From the NCBI RefSeq assembly GCF_002278925.1, contig NZ_NCJH01000006.1, positions 434,001-498,000 of the forward strand: 64,000 nt of DNA, written 5' to 3'. Below the pieces are notes generated by a model. It saw only the letters and a list, made by a program, of their open reading frames with translations. It ran no database searches and was not told where the DNA came from. The DNA comes from Polaromonas sp. 39-63-25. Lineage in GTDB: Bacteria; Pseudomonadota; Gammaproteobacteria; Burkholderiales; Burkholderiaceae_C. The translations under genes were made by a program, and so were the position numbers. Positions 1 through 64,000 of this stretch are shown here, one piece after another; the stretch's first letter is position 1, and each line of letters opens with the position of its first letter.

Positions 1-731
1 GCTGCCGCGCGCCAATGCGGTGAAACGCGAACCCTGCAGCGCGGCCCACATCACCATCGGCCTGCAATGCGGCGGCTCCGACGGTTATTCGGGCATCAGC
101 GCGAATCCGGCGCTGGGCGCGGCGGTGGACCTGCTGGTGGCGCATGGCGGCACCGCCATCCTCAGCGAAACCCCTGAAATTTACGGCGCCGAGCACCTGC
201 TGACACGCCGCGCCGTGCGCCCCGACATCGCCGAAAAACTGATCGCCCGCATCAAGTGGTGGGAGCACTACACCGCCATCAACGAAGGCGAGATGAACAA
301 CAACCCCTCGCCCGGCAACAAGGCCGGTGGTCTGACGACCATTCTCGAAAAGTCGCTGGGCGCCGTAGCCAAGGGCGGTACCAGCAACCTCGAGGCGGTG
401 TACGAATACGCCGAACCCGTGGGCGCACACGGCTTTGTCTACATGGACACGCCGGGTTACGACCCGGTCAGCGCCACCGGCCAGGTGGCCGGCGGCGCCA
501 ACCTGATCTGCTTCACCACCGGACGCGGCTCGGCCTATGGCTGCGCGCCCTCGCCTTCGCTCAAGCTCGCCACCAACTCGGCGCTGTGGCAGCGCCAGGA
601 GGAGGACATGGACATCAACTGCGGCGAGATCATCGACGGCGGTGTGTCTGTGCAGGAAATGGGCCAAAAGCGAGCAACACGGCTATGGGCAAAACGAATT
701 TGTGCCCTGGCAAGTCGGCGCCGTGATGTGA
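1..731 (+). pseudogene. uxaA: Altronate dehydratase (UxaA family), 3' part, frameshifted near the C terminus
   Basis: The reading frame is open from the window edge and carries UxaA-family signatures: GLQCGGSDGYSG near the left edge, the segment EGEMNNNPSPGNKAGGL, MDTPGYDPVSATGQ, CFTTGRGSAYG and EEDMDINCGEI. Altronate dehydratase converts D-altronate to 2-keto-3-deoxygluconate in hexuronate breakdown. After GVSVQEMG (about 640-665) this frame runs on into unrelated residues to 790. The expected family ending, HGYGQNEFVPWQVGAVM followed by TGA at 729-731, is in the next frame (+1). The segment normally lying between these two parts (roughly 15-20 residues) is missing, so the defect looks like a short deletion of a length not divisible by three. 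The gene is either a recent pseudogene or carries an assembly error. The 5' part lies outside the window. The neighbouring oxidoreductases fit the same pathway. Confidence 0.8.
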
Positions 732-732
732 T

Positions 733-812
733 CCAGCTACTTTTTATATGCAAAAAACACTCCCAGCCCAATCACTGCAAGCGCAAGTAGCTACCGTTTT
801 AATAGCAGCCGG
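733..812 (-). repeat. Short interspersed repeat-like element overlapping a start codon
   Basis: Read on the minus strand, 750-807 resembles the element at 1840-1897. Both contain the order CTAT-AAA-TAGCT-TGCGCTT-TTGGGCTG with similar spacing. Such short AT/GC mosaic elements are common between genes in Comamonadaceae. This is recalled from general knowledge and was not searched. Here the element covers the ATG (748) and about the first 20 codons of the next gene. Confidence 0.5.
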
Positions 813-1812
813 CAGCACTGCCGATGAAGCCGCTGCCGTGGCGGCCAACCTGGTACTGGCCAACCTGAGCGGCCACGACTCCCACGGCGTGGGCATGCTG
901 CCGCGTTATGTGGACGCGGTGCTCGAGGGCGGCCTGCATCCCAACACCGGCGTGAAGGTGGTGCTCGACACCGGTTCGCTGCTCACGCTGGACGGCCAGC
1001 GCGGCTACGGCCAGATCGTCGGCCAGCAGGCCATGGCGCTGGGCATGGAACGCGCCAAAACCCATGGCAGCTGCATCATGACATTGGCCAACGCGCACCA
1101 CCTGGGGCGCATCGGGCACTTCGCCGAAATGGCCGTGGCCCAGGGGCTGGTGTCGCTGCATTTTGTCAACGTGCTGTCGCGCCCGGTGGTCGCACCTTTC
1201 GGCGGTGCCGATGGCCGCTACGGCACCAACCCCTGCTGCATCGGCATTCCGTTGGCGGGACGTGCACCTTTCGTCCTGGACTTCGCCACCAGCCGCGTGG
1301 CGCAAGGAAAAATGCGCGTCGCCCACAACGAAGGCCGGCGCGTGGAGCCCGGCACGCTGATCGACGAACACGGCCAGCCCACCACCGACCCCGGCGTGGT
1401 CGTGGTGCCGCAGAGCAATGGCCTGTTCGGCGCGCTGCTGGCCTTTGGCGAACACAAGGGTTACGGCATGGCCGTGGCCTGTGAACTGCTGGGCGGCGCG
1501 CTGACCGGCAGCGGCACCTGGCACAAGCCGACCGACCCGGCCGTGCGCGCGGTGATCAACGGCATGTTGACCATCCTGATCGACCCGGCCAGGCTAGCGA
1601 TCCAGGCCACGTTTGAGCAGGAAGCGCTGGCTTTTGTCGACTGGCTCCAGGCCGGGCCAGTGGCGCCGGGATTTGACGCGGTGCAGATCGCCGGTGACCC
1701 GGAGCGGGCCTATCGCGCGCAGCGGCAGGACCGTGGCATCGCGGTCGATGCCCAGACCTGGCAGGAGATCGTGGCCGCGGGCCGCAAGGTCGGGGTGTCG
1801 CTGCCCGACTGA
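748..1812 (+). CDS. Malate/L-lactate dehydrogenase family (Ldh_2) oxidoreductase, HcxB-like
   Basis: This 354-residue protein belongs to the Ldh_2 family of NAD(P)-dependent 2-hydroxyacid dehydrogenases, which have a fold distinct from classical lactate dehydrogenase. The family signature GHDSHGVGMLPRYV lies near residues 44-57 and contains the catalytic-region histidines. Further marks are NAHHLGRIGHFAE, RYGTNPCCIGIP and the FGEHKGYGMA segment. The closest family I recognise is E. coli hydroxycarboxylate dehydrogenase B (YbiC/HcxB), but malate, ureidoglycolate and imine-reducing members look similar, so the substrate is open. It starts 17 bases after the remnant uxaA stop and is followed by an oxidoreductase gene, which suggests a sugar-acid catabolic operon. 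The N-terminal residues AQSLQAQVATVLIAAG align with the family yet are encoded by a repeat-like element. Confidence 0.8.
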   Translation: MQKTLPAQSLQAQVATVLIAAGSTADEAAAVAANLVLANLSGHDSHGVGMLPRYVDAVLEGGLHPNTGVKVVLDTGSLLTLDGQRGYGQIVGQQAMALGMERAKTHGSCIMTLANAHHLGRIGHFAEMAVAQGLVSLHFVNVLSRPVVAPFGGADGRYGTNPCCIGIPLAGRAPFVLDFATSRVAQGKMRVAHNEGRRVEPGTLIDEHGQPTTDPGVVVVPQSNGLFGALLAFGEHKGYGMAVACELLGGALTGSGTWHKPTDPAVRAVINGMLTILIDPARLAIQATFEQEALAFVDWLQAGPVAPGFDAVQIAGDPERAYRAQRQDRGIAVDAQTWQEIVAAGRKVGVSLPD

Positions 1813-1839
1813 CGCCTTCCGACCGCCGCCCACCTGAAA

Positions 1840-1897
1840 CTATGAAATTGATAGCTGCCTGCGCTTATCTGGTTTGGGCTGAAGGCCAAAATGACCA
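1840..1897 (+). repeat. Short interspersed repeat-like element between two oxidoreductase genes
   Basis: The segment carries CTATGAAATTGATAGCTGCC, TGCGCTTATC and TTTGGGCTGAAGGCC in order, the same blocks as the reverse complement of 750-807. It fills most of the 78-base gap before the next gene, and the start codon at 1891 sits at its end. Confidence 0.5.
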
Positions 1898-3327
1898 TGA
1901 AGTCCGCTGAAGCGGCGCCCCGGTTGGGCAGCGCCTGCCTGCCCGTCCTCGCTACGCGCGGCATCCCGGTCCCGACCTACCCGCGCCAGGGCACGCCCGG
2001 CGTCGTGCACCTCGGGCTGGGCGCTTTCCACCGCGCGCATCAGGCGCTGGTTTTTGATGCGCTGCTGCAGCGCGGCGACACGCGCTGGGGCGTGCTCGGC
2101 GTGGCCATGCGCAGCACGCAACTGGCCGATGCCTTGAGCGCGCAGGACGGCCTGTACGCGGTGCAGGTGGCCAGCCGCGCCGGCAGCCAATGGCAGGTCG
2201 GCGGCGCGATCTGGCAGACCGCCGTGGCCGCGCGCGAGCCGGCCCGGGTGGTACAGGCGCTGGCGGCGCCCGCCACGCGCTGGGTCACGCTGACCGTCAC
2301 GGAAAAAGGCTACGGGCCGGCACTAGCCGAACTGTTGGTGCAGGGGCTGGCGGCGCGCCACGCCGCAGGCCTGCCGGGCCTGACGCTGGCGTCCTGCGAC
2401 AACCTGGCGCACAACGGGCGCCAGCTGCAGGCGCTGTGTGTCAACAAGGCGCAGGTGGACAACCCGGCGCTCGCGCAATGGATCAACAGCCGCTGCGCTT
2501 TTCCCGACAGCATGGTGGACCGCATCGTCCCCGCGGCCACGCCGCAGCGGCTGGCTGCCGCCGCGCAGGCGCTGGGCGTGGCAGACCAGGCGGCGCTGGG
2601 CACCGAGGCCTTCTGGGAGTGGGTAATCGAACGGCGCTTTGCCGACCCGGGCGATGCCGAGGTGCTGGCCGCCGCCGGCGTGACGGTGGTGGACGACGTG
2701 GCCCCGTTCGAGGACGCCAAGCTGCGCCTGCTCAACGGCAGCCACACGGCCATGGCCTGTCTGGGCGCGGTGGCCGGCTGGCCGGTGATCGGCGAATGCA
2801 TCACACAGCCGGCGGTGCGGCGCTTCATCCACGGCCTGATGACGCAGGAAGTCGGCCCGCAACTGGCACGCCCGGACTGGGCGGGCTACCGGGACGCCCT
2901 GCTTGCACGGTTTGCCAACCCCGCGCTGCAACACAGCGTGCACCAGATCGCCACCGATTCCTCGCAAAAAATTCCGCAGCGCTGGCCGCCCTCGGTGCTG
3001 GGCGCGCTGCGCGCCGGCCTGCCTGTGGATCGCCTCGCGTTTGCCGCAGCGGGCTGGATGCGTTATGTGCGCGGCCACGATGAGCAGGGAACACCTTATG
3101 CGATGAACGACCCGATGGCCGGCGAACTGCAGGCGCTGGCGTTGGCCCATGCCGGCGATGCCGCAGCCACCGTGCAGGCGCTGGGCACATTGCGGGTGAT
3201 CTGGGGCGAGGCCCTGCCGGGCAACACGCAATGGCTGGCACTGGTGGCCCGGCAGCTGGACCGCATTCACCGGCTCGGGGTTCTGGCGGCGCTGGCGCAG
3301 CTGCAGGCCGAGCTGGACGGCGCCTGA
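1891..3327 (+). CDS. uxuB: Mannitol dehydrogenase family protein, probable fructuronate/mannonate oxidoreductase
   Basis: The 478-residue protein has the layout of the polyol-specific long-chain dehydrogenases (UxuB, UxaB, MtlD; UxuB of E. coli is about 486 residues). The N-terminal nucleotide-binding region holds VVHLGLGAFHRAHQALV. The C-terminal catalytic domain holds the family segment KLRLLNGSHTAMACLG, in which K and H are active-site residues of the family, and DSSQKIPQRWPPS. UxuB reduces D-fructuronate to D-mannonate with NADH. Assignment to UxuB rather than UxaB (tagaturonate) or mannitol dehydrogenase rests on general resemblance and on the uxaA neighbour. A second ATG at 1897 is an equally possible start. 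Translation starts at the edge of a repeat-like element. Confidence 0.75.
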   Translation: MTMKSAEAAPRLGSACLPVLATRGIPVPTYPRQGTPGVVHLGLGAFHRAHQALVFDALLQRGDTRWGVLGVAMRSTQLADALSAQDGLYAVQVASRAGSQWQVGGAIWQTAVAAREPARVVQALAAPATRWVTLTVTEKGYGPALAELLVQGLAARHAAGLPGLTLASCDNLAHNGRQLQALCVNKAQVDNPALAQWINSRCAFPDSMVDRIVPAATPQRLAAAAQALGVADQAALGTEAFWEWVIERRFADPGDAEVLAAAGVTVVDDVAPFEDAKLRLLNGSHTAMACLGAVAGWPVIGECITQPAVRRFIHGLMTQEVGPQLARPDWAGYRDALLARFANPALQHSVHQIATDSSQKIPQRWPPSVLGALRAGLPVDRLAFAAAGWMRYVRGHDEQGTPYAMNDPMAGELQALALAHAGDAAATVQALGTLRVIWGEALPGNTQWLALVARQLDRIHRLGVLAALAQLQAELDGA

Positions 3328-3366
3328 GCCCTTGGCCGGTGCCCCAGCGTTGTGAACGAAATCGGC

Positions 3367-3406
3367 CGCCAGCCCTTAGAGGGCGGGCGCAAGCTGCTCT
3401 CTTTTT
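3367..3406 (+). terminator. Weak candidate terminator after uxuB
   Basis: A CGCC/CCCT stem pairs with AGGG/GGCG around a TAG loop (3367-3389). A run of five T follows at 3402-3406, about 12 bases later. The spacing is poor for a classical terminator, so this is a weak call. Confidence 0.2.
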
Positions 3407-3415
3407 GGAAGTGAG

Positions 3416-4051
3416 TTAAGCCAGCACCACGGCCAGGCTGGCGTCGAGGTGCTCGGTCGGCAGGCGCTTGAAGCCTGAACGCGAGAAGCGCTGCAGGCGG
3501 CCCATCATGAAGGCCACAATGACCGAAGCTTGGACCTGCGCCTGGACGGTCGGTGTGGCGGTGCCGTCGGCCCCGGCCGCATCGCGCAGGTTTTGCTTGA
3601 GGCTGGACTCGAGCTTGTCGAAAAACTGGTTCATGCGCTCCTGCAGGCGTTCGTTTTCGAACACCAGGGCGTCGCCGGCCATGACGCGCGTCATGCCCGG
3701 GTTTTTTTCGGCAAACTGCAGCAGCATGATGACCAGCCTGCGGGTACGCTGCGCCGGGTCGGTCTCGCGTTCGGCGATCTGGTTGACCAGGGTGAACACG
3801 GTCTGCTCGATGAACTCGATCAGGCCCTCAAACATCTGGGCCTTGCTGGCAAAGTGGCGGTACAGCGCCGCCTCGCTGACCTCGAGCCGGGCCGCCAGGG
3901 CCGAGGTGGTGATGCGCTCCGAACCGGGCTGCTCCAGCATGGTCGCCAGCGCCTGCAGGATCTGCACGCGGCGCTCGCCCGGCTTGGGGCGCTTGCGCGG
4001 CGCAGCCGGCGTGGAGAGCTCGGGACTCACATCAGACTCAAACTCGGACAT
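3416..4051 (-). CDS. slmA: TetR-family regulator, nucleoid occlusion factor SlmA type
   Basis: With the ATG at 4051 the product is 211 residues, close to E. coli SlmA (198); upstream in-frame extension is not family-like. The N-terminal DNA-binding part reads KPGERRVQILQALATML, TTSALAARLEVSEAALYRHF and KAQMFEGLIEFIE, matching SlmA in the helix-turn-helix and the following helix. The all-helical C-terminal domain includes ENPGMTRVM-like and RLQRFSRSGFKRLP segments. SlmA binds sites spread over the chromosome and blocks FtsZ rings over the nucleoid. In E. coli the gene sits near pyrE; here it is close to argB, separated by a two-component system read in the same direction. Confidence 0.85.
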   Translation of the reverse strand: MSEFESDVSPELSTPAAPRKRPKPGERRVQILQALATMLEQPGSERITTSALAARLEVSEAALYRHFASKAQMFEGLIEFIEQTVFTLVNQIAERETDPAQRTRRLVIMLLQFAEKNPGMTRVMAGDALVFENERLQERMNQFFDKLESSLKQNLRDAAGADGTATPTVQAQVQASVIVAFMMGRLQRFSRSGFKRLPTEHLDASLAVVLA

Positions 4052-4201
4052 AGGGCATGCAGTGCGTTGTTGTAAGAGATGTTTCAAAAACTGGGCCGAC
4101 GCTTTGGATTCTCGCACAGCCAGAGGGGGCTTTCGGACGACGCCGGTCAGGGGCAAACCCGTGTGCCAGGCCCTGCCGCGGCGCGGTTTTTGCCCGGCCT
4201 C

Positions 4202-5695
4202 TCAGGCCGGGGAACGCATGACCAGCCGCACCCGCAGGCCCGAGGCGACGCCATCCCGGCTGCCGGCGGCCTCCAGCATCAGCTGCGCCCGGTGCACGCG
4301 CGCGATCTCGTCGGCAATCGCCAGCCCCAGCCCGTTGCCCTCCCCGCCCGTGCCGGGCACCCGGTAAAACCGTTCCAGCACCCGGGCGCGCTCGGCGGCG
4401 GGGATGCCCGGCCCATCGTCTTCCACCTCGAGAAAAACCAGTGCCTCGCCCGCAGCGCCCTGCGCCTCCAGCGGGCCGCAGCGTATCGTGACCGTGCCGC
4501 CCGGCGCCGTGTAGCGGACAGCGTTGTCCACCAGGTTGCCGAGCAGTTCGCGCAGCAGCCACTCGTGGCCGGAGACCTGGGCAAAATACACCTCCAGCCC
4601 CAAGTCGATGCCTTTGGCAGAGGCCGCGTCCAGGTGCAGGGCCAGCACCGACTCGCACAGGTCCTTGAGGTCCACCCGATGCACCGGCTGGCCCGCCATG
4701 TGGGAGGCGTCGGCCCGCGAAAGGGCCAGCAGCTGGTTGGCCAGCTGCGAGGTGCGCCGGGTGGCGCTGCGCAGCGCCATGATCTTGTCGGCCGACAGGG
4801 TCAGTTGCCTGCCTGCCGCGGGCGCCATGGCCGCCTGCGCCCAGGCCTCCACTTGGGCCTGCAGCCCCGCCAGCGGGGTGCGCAGCTGGTGCGCAGCATC
4901 GGCCACAAAGCGGCGCTGACCCTCGGCCTGGTCGTTGACCAGCGCAAACAGGCGGTTCAGCGAGGCCACCAGCGGCCGCACTTCGCCCGGCGTGCTCTGC
5001 GGGTCGATGGCACTGAGGTCACGCGGAGACCGGCGCTCAACCGCTTCCTTGAGCGCCAGCAACGGCCGCAAGGCCCGGGTGACGGCCCAGTTGACGGCCA
5101 GGGCAGCGGCCAGCACCAGAATCAGGTTGGGCAGCAACACCTTGAAAACCACCGAGCGCACCCACTGCTGGCGGGCGTCCGAACCATCGGCCAGCTGCAG
5201 GATCAGCTCACCCGCCGCGGTTCTGACACGTTGCGCCACCACCCGGTAGGTGACGCCGTTTTCCTCCATGCTGTGAAACTCGGGCTCGCGGGTGGTGGGC
5301 ACCACCATGCTGATCCAGGCATCGCCGGTCAGAAAACGGCCCTCGGCATCCGACACCCGGTAACCGGCAAACCCGGTGCGCGCCTTGATGAACTCCTCGA
5401 CCGGCGGCGCCAGCAACATCACCGGGCTGTCGTCGGCCGTGCGGCCGGACGCGAGCACCGAGTCGGCCAGCAGGGGCGCCAGGCGCCGCAGTTGCTGGTC
5501 CTGCTGCAGGGCGGCATTGCCCGCCGCCTCGTAGTCGAAGTAAATGCTCACCAAGGCAAACAGGCTCAGGGGAGCCAGCAGCAGCAGCAGCAGGCGGCGC
5601 TGCAGCCCGGACTTCATGGCCGCAGGCACCCTCAACGCAACGGCTTTTTCCGCGACAGCCGCCTTGGCCGGGTCAGCGCCAGTGTTCTCACGCAT
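4202..5695 (-). CDS. Sensor histidine kinase of the TctE/QseC type
   Basis: The 497-residue membrane sensor has a transmembrane segment at about 33-52, a periplasmic domain of about 130 residues (2CSK_N type) and a second segment at about 185-205. A HAMP-like linker then leads to the kinase core. The phospho-accepting histidine is H269 in VADAAHQLRTPLAG. The N box is ELLGNLVDNAVRYT, the G1 box EDDGPGIP and the G2 box GEGNGLGLAIADE, so all catalytic motifs are present. The partner regulator ends 9 bases upstream. A later start at Met27 (5617), just before the first membrane helix, is possible. TctE senses tricarboxylates and QseC senses catecholamines and quorum signals; nothing here decides the ligand. 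Confidence 0.88.
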   Translation of the reverse strand: MRENTGADPAKAAVAEKAVALRVPAAMKSGLQRRLLLLLLAPLSLFALVSIYFDYEAAGNAALQQDQQLRRLAPLLADSVLASGRTADDSPVMLLAPPVEEFIKARTGFAGYRVSDAEGRFLTGDAWISMVVPTTREPEFHSMEENGVTYRVVAQRVRTAAGELILQLADGSDARQQWVRSVVFKVLLPNLILVLAAALAVNWAVTRALRPLLALKEAVERRSPRDLSAIDPQSTPGEVRPLVASLNRLFALVNDQAEGQRRFVADAAHQLRTPLAGLQAQVEAWAQAAMAPAAGRQLTLSADKIMALRSATRRTSQLANQLLALSRADASHMAGQPVHRVDLKDLCESVLALHLDAASAKGIDLGLEVYFAQVSGHEWLLRELLGNLVDNAVRYTAPGGTVTIRCGPLEAQGAAGEALVFLEVEDDGPGIPAAERARVLERFYRVPGTGGEGNGLGLAIADEIARVHRAQLMLEAAGSRDGVASGLRVRLVMRSPA

Positions 5696-5704
5696 CAGGG
5701 CAGT

Positions 5705-6400
5705 CTACCCAACCGGCGCGTCCAGCGACTCGCCGCCCACCAGCTCCAGCCGGTAACCAAAGCCGCGAATGGACCGCAGTGCGATGCCGTGCGGCTCCAG
5801 CTTGCCACGCAGGCGCGAGACGTAGACCTCGATCGCGTTGGGGGTGATTTCCTTGTCCCAGCCGGTCAGCGCGGCGAGCAGTTTTTCCTTGCTGGCAGGT
5901 TTGGGCGCGTGAATCAGCAAATACTCCATCACCGTCCATTCGCGCGGTCCCAGATCGATCAGCTGGCCGTTGGCGCGCGCCTGGCGGTTCGCCGAGTCGA
6001 GCTCCAGTGCGCCAAAACTCAAAATGGCGCTGGTGGCCGCCTGCGAGCGGCGCAGCAGCGCACGCAGGCGCGCCAGCAACTCGGGCAGTTCAAAGGGTTT
6101 GACCATGTAGTCGTCCGCCCCCAGGTCCAGGCCTTGCACCCGGTCCTCCAGGGCGTCGCGCGCCGTGAGGATCAGCACCGGCATGGCCAGCCCGCGGCTG
6201 CGCAGCCGGCGCGTGAGCTCCAGCCCGTCGATTTTGGGCAGGCCGATGTCGATGATGGCGGCGTCAAAATTCTCGCCCTGCAACACCTCTTCGGCACGCT
6301 CGGCACTGCCGACCCAGTCGACCGCGTAACCGGCGTCGCTGAGCCCCAGCTTGATGCCGCTGGCCAGCATGACGTCGTCTTCAACGAGGAGCAATCTCAT
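5705..6400 (-). CDS. OmpR/PhoB-family response regulator, partner of the adjacent kinase
   Basis: The 231-residue regulator has a receiver domain (1-120) with the acidic pair in VEDDV, the phosphorylated D51 in IIDIGLP, a T in LILTARD and the lysine of YMVKPFELPE. A winged-helix DNA-binding domain follows at about 128-222 with GPREWTVMEYLL, EVYVSRLRGKL and IRGFGYRLE. It is the first gene of a regulator-kinase pair. It resembles TctD and QseB. Target genes cannot be read from the sequence. Confidence 0.9.
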   Translation of the reverse strand: MRLLLVEDDVMLASGIKLGLSDAGYAVDWVGSAERAEEVLQGENFDAAIIDIGLPKIDGLELTRRLRSRGLAMPVLILTARDALEDRVQGLDLGADDYMVKPFELPELLARLRALLRRSQAATSAILSFGALELDSANRQARANGQLIDLGPREWTVMEYLLIHAPKPASKEKLLAALTGWDKEITPNAIEVYVSRLRGKLEPHGIALRSIRGFGYRLELVGGESLDAPVG

Positions 6401-6475
6401 AAAGCCTCGATCAAAGTTGGAAAACGCGTTCAGGAAGCGTAGCGAGCGGCTGTCAGGCTAGGCGCACGGAGCGCA

Positions 6476-6510
6476 GCAATCGGAATGTGCTTGACGCACA
6501 TGAGGATTGC
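6476..6510. repeat. Strong hairpin between argB and the response-regulator gene
   Basis: GCAATC (6476-6481) pairs with GATTGC (6505-6510) and ATGTGC (6485-6490) pairs with GCACAT (6496-6501) around the loop TTGAC, leaving a 3x3 internal loop. There is no T run on either side in the right place, so it is not a standard terminator. It lies in the 162-base gap 6401-6562, which holds nothing else I recognise. Confidence 0.55.
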
Positions 6511-6562
6511 GAGCACCGCGCAACAACGCATGGCAGACGCGCAGTAGCTTCATGGGCGCGTT

Positions 6563-7474
6563 TTAATGCGATCGGATCATGGTGCCGTAGGCCTGATCGG
6601 TCAGGATCTCCAGCAGCATGGCATGCGGCACGCGGCCGTCGATGATGTGCACCGAGTTCACGCCGCTTTTGGCCGCGTCCAGCGCACCCTCGATCTTGGG
6701 CAGCATGCCGCCGGAGATGGTGCCGTCGGCAAACAGGTCGTCGATTTCGCGGGCGCTGAGATCGGTCAGCAGCTCGCCGGCCTTGTTGAGAACACCTGGG
6801 GTGTTTGTCAGCAGCACCAGCTTTTCTGCCTTCAGCACAATGGCCAGCTTGCCCGCCACCACGTCGGCGTTGATGTTGTAGCTTTCATTGTGCTCGCCAA
6901 AGCCGATCGGGCTGATCACGGGAATGAAAGCATCGTCCTGCAGCGCCTTGACGACACTGGGGTCGATGCTGAGAATGTCGCCGACAAAGCCGATGTCGTG
7001 CTCCTTGGCCGGGTCGTCCTTGTCGACCATCTTGAGTTTCTGCGCCCGGATCAGGCCGCCGTCGCGCCCCGTCAGGCCCACCGCCTTGCCGCCGGCCTGG
7101 TTGATCAGGCCCACGATGTCCTGCTGCACCTGGCCTGCCAGCACCCACTCCACCACTTCCATGGTTTCCTCGTCGGTGACGCGCATGCCCTGGACGAATT
7201 GCCCCTTTTTGCCGAGACGGTTCAGTGCCGTTTCAATCTGCGGCCCGCCGCCATGCACCACCACCGGGTTCATGCCCACCAGCTTGAGCAGCACCACGTC
7301 CTCGGCAAAGTCTGCCTGCAAGGCCGGGTCCGTCATGGCATTGCCGCCGTACTTGATGACCAGCGTCTTGCCGTGGAACTTGCGGATGTAAGGCAGCGCC
7401 TGCGCCAGAATTTCGGCCTTGTCGCGCGGGCCTACGTGGGAGAGGTCGGGGTCCGGGGAAGAGATGGTCGTCAT
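6563..7474 (-). CDS. argB: Acetylglutamate kinase
   Basis: This is the second step of arginine synthesis: ATP-dependent phosphorylation of N-acetyl-L-glutamate in the cytoplasm. The 303-residue product carries all the amino-acid-kinase motifs: VIKYGGNAM near the N terminus (catalytic lysine), [10 protein letters not shown], the [17 protein letters not shown] segment, [12 protein letters not shown] and [13 protein letters not shown] (second catalytic lysine). I chose the ATG at 7474; the in-frame sequence upstream does not look like the family. The 76 bases to the next gene probably hold its promoter. It is a single-copy housekeeping gene and marks the left border of the polysaccharide cluster. 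Confidence 0.96.
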
Positions 7475-7550
7475 TGCGGCGGGCCTTGAATAAAGAAGAA
7501 GGGAAATTCCTGAATTGTGCCGCATGCACAACAAAATCTCCGAATACGCA

Positions 7551-9476
7551 TCAACTCGGCAGGTATCCCTGCACAAGGCGTTTGAGCGTGCCCTTGATCG
7601 CATCGACGTCGTTTACCTGAGCGGCAAGCCAGAGAGCACGCAACTCCGGGGTAAGGTCAGCCCATGACAGGCAAGGTTCATGGGCTTTCATGATGCGGGG
7701 ATGTGCTGTTGGCTCAGGGTTGTCGCCAATCAGCAATTCTTCGTAGAGTTTTTCACCAGGCCGCAAACCTGTGATCCTGATCTCAATATCACCCGTAGTC
7801 GCACCGTCCTCCCGCACTGTCAGGCCTGATAGCTCCACCATGCGGCGAGCCAAATCCAGTATCTTCACAGGAGTCCCCATGTCGAGCACAAAAACATCTC
7901 CCCCCACCGCCATGGCGCCCGCTTGAAGCACCAGCTGAGCAGCCTCGGGAATGGTCATGAAATACCGCGTAACCTCGGCATGAGTCACCGTCAGCGGGCC
8001 ACCATCAGCGAGTTGACGCCGAAACAGTGGCACAACACTACCGCTAGAACCAAGCACATTGCCAAAGCGAACCATGGTGAAGCAGGTCTGGTTGCCCTGA
8101 GAGCTACCAGATCCGGGGCTGCCATCCAGGAAGACCGGTGCACCCTCTTCCGCCAGCGCTTGGAGAACCAACTCTGCCATGCGCTTGCTGGCGCCCATGA
8201 CATTGGTAGGACGCACCGCTTTATCGGTCGAGATAAGTACGAAACGTGCAACCGTGTTCTCCAGCGCGGCACGGGCCATGTTAAGCGTGCCAAACACATT
8301 GTTTGCAATACCTTCACCGGCATTACTCTCCACCATGGGCACATGTTTGTAAGCGGCTGCATGGTAGACGATGGCAGGCCGGTAAAGTGAGCACAGGGCG
8401 GACATGCGTGCAAAGTTGAGGACGCTCCCGAGCAGCGGGACCAGCTCCACTGGTGATTGCTCTGAAAACTCCCTGGCTGAGCACAAGGCCTGAAGCTCCT
8501 GGTGAATGGCGTATAGACCAAACTCGCTGTGATCCAGCAGTAGCAACTGACGCGGTCGCTGTAGAACTATCTGCCGGCACAACTCGCTACCGATACTGCC
8601 TCCCGCGCCCGTAACCAGAACCACCTTTCCGGTCAGGTCGCGCGCTAACCGGTCGGTATCAGGCGGTACGGGCGTGCGGCCCAGCAAGTCTTCCACATCC
8701 AGCTCACGAAAATCACGCACCGTCACCCGTCCACTGGCGAGGTCGGCCCAGGCAGGTAACGTACGAATATGTACAGGCAAACCACGCAGACTTTCGATGA
8801 TGCTATTGCGGCGCTCTCTGGAGGCACGAGGCAGCGCCAGCAAGATGTCAGTGACCTGATGTCGGGTCACGATTTGCGAGATATCGGCTGGGCCAAATAC
8901 CGGGGCCCCATTGATACTGCGCCTCATCTTGGACGCATCATCATCAATGAAACCAATCAGCTTGTACTGACCGGTGATACCGATGGCAGTGGCCGTCTGA
9001 ACGCCAGCATTGCCCGCGCCATAGATCAGCAGACGCCCTTCTATCTGGCGGGCCATGCGGCCGGGGTCCGACAACCAGAACCGTGCCAGTGCGCGACTGA
9101 TGCCCACAAGGACCAGAAAAATCAGCGGCTGCAACAAACCGATAGTTCGCGGTATGCCAGGCCATTGCTGCCACAAAAGCAGCGCAAAGAGCAATACCCC
9201 ATACACTGCGGCCGCCTGCGCAGTCGCTACCAAAGCGGCGAGGCCGGTGTACCTGAAAATGGCGCGGTAAAGCCCAAATTTGATGAAAACCGGAACGGCA
9301 AGCACAGGTGCCAAAGCGTAGGCCACCCACTGCATGTCGGAGGGCCAGTGCAGCGTGTCCAGCCGCAGCGAGAACGCCATCCACATGGCAGTCACGGCCA
9401 TGACGACATCCAGCAACATCACCAGTAACCATTTGGTCACGCGCGACCAACTGAGAACCTGGCTACGCATGCGCAT
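7551..9476 (-). CDS. Membrane-bound CapD/WbpM-like nucleotide-sugar dehydratase
   Basis: The 641-residue protein has the WbpM layout. Four transmembrane helices lie in the first about 140 residues. A first Rossmann-like domain begins at [12 protein letters not shown], and the catalytic SDR domain begins at [15 protein letters not shown]. The active-site region contains [13 protein letters not shown] and [18 protein letters not shown]. The large WbpM/PglF-type enzymes use UDP-GlcNAc and remove water across C4/C6 to give the UDP-4-keto-6-deoxy sugar for QuiNAc or FucNAc-type sugars. Here fnlA already makes a related C5-inverted product, so this gene may supply a second amino sugar. The start is uncertain: GTG at 9521 or ATG at 9476 or 9470. 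It is the last gene of the long minus-strand cluster. Confidence 0.85.
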
Positions 9477-9554
9477 CGTCCGACAAAAGCTGGAGAAAAA
9501 AGCGTTTTCGACGTACCCCACCCTGAGCCCATGCCCAGGTTCGCTTCCCGGATT

Positions 9555-10853
9555 TCATGTTTTTATCAACCGATCTTCATATTTAAAGTGTTGCACACCC
9601 TCCGCGATGCTGCTCCGTGATACCTCACGACTATGAAAGCCGTAAGCTAACAGGACGCCCAGCGATACACAGAAAAAATCACCAATGTAGGCATCGTACA
9701 GGGATGAGTTGAACAGGCAAGACACTATCAGTGCAAGCAGCACTGACTGCCCTGCCCGGGCAACAGGGTGATCCATCTTGCGTAGGTCAAACAAGATGGA
9801 TCCAAAAAATGAGCACAAGAGGAGAATTCCACCCACTCCCAACTGCACACCCCATAGCAGAAATTCCTGGTGAGGGTTGCCGTGCGCATAGTAGTAATAA
9901 GAACCCAGACTTTTATGTGCGGGGTTTTTTAATTGCTCAATTCTGTTGAACTCCGTGACCCAACTACCCGCACCAGATCCCATCAAGGGTTTTTCGGCAA
10001 TCGCCCTAACCGATGTTTTCCAGAAATTTAATCTCACGCCGGATGAACTGAGCGGATCGGGTTTGGAAGAATAAGCCGATATCTCCGTCTTGATGACCGA
10101 AAATCTCTGCGCCACCTTGTCAAAACTGAAAAAGGCCACCAGAACTATCAGTGGCGGTACGAATACGGAAGCGAAGCGGTACCTTCCAGGCATAGCCCAG
10201 AAAATAGCCAGAGACACCATCGTTACTGCAACGAGATAACCCGTACGGCCCGAAAAAACAATCAATACGTTTCCCAGCGCCAGGATAGATATAGCGATGG
10301 CCGCGAAAAACAACGGTCGAGTAGGAGCGAGCGTTTTCAAATGCCAGAAAACGGCAGAAACCACCGCGCTCATGATGCCCTGATCCAGATAGCTGGAAAA
10401 GACCGCGTAGGAGGTCTTGGCCATGTTTGCGGTGGCCCACGGAACCGGGACATGAAAATAGAGCAACCAGGCGCTGAGAAGCAAAAAAACTTGCGCACCC
10501 AGGAAAAAGGCCAAGGCATACAAAGCCTCTTGGCGCGTTCGAATCAGTACCAGAAGAGCGGGAATCACCAAAAATTTGCCATACTTGCCAACCGCGCCAA
10601 GCGCACTGTTCATGGGTGCGGTAGTCCAAAGAAGGCTGAATGCAAAAACAAATACCACGAAGGTCGCCAGCCGCGGGGTCCACATCTTCTGCAGAGGCGC
10701 CACGTCCGTAGCACACCGTCCGCCCCTCAAAAGCACAACCAGAACCGCAATCACCAGCAAGACCTTACTGATACTTACAATGGCTAGAGACAGCCCGACC
10801 GACGCGGCAACCAAACACACCAGCCCCAAGCGGATGCCAGGATTTTTAATCAT
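9555..10853 (-). CDS. waaL: O-antigen ligase family protein (WaaL-like)
   Basis: The 432-residue protein is a polytopic membrane protein with about 10-12 hydrophobic segments and the Wzy_C/O-antigen ligase signature. The large periplasmic loop (roughly residues 270-340) contains SSSGVRLNFWKTS, the GSGAGSWVTEF segment and AHGNPHQEFLLWGVQLG. The H of NPHQEFL and the R of GVRLNFW match residues essential in WaaL. The family joins undecaprenyl-linked O-antigen to lipid A-core in the periplasm; some members are polymerases. Because three separate Wzy-like proteins are encoded at 16.8-22.3 kb, ligase is the better guess. The gap to the next gene upstream is 13 bases. Confidence 0.8.
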   Translation of the reverse strand: MIKNPGIRLGLVCLVAASVGLSLAIVSISKVLLVIAVLVVLLRGGRCATDVAPLQKMWTPRLATFVVFVFAFSLLWTTAPMNSALGAVGKYGKFLVIPALLVLIRTRQEALYALAFFLGAQVFLLLSAWLLYFHVPVPWATANMAKTSYAVFSSYLDQGIMSAVVSAVFWHLKTLAPTRPLFFAAIAISILALGNVLIVFSGRTGYLVAVTMVSLAIFWAMPGRYRFASVFVPPLIVLVAFFSFDKVAQRFSVIKTEISAYSSKPDPLSSSGVRLNFWKTSVRAIAEKPLMGSGAGSWVTEFNRIEQLKNPAHKSLGSYYYYAHGNPHQEFLLWGVQLGVGGILLLCSFFGSILFDLRKMDHPVARAGQSVLLALIVSCLFNSSLYDAYIGDFFCVSLGVLLAYGFHSREVSRSSIAEGVQHFKYEDRLIKT

Positions 10854-10866
10854 TAGCGGGTAGCTT

Positions 10867-11427
10867 TCAATGGGACACGCCGTCCCGGCGCAGCACTTTT
10901 ACAAAAGTGCGCCAGAGAATACGCATGTCAAACCACAGTGACTGACGCTGCAAATACTCGACATCCAGCTTCACCTTATCCGGAATGGGCAATTCGTCCC
11001 GACCATTGATCTGCGCCCAACCCGTCAGCCCCGGTACCAATTCATGCACACCAAATTGCGTGCGCAAGGCGACAAGATCATGCTGATTAAACAAGGCCGG
11101 CCTTGGGCCTACGAGGCTCATGTCGCCCTTCAGGATGCTCCACAATTGCGGGAGTTCATCAAGGCTTGATTGCCTCAGGAAAGACCCGGGAGGAGTGAGG
11201 AACTGCTTTGGATCAGCCAGGAGATGCGTTGCCACTGCGGGCGTATCCACTTGCATAGTTCTGAATTTTGGCATCCTGAATATCGTGTTGTGCTGCCCGA
11301 ACCGGTCGGACCAATAAATCACCGGCCCTTTTGACGTCAACCGGACAAGCACAGCAACCAGCGCAATAGGCACCAGCAAAACCAGTCCAGCCAGCAGGGC
11401 CGAACACAAATCGAATAAGCGCTTCAT
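10867..11427 (-). CDS. Undecaprenyl-phosphate sugar phosphotransferase (PglC-type)
   Basis: With the ATG at 11427 the product is 186 residues, the size of the minimal monotopic phosphoglycosyl transferases (PglC about 200). One re-entrant hydrophobic segment lies at about 8-30. It is followed by PKFRTM, the catalytic acidic pair DE at 90-91 in SLDELPQLWSILKGDMS, LVGPRP and PGLTGWAQINGRD. These enzymes start repeat-unit assembly by moving a phosphosugar from a UDP-sugar to undecaprenyl phosphate on the inner face of the membrane. Likely donors are UDP-activated amino sugars. The preceding gene, fnlC, ends 46 bases upstream. Confidence 0.88.
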   Translation of the reverse strand: MKRLFDLCSALLAGLVLLVPIALVAVLVRLTSKGPVIYWSDRFGQHNTIFRMPKFRTMQVDTPAVATHLLADPKQFLTPPGSFLRQSSLDELPQLWSILKGDMSLVGPRPALFNQHDLVALRTQFGVHELVPGLTGWAQINGRDELPIPDKVKLDVEYLQRQSLWFDMRILWRTFVKVLRRDGVSH

Positions 11428-11473
11428 AAAAACTCCACGCCGAAGACCCTTGTTCCGACCACCGGCGAGTCTA

Positions 11474-12601
11474 TTATTTTTTTGACCAGACCACCCGGTT
11501 GATGTAGTCGATGTAGCTTGTGACAACCCTGACGATCTGGGTAGAAACATGAGGGTTCTCATAGTCAGCAATCGGCAAAACCGGGCGCCGGTCTTTGCTG
11601 TACTGTGATTTCACGATTTCAATGGCATCCAGCACACGATCCTTCCGGAGTCCGCTCATGATCAGCGTCCCCACATCCATCCCTTCAGGTCGTTCATGCG
11701 CATTTCGAAGCGTGATGGAGCACAGGTTCAGGAGCGACGTTTCTTCAGTGATTGTTCCGCTGTCCGAGAGAACGCAATAGGCCTCGGTCTGCAGTTTCAT
11801 ATAGTCGAAAAATCCCAGTGGTTTCCCGAAAATGATTCGCTTGTCGAGCCCTTCGTACCCAACTTCTTCGAGGCGCTTGCGTGTCCGGGGATGTGTAGAG
11901 ACGATGACCGGGAAGCCATATTTTTTGACCAGTTCCTTGAGGGTTTCAAGAAGGTCCCGCAGCGCATCAGGAGAATCCACGTTTTCTTCCCGGTGTGCAC
12001 TGACAAGAAAGAATTCGTTTGGCTTGAGCTTCAAACGTGAAACGACATCGGATTTTTCGATTTTTGGCATGTAAAAATCGATGACTTCGCGCATGTGGGA
12101 GCCGGTCTTGATGATCGTTTCAGGCCGAACCCCTTCAGCGATAAGGTAGCGGCGTGCGTGCTCCGTCAGAACCATGTTGATGTCAGACAGATGGTCTAAC
12201 ACCTTTCGGTTGAGTTCTTCAGGAACACGCTGGTCGAAGCACCGATTGCCAGCCTCCATATGAAACACTGGAATTTTCCGTCGCTTGGCGGCGATGACCG
12301 CCAGACATGAGTTAGTGTCTCCGTACAGCATAACGGCATCAGGACGCTCGCTTTCCAGCACCGCATCGGCCTTCATGATGATCTGCCCGATTGTCTGCGC
12401 GGCGTTCTCCCCGACGGCCTCCAGAAAATGATCGGGCTTGCGAATCTGCAAGTCTTCAAAGAAGATCTGATTCAGCTCATAGTCAAAGTTCTGGCCCGTG
12501 TGCACCAGCACATGGTTGGTGTACTTGTCGAGTGCCGCGATCACGCGGCTCATTTTGATCAACTCAGGACGTGTCCCGACTATCGTCATCACTTTAAACA
12601 C
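11474..12601 (-). CDS. fnlC: UDP-N-acetyl sugar 2-epimerase of the UDP-L-FucNAc pathway
   Basis: This 375-residue enzyme belongs to the UDP-GlcNAc 2-epimerase (WecB/FnlC) family. The N terminus KVMTIVGTRPELIKMSRVI is typical, and further marks are VHTGQNFD, MLYGDTNSCLA, FHMEAGNRCFDQRVPEE, VSAHREENVD and SDSGTITEE. FnlC performs the last step to UDP-N-acetyl-L-fucosamine. I use a GTG start at 12601, which overlaps the fnlA stop by 8 bases and puts the family N terminus at the start; the longer frame upstream has no homologous look. Identification as FnlC rather than plain WecB rests on the adjacent fnlA, fnlB and wbuB. Confidence 0.88.
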   Translation of the reverse strand: MFKVMTIVGTRPELIKMSRVIAALDKYTNHVLVHTGQNFDYELNQIFFEDLQIRKPDHFLEAVGENAAQTIGQIIMKADAVLESERPDAVMLYGDTNSCLAVIAAKRRKIPVFHMEAGNRCFDQRVPEELNRKVLDHLSDINMVLTEHARRYLIAEGVRPETIIKTGSHMREVIDFYMPKIEKSDVVSRLKLKPNEFFLVSAHREENVDSPDALRDLLETLKELVKKYGFPVIVSTHPRTRKRLEEVGYEGLDKRIIFGKPLGFFDYMKLQTEAYCVLSDSGTITEETSLLNLCSITLRNAHERPEGMDVGTLIMSGLRKDRVLDAIEIVKSQYSKDRRPVLPIADYENPHVSTQIVRVVTSYIDYINRVVWSKK

Positions 12602-13604
12602 GAAACGCCTCCTCAATAAATTCAAGTTTTTGCAAAAGCGCCTGGACCTCTCCAACATTCAGTCGCCGGGTATTGTGCGAGGTATAGTCATCAAGGTGGG
12701 AAATACGCTCTTCGCCATCGCTGAAATACTTGGCGTAGTTTAAATCTCGGTTGTCGGCAGGAATACGGTAGTACTCACCCATATCATCGACTTTCGCCAT
12801 TTCTTCTCTAGATACCAATGTCTCATAAAGTTTTTCGCCGTGACGTGTTCCGATAATCCGGACGGGATTGTCTTTTCCAAAAAGGGATTTCAGCGCCTGT
12901 GCGAGATCTGCGACCGTTGAAGCCGGCGCCTTCTGCACAAAAATGTCGCCCTGCTTGCCGTGTTCAAACGCGTGAAGCACCAGATCCACGGAATCATCCA
13001 GCGACATCAGAAAACGGGTCATATTGGCATCTGTAACGGTCAAAGGCATGCCTGTCTTCAGCTGCGACACAAACAATGGAATGACGGAACCTCTCGACGC
13101 CATCACGTTGCCGTAGCGGGTGGCACAAAGAACCGTTTCGCCTTCGTCCTGCATCCTCGCTTTCGCGACCATGAGCTTTTCCATCATGGCCTTGGAAACA
13201 CCCATGGCATTGATGGGATAAACAGCCTTGTCAGTGCTGAGCACCACTACCCGCTTCACGGCATGCGCAATGGCGGCGTTCATGACATTTTCAGCGCCAA
13301 GTACGTTGGTCCGCACCGCTTCCATCGGATAAAACTCGCACGACGGCACCTGCTTGAGCGCGGCAGCATGAAAAACGTAGTCAACGCCTTTCATGGCCTG
13401 ATGAATACTGTCGTAATTCCGGATATCGCCAATATAGAACTTCAGCTTGTCGTTACTCAGGGCAATGCGCATTTCTTCCTGTTTCTTCTCATCACGGCTG
13501 AAAATGCGTATTTCGCGTACCGCCGTCGAAAGAAAGCGTTTGAGAACGGCATTGCCAAACGAGCCCGTACCACCGGTAATCATGAGTACTTTGTTATCGA
13601 ACAT
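12594..13604 (-). CDS. fnlA: UDP-GlcNAc 4,6-dehydratase/5-epimerase (FnlA/WbjB/CapE)
   Basis: The 336-residue SDR starts with VLMITGGTGSFGNAVLKRF and holds the active-site blocks VFHAAALKQVPSCEFYP and VVLSTDKAVYPINAMGVSK, where M and K replace the usual Tyr-x-x-x-Lys arrangement in this subfamily. The C-terminal RIIGTRHGEKLYETLVSREEM is characteristic of FnlA/CapE. It dehydrates UDP-GlcNAc with inversion at C5, the committed step toward UDP-L-FucNAc or L-QuiNAc. It lies 12 bases after fnlB and overlaps fnlC. Confidence 0.93.
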   Translation of the reverse strand: MFDNKVLMITGGTGSFGNAVLKRFLSTAVREIRIFSRDEKKQEEMRIALSNDKLKFYIGDIRNYDSIHQAMKGVDYVFHAAALKQVPSCEFYPMEAVRTNVLGAENVMNAAIAHAVKRVVVLSTDKAVYPINAMGVSKAMMEKLMVAKARMQDEGETVLCATRYGNVMASRGSVIPLFVSQLKTGMPLTVTDANMTRFLMSLDDSVDLVLHAFEHGKQGDIFVQKAPASTVADLAQALKSLFGKDNPVRIIGTRHGEKLYETLVSREEMAKVDDMGEYYRIPADNRDLNYAKYFSDGEERISHLDDYTSHNTRRLNVGEVQALLQKLEFIEEAFRV

Positions 13605-13616
13605 GGTGTGGTGTTA

Positions 13617-14471
13617 TCAATTAAAGGAATGCATTGTGCCAACCAGCTCGCTCCAACCGGGAGCGATGTAACCCGTCGCATTTTGGAAACGTTGCGTGTT
13701 CAGTGAACGGTCAATAACGAACTTGTCGTCCATCTCAATGTTGATGGACTTGTTGTAGGTCCTGGCGATCAGCTGCAGCAGATCATACTTGCCGATCGGC
13801 TGCGCGCCGACGTGGAAAAGGCCGGAAAGTTCAGGGCGGGGGATTACAACATCACGCACCACCTGGGCAAAGACAACATTTGGCAGGCCGGAAAAAATGG
13901 CTCGGCTAAACCCCTTGCAAGAACCCTGCTGCGACAGGAACCATTCAAGCAATCCATAGGCACTCTGCAATTCATGGCCGATGGTTGAGGTGCGCAAAGT
14001 AATGGCGTGTGCGTCATCCACCTCACCCAGGTGCTTGGACTTGCCATAAACGTCCACCGCGTCAGGCGCGTCGTCCTCGACGTAGCCGCCCCTTGTGCCG
14101 GAAAACACGCAGTCTGTGCTCACGTGGACCAGTCGCGCCCCGGTCGCCGCACACATATCGGCCATTCGATGCGGAAGCAGCGCGTTCAACGGTATGGCCA
14201 GCAACGGGTCTTCGGCTTCTCGATGGTGTTTTGTCAGCCCAACGCAATTCACCACCACATCTGGCTGCACCAGCGCAAAAATCCGCACCAGTGCGTCGTG
14301 CTTTTCGACATCCACGCCCGAAATCAGCCTGGAGGCGAGAACTTCTGGAAAAAACCGCTTTAAATTGTCAGAACGCAGCGTACCCCAGACATCCCATTCT
14401 TTCTTCTCACTTAGCACGCGAAACATGGCGCTGCCGATCATTCCGCTGGCTCCAAAGACCAATACCTTCAT
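13617..14471 (-). CDS. fnlB: NAD(P)-dependent reductase of the L-FucNAc pathway (FnlB/WbjC, RmlD-like)
   Basis: The 284-residue extended SDR begins KVLVFGASGMIGSAMFRVL and contains NCVGLTKH, the catalytic block VHVSTDCVFSGTRGGYVE and VYGKSKHLGEV. It lacks the C-terminal cupin found in CapF, which fits the short RmlD-like form of FnlB. In the pathway this step reduces the 4-keto intermediate made by FnlA and takes part in C3 epimerisation. Its ATG overlaps the stop of the following glycosyltransferase by 4 bases (14468-14471). Confidence 0.85.
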   Translation of the reverse strand: MKVLVFGASGMIGSAMFRVLSEKKEWDVWGTLRSDNLKRFFPEVLASRLISGVDVEKHDALVRIFALVQPDVVVNCVGLTKHHREAEDPLLAIPLNALLPHRMADMCAATGARLVHVSTDCVFSGTRGGYVEDDAPDAVDVYGKSKHLGEVDDAHAITLRTSTIGHELQSAYGLLEWFLSQQGSCKGFSRAIFSGLPNVVFAQVVRDVVIPRPELSGLFHVGAQPIGKYDLLQLIARTYNKSINIEMDDKFVIDRSLNTQRFQNATGYIAPGWSELVGTMHSFN

Positions 14472-15715
14472 TCCATTTCCTTGTATGTTGCCGACATGCT
14501 GCGCAAGTGCGCCATCAGTTCCTGAACCAACTTGTCGTGGTCAAAATGGGCCTTGAAGTATCTCCGACCATTGGCACCCATCTCGCCGCGCTGTGCGGGT
14601 GACATGCTGTAGAGCCTTAAAACGGCATCAGCCAGTGCTTTTGCATCTTCGGCTCGAACACTGATTCCTGCCTGTGCATCTTCCACGACGCGTGCGCCCT
14701 CGCCATTGAGGCAGGCCACAATTGGCCGGCCAGAAGCCATGTAGGCCTGTATCTTATTGGGTACCGTGGCCGCAAAAATCGGTTCATCGGCTAGGGTCAC
14801 CAGCAAAGCCCCCGCCTTTTGCATTAGACCGGGCATGGTCTCTACAGGAAAGCGCCCGGGTAAATGCAGATTTGTCAGCCCTCGTATGACAACTTGCTCT
14901 CGCATCCAGTCCCATCTGCTTCCCTGCCCGAATACAACAAAGGAAATTTCGGATAGGGACTTCAGCAGCTCGGCTGCTTCCACGATAACTTCTATCGCCT
15001 GCGCCACGCCAACATTACCCGCAAACACCACTGGAAAACCAGTCTCCAGTGCCGCTACCTCAGGCAAAACCACACGCGGGTCTGGCGGCTCGCCGAAAGT
15101 GGCATCTACAGAGTTGGGGTAGTAAACGATGGTCTTGCCCGGCGCAAGCGCGGACACGGCAGCAATGAATGCGCGGGACTGTACCAGGATCAAATCCGAA
15201 TGCCTATAAATCCACCGGACCACCCGCTCAACCCATCGGAGCAAACGCGGGTGACGGATGTAGCCCGTGGCCGACAGGCTGTCGGGCCAGAGATCCTGCA
15301 CCCACAGAACAAGTTTTCGCCGCTTCAATCGGGCCAGGAAAATGCCCGGAATGGCGAGCAGTATGGGTGACAGTCCGTAGACAAACACCACGTCGTATTG
15401 CCGCTTGCGCAGCAGCCACGGCCCAAAAATCAGGCCAGAAAAAATGAATGACAAGTAGTTGAGAGCGAGTCGCCAGGCGCTGCGCGCGCCGCGCGGAAAC
15501 AGCGGCACACGAAATACCGTCGCACCCTCCCAGAATTCAAGCTGTGTGCCCCATGCGCGGTAGCCCTCGGTGATGCGCCCTTCCGGGTAATTGGGCTTGC
15601 CGGTCAATATGTCGACACGTACGCCTTTTTCCACCAGTGTCTTGACAATGTCGTTGATGCGAAAGCCTTCGGGCCAGAAATACTGACTGACAATCAGGAT
15701 ACGCACGCTATTCAC
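14468..15715 (-). CDS. wbuB: L-fucosamine transferase WbuB-like, GT4 family
   Basis: The 415-residue glycosyltransferase has a GT-B fold. Its N terminus reads RILIVSQYFWPEGFRINDIV, followed by LTGKPNYPEGRI and LWVQDLWPDSLSATGYI, all highly characteristic of WbuB. The C-terminal donor-binding region shows TVPNKIQAYMASGRPIVA. WbuB transfers L-FucNAc from UDP-L-FucNAc to the growing lipid-linked unit, and its place beside fnlA-B-C supports this. A hydrophobic stretch (LSFIFSGLIFGPWLL) may attach it to the membrane. The start is GTG at 15715, 8 bases inside the end of the upstream gene. Donor identity is inferred from context. Confidence 0.85.
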   Translation of the reverse strand: MNSVRILIVSQYFWPEGFRINDIVKTLVEKGVRVDILTGKPNYPEGRITEGYRAWGTQLEFWEGATVFRVPLFPRGARSAWRLALNYLSFIFSGLIFGPWLLRKRQYDVVFVYGLSPILLAIPGIFLARLKRRKLVLWVQDLWPDSLSATGYIRHPRLLRWVERVVRWIYRHSDLILVQSRAFIAAVSALAPGKTIVYYPNSVDATFGEPPDPRVVLPEVAALETGFPVVFAGNVGVAQAIEVIVEAAELLKSLSEISFVVFGQGSRWDWMREQVVIRGLTNLHLPGRFPVETMPGLMQKAGALLVTLADEPIFAATVPNKIQAYMASGRPIVACLNGEGARVVEDAQAGISVRAEDAKALADAVLRLYSMSPAQRGEMGANGRRYFKAHFDHDKLVQELMAHLRSMSATYKEME

Positions 15716-16775
15716 ACTTTTCCAAAAGGCTCTTCATAAATTCGGCGGCATTGAGCAGAGGTAAGGCCTCTTCGCTTGCTCCCATAAATCGCTTCACAGC
15801 CCTGGCAATGGATACGGGAGACTCGGGATCAAAGACCTGCTCGGGATCGAGCACGTCTCTTACGAAATCCAGCTCAGACGCCACGACGGCAAGCCCGGCT
15901 TGCCGGGCCTCTATCAGTGGAAGTCCGAAAGATTCGAAGGTCGATGGGAAGATCAAAGCTTGTACCTGAGTATAAAGTTGCTTAATCTGCTCATGAGATT
16001 GCCCCCCCAAATTTTGGAGATTTAACCCGAAATCCAGCTCCTTTTGGGCAATCCAGGCGCACAAGTCGGCGTTGGCATAACCATCCAGCGTCAGCCATAA
16101 GGCCGGGAACAGACCTTCCTGGGCCAGCAGGCACCAAGCCTCAATCAGCTGGCGATGGTTTTTGTGCGGCTCTCCGGAGCCTACATATAGAAATATGCTG
16201 TTAACTCCCGTCACGGGCTGAGGCGGTGTCAATGATCTCTGGTAGCCGTCGCTCACACTGACAAAGGGCAAAACGTAAACAGGCTTTCCACGTGCTTTGC
16301 CCGAGGCCCGCAAAATCGCTTTCATGGAGGGGGTCTGCACAACAAAAGCAGAGGCGTTTGCCGCCTTTGCAGAAAGCCACCAGCGCTCAATTTGCAGTCT
16401 TAGCCGGGCTTTGAGGGGGAAATCCTTCAGGCTGACGTCATCAATCAGGTACCTGTTTTGAATCAGAACAATGACGCGGCCTGCCGTCCTGAAGAGCGGC
16501 GGCAGGTTACCGAAGCACAAAACAGTGTCGTTTGACGATGTGGCCCCGGCCAACCACCACTCCGCGCGCAGGCGTTGCCATAGCGAAGGCTTGACTCGCC
16601 TGATGTCGGTGCTCTCCGCCAGACCCGGCGGCAAGGCCATTCTTGTATCCAGCTGCGCGGAGACTGCCAGGTGGGGGAGACGAGTTTCGAGCAGGGCGCG
16701 GAGCAATGTCGCCCCGCCGCCGTGATGCACGTTTGTTGCATGCAGAAAAAATCTTGCTGAAATATCCTCTTTCAA
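15708..16775 (-). CDS. Glycosyltransferase, GT4-like
   Basis: The 355-residue protein has GT-B features. The N-terminal half reads LHATNVHHGGGATLLRALL, and the C-terminal half has FLYVGSGEPHKNHRQLIEAW and the family's FPSTFESFGLPLIEARQAG donor-site block. The acceptor and sugar are unknown. Translation appears to start at TTG (16775), which overlaps the TGA of the upstream membrane-protein gene (TTGA junction); no suitable ATG exists in the first 45 codons. It ends inside the wbuB start, so the two are translationally coupled. Confidence 0.82.
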   Translation of the reverse strand: MKEDISARFFLHATNVHHGGGATLLRALLETRLPHLAVSAQLDTRMALPPGLAESTDIRRVKPSLWQRLRAEWWLAGATSSNDTVLCFGNLPPLFRTAGRVIVLIQNRYLIDDVSLKDFPLKARLRLQIERWWLSAKAANASAFVVQTPSMKAILRASGKARGKPVYVLPFVSVSDGYQRSLTPPQPVTGVNSIFLYVGSGEPHKNHRQLIEAWCLLAQEGLFPALWLTLDGYANADLCAWIAQKELDFGLNLQNLGGQSHEQIKQLYTQVQALIFPSTFESFGLPLIEARQAGLAVVASELDFVRDVLDPEQVFDPESPVSIARAVKRFMGASEEALPLLNAAEFMKSLLEKCE

Positions 16776-18751
16776 ACCGAACCCCGTTTGCCACGATTCG
16801 CTACATGTTTGAGGTACATCCCGGCTACCTTGTCGGATTGCGCCATCCAGACCAGAATTACAAAACCGAAGATCATGCTGTAAAACGGAATGTCTTGCCG
16901 AGGCGTTACGCCAAATTGTGTAATCGTGTTTGCCATGGTCAAGCCGAACATCGAGCAGAGTAAGGGATTGGATGTCAGTTTAAAAATCAATTGCTCACAG
17001 ACTTGCAAAATCAAAGCCAATATCGCCATACCTAACACAACCACCCACAGTGAGCCACTGAAATAAAAGAAGGCTGCAGCACCCGGCAAGCTGGCGAATT
17101 GCCAGATGGTGGAATCCATCCGTCGGTAATGCGAGTTGCTGATTTCCTGAAATTTGGTGGTCTTGCCAATTTCTCTTTTTTCCTTGGCGGCATCGAGTAG
17201 TAATTTACTGCTCTTGTCTGGATATGCATGCACAGCCATCACGCCCTCCAAGCCAATCCATCGGTCGACGGCCAAAGTCAGTATGCGTGAGAATGCGCCC
17301 GTACCGATTTGATAATAAAGTTCGCTGATTAGCTTACTTTTACTTTCTAACAGATTGGGAGGAGGTGAAGGCGGCGGCGCAGCATTTTTGACATTAACAA
17401 CTTTGTCTCGAACTACCAAATCATCACTTTTGATTTCATTTTTTGATAGAACTTTTTCAAGTGGTATTTGATCAGCAAGCCATTCACCAAGAAGTTTCTT
17501 CTGTGGCCCTCCGCTCAACAAAATACGCTCCAATTGAGTTTTCTCAGCAAGCCATTCATGAGAATAGAATTCTTGCAGATTTTCTTTTAATAAGAGCTTC
17601 TCTAGCTGCGCTTTTTCAGTGAGTAAATCTTGCAGATGCCCTTCCTGTCGATCTCCTTGCAGGATTAGTTTTTTTACGCGCGCTATTCCGCCTTCGAGAA
17701 CCTCCAGTCGGGACTGCTTTTTTTGTCGTTCCAGTTGAGCTTTCTCGGCAAACAGTTCAAGAAGATGTCCCTCATGGGGTTCCCCTTTTAAAATTAACCT
17801 CTTTGCCCTAGCTATTCCACCTTCAACAACTTCCAGGCGGGTCACTCGTTTTTGTTCTTCTGTGGTGAATCCACCAGCATGCGGATACATATAAGCACGG
17901 AAGGTCGTAACACCAGATATGGAAATCACCATCAGGGCGGTGAATGCCAAAAAGAGCGCAGCAAGTTTTATTCGTGACGCTTTTACAAGTAATTTCCTAT
18001 TTTCAAATAATGCAAATAACTGTGGAATGGTGTGAAAAATATATATTCCCCGACTTAACAGGCTGCCCGTGGAGGTTACTGCTTCAATAAGCAGCGCATA
18101 AATAGACGCTGAAATTCCCTTCTTCAACAATATCTCCCACCAAAGCAGGATCGTCAGCAGAAGGGCGCCGCCTATACTCACTTGCCACGCGATTAATGCA
18201 TTCAACGGCCAAGGCAATATCGTGCGTGGAACTAAGCCGATTTGCTGTATTCCCAATATTAAATTCAATGCGGCAATAGCAATTATTCCGAATAAAGAGA
18301 CTGGCCAGAGCCACCTCCTGGCAGCTGGGTACCAAACTGGTGCTTTCGCTTCATCTGCCGTAACCGCTCTGGAGTAGTTTTTCCGGAAGGGCGAAAGTAA
18401 TAATTTGCCAAGCATGACACCTGCACTCGCCGAGATGGCAACCCATAATACGCTGTTCCATGCAGTTGAAGATCCGTCAAAACCACCTGTCGGTTCCAAA
18501 TAAGGATAGTCAAGAAGCAAATGCGCGGTTATTTTCCCCCAAAAACCTAACCACAACGCCACAGATAAAAAGAGATAGCCGTAATGCGTGCGCTTCCCAA
18601 TTGAACTCAACAGCATCAACCAAAAGACCACCGAGAAAAGCATATAAAGCAGCTTCGACCCGGGATAGTTATTTGCCCCTGTGATGATCAGTGCTGCCGT
18701 GAACAGGCAGATGACAAAAACGAGACTGAATTTGAATAATTTTTTTGACAA
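16772..18751 (-). CDS. Wzy-like polytopic membrane protein A, with a long repeat insert
   Basis: I do not recognise a named family. The 659-residue protein has about 10-12 hydrophobic segments and shares blocks with its two upstream neighbours: LWLGFW, GIQQ-GLVPRT-LPWPLNAL, LLSRGIYIFHTIPQLFAL, DRWIGLEGVMAV, EISNS-Y, QFASLPGA, and MANT-Q-G-PRQ near the end. Size, topology and operon place suggest an O-antigen polymerase. Residues about 304-435 form a charged, probably coiled-coil insert: two 43-44-residue units (RLEVVEGGIARAKRLIL and RLEVLEGGIARVKKLIL, each followed by an EGHL-EKAQLE half) and two more degenerate 22-residue half-units. A proline run (PPPSPPP) follows at about 459-465. The start is TTG at 18751 with AGGTG five bases upstream. 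Base composition is AT-richer than the flanking sugar genes. Confidence 0.6.
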   Translation of the reverse strand: MSKKLFKFSLVFVICLFTAALIITGANNYPGSKLLYMLFSVVFWLMLLSSIGKRTHYGYLFLSVALWLGFWGKITAHLLLDYPYLEPTGGFDGSSTAWNSVLWVAISASAGVMLGKLLLSPFRKNYSRAVTADEAKAPVWYPAARRWLWPVSLFGIIAIAALNLILGIQQIGLVPRTILPWPLNALIAWQVSIGGALLLTILLWWEILLKKGISASIYALLIEAVTSTGSLLSRGIYIFHTIPQLFALFENRKLLVKASRIKLAALFLAFTALMVISISGVTTFRAYMYPHAGGFTTEEQKRVTRLEVVEGGIARAKRLILKGEPHEGHLLELFAEKAQLERQKKQSRLEVLEGGIARVKKLILQGDRQEGHLQDLLTEKAQLEKLLLKENLQEFYSHEWLAEKTQLERILLSGGPQKKLLGEWLADQIPLEKVLSKNEIKSDDLVVRDKVVNVKNAAPPPSPPPNLLESKSKLISELYYQIGTGAFSRILTLAVDRWIGLEGVMAVHAYPDKSSKLLLDAAKEKREIGKTTKFQEISNSHYRRMDSTIWQFASLPGAAAFFYFSGSLWVVVLGMAILALILQVCEQLIFKLTSNPLLCSMFGLTMANTITQFGVTPRQDIPFYSMIFGFVILVWMAQSDKVAGMYLKHVANRGKRGSV

Positions 18752-18920
18752 TTTTCACCTATTCGAAATGCGTAATAATTTTTATATGCAGAAGCGGCGT
18801 TTTTTTATTTGACTGCAAAAATGAGCATTCATTGCAGTTGATTTGACCTGCTTGTATAAAATTAGAAATCCATATTAATAATTCGCATGGCTTTTAGGGA
18901 TGGGGGTTGCATCTATCACA

Positions 18921-18976
18921 AAGAAGAAGAAGAAGAAGAAGAAGAAGAAGAAGAAGAAGAAGAAGAAGAAGAAGAA
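18921..18976 (-). repeat. Trinucleotide microsatellite, (TTC) about 18 copies on the coding strand
   Basis: The plus strand shows an uninterrupted AAG tract of 56 bases (18 full units plus two bases). It begins 6 bases after the stop codon of membrane protein B and about 170 bases before the start of protein A, inside the 231-base spacer 18752-18982. The rest of that spacer is AT-rich with no recognisable gene. Confidence 0.95.
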
Positions 18977-18982
18977 ATTTTG

Positions 18983-20770
18983 TTAATTGATGCTGCTGCA
19001 AAATCTGATTTTTTTAAATATCTTGAAAAGAAATTCAGATTGCAGCAGCGAGATAACTAGAACTCCCAGGAGAATCATGAAGAAATATGGCAAATTCTGC
19101 CTTGGTGCCGCGCCTAATTGGGCTACTGTATTAGCCATAGTCAATCCAACTAAAGCGCAAAGAAACGGATTTCCTGTGACGGCGAAGATGGCGCGTTCAC
19201 TGAGTAGAAGAAGCAAAGTAAGTCCAAACATGCCTGCGACGACAAACCACAATGAACCACCGACAAGAAAAAATCCCATGGCTCCCGGGAGACTGGCAAA
19301 CTGATTTTTTGTTTTATCCATCTCCGCATACAGAGAGTTGCTTATTTTTTGATATGAAGTAATTTTCCCAACTTCACGCTTCTCGGTAATGGCATTTGAG
19401 AGCGAATCAATATTTTTTTCGCCGTGTGACTGCACGGCCATTACTCCCTCTATGCCGATCCAGCGATCGGCTGCAAGTTGAAGAATATTGGAAATCACTG
19501 TTTTTATCGAGCTGGCCATTTTTGCAGAGACCTCAAGAACAGTTCCTGACGAAGTATTGTCATAAGAATGGCCGGATGTACTATCGGTAGGCATATCCGA
19601 AGTTAATCTGTCTTTTTCTTGCAGCAATTTTTGCAGTTGCATCTCTTGGTTTTTTCCGGCTTTTATCATCATCGTTATTTCAGCGATGGCACTTTCCAGT
19701 ATCTGAAGGCGAGGCGACGTGTTTTGGGAGGGGGCGTTTTCCGCTTGTGTTGTCGATCGATTGCCTGGCGCGTCAATGGCAGAATCGCTTCGCGATACTT
19801 GCCAATAAAAATCTGATCTTAGGGCTGTGACGGCCCCAATCGAAATAACAAAAAGACAGGCGACGACCAAGCCAAATGCGACAGCCCCTAGCCTTCCAAT
19901 GCCGTTCAGATGCCTACGGTTATGCAAAAGAGCCATTAGCTGCGGCAGTACGTGAAAGATGTAAGCAGCACGGCTTAAAAGAGAGACCGTAGAGGCAAAT
20001 GCCTCCAGGAGAATTGCATAGGCCGGCAAGGTCGCACGCCGCCTCAGTCCAATATCCCAATGCAACAGGGTTGCGACGCCCATAGCGGAGCCTATGCTCA
20101 CAGTCCATGATATCAATGCATTGAGTGGCCAGGGCAGAACGGTTCTGGGGACCAAGCCGGCCTGCTGGATTCCGAGAGCGGCGTTCAGTACAGCAAGAGA
20201 AACAATGACAAACAACAGGCCCACCCAAAGCGACACTCTGGCTGACGGGTACCAGCGCGGCACATGGGTACTGTCAGACTGTATTTCTGCCACATCATTT
20301 TTCCTTCGCCAGCAACAAACAGCATGCCCCGCAATGACTGCGACGGCACCGACAATTCCGACCCATAGCACGTTGTCCCATGCCAATTTTTCGCCCATTG
20401 AATAGCTTACTGGCGCTATCCATGTCGCCCGGTACCAAGGGTAGCCTGGGCCGTAGAAATCTCCGACGGGCTCTACAAAAGGGTAGTCAAATAAAAGATG
20501 TACGGTGAACTTGAACCAGAACCCGAGCCAGAGAAATAGCACGAGAAAAAAGTAACTGTAGCTGGCTCGTTGAAAAAACCCACTGATCAATAACAACAGG
20601 AAGGCCGCGGAAAAAAGTAGATAGACCAGACCGGACGAGGGGTATTTTGTCGCGGCAAGGCCTGTCAGGACACACCAGAAAATAAGACCAGCAGCGATGG
20701 CAAGTTTTCTTGCTTTGCCAGCAGGCATATCGCTTGGGGAATCAGTCGCCATTTTCCAAAGCCGGTTCAC
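18983..20770 (-). CDS. Wzy-like polytopic membrane protein B, with one repeat unit
   Basis: This 595-residue paralog of proteins A and C has the shared blocks LWLGFWFKFTVHLLFDYPF, ALGIQQAGLVPRTVLPWP, SLLSRAAYIFHVLPQL, DRWIGIEGVMAV, QKISNSLYAEMD, QFASLPGAMGFF and LTMANTVAQLGAAPRQ. The loop between about 320 and 430 holds a single copy of the repeat (RLQILESAIAEITMMIKAG then QLQKLLQEKDRL, about 353-391), flanked by Ser/Thr/Asn-rich sequence. It is probably a polymerase-like protein in the inner membrane; no catalytic residue can be named. The start is GTG at 20770 overlapping the TGA of gene C; an ATG at codon 7 is possible. A TTC microsatellite follows its stop. Confidence 0.6.
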   Translation of the reverse strand: MNRLWKMATDSPSDMPAGKARKLAIAAGLIFWCVLTGLAATKYPSSGLVYLLFSAAFLLLLISGFFQRASYSYFFLVLFLWLGFWFKFTVHLLFDYPFVEPVGDFYGPGYPWYRATWIAPVSYSMGEKLAWDNVLWVGIVGAVAVIAGHAVCCWRRKNDVAEIQSDSTHVPRWYPSARVSLWVGLLFVIVSLAVLNAALGIQQAGLVPRTVLPWPLNALISWTVSIGSAMGVATLLHWDIGLRRRATLPAYAILLEAFASTVSLLSRAAYIFHVLPQLMALLHNRRHLNGIGRLGAVAFGLVVACLFVISIGAVTALRSDFYWQVSRSDSAIDAPGNRSTTQAENAPSQNTSPRLQILESAIAEITMMIKAGKNQEMQLQKLLQEKDRLTSDMPTDSTSGHSYDNTSSGTVLEVSAKMASSIKTVISNILQLAADRWIGIEGVMAVQSHGEKNIDSLSNAITEKREVGKITSYQKISNSLYAEMDKTKNQFASLPGAMGFFLVGGSLWFVVAGMFGLTLLLLLSERAIFAVTGNPFLCALVGLTMANTVAQLGAAPRQNLPYFFMILLGVLVISLLQSEFLFKIFKKIRFCSSIN

Positions 20771-22257
20771 GATTTACCTCGCCAGGCATGAGTGACGAAT
20801 CGGTTAAACATGGCGGATTGGATTACCCAAATAATTACCACTGTGGCAGCAATCATTCCCAAGTGCGGAACTAGTTGCCGCGGGGTAACGCCCAGTTGCG
20901 CAATCGCATTTGCGACGTTGACCCCATACAGCGCGCATAAGGTAACGTTTCCTGTCATCAAGAGGACCAGCCGTTCGCTGCACATCGCAACAAAAGTTAG
21001 AAAAAACATGCCAAAAATTACATACCAAGCACTGCCAGAATAATATAAAAAGGCAGTCGCCCCCGGTAAACTTGCAAACTGATATTTGGAGCCATCAACC
21101 TCTTGATATGCCGAATTACTTATTTTTTGATAAACATCAACATTATCAATGGATGATTGGACCATCAGTGCATTAAAGAAAAGCGCGGGGCTTTTTTTTG
21201 GGTATGAAGATACGGCTAATACCCCTTCTATGCCTATCCAGCGGTTGATAATCAACTGGTGTAGCAATTTCAATCGAATTGAAGATGTTGCGGCAAGCTC
21301 ATTTTTAGAATAGGAAGCTGGTAGCTTATCAATCGAAGCTATTGAGCCGATTTTGGGCGAGTAGTAAACATCCCTTAATAGGGAAACACTAATTACTGAT
21401 CCAACAAAAAGAATAAAAAATACAATGACTATTAATATAGCATTTTTTTTATGCATCGAAAAAATAGAACCTCTATTAACTATTAACGCAAGCAACTGAG
21501 GTATTACATGAAACAAATAGACGCTTCGACTAAGCAGTGAGACTGTTGAAAAAAGAGCCTCTACCAATATCGCATAGACTGGAATCACTAGATTTTTCCT
21601 AAGGCCTATATCCCACCACAAAAAAGTAGCAGCAGCCATACTAAATCCAGTGCTCAGCAACCAGTAGGTCACAGCATTAAGCGGCCAGTACAAACGAGTA
21701 CGGGGAACTAATCCGCTTTGCTGAATCCCGTATATACCGTTTAATAGCGCAAGTCCGATAATACTAGCGATCAAAATCATCCATAGCCACGATCTAAAAC
21801 GCGAGTACCAGATTGGTGGTATTATTTTTTTTCTTATCGCCACAGTAGAACCAAATTTCGTGAATTTGTACAGAAGGCGTGCAAACATTACTGCGGTGCT
21901 TCCAGCAATTGCGATCCAGAGTGCATGGTCCCATCCAGAAGCTGATTCCAAAAAATATCCTACTGGCTCTTCAAATGGAAAATAACCAAGCAAAAGAAAA
22001 TTGGCAGTAAATTTAAACCAAAAACCTAGCCAGAGAAATATTGTTAAAAACAAGTAGCTGTACGTGCTCGGATAGTAAATCCCGCTGAGCAAAAGTGTAG
22101 AAAAAGAAACTGTAAAAAGTAGGTAGATGAATTTCGACCCGATGTAGCCGATGAATCCAGCTGTAAACAGAAATGCGAAAACTGCGAGCGCGATCCAAAC
22201 ACCCAGCTTGGGTGAAAAAGGAGCAGACAGGAGCGTTGAGGATGTCTTAACTTGCAT
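20767..22257 (-). CDS. Wzy-like polytopic membrane protein C, without repeat insert
   Basis: The 496-residue, first-transcribed member of the trio is the most compact. It shares LWLGFWFKFTANFLL, IYGIQQSGLVPRTRLYWP, SLLSRSVYLFHVIPQLLAL, NRWIGIEGVLAV, QKISNSAYQEVD, QFASLPGATAFLYYSG and VANAIAQLGVTPRQ with the others. The loop that carries the repeat in A and B is only about 45 residues here (about 296-338) and has none. This is probably the basal form of the family. A Wzy-type polymerase role is inferred from topology and the cluster. The gene is notably AT-rich. Its start (ATG 22257) lies 2 bases after the GT10 gene's stop. Confidence 0.6.
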   Translation of the reverse strand: MQVKTSSTLLSAPFSPKLGVWIALAVFAFLFTAGFIGYIGSKFIYLLFTVSFSTLLLSGIYYPSTYSYLFLTIFLWLGFWFKFTANFLLLGYFPFEEPVGYFLESASGWDHALWIAIAGSTAVMFARLLYKFTKFGSTVAIRKKIIPPIWYSRFRSWLWMILIASIIGLALLNGIYGIQQSGLVPRTRLYWPLNAVTYWLLSTGFSMAAATFLWWDIGLRKNLVIPVYAILVEALFSTVSLLSRSVYLFHVIPQLLALIVNRGSIFSMHKKNAILIVIVFFILFVGSVISVSLLRDVYYSPKIGSIASIDKLPASYSKNELAATSSIRLKLLHQLIINRWIGIEGVLAVSSYPKKSPALFFNALMVQSSIDNVDVYQKISNSAYQEVDGSKYQFASLPGATAFLYYSGSAWYVIFGMFFLTFVAMCSERLVLLMTGNVTLCALYGVNVANAIAQLGVTPRQLVPHLGMIAATVVIIWVIQSAMFNRFVTHAWRGKS

Positions 22258-22259
22258 AT

Positions 22260-23300
22260 CTAATCTGCAAAAAAAACATGATTGAGAGAGTCATAAAATT
22301 TCAAGCCATCCTCGCTTCGAATAAAGTTCCGACCGGCGTTTCGCATCTTCATGATCTCGGCTGGAGTGATTTTCATCATCGCGTCGTACGCTTCTGACCA
22401 CGACTTAAACGCTCTGCAGTCAACGTAAGTATTTGACGGTACAAGGGCCGCGATATCAGGAGCTCCAAGGTAGAGTGGGATGGTCCCCGAATAGAGACAA
22501 TCAAATATTTTCTCGGTGACGTAGCCTTTCATGGCCATGTTCTCGAAACACAGGCTGAACTTGTACTGGCTCAAAACTTCGTATTTCGAATCGCATGCCC
22601 CCTTGTAGATCGACATCAGCGTCTTGCGGTTTCTCCAGTAGGGCAGCCACATCGAGGCGCGCGACCACCATTTAGCCCAGCCTCGGCCATACAGGTCGAC
22701 GACACCGAGCGGCGCTAGAGCAGCCATCGCTTCAATTCGTTTGCTGTAAAGTTCGTGCGGGACTTTTCGCGGTATGTGATTGCCATTGATCACGACGATG
22801 CGATCAAGGCGCTCAGACCGCTCCCAACACTGAAGGATCACTTCATCGCGCGGTTGCGGCCAATACAGCTGCCGAAGTTTGGAGAGATCAACTCCCTTCA
22901 GACTGTAGCCATCTCCTATGGTGTTGTGAACATACACAGTTTCAAAAGCTGCTGTCAGCTCTGGCAAAGCTTTGTAGAGGCGTGGATCTACCACCGGTGG
23001 TTCGAAAATGATGAAGGCCTTCAAGCACACGTCGGCTCGTTCAAGCAGCGCTTTGTAGTTGTCGAGAACGCCCAGCGAATAATAGTTGCTGACCGCCTCA
23101 CCCTTTGGCGCTTTCATGAGATAGTCCGCAGTCCGCAGATCTTTTCCTGCTGCTCTGAAGGCTTGGCGCACGCGTGCATAGGGAACGAGGGAATCGTCCC
23201 GGTTGAGCGTCGCATTCGATATGTCGAACAGCCTGTCTTCGTAGTAGGCCGGCGAAGGTGGATCAACGTATGTCATATCGGGGGCGTTGTCGGGAATCAC
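22260..23300 (-). CDS. GT10-family alpha-(1,3)-fucosyltransferase-like glycosyltransferase
   Basis: The C-terminal half carries the GT10 donor-site signature FSLCFENMAMKGYVTEKIFD followed by CLYSGTIPLYLGAPDIAALV, diagnostic of GDP-fucose-type alpha-1,3/1,4-fucosyltransferases. The N-terminal acceptor domain is divergent (VYVHNTIGDGYSLKGVDLS is visible). The product is about 346 residues from the GTG at 23300, which overlaps the upstream TGA by 4 bases; an ATG at 23276 is the alternative. The donor may be GDP-colitose rather than GDP-fucose, because the cluster encodes ColD next to Gmd and the adjacent reductase looks ColC-like. No membrane segment is seen. Confidence 0.85.
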   Translation of the reverse strand: MIPDNAPDMTYVDPPSPAYYEDRLFDISNATLNRDDSLVPYARVRQAFRAAGKDLRTADYLMKAPKGEAVSNYYSLGVLDNYKALLERADVCLKAFIIFEPPVVDPRLYKALPELTAAFETVYVHNTIGDGYSLKGVDLSKLRQLYWPQPRDEVILQCWERSERLDRIVVINGNHIPRKVPHELYSKRIEAMAALAPLGVVDLYGRGWAKWWSRASMWLPYWRNRKTLMSIYKGACDSKYEVLSQYKFSLCFENMAMKGYVTEKIFDCLYSGTIPLYLGAPDIAALVPSNTYVDCRAFKSWSEAYDAMMKITPAEIMKMRNAGRNFIRSEDGLKFYDSLNHVFFAD

Positions 23301-24325
23301 TTGTTGGTCATCCTCTTCATATGGATCAATGACGCCTTGGCAAGGCGATGGCATCGCAGCGATAACATCATTTTCAGATACAGGCCCAGCGCCAGCACGG
23401 CCATGCCGCGCCGCGTCTGCCAGGCGGCCTTCAGCGCACTCATGGAAAAAATGTCGGGGCACAGTGCCGCGGCCTGTTCAGGCTGGTCCTGCAGCAGCGC
23501 GTTGACGGCCCGCATCACCTGGTCCCTGCGCTCAAGGCGTTGGTAATTCTTCAGGTCGTGCGCAGTCAGCAGGCTCCGGACGTCTGGTTGGGCCAGATAG
23601 TGATCAACGACACTGAAAAATGCGGCGCGACCGGTATCGACACGCGCATTGGCCGACCACTGGCTCCGGCTGATACGGTAGCGCATGGTTGCTTGCGGAA
23701 GGATACCGACCGGACCGCGCTGCAGCATCCTGAGCCACACGTCGAGGTCAGCGCTTGATCCGAACAGCTCGCCTCGCCACGATTTGATGTCCTCCTGGTA
23801 GACGCTGGTCAGCGCCATCACGCTGGGGCAGATCAGGAAATTCGAATGCTCCAAAATGGCCTTGAGCACCTCTGGAAAATAATGCAAAGGCCCGCCTGCG
23901 GCAAGATTCTTCGGCTGGCGAATCTCTCCGATGAGCAGGTCATGCTCGTTGATCAGCAACGCCTCCGTAAATACCGCGCCGGCCTGCGGGTGCTGCTCCA
24001 AAAACGCCACCTGGGTAGCCACCATTTCGGGCTCGTAGATGTCGTCAGCGTGGTAGATAGCGGTGTACTTGCCTTTGGCAAGCGCTATGCAGCGGTTGAA
24101 ATTTCCTTCAGCGCCCGCATTGACAGCATTGCGGAACAGGGTGATGCGTTCATCGGGGAAGCTCTCCACGACAGCCGCGGTGCCGTCGCTGGAGTTGTTG
24201 TCGACGACATGGACCAGAATATTTTGGTATGTCTGACTTAACACCGAACGGATTGTTGCCGCGATCGTTTTCTCCGCGTTATAGGTCGGAATGCAGATGC
24301 AGACTAATGGTGTGAGGTTAGACAT
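23297..24325 (-). CDS. Family 2 glycosyltransferase
   Basis: The 342-residue protein has a GT-A fold with the family start VCICIPTYNAEKTIAATIRS, the VVDNNSSDGTA segment and the metal-binding YHADDIYEPE (DxD-type HADD). A second acidic block is SADLDVWLRM. A hydrophobic stretch near the C terminus (VLALGLYLKMMLSL) may associate with the membrane. The ATG at 24325 overlaps the stop of the upstream gene by 8 bases; longer in-frame sequence has no family features. Sugar and acceptor are unknown. Confidence 0.88.
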   Translation of the reverse strand: MSNLTPLVCICIPTYNAEKTIAATIRSVLSQTYQNILVHVVDNNSSDGTAAVVESFPDERITLFRNAVNAGAEGNFNRCIALAKGKYTAIYHADDIYEPEMVATQVAFLEQHPQAGAVFTEALLINEHDLLIGEIRQPKNLAAGGPLHYFPEVLKAILEHSNFLICPSVMALTSVYQEDIKSWRGELFGSSADLDVWLRMLQRGPVGILPQATMRYRISRSQWSANARVDTGRAAFFSVVDHYLAQPDVRSLLTAHDLKNYQRLERRDQVMRAVNALLQDQPEQAAALCPDIFSMSALKAAWQTRRGMAVLALGLYLKMMLSLRCHRLAKASLIHMKRMTNK

Positions 24326-25316
24326 AAGCAAGCCCCATGCGTTCAAACACCCGTGCAAAGCGTTTTTGGAATGTGTGCTCGGCCAAGGTTCGCTGATGCC
24401 CCGCACGGGCTACAGACTCCCTCAGGGCGTCGTTCGCCAGATAGAGTTTGACTTTTTGAAGCAGATCGTCCGGGTCCAGATACACACCAATCTCGGCGCC
24501 GATCTCATAGTGTCTTTCCAGCCCCTCCACGTAATAGGAAAGCTGAAAGCCACCAGAGCCATTGATCTCGAAATGCCGGGCTTTTAGCTGCTCGACAGAC
24601 TTTGGCGAGCGAATGCGGTTGATCAAACCTCTGGGAGATGCGAGCAGATAACGCGCATCCCAGGACGCTGAATTGGACATGTTCAGATTGATACGGCTTT
24701 CATTGAACAGCGCCACCATCTGCTCGTGGGAAACGATGCCGCCAGGCCAGCGATAGCCTACGGCTTTGACGGCGAAACCCTCCTTGTGCAAGCGTTTGAT
24801 CAGCCATTCCCGGTAAGGATGCCACGCCCCCACAAACGACACGTCGTATTGTTTAGGTGAACCGGTCTCACGATAAAGCTTTTCGTTGCAGCCAAACGGG
24901 AAGTGAATGGCGTTGGGCAACCCTAAAGCCGCGTATTTCCTTTCGCCATAAACATCGGGGGTGGTAAAAAAATCAAAATGCCGGGCCCAGAATTGGGAAA
25001 ACTCGACGCGCCAGGTATCGTCATGAAAGAAGCACAAGGTGCGGGTGTGCTGGCGCAGTTGGCTCACCGTGGCGGGGTCGAGCTGGTCGGTATACAGCGA
25101 GAACATGGCCAAATCCGGCTTGGAAGACTGCACCAGTGCCAGCAACTGGTGGTTCATCTCGCTCTTGCCCAGGCGCTTGAGCTCAGCCATGTAATCAAAC
25201 ATGGCCACATCGTGGCCGAGATCCTTCAGGCTTTGGTAGAAGTTGTAGTACTCATAGGAGTGTCCACGTGAGGGATCGCCATAGTCATACTCCATGCATG
25301 CAAGCAGAATTTTCAT
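24318..25316 (-). CDS. CgeB-like glycosyltransferase
   Basis: The 332-residue GT-B protein resembles the CgeB/YkvP group. Its N terminus is KILLACMEYDYGDPSRGHSYEYY, shown here only in part: KILLACMEYDYGDP. Further marks are LCFFHDDTWR, FPFGCNEKLYR, YDVSFVGAWHPYREWLIKRL and the C-terminal RHFEINGSGGFQLSYYVEGL, the characteristic donor-site block of this group. The sugar it transfers is unknown. Its ATG overlaps the stop of the flippase gene by 4 bases. Confidence 0.8.
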   Translation of the reverse strand: MKILLACMEYDYGDPSRGHSYEYYNFYQSLKDLGHDVAMFDYMAELKRLGKSEMNHQLLALVQSSKPDLAMFSLYTDQLDPATVSQLRQHTRTLCFFHDDTWRVEFSQFWARHFDFFTTPDVYGERKYAALGLPNAIHFPFGCNEKLYRETGSPKQYDVSFVGAWHPYREWLIKRLHKEGFAVKAVGYRWPGGIVSHEQMVALFNESRINLNMSNSASWDARYLLASPRGLINRIRSPKSVEQLKARHFEINGSGGFQLSYYVEGLERHYEIGAEIGVYLDPDDLLQKVKLYLANDALRESVARAGHQRTLAEHTFQKRFARVFERMGLAYV

Positions 25317-26830
25317 AAGACCTTGTCATGCCTGGGCAAAAACGGATAGAGCAGCCAATAAAACATGGGCAGGAAAGCCAGGCCGGTGGCCACTATCAAA
25401 AGTCCGGCAGTGATCAGGCTTTCAGTACCCCCCAGCATCCAACGGCCTGCGGTGGCAATCAACAAAAGCACCAGGCCCATGGCTGCTCCCTTCAGGAGAA
25501 GCCGGTAAGGAAGCCTCATCTCAAGAATCACGATCATCATGTAATGCATGGCCACCACCATGCCAATGCCCGCGAGCGAGCGGGCCAAACCGACCCCGTG
25601 CGCGCCCATTGCGGGCGCAAGGACCCAGATGAGTGCAATACAGATTACCGCACCCAATAAATTGGGCAGCAAAAGCAGACGGGTTTTCATTTTGGCGTGA
25701 GCAGACATGCTGTAAACGCCCGCAAGCACTCTGGCCCCTTCAGCCAGAACACCCCAAACCACAAATTGTGATGCGGACTGGTACGCAGGGCCCACCATGA
25801 AACGTGTCAACTCGGGCGCCAGACCCGCAAGCAGGAATGTGACAAGCATGAGCGAGGGCAAAATGGCTCCGGCGTATTTATTCCAGGCCAGTGACTGCTC
25901 TGCCAGGCTGCTGGTGCTCACACGTTTATAGAACCGGGGCTGAAAGTAAGTGGTCAGTACAGACTCGAATGCGGCCATCAAACCGGCGCTGATGCCGTAA
26001 CCGGCGACAAACAGTCCCAGTGCTACAAGACCCAATGAGTCCGCAACAAAAAACCGGTAGCCCTGGGTTTGCAGCCAGTTAAAGCCGACCGAGATGGCGA
26101 CCGGCCAGGCAAAGTCAAAAAGCAGCCGAAGCTGGGGGCGAGAGATTTTTGTAACAGGGCCTTCAGGGCGCAATTTGTCAAAAAACAGTTTGACCCCAAT
26201 CACAGCAAGCACAGTTTGGCCGATGAGCAGACCCAACAACCAGTACTCGGCTGTCGGCTGAAACATTTCAACCAGAACGAACGAACTGGCCAAGCCGGCG
26301 CCTATGGTCGCCAGAGTCAACGCAATAAAGCGACCCCGGAATTCCAGCAAATTAAGTGAGGGTATTGCGGTCTGATTGACAGTGTTGAACAGCAAAGATC
26401 CTGAAACAAGTACCAGCAGCCATGCGGTATTGAATTGAAAGCCAAAGGCGTGGATGCTGTTGAGCGCCGCAAGCGTCAGCGCGGCGATGACACATACGCC
26501 GAGCAGATAGACCCAATGCAACTTGAGGTAATATTTGGCCCGCCCGAGTTCGTCCCACGCATGGAGGCGGCGATTGATGAACATACCGATCGGATTAACG
26601 AGAAACAGCGCAAAAAAGGCCGTCGCCGCCGTGATCAGCGAAAGGCGGCCCATCTCACTTGGCGGCAAATAAGTTGTGGCCACCCGCATCACCAACAGCA
26701 GCAGGATAAACTGGGCCGCACGGCCAAAAATGATGGTCAGCAAGTGGTAGCCCTGCCTGTCGGTTGGATTATGGTGAGTAACAGTACAAGCCGGGTTGCA
26801 CGCCCAAAAATAATATAGAACAAGCTTCAC
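25313..26830 (-). CDS. wzx: Wzx-type polysaccharide flippase
   Basis: The 505-residue protein has about 12-14 transmembrane helices in the MOP superfamily pattern. The N terminus (HLLTIIFGRAAQFILLLLVM) begins the first bundle, and the second bundle starts near FDFAWPVAISVGFNWLQTQG. Wzx moves undecaprenyl-diphosphate-linked repeat units across the inner membrane for polymerisation. It starts with GTG at 26830 overlapping the upstream TGA and ends inside the next start codon. Its presence, with Wzy-like proteins and a WaaL-type ligase, indicates Wzx/Wzy-dependent assembly. Confidence 0.85.
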   Translation of the reverse strand: MKLVLYYFWACNPACTVTHHNPTDRQGYHLLTIIFGRAAQFILLLLVMRVATTYLPPSEMGRLSLITAATAFFALFLVNPIGMFINRRLHAWDELGRAKYYLKLHWVYLLGVCVIAALTLAALNSIHAFGFQFNTAWLLVLVSGSLLFNTVNQTAIPSLNLLEFRGRFIALTLATIGAGLASSFVLVEMFQPTAEYWLLGLLIGQTVLAVIGVKLFFDKLRPEGPVTKISRPQLRLLFDFAWPVAISVGFNWLQTQGYRFFVADSLGLVALGLFVAGYGISAGLMAAFESVLTTYFQPRFYKRVSTSSLAEQSLAWNKYAGAILPSLMLVTFLLAGLAPELTRFMVGPAYQSASQFVVWGVLAEGARVLAGVYSMSAHAKMKTRLLLLPNLLGAVICIALIWVLAPAMGAHGVGLARSLAGIGMVVAMHYMMIVILEMRLPYRLLLKGAAMGLVLLLIATAGRWMLGGTESLITAGLLIVATGLAFLPMFYWLLYPFLPRHDKVL

Positions 26831-27981
26831 GCCCCCCTGTTGTTTAGCGATTGGTTGAGAAACCGGTTTATCTGAGCGGGAAGACTCTGGTCATAGGTAA
26901 GATCCTGCAAGGTAATGTTGGACGAATAATGCGGGCCGATCTCGCCCAAGTTTCTGATGAAGTTGTAGTTCAGATTTTTGAGCAAAAACTCGTAAACGCC
27001 AAACTGCTTGGTATAGGGCATAAGGTGATACAGAAATATGGGCTGACAACCTTGCAGTAGCGCTTCGAACAAAGCTGTGCTCATGGTTCCGGCGACCTGT
27101 CTAGGCCGATATTCGTTCAGTGTTTCAAGCACCGACATCGACTGGGCCACTATGCTGATAGTGTCACTTTGAAGAGACATATAAAAATTGAAGTTTTTGT
27201 TTTTCGAGATCCAGTCCGATGGATGAATTTTTATATAGACCTTAGAAAACCGGGTGGCCAGTACCTCGATAGCCTTTCTCGATAGACTGCGCTCCTCGCT
27301 TTCGAGTCCGAAACACGCGAAATTCACCGCAAAAAAAACGATGGCATCCGATTCCGACATGTCTTTGTCGCGGACGCTATCCGGCAGGGTTCGATAGCCA
27401 AGGACCGGAATATTTCGGTCAATCGGCAATTTCATTCCAGAAAACACATGGTCTATATATCTGTCATTGATTCGGACATGCATACCTTCCTGGCCGGCAC
27501 ATGCATGCGCTGGTATTCCCATCGTCCGAAAAATAAGATTGAACACCTGCATCAGAAAAAAGTTGCGAAATCTTTCATGCTTCTTGTGAAAGGGACTGTT
27601 GTTGAAATAAAAGCCGATACCCTCGTCAAAAAGGAGAGTGCGCCCTCCGGCCTTCTTCATTTTTTTCGCAAACAGTGCATTGTTGAGCTGATACTCCGTG
27701 ATCAGGATCAAGGTGTCTGCCGGCTTGAAGGTGAAACGCTTGGCCAGAGATATTTGATGCAGGAATGACCGGATGTATGAGCGCACGCTTTTATATCCAC
27801 CGCCGCTGCAAAGGGGATGAGAGCTGAGTTCCTCGATCTGCATACCTGATTGAGGTACCAGCGTATTTCTCCTCGCAACATGCGATAGGAATACAACGTC
27901 GGAACGGTCGAATCCACACTGACTGATGATCGAAAGTGCAAGTTGTCCATGGTAGTCGTTATCGACCGATATGTAGATCAT
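26827..27981 (-). CDS. Bacterial sialyltransferase/polysialyltransferase-like protein
   Basis: I see the three short motifs shared by bacterial sialyltransferases of the GT38/GT52/GT80 type: an acidic pair plus glycine (D119-E120-G121 in TLLFDEGIGFY), HP (H252-P253 in VYIKIHPSDW) and a serine/threonine pair (S300-T301 in AGTMSTALFEALL). The order and spacing fit that fold. The 384-residue protein has no signal peptide. A nonulosonate transferase role agrees with the cytidylyltransferase and NeuB-like genes at 36.7-39.9 kb. No full-length family match is claimed. The start ATG 27981 lies 127 bases downstream of the H-NS-like gene, an interval with no other feature. Confidence 0.55.
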   Translation of the reverse strand: MIYISVDNDYHGQLALSIISQCGFDRSDVVFLSHVARRNTLVPQSGMQIEELSSHPLCSGGGYKSVRSYIRSFLHQISLAKRFTFKPADTLILITEYQLNNALFAKKMKKAGGRTLLFDEGIGFYFNNSPFHKKHERFRNFFLMQVFNLIFRTMGIPAHACAGQEGMHVRINDRYIDHVFSGMKLPIDRNIPVLGYRTLPDSVRDKDMSESDAIVFFAVNFACFGLESEERSLSRKAIEVLATRFSKVYIKIHPSDWISKNKNFNFYMSLQSDTISIVAQSMSVLETLNEYRPRQVAGTMSTALFEALLQGCQPIFLYHLMPYTKQFGVYEFLLKNLNYNFIRNLGEIGPHYSSNITLQDLTYDQSLPAQINRFLNQSLNNRGA

Positions 27982-28108
27982 GTGTTGATCTATGCCGTTG
28001 ATCCGTATCCAAACATTGAGCAGGGGGTGGAATTAAGGTGTGTTGAAGGGGTGTCACAAAAGCTAGACGGCAAAGGTCGAAGCCTTGACGACAAGATCGA
28101 GCGCATTT

Positions 28109-28450
28109 TCAGATCAGAAATCCTCTTTCTTGCGTCCGCTGAAATTCTTCCGCCTGCCAGCGCGGCGGCTTGCCGCGACTCGACCAGGTACTGCCGCTGG
28201 CCTGATCCCGGTACTTCGGCATTACCACACTCCTGCACGAGCTCTCCGGTTTGGGCTTCTGCTTTCGCGCCGTTTTGTCCGCGCCCCACAGCTCGGCCGG
28301 CTCGATCTGATAGGTTCTGACGAGATCCTTGATCGAGGCGATAGCGTTGGAGCGTTCGTTCGTCAGCTGTTCGTCCATGACCTTTCTCAAGGTCTCAAGC
28401 TGAAACTCGTCGACATTGATTTCCTGTTGCAGCTCGGCCAACGCATTCAT
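28109..28450 (-). CDS. H-NS-family nucleoid protein inside the polysaccharide cluster
   Basis: The 113-residue protein has the betaproteobacterial H-NS layout. An N-terminal coiled-coil oligomerisation region runs to about residue 60 (LQQEINVDEFQLETLRKVMD). The C-terminal DNA-binding domain reads KYRDQASGSTWSSRGKPPRW, where RGKPPRW corresponds to the AT-hook-like loop that enters the minor groove. The usual TWSGRG is TWSSRG here and the usual P after D is Q. It begins 23 bases after the radical SAM gene, in the same direction, so it is probably co-transcribed with the genes it may silence. A fuller copy of the family is encoded at 60241-60588. Confidence 0.85.
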   Translation of the reverse strand: MNALAELQQEINVDEFQLETLRKVMDEQLTNERSNAIASIKDLVRTYQIEPAELWGADKTARKQKPKPESSCRSVVMPKYRDQASGSTWSSRGKPPRWQAEEFQRTQERGFLI

Positions 28451-28473
28451 GATCTATTCGCGTTACCCGTGGC

Positions 28474-30465
28474 CTAGGCGACCAGTTCCTCGTCCTCTGT
28501 CACTGCATGGTGTTGATAGGTGAGGCGCCCTCGTTTCCGTCCGTACCATACGATGTTCCGCGAGAACAGCTCCAGATTGCCGGCGAAGTTGTACGGCCTC
28601 TTGATGAGGTAGCTGACGTTTCTCTCGACCAGCTCCTTGGTCAATCCGTTACGGTGCGCCGAAATAAAGTCGGGGATGTCGTATTCAAAAACCATTTCCG
28701 CATCGCCGACATCGTGCGGGTTCGCAATGACGATCTTCTGGTAATTCAGGAGGGCTTTGACGATGTCGGCATTGACCGGGGTCTCCTTTTGCGCCAGAAG
28801 CTCCAGCGTGAACTGGTGAAGCTCGGCATATACCTCATCCTTGCGTTTCGAGAGCCGCAAAAACGAGGCCTCCTCGGCTGGCCAGGACACGTCGGAGTCT
28901 TCCGGCAGATATTGGCCGTACTCGCGGCCGTCAAGAACGCCGTCAAGAACGCCATTCAAAATCGCGATCTCCTGCCCGATATGGCTTTCCGGATTGGCAT
29001 AGGCATATTGCAGCAATCCCGAGTAGATGTCGTGATAACTCACCTTGGCGTAGTTGCGCAGGAAGATGGCTGCGCCCTGGAACAAGCCAAGCATGTGAAA
29101 GCACTGGATAATCCATGCGAAGTGGTGCATCGCGCGCCAATCGCCCTTGTCCATGGTATCCGTCTCGACGATGATGCGGTCATATTCCACAATCGCATCG
29201 GAATCGTCTTTCTTGGAATGCGCGGTAAAAATCGGAATCGCCACCGTCTTTATCCGGAACATGTCCTGGTAGACCTTGCCGCCCATTTCCGCATTGGGCA
29301 TGATCGAGCAGTTGTAGATGTATATCTGGCTGTGCTGGCCATTGTCCAGCAAGGTGCAGATGCCTTTCGCAAACGAGTCGCGAGATTCCCCCGGCAGTCC
29401 CAAGATCAATTCGGTGAATGTCGTTATTCCGGCCTCGTTGTATTTGGACTGAAGTTGCTTGAATACCTCAAGCTTGATGTTGTCGCGCTTGATCGACTTG
29501 AGCGCGCCTTCATCCAGACTCTGCATGCTGATCGATACGGCTTTGAGCATCTCGCCAGCATGCAGGATTTTCCCCACGCCGAAGATGGCTTCGGTGCTGT
29601 TTTTCGTGAAGCACACGGCAAAATCCTTCGGATAACCGGTGTTCTTCTTGGACGCGACCAGCGCGGTGGCAATATCGATGTCCCGTTTGCGAATGCCGAA
29701 ATTCGCATCGCAGCCAAGAATGTAGCCGATCTTGTTTTTCGAAAACCATTCGATTTCCTGGGCAATCCGGTCCCCCGGAAATTCATTCACTTTTGATGCG
29801 ATCGACGAACCCCAATCACAGAAGGTGCATTGAAAAGGGCATCCGCGATTGGTTTCCCATGGCGCCATCCACTCCACTTCCGGATTGTCCGCAACCAGCG
29901 CATCAAACTCGCCCTCGAGATAGGGCGACGGCAACTCCGCATAATCCTTCATGCGCGACGGCTTTTTGTTGGTGATAACTTCGCCATTTTTCCGGTCGTT
30001 GAAGGAAATACCAGGCACCTCCCGAAAACATTCCTTGCTCAGATACTTGGTCAGTATTTCATCGAAGATCATTTCGCCCTCACCGTGGACAGCTATGTCT
30101 ATAAAGCCATATTGGTCGAAGAATTCGGGGCTGGAATCCGGCACGTGAGGGCCGCCGAATATGATCAAGGCATCCGGATTGACTTCCCGAATTCTCTGCG
30201 CGACTCTGACGCTCAATTCCCAGTTCCAAGTATATGCAGATACACCGAACACGTCGACAAACCCGATCGCCTCCACAATCTCCTCCACGGCGGCCCGCTT
30301 GTAGAGGAAAGGATTGAACTTGAAGGCCTCTTTAAGCTTCTGATTCTTTTTGACGTACGCGGCCAGGACCCCAATACTGTAAGGAAGATAATATTGATTT
30401 CCGTAATTGTTATTGAGCTGCATGAGCTGAATGATGGGGGGCGTATTCGTCATATTTTTTGACAT
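28474..30465 (-). CDS. B12-binding-domain radical SAM protein
   Basis: This 663-residue protein has an N-terminal cobalamin-binding-like Rossmann domain (about 10-150; VFGVSAYTWNWE, IIFGGPHVPDSS, HGEGEMIFDEI). The radical SAM core follows with the cluster cysteines C209, C213 and C216 in TNRGCPFQCTFCDWGSS. I do not see the DxHxxG cobalamin-ligand motif. Other radical SAM marks are VSISMQSLDEGALKSIKR and ELILGLPGESRDSF. The family includes C- and P-methylases and ring-contracting enzymes. A role in modifying a sugar or its lipid carrier is inferred from the neighbours only. A small in-frame duplication gives NGVLDGVLDG near residue 515. The start is ATG 30465 or 30453. The 75-base gap upstream holds nothing evident. 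Confidence 0.85.
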   Translation of the reverse strand: MSKNMTNTPPIIQLMQLNNNYGNQYYLPYSIGVLAAYVKKNQKLKEAFKFNPFLYKRAAVEEIVEAIGFVDVFGVSAYTWNWELSVRVAQRIREVNPDALIIFGGPHVPDSSPEFFDQYGFIDIAVHGEGEMIFDEILTKYLSKECFREVPGISFNDRKNGEVITNKKPSRMKDYAELPSPYLEGEFDALVADNPEVEWMAPWETNRGCPFQCTFCDWGSSIASKVNEFPGDRIAQEIEWFSKNKIGYILGCDANFGIRKRDIDIATALVASKKNTGYPKDFAVCFTKNSTEAIFGVGKILHAGEMLKAVSISMQSLDEGALKSIKRDNIKLEVFKQLQSKYNEAGITTFTELILGLPGESRDSFAKGICTLLDNGQHSQIYIYNCSIMPNAEMGGKVYQDMFRIKTVAIPIFTAHSKKDDSDAIVEYDRIIVETDTMDKGDWRAMHHFAWIIQCFHMLGLFQGAAIFLRNYAKVSYHDIYSGLLQYAYANPESHIGQEIAILNGVLDGVLDGREYGQYLPEDSDVSWPAEEASFLRLSKRKDEVYAELHQFTLELLAQKETPVNADIVKALLNYQKIVIANPHDVGDAEMVFEYDIPDFISAHRNGLTKELVERNVSYLIKRPYNFAGNLELFSRNIVWYGRKRGRLTYQHHAVTEDEELVA

Positions 30466-30540
30466 TCAATTCAATATTGTTGAGCCATTCGATCGCAAAT
30501 TCGATTGACTGAATTCAGATTTATATCGTCACGTCTGTCG

Positions 30541-31623
30541 CTACACGTTGACGAGTCCGAGGGCGACCAGCTGTGGCCGGGTGGTCTCTTTGCCCGAATT
30601 TTCGTTGATTCCGGGGTGGATTGCAAAGTCATGAATCGCGGCTGCTGCATCGGACCAACGCTCGGCCTTCACATAATGTCGGATATCGAGGTCCTCAAGC
30701 CCTGCTTGGTATCTGGCTTTCATGAGACTGAGCGGACTTTTGAAAAGACTTTCGAACACTTCGTCGTCGTATTGCACCATTCGCAAATCCACCGTCGCCA
30801 GGCCCATGTAGTTTCCGGCCTCCGTGGTCATGATCGTGCAGGATGCATTTGCGCATAACGCAAATTCATCTGCGATGCTCATGCTATGAGTCAGTTCTTC
30901 ATAGTTCGCATCGGCAATGTCCAATGGCAACGCCGGCGTTCCAATGTTGATGACCTTGCAGTCGAACTTCAACAGTTCAATGATCAGTGGCCGGAGAATT
31001 GATTTTTTTGAATTGTGAACGACCGCCTTGTTCTGGAAATTCCTTGTTCTCAAGACAACAACAGGTTTTTCCTTGGCTTGCAGGATGGCATTCCTGGCTT
31101 TGCAGTAGTCGCCAGATGCAATCATCGCCTGTATATATTCAAGATTGGTAATGAACCATTTTGTCAGGTCTGGCTCCACCGCTTGGCCGGTGGAGAGATC
31201 GAAATAATCCGACATTCGGATGTATTTCTGAGCTCCCAGTTTTTTCCTGATTTTTTGCAGTAATTTTCCTTCCAGCCCGCTCTTTATATAAAAAACATCC
31301 TGTCGAGGTGTTCGCCGGAAAAGGTGGTAGCTCATGGCGCGGGTGAGCTCGAACTTATAAAAAAATTTATGCAGCCTTTCCAAGACGGAATACCACTTGA
31401 GCTCCATTCTGGAAGGGTGATATTCGGAAATGGTCGAGTATTTTTGTATATTGGTTGCACTGAACGTTATGGCCGTGTCGGCATGGAAATACAAGCCGGA
31501 AAATATATCGGGGACCAGCACCGCTATTTTTTCATTGCCACCCATCACTTTTTTATAACGCCAGATCTGGGCGTTTCTAATGACGGCCTCATTGACCTCT
31601 TCAAATCCAAAACTTACCAACAT
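30541..31623 (-). CDS. Unrecognised protein, possibly a glycosyltransferase-like enzyme
   Basis: I do not recognise this 360-residue protein with certainty. It is soluble, with no signal peptide or membrane segment. Visible blocks are VVVLRTRNFQNKAVVHNSKK, LLKFDCKVINIGTPALPLDI and CANASCTIMTTEAGNYMGLA. The alternation of beta-strand-like and helical stretches, with a Ser/Thr-rich turn before a Gly near the end, resembles the donor half of GT-B glycosyltransferases of surface-glycan clusters. It lies between an SDR gene (75-base gap) and a radical SAM gene (75-base gap) and is AT-richer than the genes to its right. No catalytic residue can be named. Confidence 0.4.
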   Translation of the reverse strand: MLVSFGFEEVNEAVIRNAQIWRYKKVMGGNEKIAVLVPDIFSGLYFHADTAITFSATNIQKYSTISEYHPSRMELKWYSVLERLHKFFYKFELTRAMSYHLFRRTPRQDVFYIKSGLEGKLLQKIRKKLGAQKYIRMSDYFDLSTGQAVEPDLTKWFITNLEYIQAMIASGDYCKARNAILQAKEKPVVVLRTRNFQNKAVVHNSKKSILRPLIIELLKFDCKVINIGTPALPLDIADANYEELTHSMSIADEFALCANASCTIMTTEAGNYMGLATVDLRMVQYDDEVFESLFKSPLSLMKARYQAGLEDLDIRHYVKAERWSDAAAAIHDFAIHPGINENSGKETTRPQLVALGLVNV

Positions 31624-31698
31624 ACGACAAATATTCCTTGACTATTATAAAAACTGCCGTTTTCCCAGAGTATCGGGCGGTTACGCAGCATGTTGTAA

Positions 31699-32538
31699 TT
31701 ACCACGCCGATCGGCCGCCATCCATGACGATATTCTGTCCATTCATATAGGCCGAAGCATCGGAGCAGAGAAACTGGATGGCTGCCCTGTATTCCTCTTT
31801 GGCGGCCATACGGCCAAGAGGGATTAGCGAAGTCAGACGCGTGACAAATTCGTCTCCCTGACCAGTGTAGACCCCACCGGGAGAGAGGGCGTTGGCGCGC
31901 ACGCCTCGTTCCGGCCAATAGGTGGCTAGGTAACGGGTCATCCCCACCAAACCAGCCTTGATGACCGAATAGGTGATGGGTTTGACGGGTTGCAGCTCGG
32001 GAGGCAGTCCGTCTTTGCTATACAGGCGCTGGTCGGGCGAGAACACCGAGAGATCCGACGCGATACTCAGAATCACACCGCCTTTACCGTCGGCGGCCAT
32101 GGCCGCTCCGAAAACCTGACTGCACAGAAATGCGCCCGTAAGGCCAACCGCGATCTGCAGATTCCACTGTTCGATCGGGAAATTCTCGAGTCGTGAGCTC
32201 TCGACGATGCCGGCGCCGGCCGTGACTTTCGGGTCGATTGCCGCGTTGTTGACCAGGATGTCGATGCGACGGCTCTCTGTTGCGAGCCGCGCCGACAGTG
32301 AAGCGACTGAGACGGGGTTCGAAACGTCAAGGACCGCCGTGTGGATGCGGTGGAGGTCTGCCGAGCCCGCTAGAAATTCGCGGGTCGAGGCGAGCGCACC
32401 CTCGTTGATATCGGTGAGAACAACGCTGGCGCTGCTCTCGAGCAGAGCCGCAGCGTGCTGGCGGCCGAGCAATCCGGCGGCGCCGGTGATCAGGGCGGTC
32501 TTGCCAGTGAGGTTGAACTTCCTGAATGCTGTGGTCAT
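31699..32538 (-). CDS. Short-chain dehydrogenase/reductase, PtmA-like
   Basis: The 279-residue classical SDR has the cofactor motif TALITGAAGLLGRQHA, NNAA at DILVNNAAIDP, the catalytic serine in LSIASDLSVF and YxxxK in ITYSVIKAGLVG. The C-terminal region has ANALSPGGVYTGQGDEF and QNIVMDGGRSAW. SDRs of this general look (PtmA) occur in legionaminic-acid clusters of Campylobacter, but the substrate here is unknown. It follows the second SDR by 21 bases and is the last gene of the accessory block. Confidence 0.85.
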   Translation of the reverse strand: MTTAFRKFNLTGKTALITGAAGLLGRQHAAALLESSASVVLTDINEGALASTREFLAGSADLHRIHTAVLDVSNPVSVASLSARLATESRRIDILVNNAAIDPKVTAGAGIVESSRLENFPIEQWNLQIAVGLTGAFLCSQVFGAAMAADGKGGVILSIASDLSVFSPDQRLYSKDGLPPELQPVKPITYSVIKAGLVGMTRYLATYWPERGVRANALSPGGVYTGQGDEFVTRLTSLIPLGRMAAKEEYRAAIQFLCSDASAYMNGQNIVMDGGRSAW

Positions 32539-32559
32539 GGGTATTCCTTGGAGTTGCGT

Positions 32560-33312
32560 CTAGGCGCGGACCTGCCCGCCGTCCAGCGTCCAGATCGAGC
32601 CGGTCGCGAAGCCCGAGCGCGGCGATGCCAGGTAGGCGGCGAGTTCGCCGATCTCGCGCGGCGTGCCTAGCCGCTGCAGTGGCACATTGGTTTCCAGCAT
32701 GGCCTGCACGCCGGCCGCGTCAGCCGCGAGTTTTTTTTGCCAGACTGATCCGTCGAACAGGATATTGCCCGGTGCGATCGCATTGATGCGCACGCCCTGC
32801 GCGCCGAGCGGGCGCGCGATGCCGCGCACGTAGGCATGCAAGGCCGCCTTGGCGACCGAGTACGTGACCGGGGCTCCCGGCACAACCTCGAGGCCGCAGA
32901 TTGACGAGATGCAGACCACTGCGCCGCGCGAGGTCGCAAGGGCGCCGCGCGCCGCTTCCACCATGTGGATCGCGCTCCAGAGATTGATAGCGAAAACGCG
33001 CTGCCACTCCTCGGGCGTTTCGGTGCCCGGCGCGACCGAGCGGCCGCTGCCCACATTGCAGACGAGGATGTCGAGCTGGCCGAGCAGCCCGACCGCCTCG
33101 TCGACGACGCGCCGTGCCTCGTCGGCGCGCGTGACGTCGCCGGCTATCGCCGGGCTCTGCAGCGCCACGGCGGTCGCGTTCAGCTCATCAGGATGGCGCG
33201 CGTTCAGGACGACCTTGCAGCCTTCGACCCGCAACGCTTCGGCAATGGCGCGGCCGATTCCGCGCGAGGAACCGGTGACGAGAGCTGTTTTGCCGGCGAG
33301 CTCAAGATCCAT
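32560..33312 (-). CDS. Short-chain dehydrogenase/reductase
   Basis: With the ATG at 33312 the product is 250 residues, the classical SDR length. It shows TALVTGSSRGIGRAIAEAL, CNVGSG in place of NNAG, the catalytic serine in VVCISSICGLEV and YxxxK in VTYSVAKAALHAYV. The C terminus ends TGSIWTLDGGQVRA. The CNVG variant is less usual but occurs in active members. The start overlaps the end of the TIM-barrel gene by 11 bases. The high GC of this block contrasts with the AT-richer genes just to its left, suggesting a different origin. The substrate is unknown. Confidence 0.88.
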   Translation of the reverse strand: MDLELAGKTALVTGSSRGIGRAIAEALRVEGCKVVLNARHPDELNATAVALQSPAIAGDVTRADEARRVVDEAVGLLGQLDILVCNVGSGRSVAPGTETPEEWQRVFAINLWSAIHMVEAARGALATSRGAVVCISSICGLEVVPGAPVTYSVAKAALHAYVRGIARPLGAQGVRINAIAPGNILFDGSVWQKKLAADAAGVQAMLETNVPLQRLGTPREIGELAAYLASPRSGFATGSIWTLDGGQVRA

Positions 33313-34147
33313 GGCGCTCGATCCAGTCGAGCGCCATGTCGCGATAGCGGCAGAGCGCGCCTGCATGGTCGCCGTCCTGCGCGCGGGCCGTCTGCAGGAT
33401 GTAGTTACCGCGGTAGCCGGCCCTCGCGAGCGCCGCGAATACCGTCTCGAAATCGGCGCTGCCGGTTCCCAGCGGCACCGTTGTGCCGCCAAGCATGCGG
33501 TCTTTGATGTGCACGTTGACGATGCGGTGACCATAGGCTGCGATTTCGTCGGCAGGACGCATGCCGAGGCTGGCGCTGTTGCCGATGTCGTAGTTCACAC
33601 CGAACAGGGCCGGGTCCAGCCGGTCAATGAAGCGCGCGAGTTCGGCCGGCGCGAAATCCGACTCGAAAACCACCTGCACGCGGAGTTCGGTCAACAGCGG
33701 CGCGTGGGCCTGCAGCACGTCGACCAGCAGGTCCTCCTGCGCGCGTGTCGTCAGGCTGCCGTTGTCGACCAGCGGCAGCACCATCATGACGATACCGACC
33801 GCGGAGCAGGCCCTGGCCACGGCTCTAAAGTCCTCCTGCAACTGTTCGCCTTGCGCCGCCTCGGCCTTCCAGAACGGACTCTGCATGAAGCAGTCGCCGG
33901 TCAGCGAGCCGATGCGTATCCCGTGCTGCGCCCGCAGCGCCGTGACCTCGGCCTGACCGGCCTCGGTGAGCAGCGGGTTGCTATAGAGCAGATCCTGATC
34001 GAGCGTCCACTCCATGAGGTCAAAGCCATGCTGGCGGGCCGATGCGAACTCGCTCTGCCAGCATCCCCAGGGAAAGGCCTGGGTCCGGCCGTCCACGAGC
34101 GGCGAAAGCCGCCCCTGCATGAATCCGAGACGTGTGTTTGTAGGCAT
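33302..34147 (-). CDS. Sugar phosphate isomerase/epimerase-like TIM barrel
   Basis: The 281-residue protein belongs to the xylose-isomerase-like/AP endonuclease 2 superfamily. It has RLGFMQGRLSPLVDGRTQAF, FDLMEWTLDQDLLYSNPLL, the metal-ligand blocks VVFESDF and VNYDIGNSASLG, and VNVHIKDRMLGGTTVPLG, in which H and D are typical ligands. Such enzymes isomerise or epimerise keto-sugars and inositol derivatives. Of interest, the NeuB protein encoded at 38009-39901 has a fused domain of the same superfamily. The start is ATG 34147, one base after the previous stop; the longer TTG start at 34168 would overlap by 20 bases. Confidence 0.82.
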   Translation of the reverse strand: MPTNTRLGFMQGRLSPLVDGRTQAFPWGCWQSEFASARQHGFDLMEWTLDQDLLYSNPLLTEAGQAEVTALRAQHGIRIGSLTGDCFMQSPFWKAEAAQGEQLQEDFRAVARACSAVGIVMMVLPLVDNGSLTTRAQEDLLVDVLQAHAPLLTELRVQVVFESDFAPAELARFIDRLDPALFGVNYDIGNSASLGMRPADEIAAYGHRIVNVHIKDRMLGGTTVPLGTGSADFETVFAALARAGYRGNYILQTARAQDGDHAGALCRYRDMALDWIERHGS

Positions 34148-34148
34148 A

Positions 34149-34850
34149 TCAATCCGCTGCTGTTTCAAGAGGTTTGGTGGCGCTGGAGAGCAGCATGATT
34201 TCCTTGGAGAACCTTACCCATTTGCTTTGCTTTCTCAAAAAACTCGGCGCTAACAGACGCGTGAGTTCGGCGAAGGGTAGCAGCCAGTAGCCTTGGCCCC
34301 AAAGAACCGGTAACTGCCGGAAACGTTCGACTTCGATGTTCTCGAAGCCGTGAATCAGCTGGATGTCGCGCAACGAGGACTGCATGAACGGCGTACGATG
34401 CGTGTAGTCCTCGAAATAGATCCGGTAGTTGAATTCCCAGTCGGGGCACAGCGTAATCACAATGCCGCCAGGCTTGAGCACCCGATAGATCTCCTGAATC
34501 AGGCGCTCGGGGTAATAAAAGTGTTCGATCACCGATTTGGAATAGATCACGTCGAAGAAATTGTCTTCGTACGGCAGCGGCTCCTTCTCCAGATCGGCGG
34601 TGCGCAGGTCGGCATCGGGGCAGTATTTCTCGGCGGAACGCGAGCGATCTACGCCGTGGCCTACCACGCCGCAGTCGATGAAGCCGCCGAGAAACTCGCC
34701 GCGGCCGCAACCGATGTCCAGCAGCTTCTGGCCTGCCTTGATCCGGTAACGATCGAACAGATAGTGCGCCAGCCGCGCGGGATAGTTGGTGAGGGGTCGG
34801 TCGGTCTCGTTGTAGACGACGTCGACATAGTCGCGTTGGGTTCTAGTCAT
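34149..34850 (-). CDS. SAM-dependent methyltransferase, class I
   Basis: The 233-residue protein has a Rossmann methyltransferase fold. Motif I is KLLDIGCGRGEFLGGF, an acidic residue follows in GHGVDRSRSAE, motif II-like sequence is DNFFDVIYSKSVIEHFYYPE, and the post-motif is RVLKPGGIVITL. It is of the Methyltransf_11 type common in polysaccharide clusters. The ATG at 34850 overlaps the stop of the VOC gene by 4 bases. The methyl acceptor is not evident. Confidence 0.85.
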   Translation of the reverse strand: MTRTQRDYVDVVYNETDRPLTNYPARLAHYLFDRYRIKAGQKLLDIGCGRGEFLGGFIDCGVVGHGVDRSRSAEKYCPDADLRTADLEKEPLPYEDNFFDVIYSKSVIEHFYYPERLIQEIYRVLKPGGIVITLCPDWEFNYRIYFEDYTHRTPFMQSSLRDIQLIHGFENIEVERFRQLPVLWGQGYWLLPFAELTRLLAPSFLRKQSKWVRFSKEIMLLSSATKPLETAAD

Positions 34851-35284
34851 GGTCTGAGCATTTCCACAAGTTCCAGAAGCACTCCGTCGGGGGCCTCGCA
34901 GTAGATGACTTTCACGGCCCCATCGGGAGAGTACTGCGGCGCGGCCTTGAAGCAAACCCCCGCGGCAGTGAGCTTCTCATAGGCTTCGTCCATGCTGGAC
35001 ACAGTCAGCGCGACATGCGTGAAGCCTGTCGAGTATGGCGTTCCGATCCAGGTCGGCTGGTCGGGATGCGAATGAAAATACAGCAGCTCGATCATGCCGC
35101 CATCGGGCGCGGTCAGCTTCGAGGTTGTGAGCCGCACGTCCTTGAGGCCCATCATGGCGTCGATGTGTGGCCCCGACTCGTCCATTTGCCGCGCCACCGT
35201 GAAGCCGAGCAGGTCGCGCCAGAAGCGCAGTGCCGCTTCGAGGTCAGCAACGACGAGACCGGTATGACGGATCTGCGTAATCAT
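34847..35284 (-). CDS. VOC-family (glyoxalase-like) metalloprotein
   Basis: The 145-residue protein is a two-module VOC fold. Module one begins IRHTGLVVADLEAALRFWRD with metal-ligand H7, and module two begins GFTHVALTVSSMDEAYEKL with a second His. Acidic ligands are the E in MIELLYFHSH and the E in GVLLELVEM. It resembles methylmalonyl-CoA epimerase and related isomerases. In this block it could epimerise a keto-sugar intermediate, but that is inference. It is coupled by 4-base overlaps to the aminotransferase gene upstream and the methyltransferase gene downstream. Confidence 0.82.
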   Translation of the reverse strand: MITQIRHTGLVVADLEAALRFWRDLLGFTVARQMDESGPHIDAMMGLKDVRLTTSKLTAPDGGMIELLYFHSHPDQPTWIGTPYSTGFTHVALTVSSMDEAYEKLTAAGVCFKAAPQYSPDGAVKVIYCEAPDGVLLELVEMLRP

Positions 35285-36657
35285 TTGGCGATTGTCTCGG
35301 CGATCGCCTCGCCGAGCACCTCGACGCCTTCGAGCAGCGCCTCGTCGGTGATCGTCAGCGGCGGACCAATTTTGATCGATTCACGCCCGGTATGCACGAC
35401 CAGCAGGCCCTTCTGCATGCAGAGTTCGGCGACCTTGCTCGTGAACGGGCCGTCGGCCGCACCGGTTTCTGGGTGTTTGAACAGCACAGCTGCGATCAGG
35501 CCTCGCCCCAGCAGGTGCGAGATACGGTCGGGGAAGCGCGCTTGCAGCTTGTGCAGCGCGGCGAAAAGCAGCTCGCCCTTTCGCGCAGTTTCGGCGACAA
35601 GGTTCCGGTTTTCCATCTCCTCGATCACAGCCAGGCCAGCAGCGCAGACCAAGGGGTTGGCCGAGTGCGTGCTGCTCATGTTGCCGACGTCCGGCAGGTC
35701 CATGATCGCGGCGCGGCCGATCACACCGGACAGCGGCACGCCGCCGCCCATGCCCTTGCCGCAGCAAATCAGGTCAGGCGTCACGCCGTAGTGCTGGAAG
35801 CCGAAAGCCTTGCCGGTCCGGCCGAAACCGGCCTGCATCTCGTCGAAGGTCAGCAGGATGGCGTGCTTTCGGCAGACGCGTTCGATTGCCTGCACATACT
35901 CCGTTGGATAGAACACCGCGCCCCAGCCCTGGAAGGTCTCGAGCATGAAGCCGCAGACGTCCTGCGCGAGGTCGATGCCGGCCTTCTCGAGTTTGGCCAA
36001 GCTTTCGGCGAGAAACGCTTCGGGCGTGCGGCCAGCCAGGGCCCACGGATAGGGGAAAGGGATGTGGTGGATGTCGGCATCCTGGTAGCCGATCCATTCG
36101 CGCTGGGCCAGGTTGCTGCTGAGCATCTGCGCGCCCATGGTGCGACCGTGCCAGTTGCCTTCAATGCAAATGATGCCGCGGCGCCGTTTTCCCTCTTTTT
36201 GCCCGTGCATGCGCATGAGTTTCAATGCGCCCTCAGTGGCTTCCGTGCCGGCCGACAGCAGAAATGCCTTTTCGAAGGGGGGACCGGCAAATTTGACGAG
36301 TTTTTCGAGGTAGCGCGCACGGCCTTCATGGGCATAGGCATAGCAGCCATACAGGGGGCGATCCAGCGCGGCTTTCATGGCAGCGGTGACGTGCCGGTTG
36401 GAGTGGCCGACATTCGCCACAAAAATTGTTGAGGTGAAGTCAATCCAGCGGTTGCCGGCAGCGTCGAAGATGCTGAAGTCCTCGGCCCGGTCCCAGACCA
36501 GCGGCAACTGGCCATGCATGGAGCGGGACTCGCAAGCCTCCAGCCGCTCCAGAACTTCACGCGTTCCCGGTGCCGGGATAGCCGTTTTGATCGTGCGGTT
36601 TGCTGTCGCGACGAAGGGAACCGGCTGCGGTTGGAGGCAAAAAGAATGTGCGGCCAT
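35281..36657 (-). CDS. Class III (acetylornithine/omega-type) PLP aminotransferase
   Basis: The 458-residue enzyme has the class III fold. It contains the SAGTEATEGALKLMR phosphate-binding region, GNWHGRTMGAQ, D272 in LLTFDEMQAGFGRTGK (binds the pyridine nitrogen) and the Schiff-base lysine K301 in LICCGKGMGGGVPLSG. Surface-sugar amination usually uses DegT-family enzymes, so a class III enzyme here is unusual. It may aminate a linear or aldehyde intermediate, or make an amino-acid-like decoration. The gene lies 9 bases after the cytidylyltransferase gene and overlaps the VOC gene by 4 bases, placing it in the same operon as the nonulosonate and heptose genes. Confidence 0.88.
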   Translation of the reverse strand: MAAHSFCLQPQPVPFVATANRTIKTAIPAPGTREVLERLEACESRSMHGQLPLVWDRAEDFSIFDAAGNRWIDFTSTIFVANVGHSNRHVTAAMKAALDRPLYGCYAYAHEGRARYLEKLVKFAGPPFEKAFLLSAGTEATEGALKLMRMHGQKEGKRRRGIICIEGNWHGRTMGAQMLSSNLAQREWIGYQDADIHHIPFPYPWALAGRTPEAFLAESLAKLEKAGIDLAQDVCGFMLETFQGWGAVFYPTEYVQAIERVCRKHAILLTFDEMQAGFGRTGKAFGFQHYGVTPDLICCGKGMGGGVPLSGVIGRAAIMDLPDVGNMSSTHSANPLVCAAGLAVIEEMENRNLVAETARKGELLFAALHKLQARFPDRISHLLGRGLIAAVLFKHPETGAADGPFTSKVAELCMQKGLLVVHTGRESIKIGPPLTITDEALLEGVEVLGEAIAETIAK

Positions 36658-36666
36658 AAAAATTTC

Positions 36667-37392
36667 TCAATTAAAAAGTTTTTGGAGGATGTCTGGAATC
36701 CGTGTGAGCTGGAATTCCAGATGTGCAAAGTCGTCTTCTGTATCGACTTCCACCACCGAAGGAGTCACAAATGGAATGACGTGGTCGCCATGCATCAGCC
36801 CCGCTTTGCGGATGAATGCAGTAGACAGCACATCGACATAGCCATTGGCCTGGTAGGTGCTCGGGAATTGCTGGCGGGCATTGTTGGCACTGTCCAGCGC
36901 GGTGTTGTCGGCCCCGAGGCGCTTGAGCTGGCCGCCTGCCGCCATTTCAAAAGTTTTGTAAGCTGACTCGGGCATTTCGTGGACTGACCGCAAAGCTGTC
37001 GCGTGAGGCGTGTCCATAAAGGCTTTCACCGCATTGTCAATCAGTTGCGGGTCGCGCAAGGGGGTTGTAGGCCGTATGTGAACCAGATAGTCGGGCTCGC
37101 CCGCTTCTGCTGCAAGCCAGTCCAGCGCGTGAACGATGAAGTCATAGTCGGTTGAACGGTCGCCAGAGATCGCCTCAGGACGCAGAAAGGGCGCTTCGGC
37201 ACCGAGCTTGGTCGCCAGAGCAGCGTACTCTGCCGAATCAGTAGAAACAATGACACGGTCAATCCTGGACGACTTGAGGCACGCGGCTATGGACCAGGCC
37301 AGCAGCGAATGGCCTCCCAACAAGCGCACATTCTTGTTGGGCACGCCCTTGGAGCCGGCACGGGCCGGAATGAGGGCTACGACTTTGGTCAT
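36667..37392 (-). CDS. neuA: CMP-nonulosonate cytidylyltransferase (NeuA/LegF-like)
   Basis: The 241-residue enzyme has the CMP-sialate synthetase hallmark IPARAGSKGVPNKNVRLLGG near the N terminus, then VIVSTDSAEYAALA, FLRPEAISGDRSTDYDFI, HIRPTTPLRDP and the C-terminal VDTEDDFAHLE. It activates a 2-keto-3-deoxy-nonulosonic acid with CTP. The start is ATG 37392 with AGGAG eight bases upstream; a TTG at 37398 is less likely. Which sugar acid (sialic, legionaminic, pseudaminic or another) is not decided by the sequence; the short, mobile-loop-free form is more like LegF/PseF than the large animal enzyme. Confidence 0.88.
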   Translation of the reverse strand: MTKVVALIPARAGSKGVPNKNVRLLGGHSLLAWSIAACLKSSRIDRVIVSTDSAEYAALATKLGAEAPFLRPEAISGDRSTDYDFIVHALDWLAAEAGEPDYLVHIRPTTPLRDPQLIDNAVKAFMDTPHATALRSVHEMPESAYKTFEMAAGGQLKRLGADNTALDSANNARQQFPSTYQANGYVDVLSTAFIRKAGLMHGDHVIPFVTPSVVEVDTEDDFAHLEFQLTRIPDILQKLFN

Positions 37393-37394
37393 CT

Positions 37395-38000
37395 TCAACT
37401 CTCCTTCAGGAAATAGCCGGCTTCAACCAAGCCGCAGACGATATGGCCGATCAGGATGTGGCACTCCTGAATTCGTGCGGTCTCGGATGAGGGAATACAT
37501 ATGCAATCGCACATCTGGCCGAGCCGCCCCCCGCCCGCGCCCGTCCATGCAACGGTGGTGACACCCAGCTCTTTCGCAACCGACACCGCTGCCAGAATAT
37601 TGGCGCTGTTGCCGCTGGTGGATATGGGAATGAAAACATCTTCAGGTTTTGCTATGGCCTGAAGTTCCCGCGCAAAGATCTGTTCGTAGCCATAGTCGTT
37701 GCCGATGGCGCTGATGGCCGAGTTGTTGGTGGCCAAAGCCAGGGAAGCCAGTGGCGCCCTATCAAAAAGGAAACGTGAGGTGAATTCCGCGGACAGGTGC
37801 TGGGCGTCGGCAAAACTGCCGCCGTTGCCGGCAAAGATAATTTTGCCCCCGGACCTCAGGGCTGCAATGCAGCTTAGTGCCAGCTGACGTATCTGGTTCA
37901 GCAACTGTTCATCGGCCAGGAGTTTTTCCTTGACGGCAATGGACGCGCGTATTTGTACCTTTAGTTCACCTAGAGCTTGCGTTGTTGCGTGCAGTTCCAT
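37395..38000 (-). CDS. gmhA: Phosphoheptose isomerase (SIS domain, GmhA)
   Basis: The 201-residue SIS protein matches sedoheptulose-7-phosphate isomerase. It has GGKIIFAGNGGSFADAQHLS, SLALATNNSAISAIGND, PISTSGNSANILAAV and the C-terminal ARIQECHILIGHIVCGLVE containing the zinc- and catalysis-related residues. It converts sedoheptulose 7-phosphate to D-glycero-D-manno-heptose 7-phosphate, the first step of the heptose route completed by the hddA, gmhB and hddC genes nearby. The start is ATG 38000; a GTG at 38012, overlapping the NeuB stop, is possible. The core-LPS copy of gmhA presumably lies elsewhere. Confidence 0.85.
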   Translation of the reverse strand: MELHATTQALGELKVQIRASIAVKEKLLADEQLLNQIRQLALSCIAALRSGGKIIFAGNGGSFADAQHLSAEFTSRFLFDRAPLASLALATNNSAISAIGNDYGYEQIFARELQAIAKPEDVFIPISTSGNSANILAAVSVAKELGVTTVAWTGAGGGRLGQMCDCICIPSSETARIQECHILIGHIVCGLVEAGYFLKES

Positions 38001-38008
38001 GGGCACGT

Positions 38009-39901
38009 TCACAGCGTGCCTTCCAGTTTTTCCAGCGCAATCCAGAAGCCTTCGCCGCCGTTTTTGTGGCCTTGCCAGATTTCGGGGATGAAGGATGCCT
38101 GGGGGCAACCTTTGCGAAGAATTTCTCCGAGGCGCACAAAGTCGATATCGCCCTCACCGATTTGCAGCCCCTCCCCGTTCAGGCCCTCGGCGTCGCCTAG
38201 GTGAAGATGCGCAGACAGCGGTGCGATCTTCTCGGCGAAGTCGTAAAAATCGATGCCGAAATGGTTGCAGGTCAGACGCGTGTGCGAGATGTCGAAGCAC
38301 ATGCGCAAGTGCAAACGCTTGCACCATTCGACGATTTCCTCGATGCGCACAAAGATGTTCTGGAAGCGCTGGCCACCAAAATGCCAGGGGAAGGGGGCCA
38401 TGGTCTGAGGAATCAGTTCCACACCGTCCATGTCCAGTTCGGTCAGGCTTTTCGCAAACCGCTCGTAGTAGGCCTGAATCACCGACGAGGGCAATGGCTC
38501 GTCCATGGTGAAACCGCCAATGTTGGCGACGATCATGGGGCGCGTGGTTTGTGGAAAGAATCGTTTCAAATCTCGTGTGATGTTGATGACACGCTGCGTT
38601 TCCTGCACCGACTGGGCGCGATAGGCTTCATCAGGTGAAGCCAGGTCCATCAGCCGGCTGTTTGCAAACAGCTCTGGTGCATGGACGACAAAACCACAGG
38701 GGTAAGTGCCTTTCAGAAAATCATCGGGCTTGAGCTCCATGTCGGAATAAGACAAGTGAAACTCAAACAGATCGGGCTTGATGCGCGCGTTGTATTCCTG
38801 GAAGTCGTGGTACCTGACCGGTACACCCCAAGGGCGCTGGAATGAGTAAGGGCGCGGCTCGATGCGCTCGTCCCTGAGATCAGACGGGTAAAAGAAGTCT
38901 TCAAGGTTCAGGTCATGCTGAAGGGTACGCCCCAACAGCTTCTCGTAGTGCTGGGGTGAAAGCCCCTGGCCCGGACTGCGCACCTGAACGTGTTCGGGCT
39001 TGATGACCGTCCCCTTCGTCAATGCCATCGCTGCCACCAGGCTTTTGCCCAGGTTTTCACGGTTGATCATTTCGCCCTGGGAAATGCGGCGTTCGCGCCC
39101 ATCACCCAGTGCCTGTTCGATCTCGCGGATGCCCTCGATGAGGCGCTTGAACTCTGCATGCTCCAGGCTGGCGGCATGGTCCGGGCCTTCCATGCTGCGA
39201 TCCAGCGTAAAGTGGCGCTCCACGACGCAGGCGCCCAAGCCCACTGCGGCCAGAGTCACGGCTATGCCGCGTTCGTGGCCGGAGTAGCCGACCAGCGGAT
39301 GAATCCCGCGCAGCTTTTCCATCCATCTGAGGTGGATGTCATGCAGCGGTGCCGGGTAGGTGCTGTTGCAGTGAAGCAATACAAACCCGGCTTTTCGTTT
39401 GTTCAGGAAATCAGCGGTGATCTGCACTTCTTCGCGCGAGCTCATACCGGTTGAAAGAATCAGCGGCTTGCCGGTGGCGCACAGTTTTTCCAGCAGGGGC
39501 AGATTGGTCAGGTCGGCCGACGCCACCTTGTAGGCAGGCACACCCATGCCTTCGAGCACATCGACGCTTTTGTTGTCCCAAGGCGTGCAGAGGTAGAGGA
39601 TACCCTTGGCCGCGCAATACGCGGCCAATTCCCGGTGCTGGTCTATCGAGAGTTCGAAGCGCCGCAGCAGGTCGAGCACGTATTCAGTGCCTAGATCTTC
39701 TCCGTCTTTGCGCAGGGTGCGTTGGCGATAGACCTCGTCGAGGTTGCGCATCTGGAATTTGGCGCAATCCGCGCCCATCTCCACCGCGAGGTCGACCATC
39801 TGCAAGGCGCGCTCGTAGCTGCCGTTGTGGTTGTTGCCGATCTCGGCAATCACAAAAGCCCGGTCCGCTCCGATCTCAAAGTTGGCGATGCTGATAGTCA
39901 T
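38009..39901 (-). CDS. neuB: NeuB-type nonulosonate synthase fused to a TIM-barrel isomerase domain
   Basis: The protein is 630 residues, nearly twice the usual NeuB length (about 340-350). Residues 5-270 form the PEP-condensing barrel: FVIAEIGNNHNGSYERAL, KFQMRNLDEVY, YKVASADLTNLPLLE, LILSTGMSS, LHCNSTYPAP, GYSGHERG and the VVERHFTLDRSMEGPDHA block. Residues about 282-338 are the SAF domain (SLVAAMALTKGTVI, SPGQGLSP). Residues about 355-630 form a second barrel like the xylose-isomerase/AP-endonuclease group, with CFDISHTRLTCNHFG, HLHLGDAEGLNGEG and FIPEIWQGH. NeuB joins a 6-carbon N-acyl aldose to phosphoenolpyruvate; the added barrel might isomerise or epimerise the substrate. The gene overlaps the kinase gene by 4 bases. 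Confidence 0.88.
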   Translation of the reverse strand: MTISIANFEIGADRAFVIAEIGNNHNGSYERALQMVDLAVEMGADCAKFQMRNLDEVYRQRTLRKDGEDLGTEYVLDLLRRFELSIDQHRELAAYCAAKGILYLCTPWDNKSVDVLEGMGVPAYKVASADLTNLPLLEKLCATGKPLILSTGMSSREEVQITADFLNKRKAGFVLLHCNSTYPAPLHDIHLRWMEKLRGIHPLVGYSGHERGIAVTLAAVGLGACVVERHFTLDRSMEGPDHAASLEHAEFKRLIEGIREIEQALGDGRERRISQGEMINRENLGKSLVAAMALTKGTVIKPEHVQVRSPGQGLSPQHYEKLLGRTLQHDLNLEDFFYPSDLRDERIEPRPYSFQRPWGVPVRYHDFQEYNARIKPDLFEFHLSYSDMELKPDDFLKGTYPCGFVVHAPELFANSRLMDLASPDEAYRAQSVQETQRVINITRDLKRFFPQTTRPMIVANIGGFTMDEPLPSSVIQAYYERFAKSLTELDMDGVELIPQTMAPFPWHFGGQRFQNIFVRIEEIVEWCKRLHLRMCFDISHTRLTCNHFGIDFYDFAEKIAPLSAHLHLGDAEGLNGEGLQIGEGDIDFVRLGEILRKGCPQASFIPEIWQGHKNGGEGFWIALEKLEGTL

Positions 39902-41286
39902 GAATTTTCCGGGTGGGGTTGATTTTTGCCTTCGCGCGACGACCAGGCGCGCAAGCCTTCCTGTTCGAAGCGGAACGGACGCACCTTGAGTCCCAGGCTT
40001 TCGAGTTTGGCGATCAGTTGGTGTTTGCGGAATGGCGTGACGTAAAAAAGAAAAAAGCCACCGCCGCCTGCGCCGAGCAGCTTGCCGCCGACGGCCCCGT
40101 TGGCGCAGGCTTCCTCATAGATCTGGTCGAGCCGGCTACTGGATATCTTGCTGCTGAACTGGCGTTTGAACTGCCAGGCCTCATGCAACGACTGTCCGAA
40201 CTGCAGCAATCGCCCCCTTAGCAGGTGATTGCGCATGCGGTAGGTCAGCTCGACATTGGACTGAACCTTTTGCCGGATTCCTTCCTGTTGCATATGGTTG
40301 CGCTGGTCCTCATGGATGTCGCCCGAATCATGCGGCGTGCCGGTGTCGCAAAGAACAAGACTTTCTTCAAGTTCAAGCTGGACATCGGTCGGAATCCGTA
40401 GCGGATGGACGATATTCTGGTCCATGCGAAATTCCATAAAATTGAAACCGCCGAAAACGGTCGCGTACTGGTCTTGCCAGCCGCCAGCGACGCCAAGATA
40501 GAGGCGCTCGGCCTGGAACGCGAGTTCGGCGACTTCATGCGAATCCCAGCGGTCCTGGCGGAACTGATTGAAGCAGCCGAGCACGGTCGCGGAAACAACG
40601 GCGGAACCACCAAGGCCTGAATTCATCGGAAAATCGGAGTGCAGATACAACTCGAATCCGAAATCAGGATGAACGGTCTTGAGCAGGGCCTGAATAAGCC
40701 CGAAGTCACCTTTTAGACCCAGCACGCCTTGAAGATCTTCGGCTTCAAGCGATGTGCCCAGATCCCGCGAATGAATCCGGATCCGTGCGTCGCTGCGCTT
40801 GCGAAGCGTGGCGTGACTGTACAGGGAAATGGTCGTGTTGATGACCGCGCCCCCTTCGCCCGCAAAGAAGTGCGTGAGATCAGAACCGCCGCCGCCAAAA
40901 CTGATGCGCACCGGTGAGCGGGCTCTTGCATAGATGGGCCCTTCTCTTTGCGCGGGAAGGTAATCCCTGCTGACGATACCCGCCAGCTTGCCGGTCTGAT
41001 CGAGCAAAGGGATAACCTGAATCCGGTTATCCAGCTGCTTCAGCAAAAGCTCACGCGGCGTGGAGCTGTCGGCCCACACGAAGCTGGGGTTGGCGCAAGA
41101 AGAAATTAGATCGTCCAGCGATGCGCCGTCGAGCAGCTTGCGCCGGATATCGCCATCCGTCGCAAGCCCCGTGGTCCGGCCTTTGGCGTTCATCGTCAGG
41201 ACGATCCCGTGGTGGTTCGCCTCGATCTGTACAAGCGCTTCGCGCAGGGATGCCGATTCGGAAATCAGAAATACATTAAGACTCAC
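39898..41286 (-). CDS. hddA: CBS-domain pair fused to a heptose-7-phosphate C1-kinase (HddA-like GHMP kinase)
   Basis: The 462-residue protein is longer than stand-alone HddA (about 340-350). Residues 5-115 form a CBS-pair (LREALVQIEANHHGIVLTMN, TGLATDGDIRRKLLDG, IQVIPLLDQTGKLAGIVSRD), a module that usually senses adenylates. From about 122 the GHMP kinase has motif 1 RSPVRISFGGGGSDLTHFF, the ATP-binding PMNSGLGGSAVVSATVL and motif 3 GGKLLGAGGGGFFLFY. HddA phosphorylates D-glycero-alpha-D-manno-heptose 7-phosphate at C1. The start is GTG 41286 overlapping the hddC stop. CBS domains in glycan clusters are more often seen on nucleotidyltransferases such as PtmE; here one is on the kinase. Confidence 0.85.
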   Translation of the reverse strand: MSLNVFLISESASLREALVQIEANHHGIVLTMNAKGRTTGLATDGDIRRKLLDGASLDDLISSCANPSFVWADSSTPRELLLKQLDNRIQVIPLLDQTGKLAGIVSRDYLPAQREGPIYARARSPVRISFGGGGSDLTHFFAGEGGAVINTTISLYSHATLRKRSDARIRIHSRDLGTSLEAEDLQGVLGLKGDFGLIQALLKTVHPDFGFELYLHSDFPMNSGLGGSAVVSATVLGCFNQFRQDRWDSHEVAELAFQAERLYLGVAGGWQDQYATVFGGFNFMEFRMDQNIVHPLRIPTDVQLELEESLVLCDTGTPHDSGDIHEDQRNHMQQEGIRQKVQSNVELTYRMRNHLLRGRLLQFGQSLHEAWQFKRQFSSKISSSRLDQIYEEACANGAVGGKLLGAGGGGFFLFYVTPFRKHQLIAKLESLGLKVRPFRFEQEGLRAWSSREGKNQPHPENS

Positions 41287-41999
41287 AAAGTACCTGCTTT
41301 CTGAGACTCAATCCACCGGCAAAACCGGAAATAGTCAGCTGGAATACCGATGTCGACAAATTCGGTGTGTAATGGCACCGCCGTGAGTTCACCCGTGCTG
41401 GCCAGACTCGGGAAGACTTCGTCCTCAATCGAGAAAGGCCGACCGTCCCAGTCCCGGAACAGGTTGGCGTCAAGCCGGTACATGCCGGCATTGATCCAGC
41501 CCGGACCAACGCTGTTCTTTTTTTCGGTAAACGTACTTATTTTATGGCCTGCTATTTCCACGCGACCATATCTTTCGGTATTGTCGACATGCACGACGCT
41601 CATGGCTGGCGCCTGGGCATCGCCCAGCCGGTTCAAGCTCTCGCCCAGCCATGTGTCCGCGTTGGCGACGAGGAACGCCTCCTCCAGGCCGAGTTCCCGC
41701 ACCGCGTAGGCAATCGCGCCGCCAGTACCGAGTGGCACAGCTTCGGTCAAGGTATCAAGCTCACAGTGGCGGAGGCTGTCGGACGTCCTTTTTTCCATGA
41801 GGAATTGCTCAATCAGTGGCGCCTGATGATGTAACAGGAACGTCATCCGGACGATTCCCTGTGCTGCCCAATGATCGATCAGATAGGCGAGGTAGGGCTG
41901 GCCGGCCACCGGCGCGAGGGGTTTCGGTAGTTCCGGCACCGCAGCGCGCAGGCGCGTGCCAAATCCGCCTGCCAGGACCAGAAGGTGATCCGGCTTCAT
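41283..41999 (-). CDS. hddC: D-glycero-alpha-D-manno-heptose 1-phosphate guanylyltransferase (HddC-like)
   Basis: The 238-residue nucleotidyltransferase starts HLLVLAGGFGTRLRAAVPEL followed by PKPLAPVAGQPYLAYLIDHW. It has LGTGGAIAYAV, the metal-binding VANADTWLG, ERYGRVEI and WINAGMYRLD. HddC makes GDP-D-glycero-alpha-D-manno-heptose, the donor for heptose residues in O-antigens, S-layer glycans and capsules. It sits between hddA and gmhB with 4-base overlaps on both sides, which supports the assignment over other sugar-1-phosphate nucleotidyltransferases. Confidence 0.87.
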   Translation of the reverse strand: MKPDHLLVLAGGFGTRLRAAVPELPKPLAPVAGQPYLAYLIDHWAAQGIVRMTFLLHHQAPLIEQFLMEKRTSDSLRHCELDTLTEAVPLGTGGAIAYAVRELGLEEAFLVANADTWLGESLNRLGDAQAPAMSVVHVDNTERYGRVEIAGHKISTFTEKKNSVGPGWINAGMYRLDANLFRDWDGRPFSIEDEVFPSLASTGELTAVPLHTEFVDIGIPADYFRFCRWIESQKAGTL

Positions 42000-42571
42000 G
42001 CGCTATCCCTCATCGTCTGGAGCAGCCAGGCAGTGACCTGTGCGAAGTCCTGGCAGACGGCAAATTTGTCCGTCAGTCCCGCCTGGGTGAGTTCGTGATC
42101 CAGGTCGTGGACGCCTGTGTTCACGCCTACACCTTGACAGCCGATGTTGGAGGCGGTCAGCAAGTCCGTCAGGTTGTCTCCGACGTAACACATGTCGGCC
42201 GGCGCAAGTCGATAGCGGACCAGCAATTCGCAACCAAATCGCGGCGAGGGCTTGCGATAGGCCATCACCTGCTGCGGCGATTCAGGAGAGATGCAGATTT
42301 CCTCGAAAACATTCGTGTCGAAATCGAGCTTGCGAATGAGCTCCTCGTTGCATCGTATGACGGCCTCAATCGGGAAGTAGCCACGTCCCACACCGGACTG
42401 GTTGGTATGCAGGAACAATTTATGACCCGCCAGTTTGAGTTGCGACAAACCCTCGCGGACTCCTGGGAGGAGTTCGACCTGGGTTGGGTCGCAGAGATAG
42501 GGAACATGGCGAATCAGTGTTCCATCGCGATCAAACACGATCAGTTTTGACGCCTGACGAGGAGTTGACAT
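41996..42571 (-). CDS. gmhB: D,D-heptose 1,7-bisphosphate phosphatase (GmhB-like HAD hydrolase)
   Basis: With the ATG at 42571 this is a 191-residue HAD protein, the size of GmhB. It has the nucleophile motif LIVFDRDGTLIRHV, motif II in LFLHTNQSGVGRGYF, a lysine in YRKPSPRFG and motif IV CYVGDNLTDLLTASNIG. GmhB removes the C7 phosphate between the HddA and HddC steps. The cysteine-rich zinc loop of E. coli GmhB is not evident: only one cysteine (ICISPESPQQ) is seen there, so specificity could be altered. It starts 31 bases after the methyltransferase gene. Confidence 0.82.
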   Translation of the reverse strand: MSTPRQASKLIVFDRDGTLIRHVPYLCDPTQVELLPGVREGLSQLKLAGHKLFLHTNQSGVGRGYFPIEAVIRCNEELIRKLDFDTNVFEEICISPESPQQVMAYRKPSPRFGCELLVRYRLAPADMCYVGDNLTDLLTASNIGCQGVGVNTGVHDLDHELTQAGLTDKFAVCQDFAQVTAWLLQTMRDSA

Positions 42572-42602
42572 GGGCAATCGGCCAGGCGCGCTTGACACTT
42601 GT

Positions 42603-43541
42603 TCAGGTGCTGGCAATGGCGACAAGCGAGTCGTTGGCGTCGAGTCGCGAAAGCGCGTCGGCATATGCCTGCTTCAACGACGGCGTTTCCAGAACGGAAA
42701 GATTCGACTTGTGGCCGCCCGGGCGCTGATGTCTCAGCCAGTGGAGATGATTGGCAATGCCAAAACGCTGCACGCCCTCGATAACAACCGACTTGAAGCC
42801 GGCATCTTCGAGAAACGACTTCAACGATTCCCTGGTGTGCAGGATGAGATGCTGAGACCACAAGGTGAATTCGAGGAACTCGGGACAGGACAGCCCCTCG
42901 ACCAGAAAATCCCTCGCATGGGGCACTTCAATGACGATCCGGCCAGCCCCATTTTTTTTAAGTACGGCGTGAAGATCGCGCAACACCGACGACGGGTTGG
43001 GAAGATGTTCGAAAGAGTGAAACAGGAATGCCGTATCGCAATCGCCTTCCATCTGGTCCAGGGTATTGACGCAGGGGATGCCGCTGGACTTGAGGGCGCT
43101 CAGGTAGTCGAGCTGCAGCTCTATGCCGCAGACCCGGCTCGCCAGTGGCCTCGAAGCATTCAGGAAGGATCCGGCGCCACACCCGAAATCGCAGATGACT
43201 TTTCCGGTGACAAACTGCTTGTAGCTTTCCAGCCTGCGGGTCGTGTCGACATGGTCTTCAAATCCCGCCTGAAGAGTTGCCGCCGGGTCTGCAACGGAAT
43301 TTTTCCGGTACTCGCCGCTTTCGTAGGTGTCGCTTCCCACATAGTGGCCGTCGATGAACACCACACCGCTGACCACATCCTTGTAGACGTTGATGTTTTT
43401 GACATCGCGTGTATCGGTCGCGATAAGTCGCCGGGTGGCGTCGCTGGTCAGCCCCAAGCGACTCAACGCCTGATAGATCGATTCGTCGGGATAGCGTGTG
43501 GGAAGAGGAGGTATTTTTCCAGGGGCTTGTCTCATGTTCAA
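42603..43541 (-). CDS. SAM-dependent methyltransferase
   Basis: The 312-residue protein has a class I methyltransferase core in the middle: KVICDFGCGAGSFLNAS (motif I), VCGIELQLDYLSAL, FLFHSFEHLPNPSSVLRDLH and GRIVIEVPHARDFL. An N-terminal region of about 110 residues (YPDESIYQALSRLGL, VFIDGHYVGSDTYESGEY) resembles the accessory part of polysaccharide-chain methyltransferases in ABC-transporter clusters. A chain-terminating or sugar-methylating role is inferred from its place directly after the ABC transporter. The start is TTG 43541 overlapping the transporter stop, with AGGA seven bases upstream; ATG 43535 is the alternative. Confidence 0.8.
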   Translation of the reverse strand: MNMRQAPGKIPPLPTRYPDESIYQALSRLGLTSDATRRLIATDTRDVKNINVYKDVVSGVVFIDGHYVGSDTYESGEYRKNSVADPAATLQAGFEDHVDTTRRLESYKQFVTGKVICDFGCGAGSFLNASRPLASRVCGIELQLDYLSALKSSGIPCVNTLDQMEGDCDTAFLFHSFEHLPNPSSVLRDLHAVLKKNGAGRIVIEVPHARDFLVEGLSCPEFLEFTLWSQHLILHTRESLKSFLEDAGFKSVVIEGVQRFGIANHLHWLRHQRPGGHKSNLSVLETPSLKQAYADALSRLDANDSLVAIAST

Positions 43542-45385
43542 TGCTCTTTCCTCGAAGCCTCTTTATCGACCGTCTCGCTGAAGTGGTGCTGCAATTTTCT
43601 TCGAAAACTCGGGCTCTCGGCCAGCAACTGGTCGTACGTGCCCTGCGCGATCAGCCGGCCGTTCTCGAACTCGAAAATATGGTCGCAATGGCGGACCGTC
43701 GAGAGCCGATGCGTGACCACGACCACCGTCAGATTCTTGTCGAGGGACAGGATCGCCTGCATAATCTGATTCTCGGTGTCCGAGTCGAGAGCGCTTGTGG
43801 CCTCGTCCATCACGAGGACGGAGGCACGTTTGTAGAGCGCCCGCGCAATTCCGATCCGCTGCCTTTGCCCGCCGGACATGAACGCTCCCCGTTCGCCGAT
43901 GGGTTGTAGGTAGCTTGCCGGCCGGCTTTCGATGAAGTCGCGGATTTGGGCCTGTTCGGCGGCATCGCGCACGCGCTCCATGTCTATTTCCGAAAGCGAC
44001 ATTCCGAACGCAATGTTTTCGGCAAAGGTTGAATCGGTCAGGTAGATGTTCTGCGGTATGTGCGCGATGTTTCTCTGCCAGCGCTGATAGCCTTCTTCAT
44101 TGAGCGGTGCGCCGTCGATGGTCATGGCGCCTTCACCCGGTTGGATCAGTCCCATCAGGATGTCAAGCAGGGTACTTTTCCCGCTGCCGGTGGAGCCGAC
44201 AACGCCGATGCGCTGGCCGCGCCGGATGGTCAGCGAAACATTGTGCAGGACGTCGGCCTCACCGCTCGAGTAGCGGAAGCCGACGTTGTTGAGCTGAATC
44301 GAATGGTTGAAGTCCGATGCTGAGAATCTGTTCCCCGCTGCGTAGCCGGGCGTCTCTTGATCGAGCAACTTTAATATGGCGACGAGAGACGCCTGGCTGC
44401 CGTAGATGTTTGCCCAGGAGCTATAAATCTGCTGCAGCGCCGGCAGCATGCGCTGGGCTCCAAGCGCCAGCGCGCCCAGCGTGGGGAGCGCCGCCGCAAG
44501 ACCCCCGTCATTCTGGCTGAGTTTGTAGGCGAGGGCGGCTATCAGCGTCACGCCCAAGGCCTCTACCGCATAGCGCGGGCTCGCGCTGAAAAAAAGATTG
44601 TTGCCCTGAGCTTTTCGCAGCGGCTTTTCTGCTTTCGCATAGATGTCGCAAAAGAAGGCCTGTGTGCCGTCTAGCAGAACCTCACGGATGCTGCCCAAAC
44701 CTTCCTGCAACGCTTTGATGATTTGTGTCTGCTCGAGCGCAATACGCTGGCTGTCCCGGCGCAGGCGGCGACGCGATGCGTAGATCACGAGGCCATAACT
44801 CAGGCTGAACCCAAGTGCGGCCAACGACGCGACCACCGGGTCTATCAGGAGTAGCGTGGTTAGTATCGCGGCCAGAAGCACGACCGAACTTAGCAGCGTG
44901 GGTATGGCCTGAAGTATCCCGAACGCCACATCGTTGACTTTGTGCGTGACGCCGCTGATGACTTCGCTGGTGTTTCTGGATATATGGGTGTGGTACGGCT
45001 GATAAAGGGTTCTTCTGTATAAGTCGATGCTCAAGTCGGATGCGCTCGCATAGGCGATCCGCGTGCTGATCCAGAGCAGGAAAATTCGCAGCGCGCCCGC
45101 GGCCAGCGCGGCCGCAACGAACAGCGCGGTCAGGGGCAGCACAAGCCCCGTGGGGGTGTCCGCGACCCCCGTGGGCACAATCCAGGCGAGGACGCGATAT
45201 TGCGCCACCTGTGCCGGATTGATCAGAACGGCAAGAAACGGCAACACGGCGCCGAGACTGATCACCTCCGCGAAAGTGCTGATGAGCATGACAAAAAGCA
45301 GAACGACAAAATGTCCTTTTCTGCGTTTGCTCATATGCCGCCACAGCAAGGCAAGCAGCTTCAGGATTCCCGGGTTTGGTGCCAT
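43538..45385 (-). CDS. ABC transporter, fused membrane and ATPase domains (PglK/MsbA-like)
   Basis: The 615-residue half-transporter has about six transmembrane helices (residues about 25-320), then an ATPase with Walker A VVGSTGSGKSTLLDIL, the Q-loop IPQNIYLTDS, the signature FMSGGQRQRIGIARALY, Walker B VLVMDEATSALD and the H-loop VVVVTHRLSTV. All catalytic motifs are intact. PglK-type members flip lipid-linked oligosaccharides. The chosen ATG at 45385 lies 10 bases after the transketolase stop; an upstream start at 45460 would overlap that gene by 65 bases. The cluster also encodes a Wzx flippase, so two export routes may exist. Confidence 0.86.
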   Translation of the reverse strand: MAPNPGILKLLALLWRHMSKRRKGHFVVLLFVMLISTFAEVISLGAVLPFLAVLINPAQVAQYRVLAWIVPTGVADTPTGLVLPLTALFVAAALAAGALRIFLLWISTRIAYASASDLSIDLYRRTLYQPYHTHISRNTSEVISGVTHKVNDVAFGILQAIPTLLSSVVLLAAILTTLLLIDPVVASLAALGFSLSYGLVIYASRRRLRRDSQRIALEQTQIIKALQEGLGSIREVLLDGTQAFFCDIYAKAEKPLRKAQGNNLFFSASPRYAVEALGVTLIAALAYKLSQNDGGLAAALPTLGALALGAQRMLPALQQIYSSWANIYGSQASLVAILKLLDQETPGYAAGNRFSASDFNHSIQLNNVGFRYSSGEADVLHNVSLTIRRGQRIGVVGSTGSGKSTLLDILMGLIQPGEGAMTIDGAPLNEEGYQRWQRNIAHIPQNIYLTDSTFAENIAFGMSLSEIDMERVRDAAEQAQIRDFIESRPASYLQPIGERGAFMSGGQRQRIGIARALYKRASVLVMDEATSALDSDTENQIMQAILSLDKNLTVVVVTHRLSTVRHCDHIFEFENGRLIAQGTYDQLLAESPSFRRKLQHHFSETVDKEASRKEH

Positions 45386-45395
45386 GCGATGCTGT

Positions 45396-46349
45396 TCAGG
45401 AGCCACGGTCTTGGGGTGAGGTTGTCGACATGCCAAGAGCCGCGAGAAAATCCCCGACACGCCCCGCGACCGATGCCGGATCGATTTTGTGCTCTTGAAG
45501 CAGGTAGTCCCAGCTGCCGCAGAACGCCGAGAAGCGGTCTTCGACGCCGATGCGGCAGAGTGGTAGCGGCCGCGGCGATGCCGCGAGCTCTTCGGCGATG
45601 CAGGCGCCGAGGCCGCCCATAACCGAGTGCTCCTCGAGCGTCACGACCGCGTCGACGCGGCCTGTGAGCTGGCGCAGTTGCTCGCGGTCTATCGGTTTGA
45701 TCGACGGCACGCTCCATATCTCGGCGGCCAGGCCCTGGGCGATCAGATCCATCGCGAACCTGACCATCGAGCCGGTCGCCAGCAACGCGACGCGGCCCTG
45801 GCTCTCGCCGACGCGCAGCATCTCGCCGGCGCCGCGCAGCGTCAGCGGCGCCGTATGCACATCGCCGCGGTCACTTTTTCCCACACGCAGGTAAACCGGT
45901 GAGGCGAGTTTCAGGGCGAGCTCCATGGTCGCCGTCATTTCAAAACGGTCGGCCGGTGAAAGCACAGTCAGCGAAGGGATGGCCCGCGTGCAGGCGATGT
46001 CTTCGGTGGACTGGTGGCTGGTGCCCAGTTGACCGTAAACCAGGCCGGCACCGTCGCCGATCAAAATGACGGGCAGGTTCTCGTAACACACGTCAATTTT
46101 TATCTGCTCGAGCACGCGCACAGGGACAAAGGCCGCCAGCCCGTAAACAATGGGTTTGAAGCCGGCCTTGGCCAGGCCGGCAGCCACGCCCACCATGTTT
46201 TGCTCGGCGATGCCGCAGTTGATGTACTGTTCAGGCCGGGCTTTGCGGAAGGCGTCAAACAGTGCATAACCGTGGTCGCCCGTGAGCAGCAACACTTTGG
46301 GGTCGGACAGCGCAGCGGCTACCAGTGCGTCGGAAAATGCGTTTCTCAT
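45396..46349 (-). CDS. Transketolase-like C-terminal subunit
   Basis: The 317-residue protein covers the pyrimidine-binding and C-terminal domains of transketolase. It has LLLTGDHGYALF, FINCGIAEQNMVGVAAGLA-like sequence (YINCGIAEQNMVGVAAGLA, with the catalytic Glu that activates TPP), the GQLGTSHQSTEDIA block and VALLATGSMVRFAMDL. It pairs with the N-terminal subunit encoded upstream with a 4-base overlap. Split transketolases occur in cofactor, carotenoid and nucleotide-sugar clusters. Here the neighbours are the CDP-3,6-dideoxyhexose genes, which suggests transfer of a two-carbon unit to a keto-sugar. Confidence 0.85.
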   Translation of the reverse strand: MRNAFSDALVAAALSDPKVLLLTGDHGYALFDAFRKARPEQYINCGIAEQNMVGVAAGLAKAGFKPIVYGLAAFVPVRVLEQIKIDVCYENLPVILIGDGAGLVYGQLGTSHQSTEDIACTRAIPSLTVLSPADRFEMTATMELALKLASPVYLRVGKSDRGDVHTAPLTLRGAGEMLRVGESQGRVALLATGSMVRFAMDLIAQGLAAEIWSVPSIKPIDREQLRQLTGRVDAVVTLEEHSVMGGLGACIAEELAASPRPLPLCRIGVEDRFSAFCGSWDYLLQEHKIDPASVAGRVGDFLAALGMSTTSPQDRGS

Positions 46350-47152
46350 GCTGTGTACCCCAGCTCGGTGATGGCGGCTGCGTAGGTTTCGGGTGTAAGG
46401 CGTGTGTAGTGCCAGATGTTGTTGTGTTCCATGAACGAGACACCTTTGCCTTTGACGCTAGTAGCCACAATTGCCTTGGGCTTGCCGTTGCGGGCGGCCT
46501 TCATGTTGCTATAGGCCGCGTCGATGGCTGCTTCGTCATGCCCGTCGATAGTGACCGCATCAAAGCCGAAAGCCCTGAATTTTTCCTCGATGTTTCCCAG
46601 CGCGATGACGTCGTCGGTCGTGCCCATGGCCTGAAAACCATTCTTGTCGACAATCACCACGAGGTTGTCCAGCTTGAAGTGCGCGGCAAACAGGGCTGCT
46701 TCCCAGATGGCCCCTTCATTGAGTTCGCCGTCGCCGACCAGCGCATAGCAGGTCTGCTCCGTCTTATTCAGTTTGGCCGCCAGCGCCAGACCTGCGGCGA
46801 CCGACAAGCCGTGCCCCAGCGAGCCAGTGGTCGCTTCCACACCGGGCACATGGGCGTCGGCCAGGCCTTTCAGGCGGGTTCCGTCCTTGAAATAGTTGCC
46901 AATGTCGTCGTCCGTGAGCCAGCCCAGCTCATGCAGGCAGGCGTACTGGGCCATGACACCGTGGCCCTTGCTGAGCACCATGTAGTCGCGGGTCGCCATA
47001 GCCGGGTTGGCGGGATCGAGCTGCAGGTGCTTGCGATACAACACGGCCAGCAGCTCCACGATGGAAAACGCACAGCCGATATGAACGGTGGCGCCGGAGT
47101 AAGCCATATCGAGAATGGCTTTGCGGATTTGATTTGCGTTGTACTTGTTCAT
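46346..47152 (-). CDS. Transketolase-like N-terminal subunit (TPP-binding)
   Basis: The 268-residue protein corresponds to the pyrophosphate-binding half of transketolase. It has GATVHIGCAFSIVELLAVLY, VLSKGHGVMAQYACL, TGSLGHGLSVAAGLALA and the TPP/metal motif LVGDGELNEGAIWEAALFAA ending in the expected Asn-containing LVVIVDKNGFQA. Together with the C-terminal subunit it should form an active enzyme. It overlaps the epimerase gene by 4 bases, so the two halves and the epimerase are one translational unit. Confidence 0.87.
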   Translation of the reverse strand: MNKYNANQIRKAILDMAYSGATVHIGCAFSIVELLAVLYRKHLQLDPANPAMATRDYMVLSKGHGVMAQYACLHELGWLTDDDIGNYFKDGTRLKGLADAHVPGVEATTGSLGHGLSVAAGLALAAKLNKTEQTCYALVGDGELNEGAIWEAALFAAHFKLDNLVVIVDKNGFQAMGTTDDVIALGNIEEKFRAFGFDAVTIDGHDEAAIDAAYSNMKAARNGKPKAIVATSVKGKGVSFMEHNNIWHYTRLTPETYAAAITELGYTA

Positions 47153-48207
47153 AGTGCCGTCGCCGAACGACTCCAGTGGATGGTTTTAAGCAGGGCGGTA
47201 TGGAGCGCTGTGTACTCGGCCAGGCCCAGCTCATGCCTTGCCTTGAAGGTGTCGGGTACATAACGCGGTGTCGGCGCATCTTGCGCGGCTGTCGTCTGCA
47301 CCTTGATGGCGGCATCCGTACCCGCCGCATCAGCGACTTGCCGGGCCAGTGCTGCAATCGATACTGCATTTTCCGAGCCGACGTTGTAAGCCTGACCCGA
47401 TGCGCCAGAACCAAGGAGGCGCAAGAGCCAGATGCAGAGATCGGCCATGTAAAGGTAAGAGCGTAGCGGGCGTCCGTCTCCCTGCACATTGATGGATTGC
47501 CCGGCTAGCGCGTCACGCATGAAGTTGCCGGCCGCAAAAGGTCCGTTGAGCGGCAAGCCGGGCCCGATGAGCGCGAAGATGCGTGCTATGCACGACTCGA
47601 ATCCGGCTTGTGAAGCCTGGGCCGCATGAGCCGCTGCCAGCCACTCGGCCGCACGTTTTCCGTTGCCATAGGCGGCGTTTGACTGCAGTGGGTCAGGCGC
47701 CCCGTTATAAGTTTCGGGCACGCGCTCCAGGCTGGCTGGCTGCGGCCCATACACGGCGCCGCTTGAAGTCAGCAGGAAGCGCGAGACGCCACTTGCATGA
47801 GCCAGATCGAGCACGCGCCGCGTTCCCAGCACAATCGAGTCAAACACCTTGATGGGGTTGCCAGCCTTGAGCAGGTCGCCCACGTCAGTGGCGGCGTGGA
47901 TGCAGAGGTCCAGCTTCCCTACAGGGTCGGCAAAGGTGCTGACGTCGCCAGCCAGCAGAGAGGTGTCTGCCCTGCTGAAGACCTGGGGAGCCTGCTGCCG
48001 GGCACGCTCTGGCTCACGAGTCAGTACGACAAGTTCAATTTTGCTGCCGAGCCTGTCGTTGGCGCGCTGCATGGCCTGCAGCAGCCAGGTGCCGATGAAG
48101 CCGGTACCGCCGGTCATGAACAGCCTCGCTCCGCCAAAGCGCGACCAGAACTCCGGTGTCAGCGATAACACCAGGTCAAGATCGTCGTGGGGCAAGACAG
48201 CACGCAT
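47149..48207 (-). CDS. NAD-dependent epimerase/reductase of the extended SDR family
   Basis: The 352-residue protein has GARLFMTGGTGFIGTWLLQAM, CIHAATDVGD, the catalytic region FLLTSSGAVYGPQPASLERV and YGNGKRAAEWLAAA, and the substrate region ARIFALIGPGLPLNGPFAAG. It resembles reductases that act late in CDP-3,6-dideoxyhexose pathways (abequose or yersiniose type). It lies 6 bases after rfbH and overlaps the split-transketolase N subunit, so it may reduce the keto group left after a two-carbon branch is added. That step is inferred; simple 4-keto reduction is the alternative. Confidence 0.8.
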   Translation of the reverse strand: MRAVLPHDDLDLVLSLTPEFWSRFGGARLFMTGGTGFIGTWLLQAMQRANDRLGSKIELVVLTREPERARQQAPQVFSRADTSLLAGDVSTFADPVGKLDLCIHAATDVGDLLKAGNPIKVFDSIVLGTRRVLDLAHASGVSRFLLTSSGAVYGPQPASLERVPETYNGAPDPLQSNAAYGNGKRAAEWLAAAHAAQASQAGFESCIARIFALIGPGLPLNGPFAAGNFMRDALAGQSINVQGDGRPLRSYLYMADLCIWLLRLLGSGASGQAYNVGSENAVSIAALARQVADAAGTDAAIKVQTTAAQDAPTPRYVPDTFKARHELGLAEYTALHTALLKTIHWSRSATAL

Positions 48208-48213
48208 GACAAA

Positions 48214-49536
48214 TCAGAAGTTCACGCCGAGATAGGTCTCGATCTTGCGCGCTGCGAATTCCATCATAGCCGGTGTCAGCGAAGGTTGGACACCAATCCA
48301 GAAGGTGTTGTTCATCACATTGTCGGTATTGGCGAGATCACCGCTGATGCGGTACTTTGCTCCTGCCATGTAGGGCTGGCGGGTCAGATTGCCGGCAAAC
48401 AGCAACCGCGTTCCTACCTTGTTCTGGTCCAGATAAGTCAGCAGATCAAGCCGCGTGACCGGACAGTTTTCTTTCAAGGTGATCGGAAAGCCGAACCATG
48501 AGGGATCGGAATGTTCGGTCGCCTCGGGCAGGTTGACAAATTCTTCGCAGTCTTTCAGGCGCTTTTTCAGGAATGCAAAGTTGTCCTTGCGGGCCTGGAT
48601 GAATTGCGCTGCCTTGTCCAGTTGGGCCAGCCCGCAGGCGGCCTGCATGTCGGTGATTTTGAGGTTGTAGCCCAGGTGGCTGTAGGTGTACTTGTGATCG
48701 TAACCTTCGGGCAGGTCGCCTAGCTTCCAGCCAAAGCGCTTGCCACAGGTGTTGTCCTTGCCGGGTGGGCAGTAGCAGTCGCGCCCCCAGTCGCGGAAGC
48801 TTTCAGCAATGGTTTTGAGTTCGTCGTGGTTGGTAAAGACCGCGCCCCCTTCACCCATCGTGATGTGGTGGGCCGGGTAAAAACTCAGGGTGGCGATATC
48901 GCCAAAAGTGCCGACCATCTGACCGCGGTAGGTTGTGCCCAGCGCGTCGCAGCAGTCTTCCACCAGCCACAGCTTGTGCTTCTTGCACAGGGCCGCGACG
49001 ACATCGAGGTTGAAAGGGTTGCCCAGCGAGTGCGCCAGCATGATGGCCTTGGTCTTGGGGCCAATGGCTGCTTCGATCTTGCTGGCGTCGATGTTGTGGG
49101 TGAGGCGGTCCACATCAACAAACACCGGCACGGCGCCAAACTGCAAGATGGGATTGACGGTGGTTGGAAAACCGGCGGCCACACCAATGACTTCATCGCC
49201 GGGCTTGATCGCCCTGTCACCGAGCTTGGGCGACGTCAGTGTGCTGAACGCCACAAGGTTGGCCGACGAGCCCGAATTGACGGTGATCAGGTGCTTGACG
49301 CCGATGAAAGCGGCGAGCTTCTTCTCGAACTCGGTGTTGAAGCGGCCGGTGGTGAGCCAGCCGTCGAGCGAGGCCTCGACCATATTTTTGAGCTCTGCGC
49401 CATCCAGCAGCTTGCCCGAAGGCGGGACCGCAGTAACGCCGGGGAAAAAAGGCTCGGGCGCCAGCGCAAGAGCGGCGTACTGTTCCACCAGCGCGGAAAT
49501 CTGGTCGCGAAGGGCTTGGGTTTGTGCGTTCTGCAT
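48214..49536 (-). CDS. rfbH: CDP-4-dehydro-6-deoxyglucose 3-dehydratase (RfbH/E1)
   Basis: The 440-residue enzyme matches RfbH/AscC (437). It is an aminotransferase-fold PMP enzyme in which the Schiff-base lysine is replaced by histidine, seen in [20 protein letters not shown] (His223-His224 in this numbering). Iron-sulfur-cluster cysteines occur in [20 protein letters not shown]. It removes the C3 hydroxyl of CDP-4-keto-6-deoxyglucose, the key step toward all CDP-3,6-dideoxyhexoses. The reductase partner (AscD/E3) is not encoded in the window. The start is ATG 49536, 20 bases after rfbG; a TTG at 49560 overlapping the rfbG stop is possible. Confidence 0.93.
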
Positions 49537-49556
49537 AATTTGAAAATCCGCGGGGG

Positions 49557-50645
49557 TCAAGTGGGGTTGGAAATCAATGCTTGTGCCTGGTAGGCCTGGA
49601 TCTGTCCTTGCGTGAGCGCGCGCAGATCAGCGCCGGCCTGTCTCGCCTGGGCCCAGTCAACGATCAGGCCCAGTGCCTGCTCAAGTCGCATGACTGGATG
49701 CCAGTTGAGCCGGTGGGCGGCTTTGGAGATATCGAGTTTGAGATAGTTGGCCTCGTGTGGGTGCTCGCCAGCATCGATTTGCCAGCTAGCGCCATCAGGC
49801 CACTGATCCGCGAGTCTCCTGACAATCCACTCCACCGGTCGTGCGTCGTCGCTGTGCGGTCCGAAATTCCAGCCCTCGGCAAACGCCGGGCCTGCCGTGT
49901 AGAGCTTTTCGGCCAGCGTCAAATACCCGCGCAACGGCTCCAGCACATGTTGCCATGGTCGGGTTGCATGCGGGTTACGTATCACCACAGGCTGGGCTTT
50001 TTCAAACGCCGCCAGAATGTCGGGAATCAGTCGGTCCTTGGCCCAGTCGCCGCCGCCGATCACGTTGCCCGCGCGAGCCGTTGCCAGCGCAACGCCGTGC
50101 TGCGCATGGGTGTGGGAACTAAAAAAAGAAGACCGGTAGGCCGCGCTCACCAGCTCGGCGCAGCCTTTGCTGTTGCTGTAGGGGTCGTAGCCGCCCATGG
50201 GCTCATTTTCACGGTAACCCCAGACCCATTCCTTGTTCTCGTAGCATTTGTCTGTGGTCACGTTGACCACTGCTTTTACGCCTGCTGTCTGGCGTACGGC
50301 TTCCAACAGGTGTACTGTGCCCATGACATTGGTGGCATAGGTCGCGACCGGTTCGGCGTAGGATTCCCGCACCAGCGACTGCGCGGCCATGTGGATGACA
50401 ATTTCAGGCTGCGCAGCACGCATGGCTTTGATCAGGTCCGGCAGATTGCGAATGTCCCCGTGCACAGATTGCATGCCTTCGGCTACCCGGGCTTGCACAA
50501 ACAAGCTGGGTGATGTCGGCGGACTCAGGGCATAGCCGGTGACAGAGGCGCCCAACTGTTGCAACCAGAGCGACAGCCAGCTGCCCTTGAAGCCGGTGTG
50601 GCCAGTCATGAAGACGCGTTTGCCCTGCCAGAATGCGGGTGTCAT
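49557..50645 (-). CDS. rfbG: CDP-glucose 4,6-dehydratase
   Basis: The 362-residue SDR begins [20 protein letters not shown], the hallmark of RfbG, and has [45 protein letters not shown] and [20 protein letters not shown]. It converts CDP-glucose to CDP-4-keto-6-deoxyglucose using a bound NAD. The ATG at 50645 overlaps the rfbF stop by 4 bases (50642-50645), which decides the start over an in-frame codon 5 residues upstream. Confidence 0.94.
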
Positions 50646-51415
50646 TTCCAGACCTTCCACGGTGCCTTGCCCGAGGCCCAGAGTTCTTCCAGGTGAGTCT
50701 TGTCGCGCAGCGTGTCCATGGGTTGCCAGAAACCTCCATGCTGGTAGGCGGCCAGCTGGCCTTCATCGGCCAGTGTTTCCAGCGGCGTGCGCTCCCAGAC
50801 GCTGCTGTCATCGTCAATGTACTTGAGCACCTCTGGCGACAAGACAAAAAAGCCGCCGTTGATCATGGCGCCGTCGCCCTTGGGCTTTTCCTTGAAACTG
50901 CGCACCTTGTGACCATCGAAGTCGAGCGCGCCGAAGCGCCCGGGCGGCAGCGTGGCGGTCAGCGTTGCCTTGACCTTCTGGGATTGGTGAAAAGCAACAA
51001 GTTCGGTGATGTTCACGTCGCTCACGCCATCACCATAGGTAAAGCAGAAGGCCTCTTCGTCCTGGACATAGGATGCCACACGCTTGAGCCGTCCGCCCGT
51101 CATGGTTTCCTCGCCCGTGTCAATGAGCGTGACACGCCAGGGCTCAGCGCTTCGCTGATGCACTTCCATGCTGTTTTTGCTCATATCGAAGGTGACGTCG
51201 GACATGTGCAGAAAGTAGTTCGCGAAATATTCCTTGATCAGGTAGCCCTTGTAGCCGCAGCAGATCACGAAATCGTTGACGCCATGGGCTGAATAGATCT
51301 TCATGATGTGCCACAGAATGGGCTTGCCACCTACCTCGATCATGGGCTTGGGCTTGGCATAGGTTTCTTCAGATATGCGAGTACCCAAACCTCCTGCAAG
51401 AATGACTGCCTTCAT
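50642..51415 (-). CDS. rfbF: Glucose-1-phosphate cytidylyltransferase
   Basis: The 257-residue enzyme starts [20 protein letters not shown] and has [50 protein letters not shown] and the product-binding [20 protein letters not shown]. It makes CDP-glucose from glucose 1-phosphate and CTP, the entry to the CDP-dideoxyhexose branch. It starts 3 bases after the colD stop. Confidence 0.95.
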
Positions 51416-51418
51416 GGT

Positions 51419-52585
51419 TCAAATGCCTTTCAGTTGCCTGACCGCATCCTCAATGGAATAGTGGTGGTTACCGACGAAGAGCCCGTTGCTGTCGATATGC
51501 TCGGCATTCGTGAGTACGCCGGAAATTTCCGAATTGAAGTACTTCACCACTTCATTCTTGGCAAAGTTGCCCGCCACAATCGGACGTACTTCAAAGCCAA
51601 GCGCGTTGAGCTTGCTCAACAGCGCATCGCGAGTCAGGCTCACGCCGGGACGTATCACTAGGCTGAAGCCGAACCAGCTGCTTGCGCCAATTTCTTTCTG
51701 GATCAAAACCGCCGGGTGGTCTTGCATGACTGTCTGCAGCATGGCCGCATTTTTTCGGCGCTCTGCCACCAGCGAAGGCAGTTTCTTGATCTGCTCGATG
51801 CCGAGGGCGCCCGACATTTCGAGCGGCCTGACGTTGTAGCCGGGCAGCACGAAGCGGAAAGACTCCTTGAAGGGGTCATCGCTCTTTTCACCGCAGACAT
51901 GGTTGAACTTGGGCAGGTTGCGGGTCCAGCCGTGGGCGCGCAGCGACAGCAGGATGTGGTGCAGCTCTTCGTCATCGGTACTGATGAGTCCACCTTCCAT
52001 GGTGGAAATGTGATGCGAGAAGAACGAGCTATAGCTGCCCATCACGCCAAAAGTGCCGGCCTGCTTGCCCTTGAACTGCGCGCCCAGGGACTCGCAGTTG
52101 TCTTCAATCAGCGTGATTTTCTTGTCGCCAATGATGGACTTGATGCGGTCGAAGTCGTTGGGGTTGCCCAGCAAGTTCACTGCCATGATCAGGCGGGTCT
52201 TGTTGGTCACGGCTTTTTCGAGCGCGTCCAGATCGAAGTTCAGCGTTTCGAGGTCGATGTCGACGAACTTGATCTTCAAACCGTACTGATGGAGCGGGTA
52301 ATAGGTCGTGCTCCATGAAACGGCAGGCACGATGACTTCGTCGCCCGGCTTGAGCGCCAAGTCGGGGTTTTTCGAATAGAACAACGCGGCCACCATCAGC
52401 AGATTGGCCGACGAGCCCGAATTCACCATCACGCAGTGTTTGGCGCCCAGGTAGCTCGCAAACTGCTTTTCGAATTCGAATACCTTCGGGCCCATCGTGA
52501 ACATGCCCGATGTGATGACGCGCTGGAGCGCATCGTATTCAGCCTGGTCCCACGTGGCGGTGGCTAGGGGATATTTGAAGCTCAT
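51419..52585 (-). CDS. colD: GDP-4-keto-6-deoxymannose 3-dehydratase (ColD)
   Basis: The 388-residue protein has the exact length of E. coli ColD and matches it in many blocks: YPLATATWDQAEYDALQRVI, IVPAVSWSTTYYPLHQYGL, VNLLGNPNDFDRI, EDNCESLGA, LRAHGWTRNLPKFN and FVLPGYNVRPLEMSGALGIE. The catalytic lysine of aminotransferases is replaced by His, in FFSHHISTMEGG (H191-H192; the catalytic His of ColD lies in this motif). ColD uses PMP/PLP and glutamate to remove the C3 hydroxyl, giving GDP-4-keto-3,6-dideoxymannose, the precursor of GDP-L-colitose. It overlaps the reductase gene by 4 bases. GDP-perosamine synthase is excluded by the missing lysine. Confidence 0.92.
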   Translation of the reverse strand: MSFKYPLATATWDQAEYDALQRVITSGMFTMGPKVFEFEKQFASYLGAKHCVMVNSGSSANLLMVAALFYSKNPDLALKPGDEVIVPAVSWSTTYYPLHQYGLKIKFVDIDLETLNFDLDALEKAVTNKTRLIMAVNLLGNPNDFDRIKSIIGDKKITLIEDNCESLGAQFKGKQAGTFGVMGSYSSFFSHHISTMEGGLISTDDEELHHILLSLRAHGWTRNLPKFNHVCGEKSDDPFKESFRFVLPGYNVRPLEMSGALGIEQIKKLPSLVAERRKNAAMLQTVMQDHPAVLIQKEIGASSWFGFSLVIRPGVSLTRDALLSKLNALGFEVRPIVAGNFAKNEVVKYFNSEISGVLTNAEHIDSNGLFVGNHHYSIEDAVRQLKGI

Positions 52586-53514
52586 GCGTGCTTGTCCTGC
52601 AGGTAGTAGTGATACGCTTTTTCTATGCCCTCATTCAGGGCGGTGGCCGGCATCCATCCCCAGGCGCGTTGCCTGCCAATGTCGACCAGTTTCTGCTTCA
52701 TGCCGACGGGTTTGGTGGTGTCGTGCACAAATTTCCCCTGCCAGCCAATGACTTGCGCCGCAGCAACGTAGTATTCATTGATGCTGTAGTCGTGGCCCAG
52801 GCCGATGTTGATCAGATCCGGCAACTGGTCGAAGTCTTCCATGGCGCGAAGCACGGCGTCGGCCAAGTCGCCCGCATACATGAACTCGCGGCGCGCCGAG
52901 CCGTCACCCCAGATCTCCACCTCTGCCAGATTCTGGACCTTGGCTTGATGCACCTTGTGGATGATGGCGGGGATCAGGTGCGAATGCTGTGGTGAAAACT
53001 TGTCGTGCCGCCCATACAGGTTGCAGGGAATCAGCGTTTTGTAATGCAGGCTCGGCGTTTCGCGATGGATGTATTCGCAAAGACGCGTGGCAAAGATCTT
53101 GGCGAGTGCGTAACCCTCGTTGGTGGGCTCCAGCTCCCCCTTGAGAACCAAGTCCTCGCCTAGGGGGTTGGGTGCGTTGCGCGGGTACATGCACGAGCTT
53201 GCCAGATTGAGCAGCTTGCTGACGCCCGCTTCGCGCGCAGCAAGGATGACGTTGCGCCCCAGGTCCACGTTGGTCACCAGAAAGTCCACCGGGTGAGCGA
53301 TGTTGGCCTGGATGCCACCGACCCTGCCCGCTGAGTGTATGACCGCATCGGGGCGCAGGTCGGCCACGAACTGCCGGGTGGCCCTGAAATCCGTCAGGTC
53401 CAGCTGCTGGCTCGTCGGTGCAACGAATTCCCATTTACCGGCGTCGGGGTGCTCCAGAATGTTCTGGCCCACCATGCCGCGGCCGCCTGTGAGCAAAATG
53501 CGAGGTTTTGCCAC
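52582..53514 (-). CDS. colC: GDP-L-colitose synthase (ColC-like) or GDP-L-fucose synthase
   Basis: The 310-residue SDR is of the GDP-fucose-synthase family. It has ILLTGGRGMVGQNILEHP, HSAGRVGGIQANIAHPVDFL, LASSCMYPRNAPNPLGEDLV, ELEPTNEGYALAKIFATRLC (catalytic Tyr and Lys) and LIPCNLYGRHDKFSPQHSHL. Both ColC and Fcl epimerise and then reduce the 4-keto sugar. The -NILEHP- start and the immediate coupling to colD favour ColC; the upstream Gmd serves either route. It may also act on both substrates. It starts at GTG 53514. Confidence 0.8.
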   Translation of the reverse strand: MAKPRILLTGGRGMVGQNILEHPDAGKWEFVAPTSQQLDLTDFRATRQFVADLRPDAVIHSAGRVGGIQANIAHPVDFLVTNVDLGRNVILAAREAGVSKLLNLASSCMYPRNAPNPLGEDLVLKGELEPTNEGYALAKIFATRLCEYIHRETPSLHYKTLIPCNLYGRHDKFSPQHSHLIPAIIHKVHQAKVQNLAEVEIWGDGSARREFMYAGDLADAVLRAMEDFDQLPDLINIGLGHDYSINEYYVAAAQVIGWQGKFVHDTTKPVGMKQKLVDIGRQRAWGWMPATALNEGIEKAYHYYLQDKHA

Positions 53515-53519
53515 CGTGC

Positions 53520-54605
53520 TCAGCCCTGGTTGCGCAGGGCTTTGTGACCGCTATGCTTGACCTTCAGGTCAAACTCTGCCTCCGTCATGTCGGACTGGGC
53601 CATCTCGGCAACCAGTTCCGCAAAACTGATTTTGGGCACCCAGCCCAGCTTCTCGCGCGCCTTGGTGGCATCGCCCAACAGGGTCTCAACTTCGGTGGGA
53701 CGAAAGTAGCGCGGATCGACAGCCACGATGCATTTGCCGCTGCTGGCGTCAAAGCCTTTTTCCGCCTCATTGCTGCCTTCCCAGCGAATCTGCAGGCCCA
53801 GCTCTTTGGCTGCGGCATCGACAAACTCACGCACGGTGTACTGCACACCGGTGGCAATCACGAAGTCTTCGGGTTTGTCCTGCTGCAGCATCAGCCATTG
53901 CATCTCGACGTAATCCTTGGCATGACCCCAGTCGCGCTTGGAGTCCAGGTTGCCCAGGTACAAGCAGTCCTGGATGCCAAGTTTGATACGGGCCAGCGCC
54001 CGGGTGATTTTGCGGGTGACAAAGGTTTCACCGCGAACCGGGCTTTCGTGGTTGAACAAAATCCCGTTGCAAGCATACATGCCATAGGCTTCGCGGTAGT
54101 TGACTGTGATCCAGTAGGCATAGAGCTTGGCAACGGCATAGGGGCTGCGCGGATAGAAGGGCGTCGTTTCCTTCTGCGGAATTTCCTGAACGAGACCGTA
54201 CAGCTCCGAGGTCGAAGCCTGGTAGAAGCGAGTTGTTTTTTCCAGGCCCAGAATACGCATGGCCTCCAGGATGCGCAGTGCACCCAGGCCGTCGCTGTTG
54301 GCGGTGTACTCGGGCTCCTCAAAGCTCACAGCCACATGGCTCTGCGCCGCCAAGTTGTAAATTTCGTCGGGCTGCGTCTGCTGGATGATGCGTGTCAGGC
54401 TGGACGAATCCGTCATGTCTCCGTGATGCAGAACGAAGCGCTGGTTGGGTTCATGCGGGTCCTGGAACAGATGGTCGATGCGGTCGGTGTTGAACAGCGA
54501 CGTGCGGCGCTTGATGCCGTGCACGATGTAGCCTTTGCTGAGCAAAAATTCAGCGAGATAGGATCCGTCTTGTCCGGTGACGCCGGTGATAAGTGCTTTT
54601 TTCAT
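53520..54605 (-). CDS. gmd: GDP-mannose 4,6-dehydratase
   Basis: The 361-residue SDR starts [20 protein letters not shown] and has [66 protein letters not shown] and [20 protein letters not shown]. It makes GDP-4-keto-6-deoxymannose, the branch point to GDP-fucose and GDP-colitose. The gene lies 3 bases after manC and 5 bases before the colC-like gene. Confidence 0.96.
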
Positions 54606-54608
54606 TCT

Positions 54609-56030
54609 TTAGGCCCTGCCGTAGTTGTCTGTGAATCGAACGATGTCGTCTTCGCCAAGATAGCTGCCGGACTGGACTTCGATCATCTCGAGGTCGGTCT
54701 TGCCGGGGTTTTCCAGGCGGTGGGTTTCACCAATTGGAATGTAAGTTGACTGATTCTCCGTGAGGAGGAAAGTCTCACTGCCTTTGGTCACCAGCGCGGT
54801 GCCGGAAACCACAATCCAGTGCTCTGCGCGGTGGTGGTGCTTTTGCAGGCTCAGCGATGCGCCAGGCTTGACAGCAATGCGTTTGACCTGAAAGCGCTGG
54901 CCGCGGTCAATGCTGTCATACCAACCCCAAGGGCGCGCCACCTTGCGATGCATGCTGGCTTCCGGGCTTTTTTGCGTCTCCAGCCGTGCCACCACGTGCT
55001 TGACCTGCTCGGCATGGCTGCTGGCTGCCACCAGCAGCGCATCGGGCGTGTCTATGATCAGCAGGTCCCGCGTGCCTAGCGCGACGACGGTGCGGTGTGG
55101 CGCGTGAATATATGTTCGCTGGCTCTGGACAGCCAAGCCCAAGCCGTCAATGCGGTTGCCCTGGTCGTCAGCTGGCGTTAAATCCGCCACGGCATTCCAG
55201 CTGCCCACGTCGCTCCAGGCCCCGGAAAACGGCACCACCGCCACGTTTTTATGATGTTCCAGAACGGCGTAGTCGATGCTGTCGGAGCGGCAAGCGGCGA
55301 AAACCTCAGGCTCAGGCCGAACAAATTGCTGGTCCGGCCTGGCTTGTGCCATGGCCAGCCGGCAACTTTGCAATATATCGCCTGCATGCTGCTGCAGTGC
55401 TTCGATCAAGGTGCCGGCCTGAGCCAGAAAAATCCCCGCATTCCAGAGCACATTACCTTGCAAAATCAAAGCTTGCGCCCGATCGGCGGCAGGTTTTTCA
55501 ATAAAACGGGCCACGCCAAAGCTGCCATCGCCGCTGGCAGCGCCCTGTTCAATATAGCCATAAGCCGTGCTGGGAAAGCTCGGCACGACGCCAAAGGTCA
55601 CGACGGCGCCCTGACGGGCCGCCACGACGCCTTGCTGAACCATGGCCATGAAAGCCTGGGAATCAGGAATGTGGTGATCCGAGGGGCAAAACAGCAGCAG
55701 GTCCTGCGGCGCGGCCGTCAGCGCCGCCAGCGCCATCGCGGCAGCCGTATTGCGCGCAACCGGCTCCAGAATGACTTGCCCTTTGACTTTTGCCGCCTGC
55801 ATGGCCTCGCTGACCAGAAACCGGTGCTCTTCGGCGGCAACGCAGATCACCTCGGGGGCTGCTGTGCCGTCGCTACCGGCTTGCGCTACACGCTCCAGCG
55901 TCAGCTGAAGCAGGCTTTTGTTGTCAATCAGAGGAACGAACTGCTTGGGAAAACTCTTGCGCGAGAGTGGCCACAGCCTCGTACCCGAGCCGCCACAAAG
56001 AATGACGGGGGTGATTGTTAGGTTGGTCAT
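54609..56030 (-). CDS. manC: Bifunctional mannose-1-phosphate guanylyltransferase/mannose-6-phosphate isomerase
   Basis: The 473-residue type II enzyme has an N-terminal nucleotidyltransferase ([39 protein letters not shown]) and a C-terminal cupin isomerase domain ([46 protein letters not shown]). It provides GDP-mannose for gmd. No phosphomannomutase (ManB) is encoded in the window. Its ATG overlaps the regulator's stop by 4 bases. Confidence 0.95.
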
Positions 56031-56401
56031 GTCAGGCCTGATTTTTCTTGTGCTTCGTTAACTTCAAACTTAAGAGCTTCAATTTCGACTTTGAGACCTT
56101 CGTATTCAGCGACCTTTCTCTCCAAAAACCGGGCCGTCAGACCTGCTTTCTCAGCAATTCCCACAGGCGTCAACAGGTAGGCATAAGCCAACTTTCGCTG
56201 GCTTTTACGAAAGCGCTGCATCTTGATGAAGCCCTTGTCCAACAAAGCCTTCAAGCAGTAATTAGTTTTCCCAAGACTCACCCCGAGTGCGTCAGCCAGG
56301 TCGCGCTGATTCATGTGCGGATTGCCCTCAAGCAGACGCAAAACCTTGAGATGATTTTCTTCCTGGAGCGGGGAAGGCAGCAATCGCTTTGACTCGGACA
56401 T
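56027..56401 (-). CDS. MarR-family EPS-associated transcriptional regulator
   Basis: The 124-residue protein is a compact winged-helix regulator. It has [39 protein letters not shown] and [18 protein letters not shown], then a basic/coiled C terminus ([20 protein letters not shown]). This is the small MarR-like group found in exopolysaccharide clusters of betaproteobacteria and other Proteobacteria. It is coupled to manC by a 4-base overlap and preceded by a 230-base spacer, so it heads a probable second transcription unit and may regulate it. Confidence 0.85.
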
Positions 56402-56631
56402 GATTCTGAAGCTCTTTCAACGACCGTATTCGACAGTCCGATGGCAAAATTTCTTGCTGTTCAGTCGATGAACACGGATGTTACCATGCTGGAACCGGCG
56501 TGGCCAACATGGTGCAGTTGAGAGACTTAAAGTCCGAATGAATCGGTGCAACCGCCGGATACAGATCAAACGCGTCGAGGAGTTCCTGCGCACACCCATG
56601 CAGACGAATTGCTATCGCCAGTCGCAGGAAA
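56402..56631 (-). other. 230-base spacer before the EPS regulator gene
   Basis: This is the longest gap between rfbC and the regulator. I see no gene-like frame with family features. It probably carries the promoter and leader of the regulator-manC unit. I looked for a JUMPstart/ops-like GGCGGTAGC element and did not find one. Confidence 0.35.
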
Positions 56632-57165
56632 TCAGACTGGTTTGAGCTTTCGGCCTTGGCGATCTTTGGCAGAAAGAATGGGGGGCGATCGTAGAGGCCA
56701 CTGAATGCCAATGCCGGGATCATCCCATGCAAGACAGGCTTCATCAGTTGGCGAGTAGTACTCTGTCGTCTTGTACAGGACGTCAGCACTCTCACCAAGC
56801 ACCAGAAAACCGTGAGCAAAGCCAGGTGGCATCCACAACTGCCTGTGATCGTCTTCATTCAATTCCAACCCGGCCCATTGTCCAAACGTCGGCGATGCGG
56901 GGCGGATGTCGACGGCCACGTCGAAGACGGCGCCGCGCACCACGCGCACCAGCTTGCCCTGCGGCTGGGTCACTTGGTAATGCAGGCCGCGCAGCACGCC
57001 TTTCGCCGACCGGCTGTGGTTGTCCTGCACGAAGCTGAAATCGGTGCCAGTCGCGGCATTGAATTCGCGCTGGTTGAAGCTTTCAAAAAAGAAACCGCGC
57101 GGGTCGCCGAATACCCGGGGTTCGATGATCAGGACATCAGGAATAACGGTAGAAGTCACCTTCAT
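56632..57165 (-). CDS. rfbC: dTDP-4-dehydrorhamnose 3,5-epimerase
   Basis: The 177-residue cupin enzyme has [38 protein letters not shown] (catalytic His), [39 protein letters not shown] (catalytic Tyr region) and [15 protein letters not shown]. It is the third step toward dTDP-L-rhamnose. Its ATG overlaps the rfbA stop by 4 bases. It ends the rfbB-D-A-C unit. Confidence 0.95.
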
Positions 57166-58049
57166 GACTGGCCGCGCTCCTTCAGCAGGCGCAGCAGGTA
57201 TTGCCCGTAGCCGTTCTTGGCGAGTGGCTGCGCCAGCTTCTCGAGCTGGGCATCACCGATAAAACCATTGCGCCAGGCAATTTCCTCAGGGCAAGCGATT
57301 TTCAGACCCTGACGATGCTCCAGTGTCGCGATGAACTGACCGGCGTCGAGCAGACTGTCATGGGTTCCGGTGTCCAGCCAGGCGTAGCCACGTTGCATGA
57401 TTTGCACCGTCAATTGACCGCGCTCCAGGTAGGCCAGGTTGACGGCCGTGATTTCGAGTTCACCGCGGACGCTCGGCTTGATCGATTTGGCGATCTCGAC
57501 GACCTGGGCATCGTAGAAATAGAGGCCGGTCACGGCATAGTTGCTCTTGGGAACAACCGGCTTTTCTTCAATGCTGCTGGCCTTGCCGGCCGCGTCGAAG
57601 GCCACGACCCCATAACGCTCGGGATCCTGCACATGGTAGGCAAACACCGTCGCGCCCGCTTGCTGGGTCTCAGCATCTAATAGCAATTTGTACAGGTCGT
57701 GCCCGTAGAAAATATTGTCGCCGAGCACCAGCGCGCTGGGTGCGCCCGCCAGAAATTCCTCGCCGATGATGAAGGCCTGGGCCAGCCCGTCGGGACTCGG
57801 TTGCATAGCGTAGTGAAGCTTCATGCCCCATTGCGAACCATCACCCAGAAGTTGTTCGAAGCGCGGTGTATCCTGCGGCGTGCTGATGATGAGCACCTCG
57901 CGGATGCCCGCGATCATCAGCGTGCTCAGCGGGTAATACACCATGGGCTTGTCGTAGACCGGCAGCAACTGCTTGCTGATGGCAAGGGTGGCCGGGTGCA
58001 GGCGGGTGCCGGAGCCGCCGGCGAGGACAATGCCTTTGCGTTGTGTCAT
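57162..58049 (-). CDS. rfbA: Glucose-1-phosphate thymidylyltransferase
   Basis: The 295-residue enzyme has [90 protein letters not shown] and [19 protein letters not shown]. It makes dTDP-glucose from glucose 1-phosphate and dTTP. I take the ATG at 58049 because homologous sequence begins there; the longer frame runs back into rfbD. Confidence 0.96.
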
Positions 58050-58059
58050 GAATGGGGTG

Positions 58060-58956
58060 TCAGGTAATTTCGGTGAGCATCCGGGCAACACCTTGCTGCC
58101 ATGCGGGAAGGTACAGGCCAAAGCTGTCCTGCAGTTTAGCGGCGTTCAGGCGGGAGTTATGGGGACGCACGGCCGGCGTGGGGAAGGCTGCCGTCGGGAC
58201 CGGGTCCACGGTAGAAGAGGATGCCTTGAGGGCCAGGCCGGCCCTGGATGCACACTCGAGCACGAAGCGCGCATAGCCATGCCAGGAGGTTTCACCGGCA
58301 GCGGCCACATGGTAAATGCCGGCAAAACGCCCTGCGGCACCGGGCAGTGCGCTACGCACCATGTGAGCCGTGACGTCAGCCAACAACTCTGCACCGGTCG
58401 GTGCACCGAACTGGTCGTCGATCACCGTCAGGCGATCACGCTCTTTTGCCAGGCGCAGCATGGTTTTTGCGAAGTTGCCACCCCGCGCAGCATAGACCCA
58501 GCTGGTGCGCAAAATGAGGTGCTGCGCGCATTGGGCTGCAATACGCTGCTCGCCCTCGAGCTTGGATTGACCATACACATTGAGCGGGCCGGTCGGGTCG
58601 CCTTCTCTCCAGGGTTGGCTGCCGCTGCCATCGAAAACATAATCGGTCGAATAATGAACCAACCACGCGCCAACGGCGCTGGCGGCTTCGGCGAGCACGC
58701 CAGGTGCTTCTGCGTTCACTGTATGTGCGGTCGCAGCATCGCTTTCGGCTTTGTCAACAGCGGTATAGGCCGCTGCATTGACGATGACATCCGGCCGCAT
58801 CTGGCGCACTGAGGCACTGATTCCGGCCAGATTGGCGAGATCGCCACACAGGTCCGTGCTGTGCCGGTCCAGCGCGAGAAGTTCGCCCAAAGGCGCCAGG
58901 CTGCGCTGCAACTCCCAGCCCACCTGGCCGCTTTTTCCAAGAAGCAGGATTTTCAT
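58060..58956 (-). CDS. rfbD: dTDP-4-dehydrorhamnose reductase
   Basis: The 298-residue SDR starts [19 protein letters not shown] and has [49 protein letters not shown] (YxxxK) and [19 protein letters not shown]. It performs the last, NADPH-dependent step to dTDP-L-rhamnose. The start ATG 58956 overlaps the rfbB stop by 4 bases. Confidence 0.95.
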
Positions 58957-60023
58957 GCAGTGGTTACGCCGGCGTAATGAGTGTCCACCCAGTCCCTGTA
59001 AGCCCCGCTTTGAACATGCGCCACCCACTCCGCATGGGCCAGGTACCACTGCACTGTCTTGCGTATGCCGGTTTCAAAGGTTTCCGCAGGCTTCCAGCCC
59101 AACTCGCGCTGGATTTTCCCGGCGTCGATGGCGTAGCGGCGGTCATGACCCGGGCGGTCCTTGATATAGCTGATCTGCTCGCGGTAATGTTTCCCATCGG
59201 AGCGCGGCCGAAGTTCGTCGAGCAGGTCGCAGACGATGTTCACAATAGCGATGTTAGGCTTTTCGTTCCAGCCGCCCACGTTGTAGACCTCGCCCGGCTT
59301 GCCGGCTTCGAGCACGCGGCGGATCGCGCTGCAATGGTCTTTCACATAAAGCCAGTCGCGCACCTGCATGCCGTCGCCATAGACCGGCAGGGGTTTGCCG
59401 GCCAGCGCGTTGACAATCATCAGGGGAATCAGCTTTTCGGGGAAATGGTAGGGACCGTAGTTGTTGCTGCAGTTGGTGGTGAGCACCGGCAAACCATAGG
59501 TGTGGTGGTAGGCACGCACGAGATGGTCGCTGGCGGCCTTGCTGGCTGAATAGGGGCTGTTGGGCTCATACCGGTGCGTTTCCGTAAAAGCGGCCTCCGT
59601 GGACGCGAGTGAGCCGTACACCTCGTCGGTCGAAACATGCAGGAAGCGAAAGCCGGCCTTGGCTTCAGCACCCAAACCACCCCAGTAGGCCCGGACCGCC
59701 TCCAGCAACCGGAAAGTGCCGACGATGTTGGTCTGGATGAAATCTTCCGGGCTTGAAATGGACCGGTCGACATGGGATTCGGCTGCAAAATTGATGATGG
59801 CGCGCGGCTGGTGCCGGGCCAGCAACTCACCCACAAGCGCGCTGTCGCCAATGTCGCCCTTGATGAAAACATGCCGCGGATCGTCCTGCAATCCAGCCAA
59901 GGTTTCCATGTTGCCGGCGTAGGTGAGCTTGTCCAGATTGATAACCGGCTCGCCGCGCCCGGCCAACCAGTCAAGGACAAAATTGGCGCCGATAAAGCCG
60001 GCACCACCTGTAACCATAATCAT
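58953..60023 (-). CDS. rfbB: dTDP-glucose 4,6-dehydratase
   Basis: The 356-residue SDR has [78 protein letters not shown] and [20 protein letters not shown]. It is the first gene of the 52-kb minus-strand cluster and makes dTDP-4-keto-6-deoxyglucose. The promoter for the whole rfb unit should lie in the divergent region 60024-60240. Confidence 0.96.
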
Positions 60024-60240
60024 GAATTTTCCTCAGCAGTTTGAATGCCATCGCCAGGCAACGGCTTATATTTTATGCTGGCGGAGGCGGCTGCATTTTT
60101 TCGCCAAGTGTCCTGAAATAATCCGGTCACGGACAATTTGGAATAGCTGTTTATCGAAACCCACTCCAAACTTCATTCAAATATAATGATTTTCTAGCGT
60201 TTATTCGAATAATAATTTTACACAGAAAGATCAATTCACT
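60024..60240. promoter_or_regulatory. Divergent regulatory region between rfbB and an H-NS gene
   Basis: The 217-base spacer is AT-rich at its right side. A consensus -10 hexamer TATAAT lies at 60182-60187, 54 bases before the H-NS start on the plus strand; no good -35 was found 16-18 bases upstream. The rfbB promoter must run leftward from this interval but is not obvious. AT-rich divergent regions of this kind are typical H-NS targets. Confidence 0.4.
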
Positions 60241-60588
60241 ATGTCCATATCATCCGAACTGCAACAGCAAATCAATCAAGCTGAAGCAAAGGTCAACGAA
60301 TTGCGTGAAAAACTGGCAGAACAAAAAAATACTGAGCGTGCGCAAGCCATTACATCGGCCAAAGAACTGATTAAAACATTCCAGTTGACGGCCACCGACT
60401 TGGGTTTTTCCGGAAAAAAATTGCCCGTCCGCAAGGAACGGGCAATGGGCGACAAGCGTATGAGCGTCGCGCCGAAATATCAGGACCCGGCCAGCGGCAA
60501 AACCTGGACAGGGCGCGGCAAAACACCAGCCTGGCTCACAGCCCAACTGGCGGCCGGACACAGCAAACAGGACTACCTGATTAAATAG
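60241..60588 (+). CDS. H-NS-family nucleoid-associated protein
   Basis: The 115-residue protein has a coiled-coil N terminus (LQQQINQAEAKVNELREKL to about 45), a basic linker (GKKLPVRKERAMGDKRM) and the DNA-binding C terminus KYQDPASGKTWTGRGKTPAW, which matches the betaproteobacterial H-NS signature TWxGRGxxPxW. Such proteins bind AT-rich, horizontally acquired DNA and repress it. It is read away from the polysaccharide cluster and faces the acyl-CoA reductase gene. The 38-base gap to that gene holds no clear terminator. Confidence 0.92.
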   Translation: MSISSELQQQINQAEAKVNELREKLAEQKNTERAQAITSAKELIKTFQLTATDLGFSGKKLPVRKERAMGDKRMSVAPKYQDPASGKTWTGRGKTPAWLTAQLAAGHSKQDYLIK

Positions 60589-60626
60589 TCAAATCGCCGA
60601 ATAAAATCGCCTTGACAGGCTATCAA

Positions 60627-62624
60627 TTAAAAATGAATGCCACGCATCATCTGCTGCAGCGCCACGGCTTCCGGTGACAGCGTCTGCTTGACCGGCTTGT
60701 CACCCGGATTCGCGCCCTTGGCAGCCGACGAGTCGGGAAACATGCGAAAGCTGGTGTTCATGGCGATTTGCGCCACGCGCGGCAACAGGGCATGCAGCAC
60801 CTGACCGGCAATGCCCAGGCGGGTGGCGATGCGCACCGGCTTGAAGATGCAGGCCTGGGCCACCAGGTCGGCAGCTTCTTCCGGGCTCAAGGTCGGTACG
60901 TTGTTGTACAGGTTGGTCGGAGCGATCATCGGTGTGCGCACCAGCGGCATGTTGATGGTGGTGAAGGTGATGCCCTGATCGGCGAATTCGCTGGAGGCGC
61001 AACGTGTCCAGGCGTCCAGTGCCGATTTGGAGGCAACGTAGGCCGAAAAGCGCGGTGCATTGGTCAACACGCCGATTGAGCTGATATTGACCACGTGGCC
61101 CTTGTGTCTGGCGACCATGCCGGGCAAAAAACCCATGGTGACCCGCAGGCAGCCGAAGTAGTTGAGCTGCATGGTGCGCTCGAAATCATGAAACCGGTCA
61201 TAACTGGCCTCAATGGCGCGGCGAATCGACCGACCCGCATTGTTGATGAGGAAATCAACGCCGCCGTGTTTTTCGATCAGCGTCTGCACAAAGCGGTCGC
61301 AGTCGGCCATGTCTGCAATATCGGCCGGGTAGGCAATGAAGTGGTAGCCCTTGGCCCGGGCCTCCTTGCAGGCCTCGTCGAGCTTGTCCTGGTCGCGGCC
61401 GCAGATGAGGGTGACGGCGCCGGCTTCGGCAAACTTGTGGGCCGCCGCCAGGCCGATGCCCGAGGACCCCCCAGTGATCAGCACCACTTTGCCGCTGACG
61501 GTACCCTTGAGCGAGCGGTCGATGTGCAGGTCGGGGTCGAGGTGACGCTCCCAATAGTCCCACACGCGCCAAGCATAGTCTTTCAGGTTGGGACATTCAA
61601 CGCCCGAGCCCTTGAGCGCGGCAAGCGTTTCTCGGCAGTCAAAACGCGTCGGGTAGTTGACGAAGGTCAGCATGTCCTCGGGCAGGCCCAGGTCGGCCAT
61701 GATGGCATTGCGCACGCGGCGCACCGGCGCCAGGGCCATCAGGCTTTTCTTGACGCTGCGCGGAATGAAACCAAGCAGGGCCGCATTGACGAACAGGTTC
61801 ATCTTGGGCGCATGCGCGGCCCGGCTGAAGATGTCGAGCACGTCGCCGACGCGGTAACCCACTGGATCGACCAGGTGGAAGCATTTTTTTGCAATGCCGG
61901 CCTTGTGGCTGATGACGTCCAGCGCATCAACCACAAAATCTACCGGCACGATGTTGATGCGGCCTCCTTCCAGGCCCACGGCGGGCATCCAGGGCGGCAG
62001 CAACTGGCGCATGCGCTGGATCAGCTTGAAGAAATAATAGGGGCCATCGATCTTGTCCATCTCGCCGGTGCTGCTGTCACCGACCACCATGGCAGGCCGG
62101 TAAACCGTCCAGGGCACCTTGCACTCCTTGCGCACGATTTTTTCGCTCTCATGCTTGGTCATGAAATACGGGTGTTCGTAGTTCTCGGCCTCCTCGAACA
62201 TGTCCTCACGGAACACGCCTTCGTACAGGCCGGCGGCAGCGATGGAACTCACATGGTGGAAATGTCCGGCCTCGATGGCCTTGGTGAACTCGACCGTGTG
62301 GCGGGTACCGTCCACATTGACGGCAATCTGGCTTTCCTCGTCGGCGCTCAGATCGTAAACAGCCGCGAGGTGGTAGAAATGGTCAATCTGGCCTTTGAGT
62401 TTTTTGACGTCTTCGCTCGAGACGCCGAGTTTCTTCGCCGTGAGGTCACCATGGACAGGGACGGCCCTGGCGGCGCTGACACCCCAGTACTCACGCAAGG
62501 CATCAACCTTGCCGGCACTTTCCTTGCGGATGAGGAAATACACCGTCGCACCCTTGCGCGCCAGAAGCTTTTTGACCAGCCGTTTACCGATGAAACCGGT
62601 GGCTCCCGTGACGAAATACTGCAT
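60627..62624 (-). CDS. Fatty acyl-CoA reductase, two-domain (Maqu_2507-like)
   Basis: The 665-residue protein has two SDR-type domains. The N-terminal one (NAD_binding_4 type; YFVTGATGFIGKRLVKKLL, FYHLAAVYDLSADEESQ, HFHHVSSIAAAGLYEGVFRE and YFMTKHESEKIVRKE) extends to about 370. The C-terminal classical SDR starts at GKVVLITGGSSGIGLAAAHK and has NNAGRSIRRAIEASYDRF, VVNISSIGVLTNAPRFSAYV (catalytic Ser) and YVASKSALDAW (YxxxK). It closely follows the Marinobacter enzyme (about 661 residues) that reduces acyl-CoA or acyl-ACP through aldehyde to fatty alcohol. A role in wax-ester or alcohol-derived lipid synthesis is inferred. Both catalytic Tyr/Lys pairs are present. Confidence 0.88.
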   Translation of the reverse strand: MQYFVTGATGFIGKRLVKKLLARKGATVYFLIRKESAGKVDALREYWGVSAARAVPVHGDLTAKKLGVSSEDVKKLKGQIDHFYHLAAVYDLSADEESQIAVNVDGTRHTVEFTKAIEAGHFHHVSSIAAAGLYEGVFREDMFEEAENYEHPYFMTKHESEKIVRKECKVPWTVYRPAMVVGDSSTGEMDKIDGPYYFFKLIQRMRQLLPPWMPAVGLEGGRINIVPVDFVVDALDVISHKAGIAKKCFHLVDPVGYRVGDVLDIFSRAAHAPKMNLFVNAALLGFIPRSVKKSLMALAPVRRVRNAIMADLGLPEDMLTFVNYPTRFDCRETLAALKGSGVECPNLKDYAWRVWDYWERHLDPDLHIDRSLKGTVSGKVVLITGGSSGIGLAAAHKFAEAGAVTLICGRDQDKLDEACKEARAKGYHFIAYPADIADMADCDRFVQTLIEKHGGVDFLINNAGRSIRRAIEASYDRFHDFERTMQLNYFGCLRVTMGFLPGMVARHKGHVVNISSIGVLTNAPRFSAYVASKSALDAWTRCASSEFADQGITFTTINMPLVRTPMIAPTNLYNNVPTLSPEEAADLVAQACIFKPVRIATRLGIAGQVLHALLPRVAQIAMNTSFRMFPDSSAAKGANPGDKPVKQTLSPEAVALQQMMRGIHF

Positions 62625-62856
62625 TGTGTTCTCCGCAAGATAACTCTGAACCTAGGGATTCTTGCCCAAGCCCTGCTGCCCGCCGGTCAGCAGAAACCCG
62701 CGATCAGCCCGTTTGGCACCGTTTTTCCATCGAGGCGGATCACTGGCGTTTTAGGAGCAAACACCTAAATCTGCACGCCTGCAGCGCTTATATTTTGTCT
62801 TGCGAGTCGCCCGATGGCGGCGCCAACCAGTCATCCCCTATCGACAGGAGTCCACC
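62625..62856. promoter_or_regulatory. Divergent spacer between the acyl-CoA reductase and phasin genes
   Basis: This 232-base region must hold promoters in both directions. A strong ribosome-binding site (ACAGGAG) precedes the phasin ATG by 7 bases. No other element is recognised. Confidence 0.4.
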
Positions 62857-63378
62857 ATGGTCAAAAAACTGCAAAAAATGAGCGCTGACAAAAAGTCCGG
62901 CCCCCAGCTCTCGGGTGCCGTGAAGGAATCGGCCCAGCAGATCTGGCTGGCCGGCCTCGGGGCTTTCTCCAAGGCTCAGGAAGAAGGCGGCAAAGTCTTT
63001 GAGACCTTGGTCAAGGAAGGTCTGTCCATCCAGCGCAAGACGCAGGCTGTTGCCGAAGAGAAAATTTCCACCGCCACCAACAAGATGGCCACCATGGCGA
63101 CAGACATCACCTCGAAAGCCGGCACCCAGTGGGACAAGCTCGAGAACATTTTTGAAGAGCGCGTCGCCAAGGCCCTGAATAAGCTGGGCGTGCCCTCTGC
63201 CAAGGACGTGGAAGCCCTCATCGCACGGATCGATGAGCTCAACAAAAACGTGCAGAAGATGGGCGCCAAACCGGCTGCCACCAAGGCAGCGCCACGTGCT
63301 GCGGCAAAACCCGCCGCCAGCAAGACCGCGGCACGCAAGCCAGCAGCCAAGCGCGCGCCGGCTCGCAAGTCCGCCTGA
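62857..63378 (+). CDS. Phasin-family PHA-granule-associated protein with basic Ala/Lys/Pro-rich tail
   Basis: The 173-residue protein has an N-terminal phasin-like helical region (VKESAQQIWLAGLGAFSKAQ, GGKVFETLVKEGLSIQRKTQ, MATDITSKAGTQWDKLENIF, ERVAKALNKLGVPSAKDVEA) matching the PhaF/PhaI group. A tail of about 40 residues rich in Ala, Lys, Pro and Arg follows (KPAASKTAARKPAAKRAPAR), like the histone-H1-like tail of PhaF. Such proteins coat polyhydroxyalkanoate granules and tie them to the nucleoid. The start is ATG 62857 with AGGAG upstream; the gene is followed by a strong terminator. Confidence 0.88.
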   Translation: MVKKLQKMSADKKSGPQLSGAVKESAQQIWLAGLGAFSKAQEEGGKVFETLVKEGLSIQRKTQAVAEEKISTATNKMATMATDITSKAGTQWDKLENIFEERVAKALNKLGVPSAKDVEALIARIDELNKNVQKMGAKPAATKAAPRAAAKPAASKTAARKPAAKRAPARKSA

Positions 63379-63401
63379 CACCTGTTGCCTTGAGCCACCT
63401 C

Positions 63402-63432
63402 AAAAAAAGGACGTTGATGCGTCCTTTTTTTT
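63402..63432 (+). terminator. Intrinsic terminator after the phasin gene
   Basis: AAAAAAAGGACG (63402-63413) pairs with CGTCCTTTTTTT (63420-63431) around the loop TTGATG, giving a stem of 12 pairs ending in a T run. The A run on the other side could also support leftward termination. Confidence 0.9.
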
Positions 63433-63504
63433 CGTCCTCGCCCCTCTGAGGGATTGCTGCATAGCAGCAAATTCTCGGGAACCCGCGGTCTACACTTCCA
63501 ATTC

Positions 63505-64000
63505 ATGACTTCAGCCAGGAATCCCAGACAGCAGCAGCCAGCCACCAAGGTAAAAAGGGCGGCACGTCCGGTCGCCAAGCCGCGTATCGCTCTGGCGCTG
63601 GCAGGCGGCGGACCCTTGGGTGAGTCGTTGGAAGGCCTTGCGCTGACCCGGCTGGATCACTACGTGGGTGTGTCGGCCGGCAGTTTTATCGCGGCAGGCC
63701 TGGCCAACGGCATGACACCACGCGAGCTGTGTGCCGCTTTCATTGAAAACGACCACCAGGCTTCCGAGGTGTTCGACCCGGCCTGGCTGATGGTGCCGGC
63801 CTATGGCGAATTCTTGCGGCGCAGCGTCATGCTGCCTGGCCTGGCGGCGACGGCCTTGTGGCGCGCCACGGTGGGGCGCAAGCCCCTGCTGAACGCGCTC
63901 GACAAACTTGGCCCCGCCCTGCCGACGGGCGTGTTCTCCAACGAGGAGGTGGACAGGCGCCTGGGCCTTCTGTTCTCCAAGGCAGGGCGGACCAACGACT
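63505..64000 (+). CDS. Patatin-like phospholipase, 5' part, with an apparent internal deletion
   Basis: The frame runs off the window end (165 residues seen). A basic N-terminal leader (KVKRAARPVAKPRIALALAG) precedes the patatin oxyanion motif GGGPLG, and the nucleophile motif GVSAG (GxSxG) follows in DHYVGVSAGSFIAAGLANG. Patatins hydrolyse lipid acyl esters with a Ser-Asp pair. In this family GGGPLG is normally followed by about 25-35 residues before GxSxG. Here only 16 residues (ESLEGLALTRLDHYV and one more) lie between them, so about 12 residues (EIGAL-type helix) seem to be missing in frame. The Asp of the catalytic pair lies beyond the window. Confidence 0.8.
   Translation, partial: MTSARNPRQQQPATKVKRAARPVAKPRIALALAGGGPLGESLEGLALTRLDHYVGVSAGSFIAAGLANGMTPRELCAAFIENDHQASEVFDPAWLMVPAYGEFLRRSVMLPGLAATALWRATVGRKPLLNALDKLGPALPTGVFSNEEVDRRLGLLFSKAGRTND

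Follow-up and report, generated by a model that had tools for sequence, protein, structure and literature searches.

Three adjoining genes of a surface-polysaccharide cluster in Polaromonas sp. 39-63-25, here called A, B and C, very probably encode 12-helix membrane proteins with a single length-tolerant site on the periplasmic side, which in the lineage of A holds a multiplying helical repeat kept by selection. In A, two 43-residue full units and two 24-residue half units lie in the loop before the motif RWIGxEG, while B carries one unit and C none. The genes were studied in a window of 64,000 nucleotides, this being the whole stretch of DNA analysed.

The genes A, B and C and their family

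A, B and C are 42-45% identical in pairs and are encoded by adjoining minus-strand reading frames, all of them open (Table 1). The surrounding surface-polysaccharide cluster includes sugar-nucleotide enzymes, glycosyltransferases, a Wzx-like gene and a WaaL-like gene, and the GC content around A, B and C is 0.44-0.50 vs 0.66-0.70 in the first 6 kb of the window. According to hydropathy, the other polytopic proteins among the 54 open reading frames of the window are an ABC transporter, the WaaL-like protein, the Wzx-like protein and a Polysacc_synt_2 protein of 656 residues, which by elimination would leave A, B and C as the polymerase candidates. The TTC microsatellite upstream of A could vary in length and alter the expression of A; the host genome contains one other perfect TTC tract of at least 7 copies, with a length of 8 copies. 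Elsewhere in the window, a 630-residue reading frame (38009-39901) is a fusion of NeuB, SAF and a xylose isomerase-like TIM barrel, and another (26827-27981) matches the alpha-2,8-polysialyltransferase family PF07388 (E 2.9e-10), with a NeuB-type gene in the same cluster.

Table 1. Positions in the window of the genes, repeat units and neighbouring features discussed in the text.
Feature	Position	Strand	Description	Basis
Protein A	16772..18751	-	659 aa, Wzy-like polytopic membrane protein, repeat-bearing loop	ORF, translation
Protein B	18983..20770	-	595 aa, paralog, one repeat unit	ORF, translation
Protein C	20767..22257	-	496 aa, paralog without insert	ORF, translation
A, full unit 1	17711..17839	-	aa 305-347; helix-turn-helix in model	offset self-score, period 43
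A, full unit 2	17582..17710	-	aa 348-390	26/42 residues identical to unit 1
A, half unit 3	17510..17581	-	aa 391-414	period 24; DNA direct repeat, spacing 72
A, half unit 4	17438..17509	-	aa 415-438; most degenerate copy; pLDDT mostly <60	period 24
B, single unit	19604..19711	-	36 aa	scored against A unit 2
C, loop without insert	21241..21375	-	R295 to R339; model confidence <50 at aa 303-311	
GT10 glycosyltransferase	22260..23462	-	adjoins C; also adjoins family members in L029 and L034	Pfam PF00852
GT4-type glycosyltransferase	15708..16775	-	after A, likewise after the A ortholog in L034	Pfam PF00534
Wzx-like flippase candidate	25313..26830	-		Pfam PF13440
Wzy_C protein, WaaL-like ligase candidate	9555..10853	-	separate gene	Pfam PF04932
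Perfect TTC microsatellite	18921..18976	-	18.7 copies; between B stop and A start, ~170 bases upstream of A	

No Pfam or NCBIfam family matches A, B or C above cut-off; in Pfam, A and C have no family at E<=1 and B only an unrelated DUF (E 0.14). Likewise, when 47 members of the family were compared with Pfam and NCBIfam at E 1, no model matched more than one member. In the host genome A, B and C are the sole members at E 1, and close to home the family is found in 1/87 genomes of the genus (the host itself) and in 2/399 genomes at the family rank (the host and one distant relative). It occurs in 7/399 genomes of the order and in 4/398 of the phylum, the host being counted in both. In named genomes, 50 loci were collected from Pseudomonas, Burkholderiales, Nitrosomonadales, Bdellovibrionota, Elusimicrobiota and others, giving 57 frames together with the window; loop lengths were counted in 53 members. 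The immediate neighbours (n=89) match Glycos_transf_1 (15), Epimerase (15), GDP_Man_Dehyd (14), RmlD (11), Glycos_transf_2 (8) and GT10 (4), where one protein can match several of these.

Beside the family, many loci hold proteins of about 800 residues, two of which (L053 5411-7831 and L041 9373-11865) are 38% identical. The L053 protein has a hydrophobic start and no Pfam or NCBIfam family match, and our guess is that proteins of this type may be flippase fusions. In one locus (L087, contig 105 of genome G678) the family member appears to be split into three pieces, and one of these contains an internal TAG.

Searches for more distant relatives returned little. Against solved structures, the family found nothing better by sequence than E 0.21 and the repeat nothing better than E 0.63, both taken as chance, and Foldseek gave no match at E 0.001 in the PDB or among viral models. 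A degenerate DNA pattern written for the unit matches five viral contigs, and no close viral relative of A was confirmed. A lectin match of the L033 repeat in PHROG (E 8e-5) was set aside as likely helix composition, and three weak partial plasmid matches to C are all annotated as 'hypothetical protein'.

The variable loop and its repeat units

The charge pattern over the 12 helices predicts an N-in topology with the loop between helices 9 and 10 in the periplasm, although two short outer loops are also net positive. The insert, for which a cytoplasmic position would have spoken against the sequence-only reading, is thus predicted to lie on the periplasmic side. Between the invariant residues R295 and R339 (C numbering) the 53 members have 19-415 residues (sd 61.5), whereas length varies little elsewhere between helices (sd 0.0-2.8) or in the latter half of this loop (sd 1.5). 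The site before RWIGxEG exceeds 60 residues in 14/57 frames and is filled by several unrelated kinds of sequence: Ala/Pro-rich in Pseudomonas (L070, L072, L074, L075, L077), poly-Gln in L057 and an Asn-Ala-Gly tandem repeat in another Pseudomonas member (L078 7905-9545). The last of these is perhaps the source of a weak collagen match seen in 1/47 members. B has a further insert of some 18 residues in its short loop between helices 3 and 4, predicted to be periplasmic; loops at this place reach at most 37 residues in the 53 members (median 19).

From the sequence alone the array had been placed at 17430-17850, with no unit in C, a single one in B, and two full and two half units in A; it was found at 17839-17438 and the counts are borne out. 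The best ungapped self-match of the A insert scores 149, whereas 300 shuffles averaged 28 and never exceeded 43, with the strongest offsets at 43 and 24 residues. The unit of B aligns with unit 2 of A over 36 residues ungapped with a score of 75 (17/37 residues identical); a chance likeness was rejected, as none of 2000 shuffles scored as high (maximum 46), and the best of the remaining family loops, with A, both of its orthologs and B set aside, reaches 33. The loop of C, with 43 residues, lies near the family median of 41, and C thus lacks the insert. In the AF2 model of A (pLDDT 86.1, pTM 0.80) the insert is made up of short helices, and each full unit contains a turn; the model of C has pLDDT 89.3 and pTM 0.90.

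As DNA, full units 1 and 2 of A share 75/126 bases and only 11/42 third codon positions, which rules out a recent duplication inside A and indicates an old one. Due to the same divergence, Tandem Repeats Finder, run on the window at score 30, does not report the array. Copy number was also compared in the two orthologs of A. The ortholog from Nitrosomonadales (L034) carries 2 units (129-base period, 1.9 copies, 82% matches), and that from Sideroxydans (L033) carries 5 (192-base period, 3.5 copies, 93% matches), compared with the two full and two half units of A. Units 3 and 4 of the latter are identical at 109/111 bases, so this array expanded very recently. In the sequences compared, the copy number of the unit is therefore different between species.

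In trees built without the loop, A and these two orthologs form a clade with 100/100 support. Like the window, L034 has the order GT10, family members, GT4, whereas the upstream paralogs of L033 and L034 group elsewhere in the tree. Among 158 genomes of the family to which the Sideroxydans genome belongs, the ortholog of A is found in two, those of L033 and L034, and a third has a weaker relative only. The tree does not place B and C firmly, and the AU test retains all three groupings (A clade with B, p 0.48; A clade with C, p 0.26; B with C, p 0.45), so that an ordered lineage from C through B to A is not supported. Of the stepwise internal duplication originally suggested, the growth in tandem within one loop is established by the unit numbers of the orthologs and by the very recent duplication in L033, in contrast to the order of the three paralogs.

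Selection on the units was assessed between species. With 37 codons per unit and three orthologs compared, dN is 0.13-0.19 in units 1 and 2, 0.17-0.30 in two parts of the protein core and 0.37-1.17 in the linker between the array and RWIGxEG, with synonymous divergence of 1.35 or more, or saturated. Since the units are as conserved as the core and the linker is not, they look to be kept by selection and probably do something.

Resemblance to Wzy polymerases

The family is best described as Wzy-like, and A, B and C are most likely the polymerases of this cluster, as judged from predicted topology and gene context. The model of C has 12 predicted membrane helices and a large loop predicted to be periplasmic (Wzy proteins have 10-14 helices). 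The gene context, with glycosyltransferases and a Wzx-like gene in the window and a weak MatE match in L074, also fits Wzy. The family thus resembles the Wzy O-antigen polymerases (TIGR04370) in its polytopic architecture, in lying in sugar clusters where a Wzx-like gene occurs, and in its large predicted periplasmic loop with invariant arginines. It differs from them in lacking a curated match above cut-off and the RX10G/RX15G motifs at two of its arginines, and in having a hypervariable, repeat-bearing stretch before RWIGxEG. Sequence evidence for the kinship is weak: TIGR04370 matches 1/47 members (E 0.0022), and the comparison of profiles gives 44% vs 96% for a control pair.

For Wzy, a review describes PhoA/LacZ topology, RX10G and RX15G loops in the Pseudomonas aeruginosa and Shigella flexneri proteins and Wzy-Wzz complexes, and mentions that no Wzy structure has been solved (PMC12004945). 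In the family, RX10G is found at R244 in 0/53 members and RX15G in 1/53, and at R339 each is found in 0/53, while R295 was checked by alignment column only; the motif has not been shown to be universal among Wzy proteins.

Possible roles of the array

In the explanation that we favour, A, B and C are inner-membrane enzymes of 12 predicted helices, most likely Wzy-type polymerases of this cluster, in which the invariant-flanked motif RWIGxEG lies in the large, predicted periplasmic loop between helices 9 and 10. Comparison among members shows the stretch before the motif to be a length-tolerant site open to unrelated inserts, and in the lineage of A the sequence shows the insertion to be an array of helical units growing by tandem duplication. 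The units would form a periplasmic arm beside the active site, contacting a partner or the growing polymer; the partner could be the ligase, the flippase or another paralog, and the arm would tune the enzyme. In our estimate, the reading of the enzyme as a polymerase and of its array as such an arm is about as likely to be right as wrong.

A different identity for the enzyme, i.e. another periplasmic glycan transferase such as a ligase or a GT-C lipid-linked sugar transferase, is possible but doubtful. A conserved histidine in the periplasmic loop has a role in WaaL. In the family alignment no histidine is invariant or conserved at 90%, whereas the WaaL-like set, aligned with the window gene included, has an invariant R and H. 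Compared with the O-antigen ligase WaaL (PF04932, PDB 7tpg), the family is therefore without the invariant histidine; the WaaL-like gene of the window is separate from A, B and C, and no sequence relation between it and the family was detected by hhalign (5%). Moreover, the host already possesses two Wzy_C proteins, one of them this WaaL-like gene, and 46/50 fetched loci, reaching up to about 8 kb on each side, hold one family member (4/50 hold two), which likewise argues against the other identity. It is unlikely, on the other hand, that the loop is simply neutral, tolerating any insertion, with units made by slippage and recombination. The Ala/Pro-rich, Asn-Ala-Gly and poly-Gln inserts at the same site and the very recent duplication in Sideroxydans would fit such a loop; the conservation of units 1 and 2 between species, equal to that of the rest of the protein and not seen in the adjoining linker, would not.

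The array could also be a built-in ruler setting chain length in place of Wzz, with copy number determining modal length, and this we consider very unlikely. The absence of a wzz gene, claimed at first for the window, extends to the whole host genome: no gene with a Wzz domain (PF02706) was found at E<=0.01, although the same search gave a match in 10/14 named control genomes (above cut-off in 8). The periplasmic prediction for a loop beside a conserved motif is in line with a ruler, as is the Sideroxydans genome, with five units and no Wzz domain at E<=1e-4. However, a single Wzz-domain match, in a frame of 757 residues, is present in the two-unit genome from Nitrosomonadales, so that 1/3 of the repeat-bearing genomes has the domain, and the repeat does not go cleanly with an absence of Wzz. 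At E 1e-4 a match is present in 28/41 family-bearing genomes from the 50 loci (25 above cut-off), so that the family as a whole is not a Wzz substitute. Like the Wzz co-polymerases, the insert of A has a helical region predicted on the periplasmic side, but it has no Wzz sequence match (Pfam, E 1) and, in place of the layout with two membrane helices, it belongs to a single loop within a protein of 12 helices. Its short helices, with a turn per full unit, are unlike the Wzz octameric bell of two-helix protomers described in a paper on WzzB (PMC7809406). The data on Wzz occurrence neither make nor break the ruler idea. Its fullest form, a polymerase with its own length-setting periplasmic helical array that replaces Wzz where this is absent, is highly improbable; if true, copy number evolved by tandem duplication would retune surface-polymer length through repeat-number mutation.

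No paper on a Wzy protein with tandem repeats or coiled-coil copy number was found in the open-licence literature. How polymerase and co-polymerase jointly set polymer length is unsettled. The proteins described here belong to a family found in Pseudomonas, Burkholderiales, Bdellovibrionota and others and unnamed in Pfam and NCBIfam, and they provide a natural series in which the same site, next to a conserved motif, holds 0, 1, 2 or 5 helical units. This series offers a handle on whether the size of a periplasmic arm borne by the enzyme changes the polymer.
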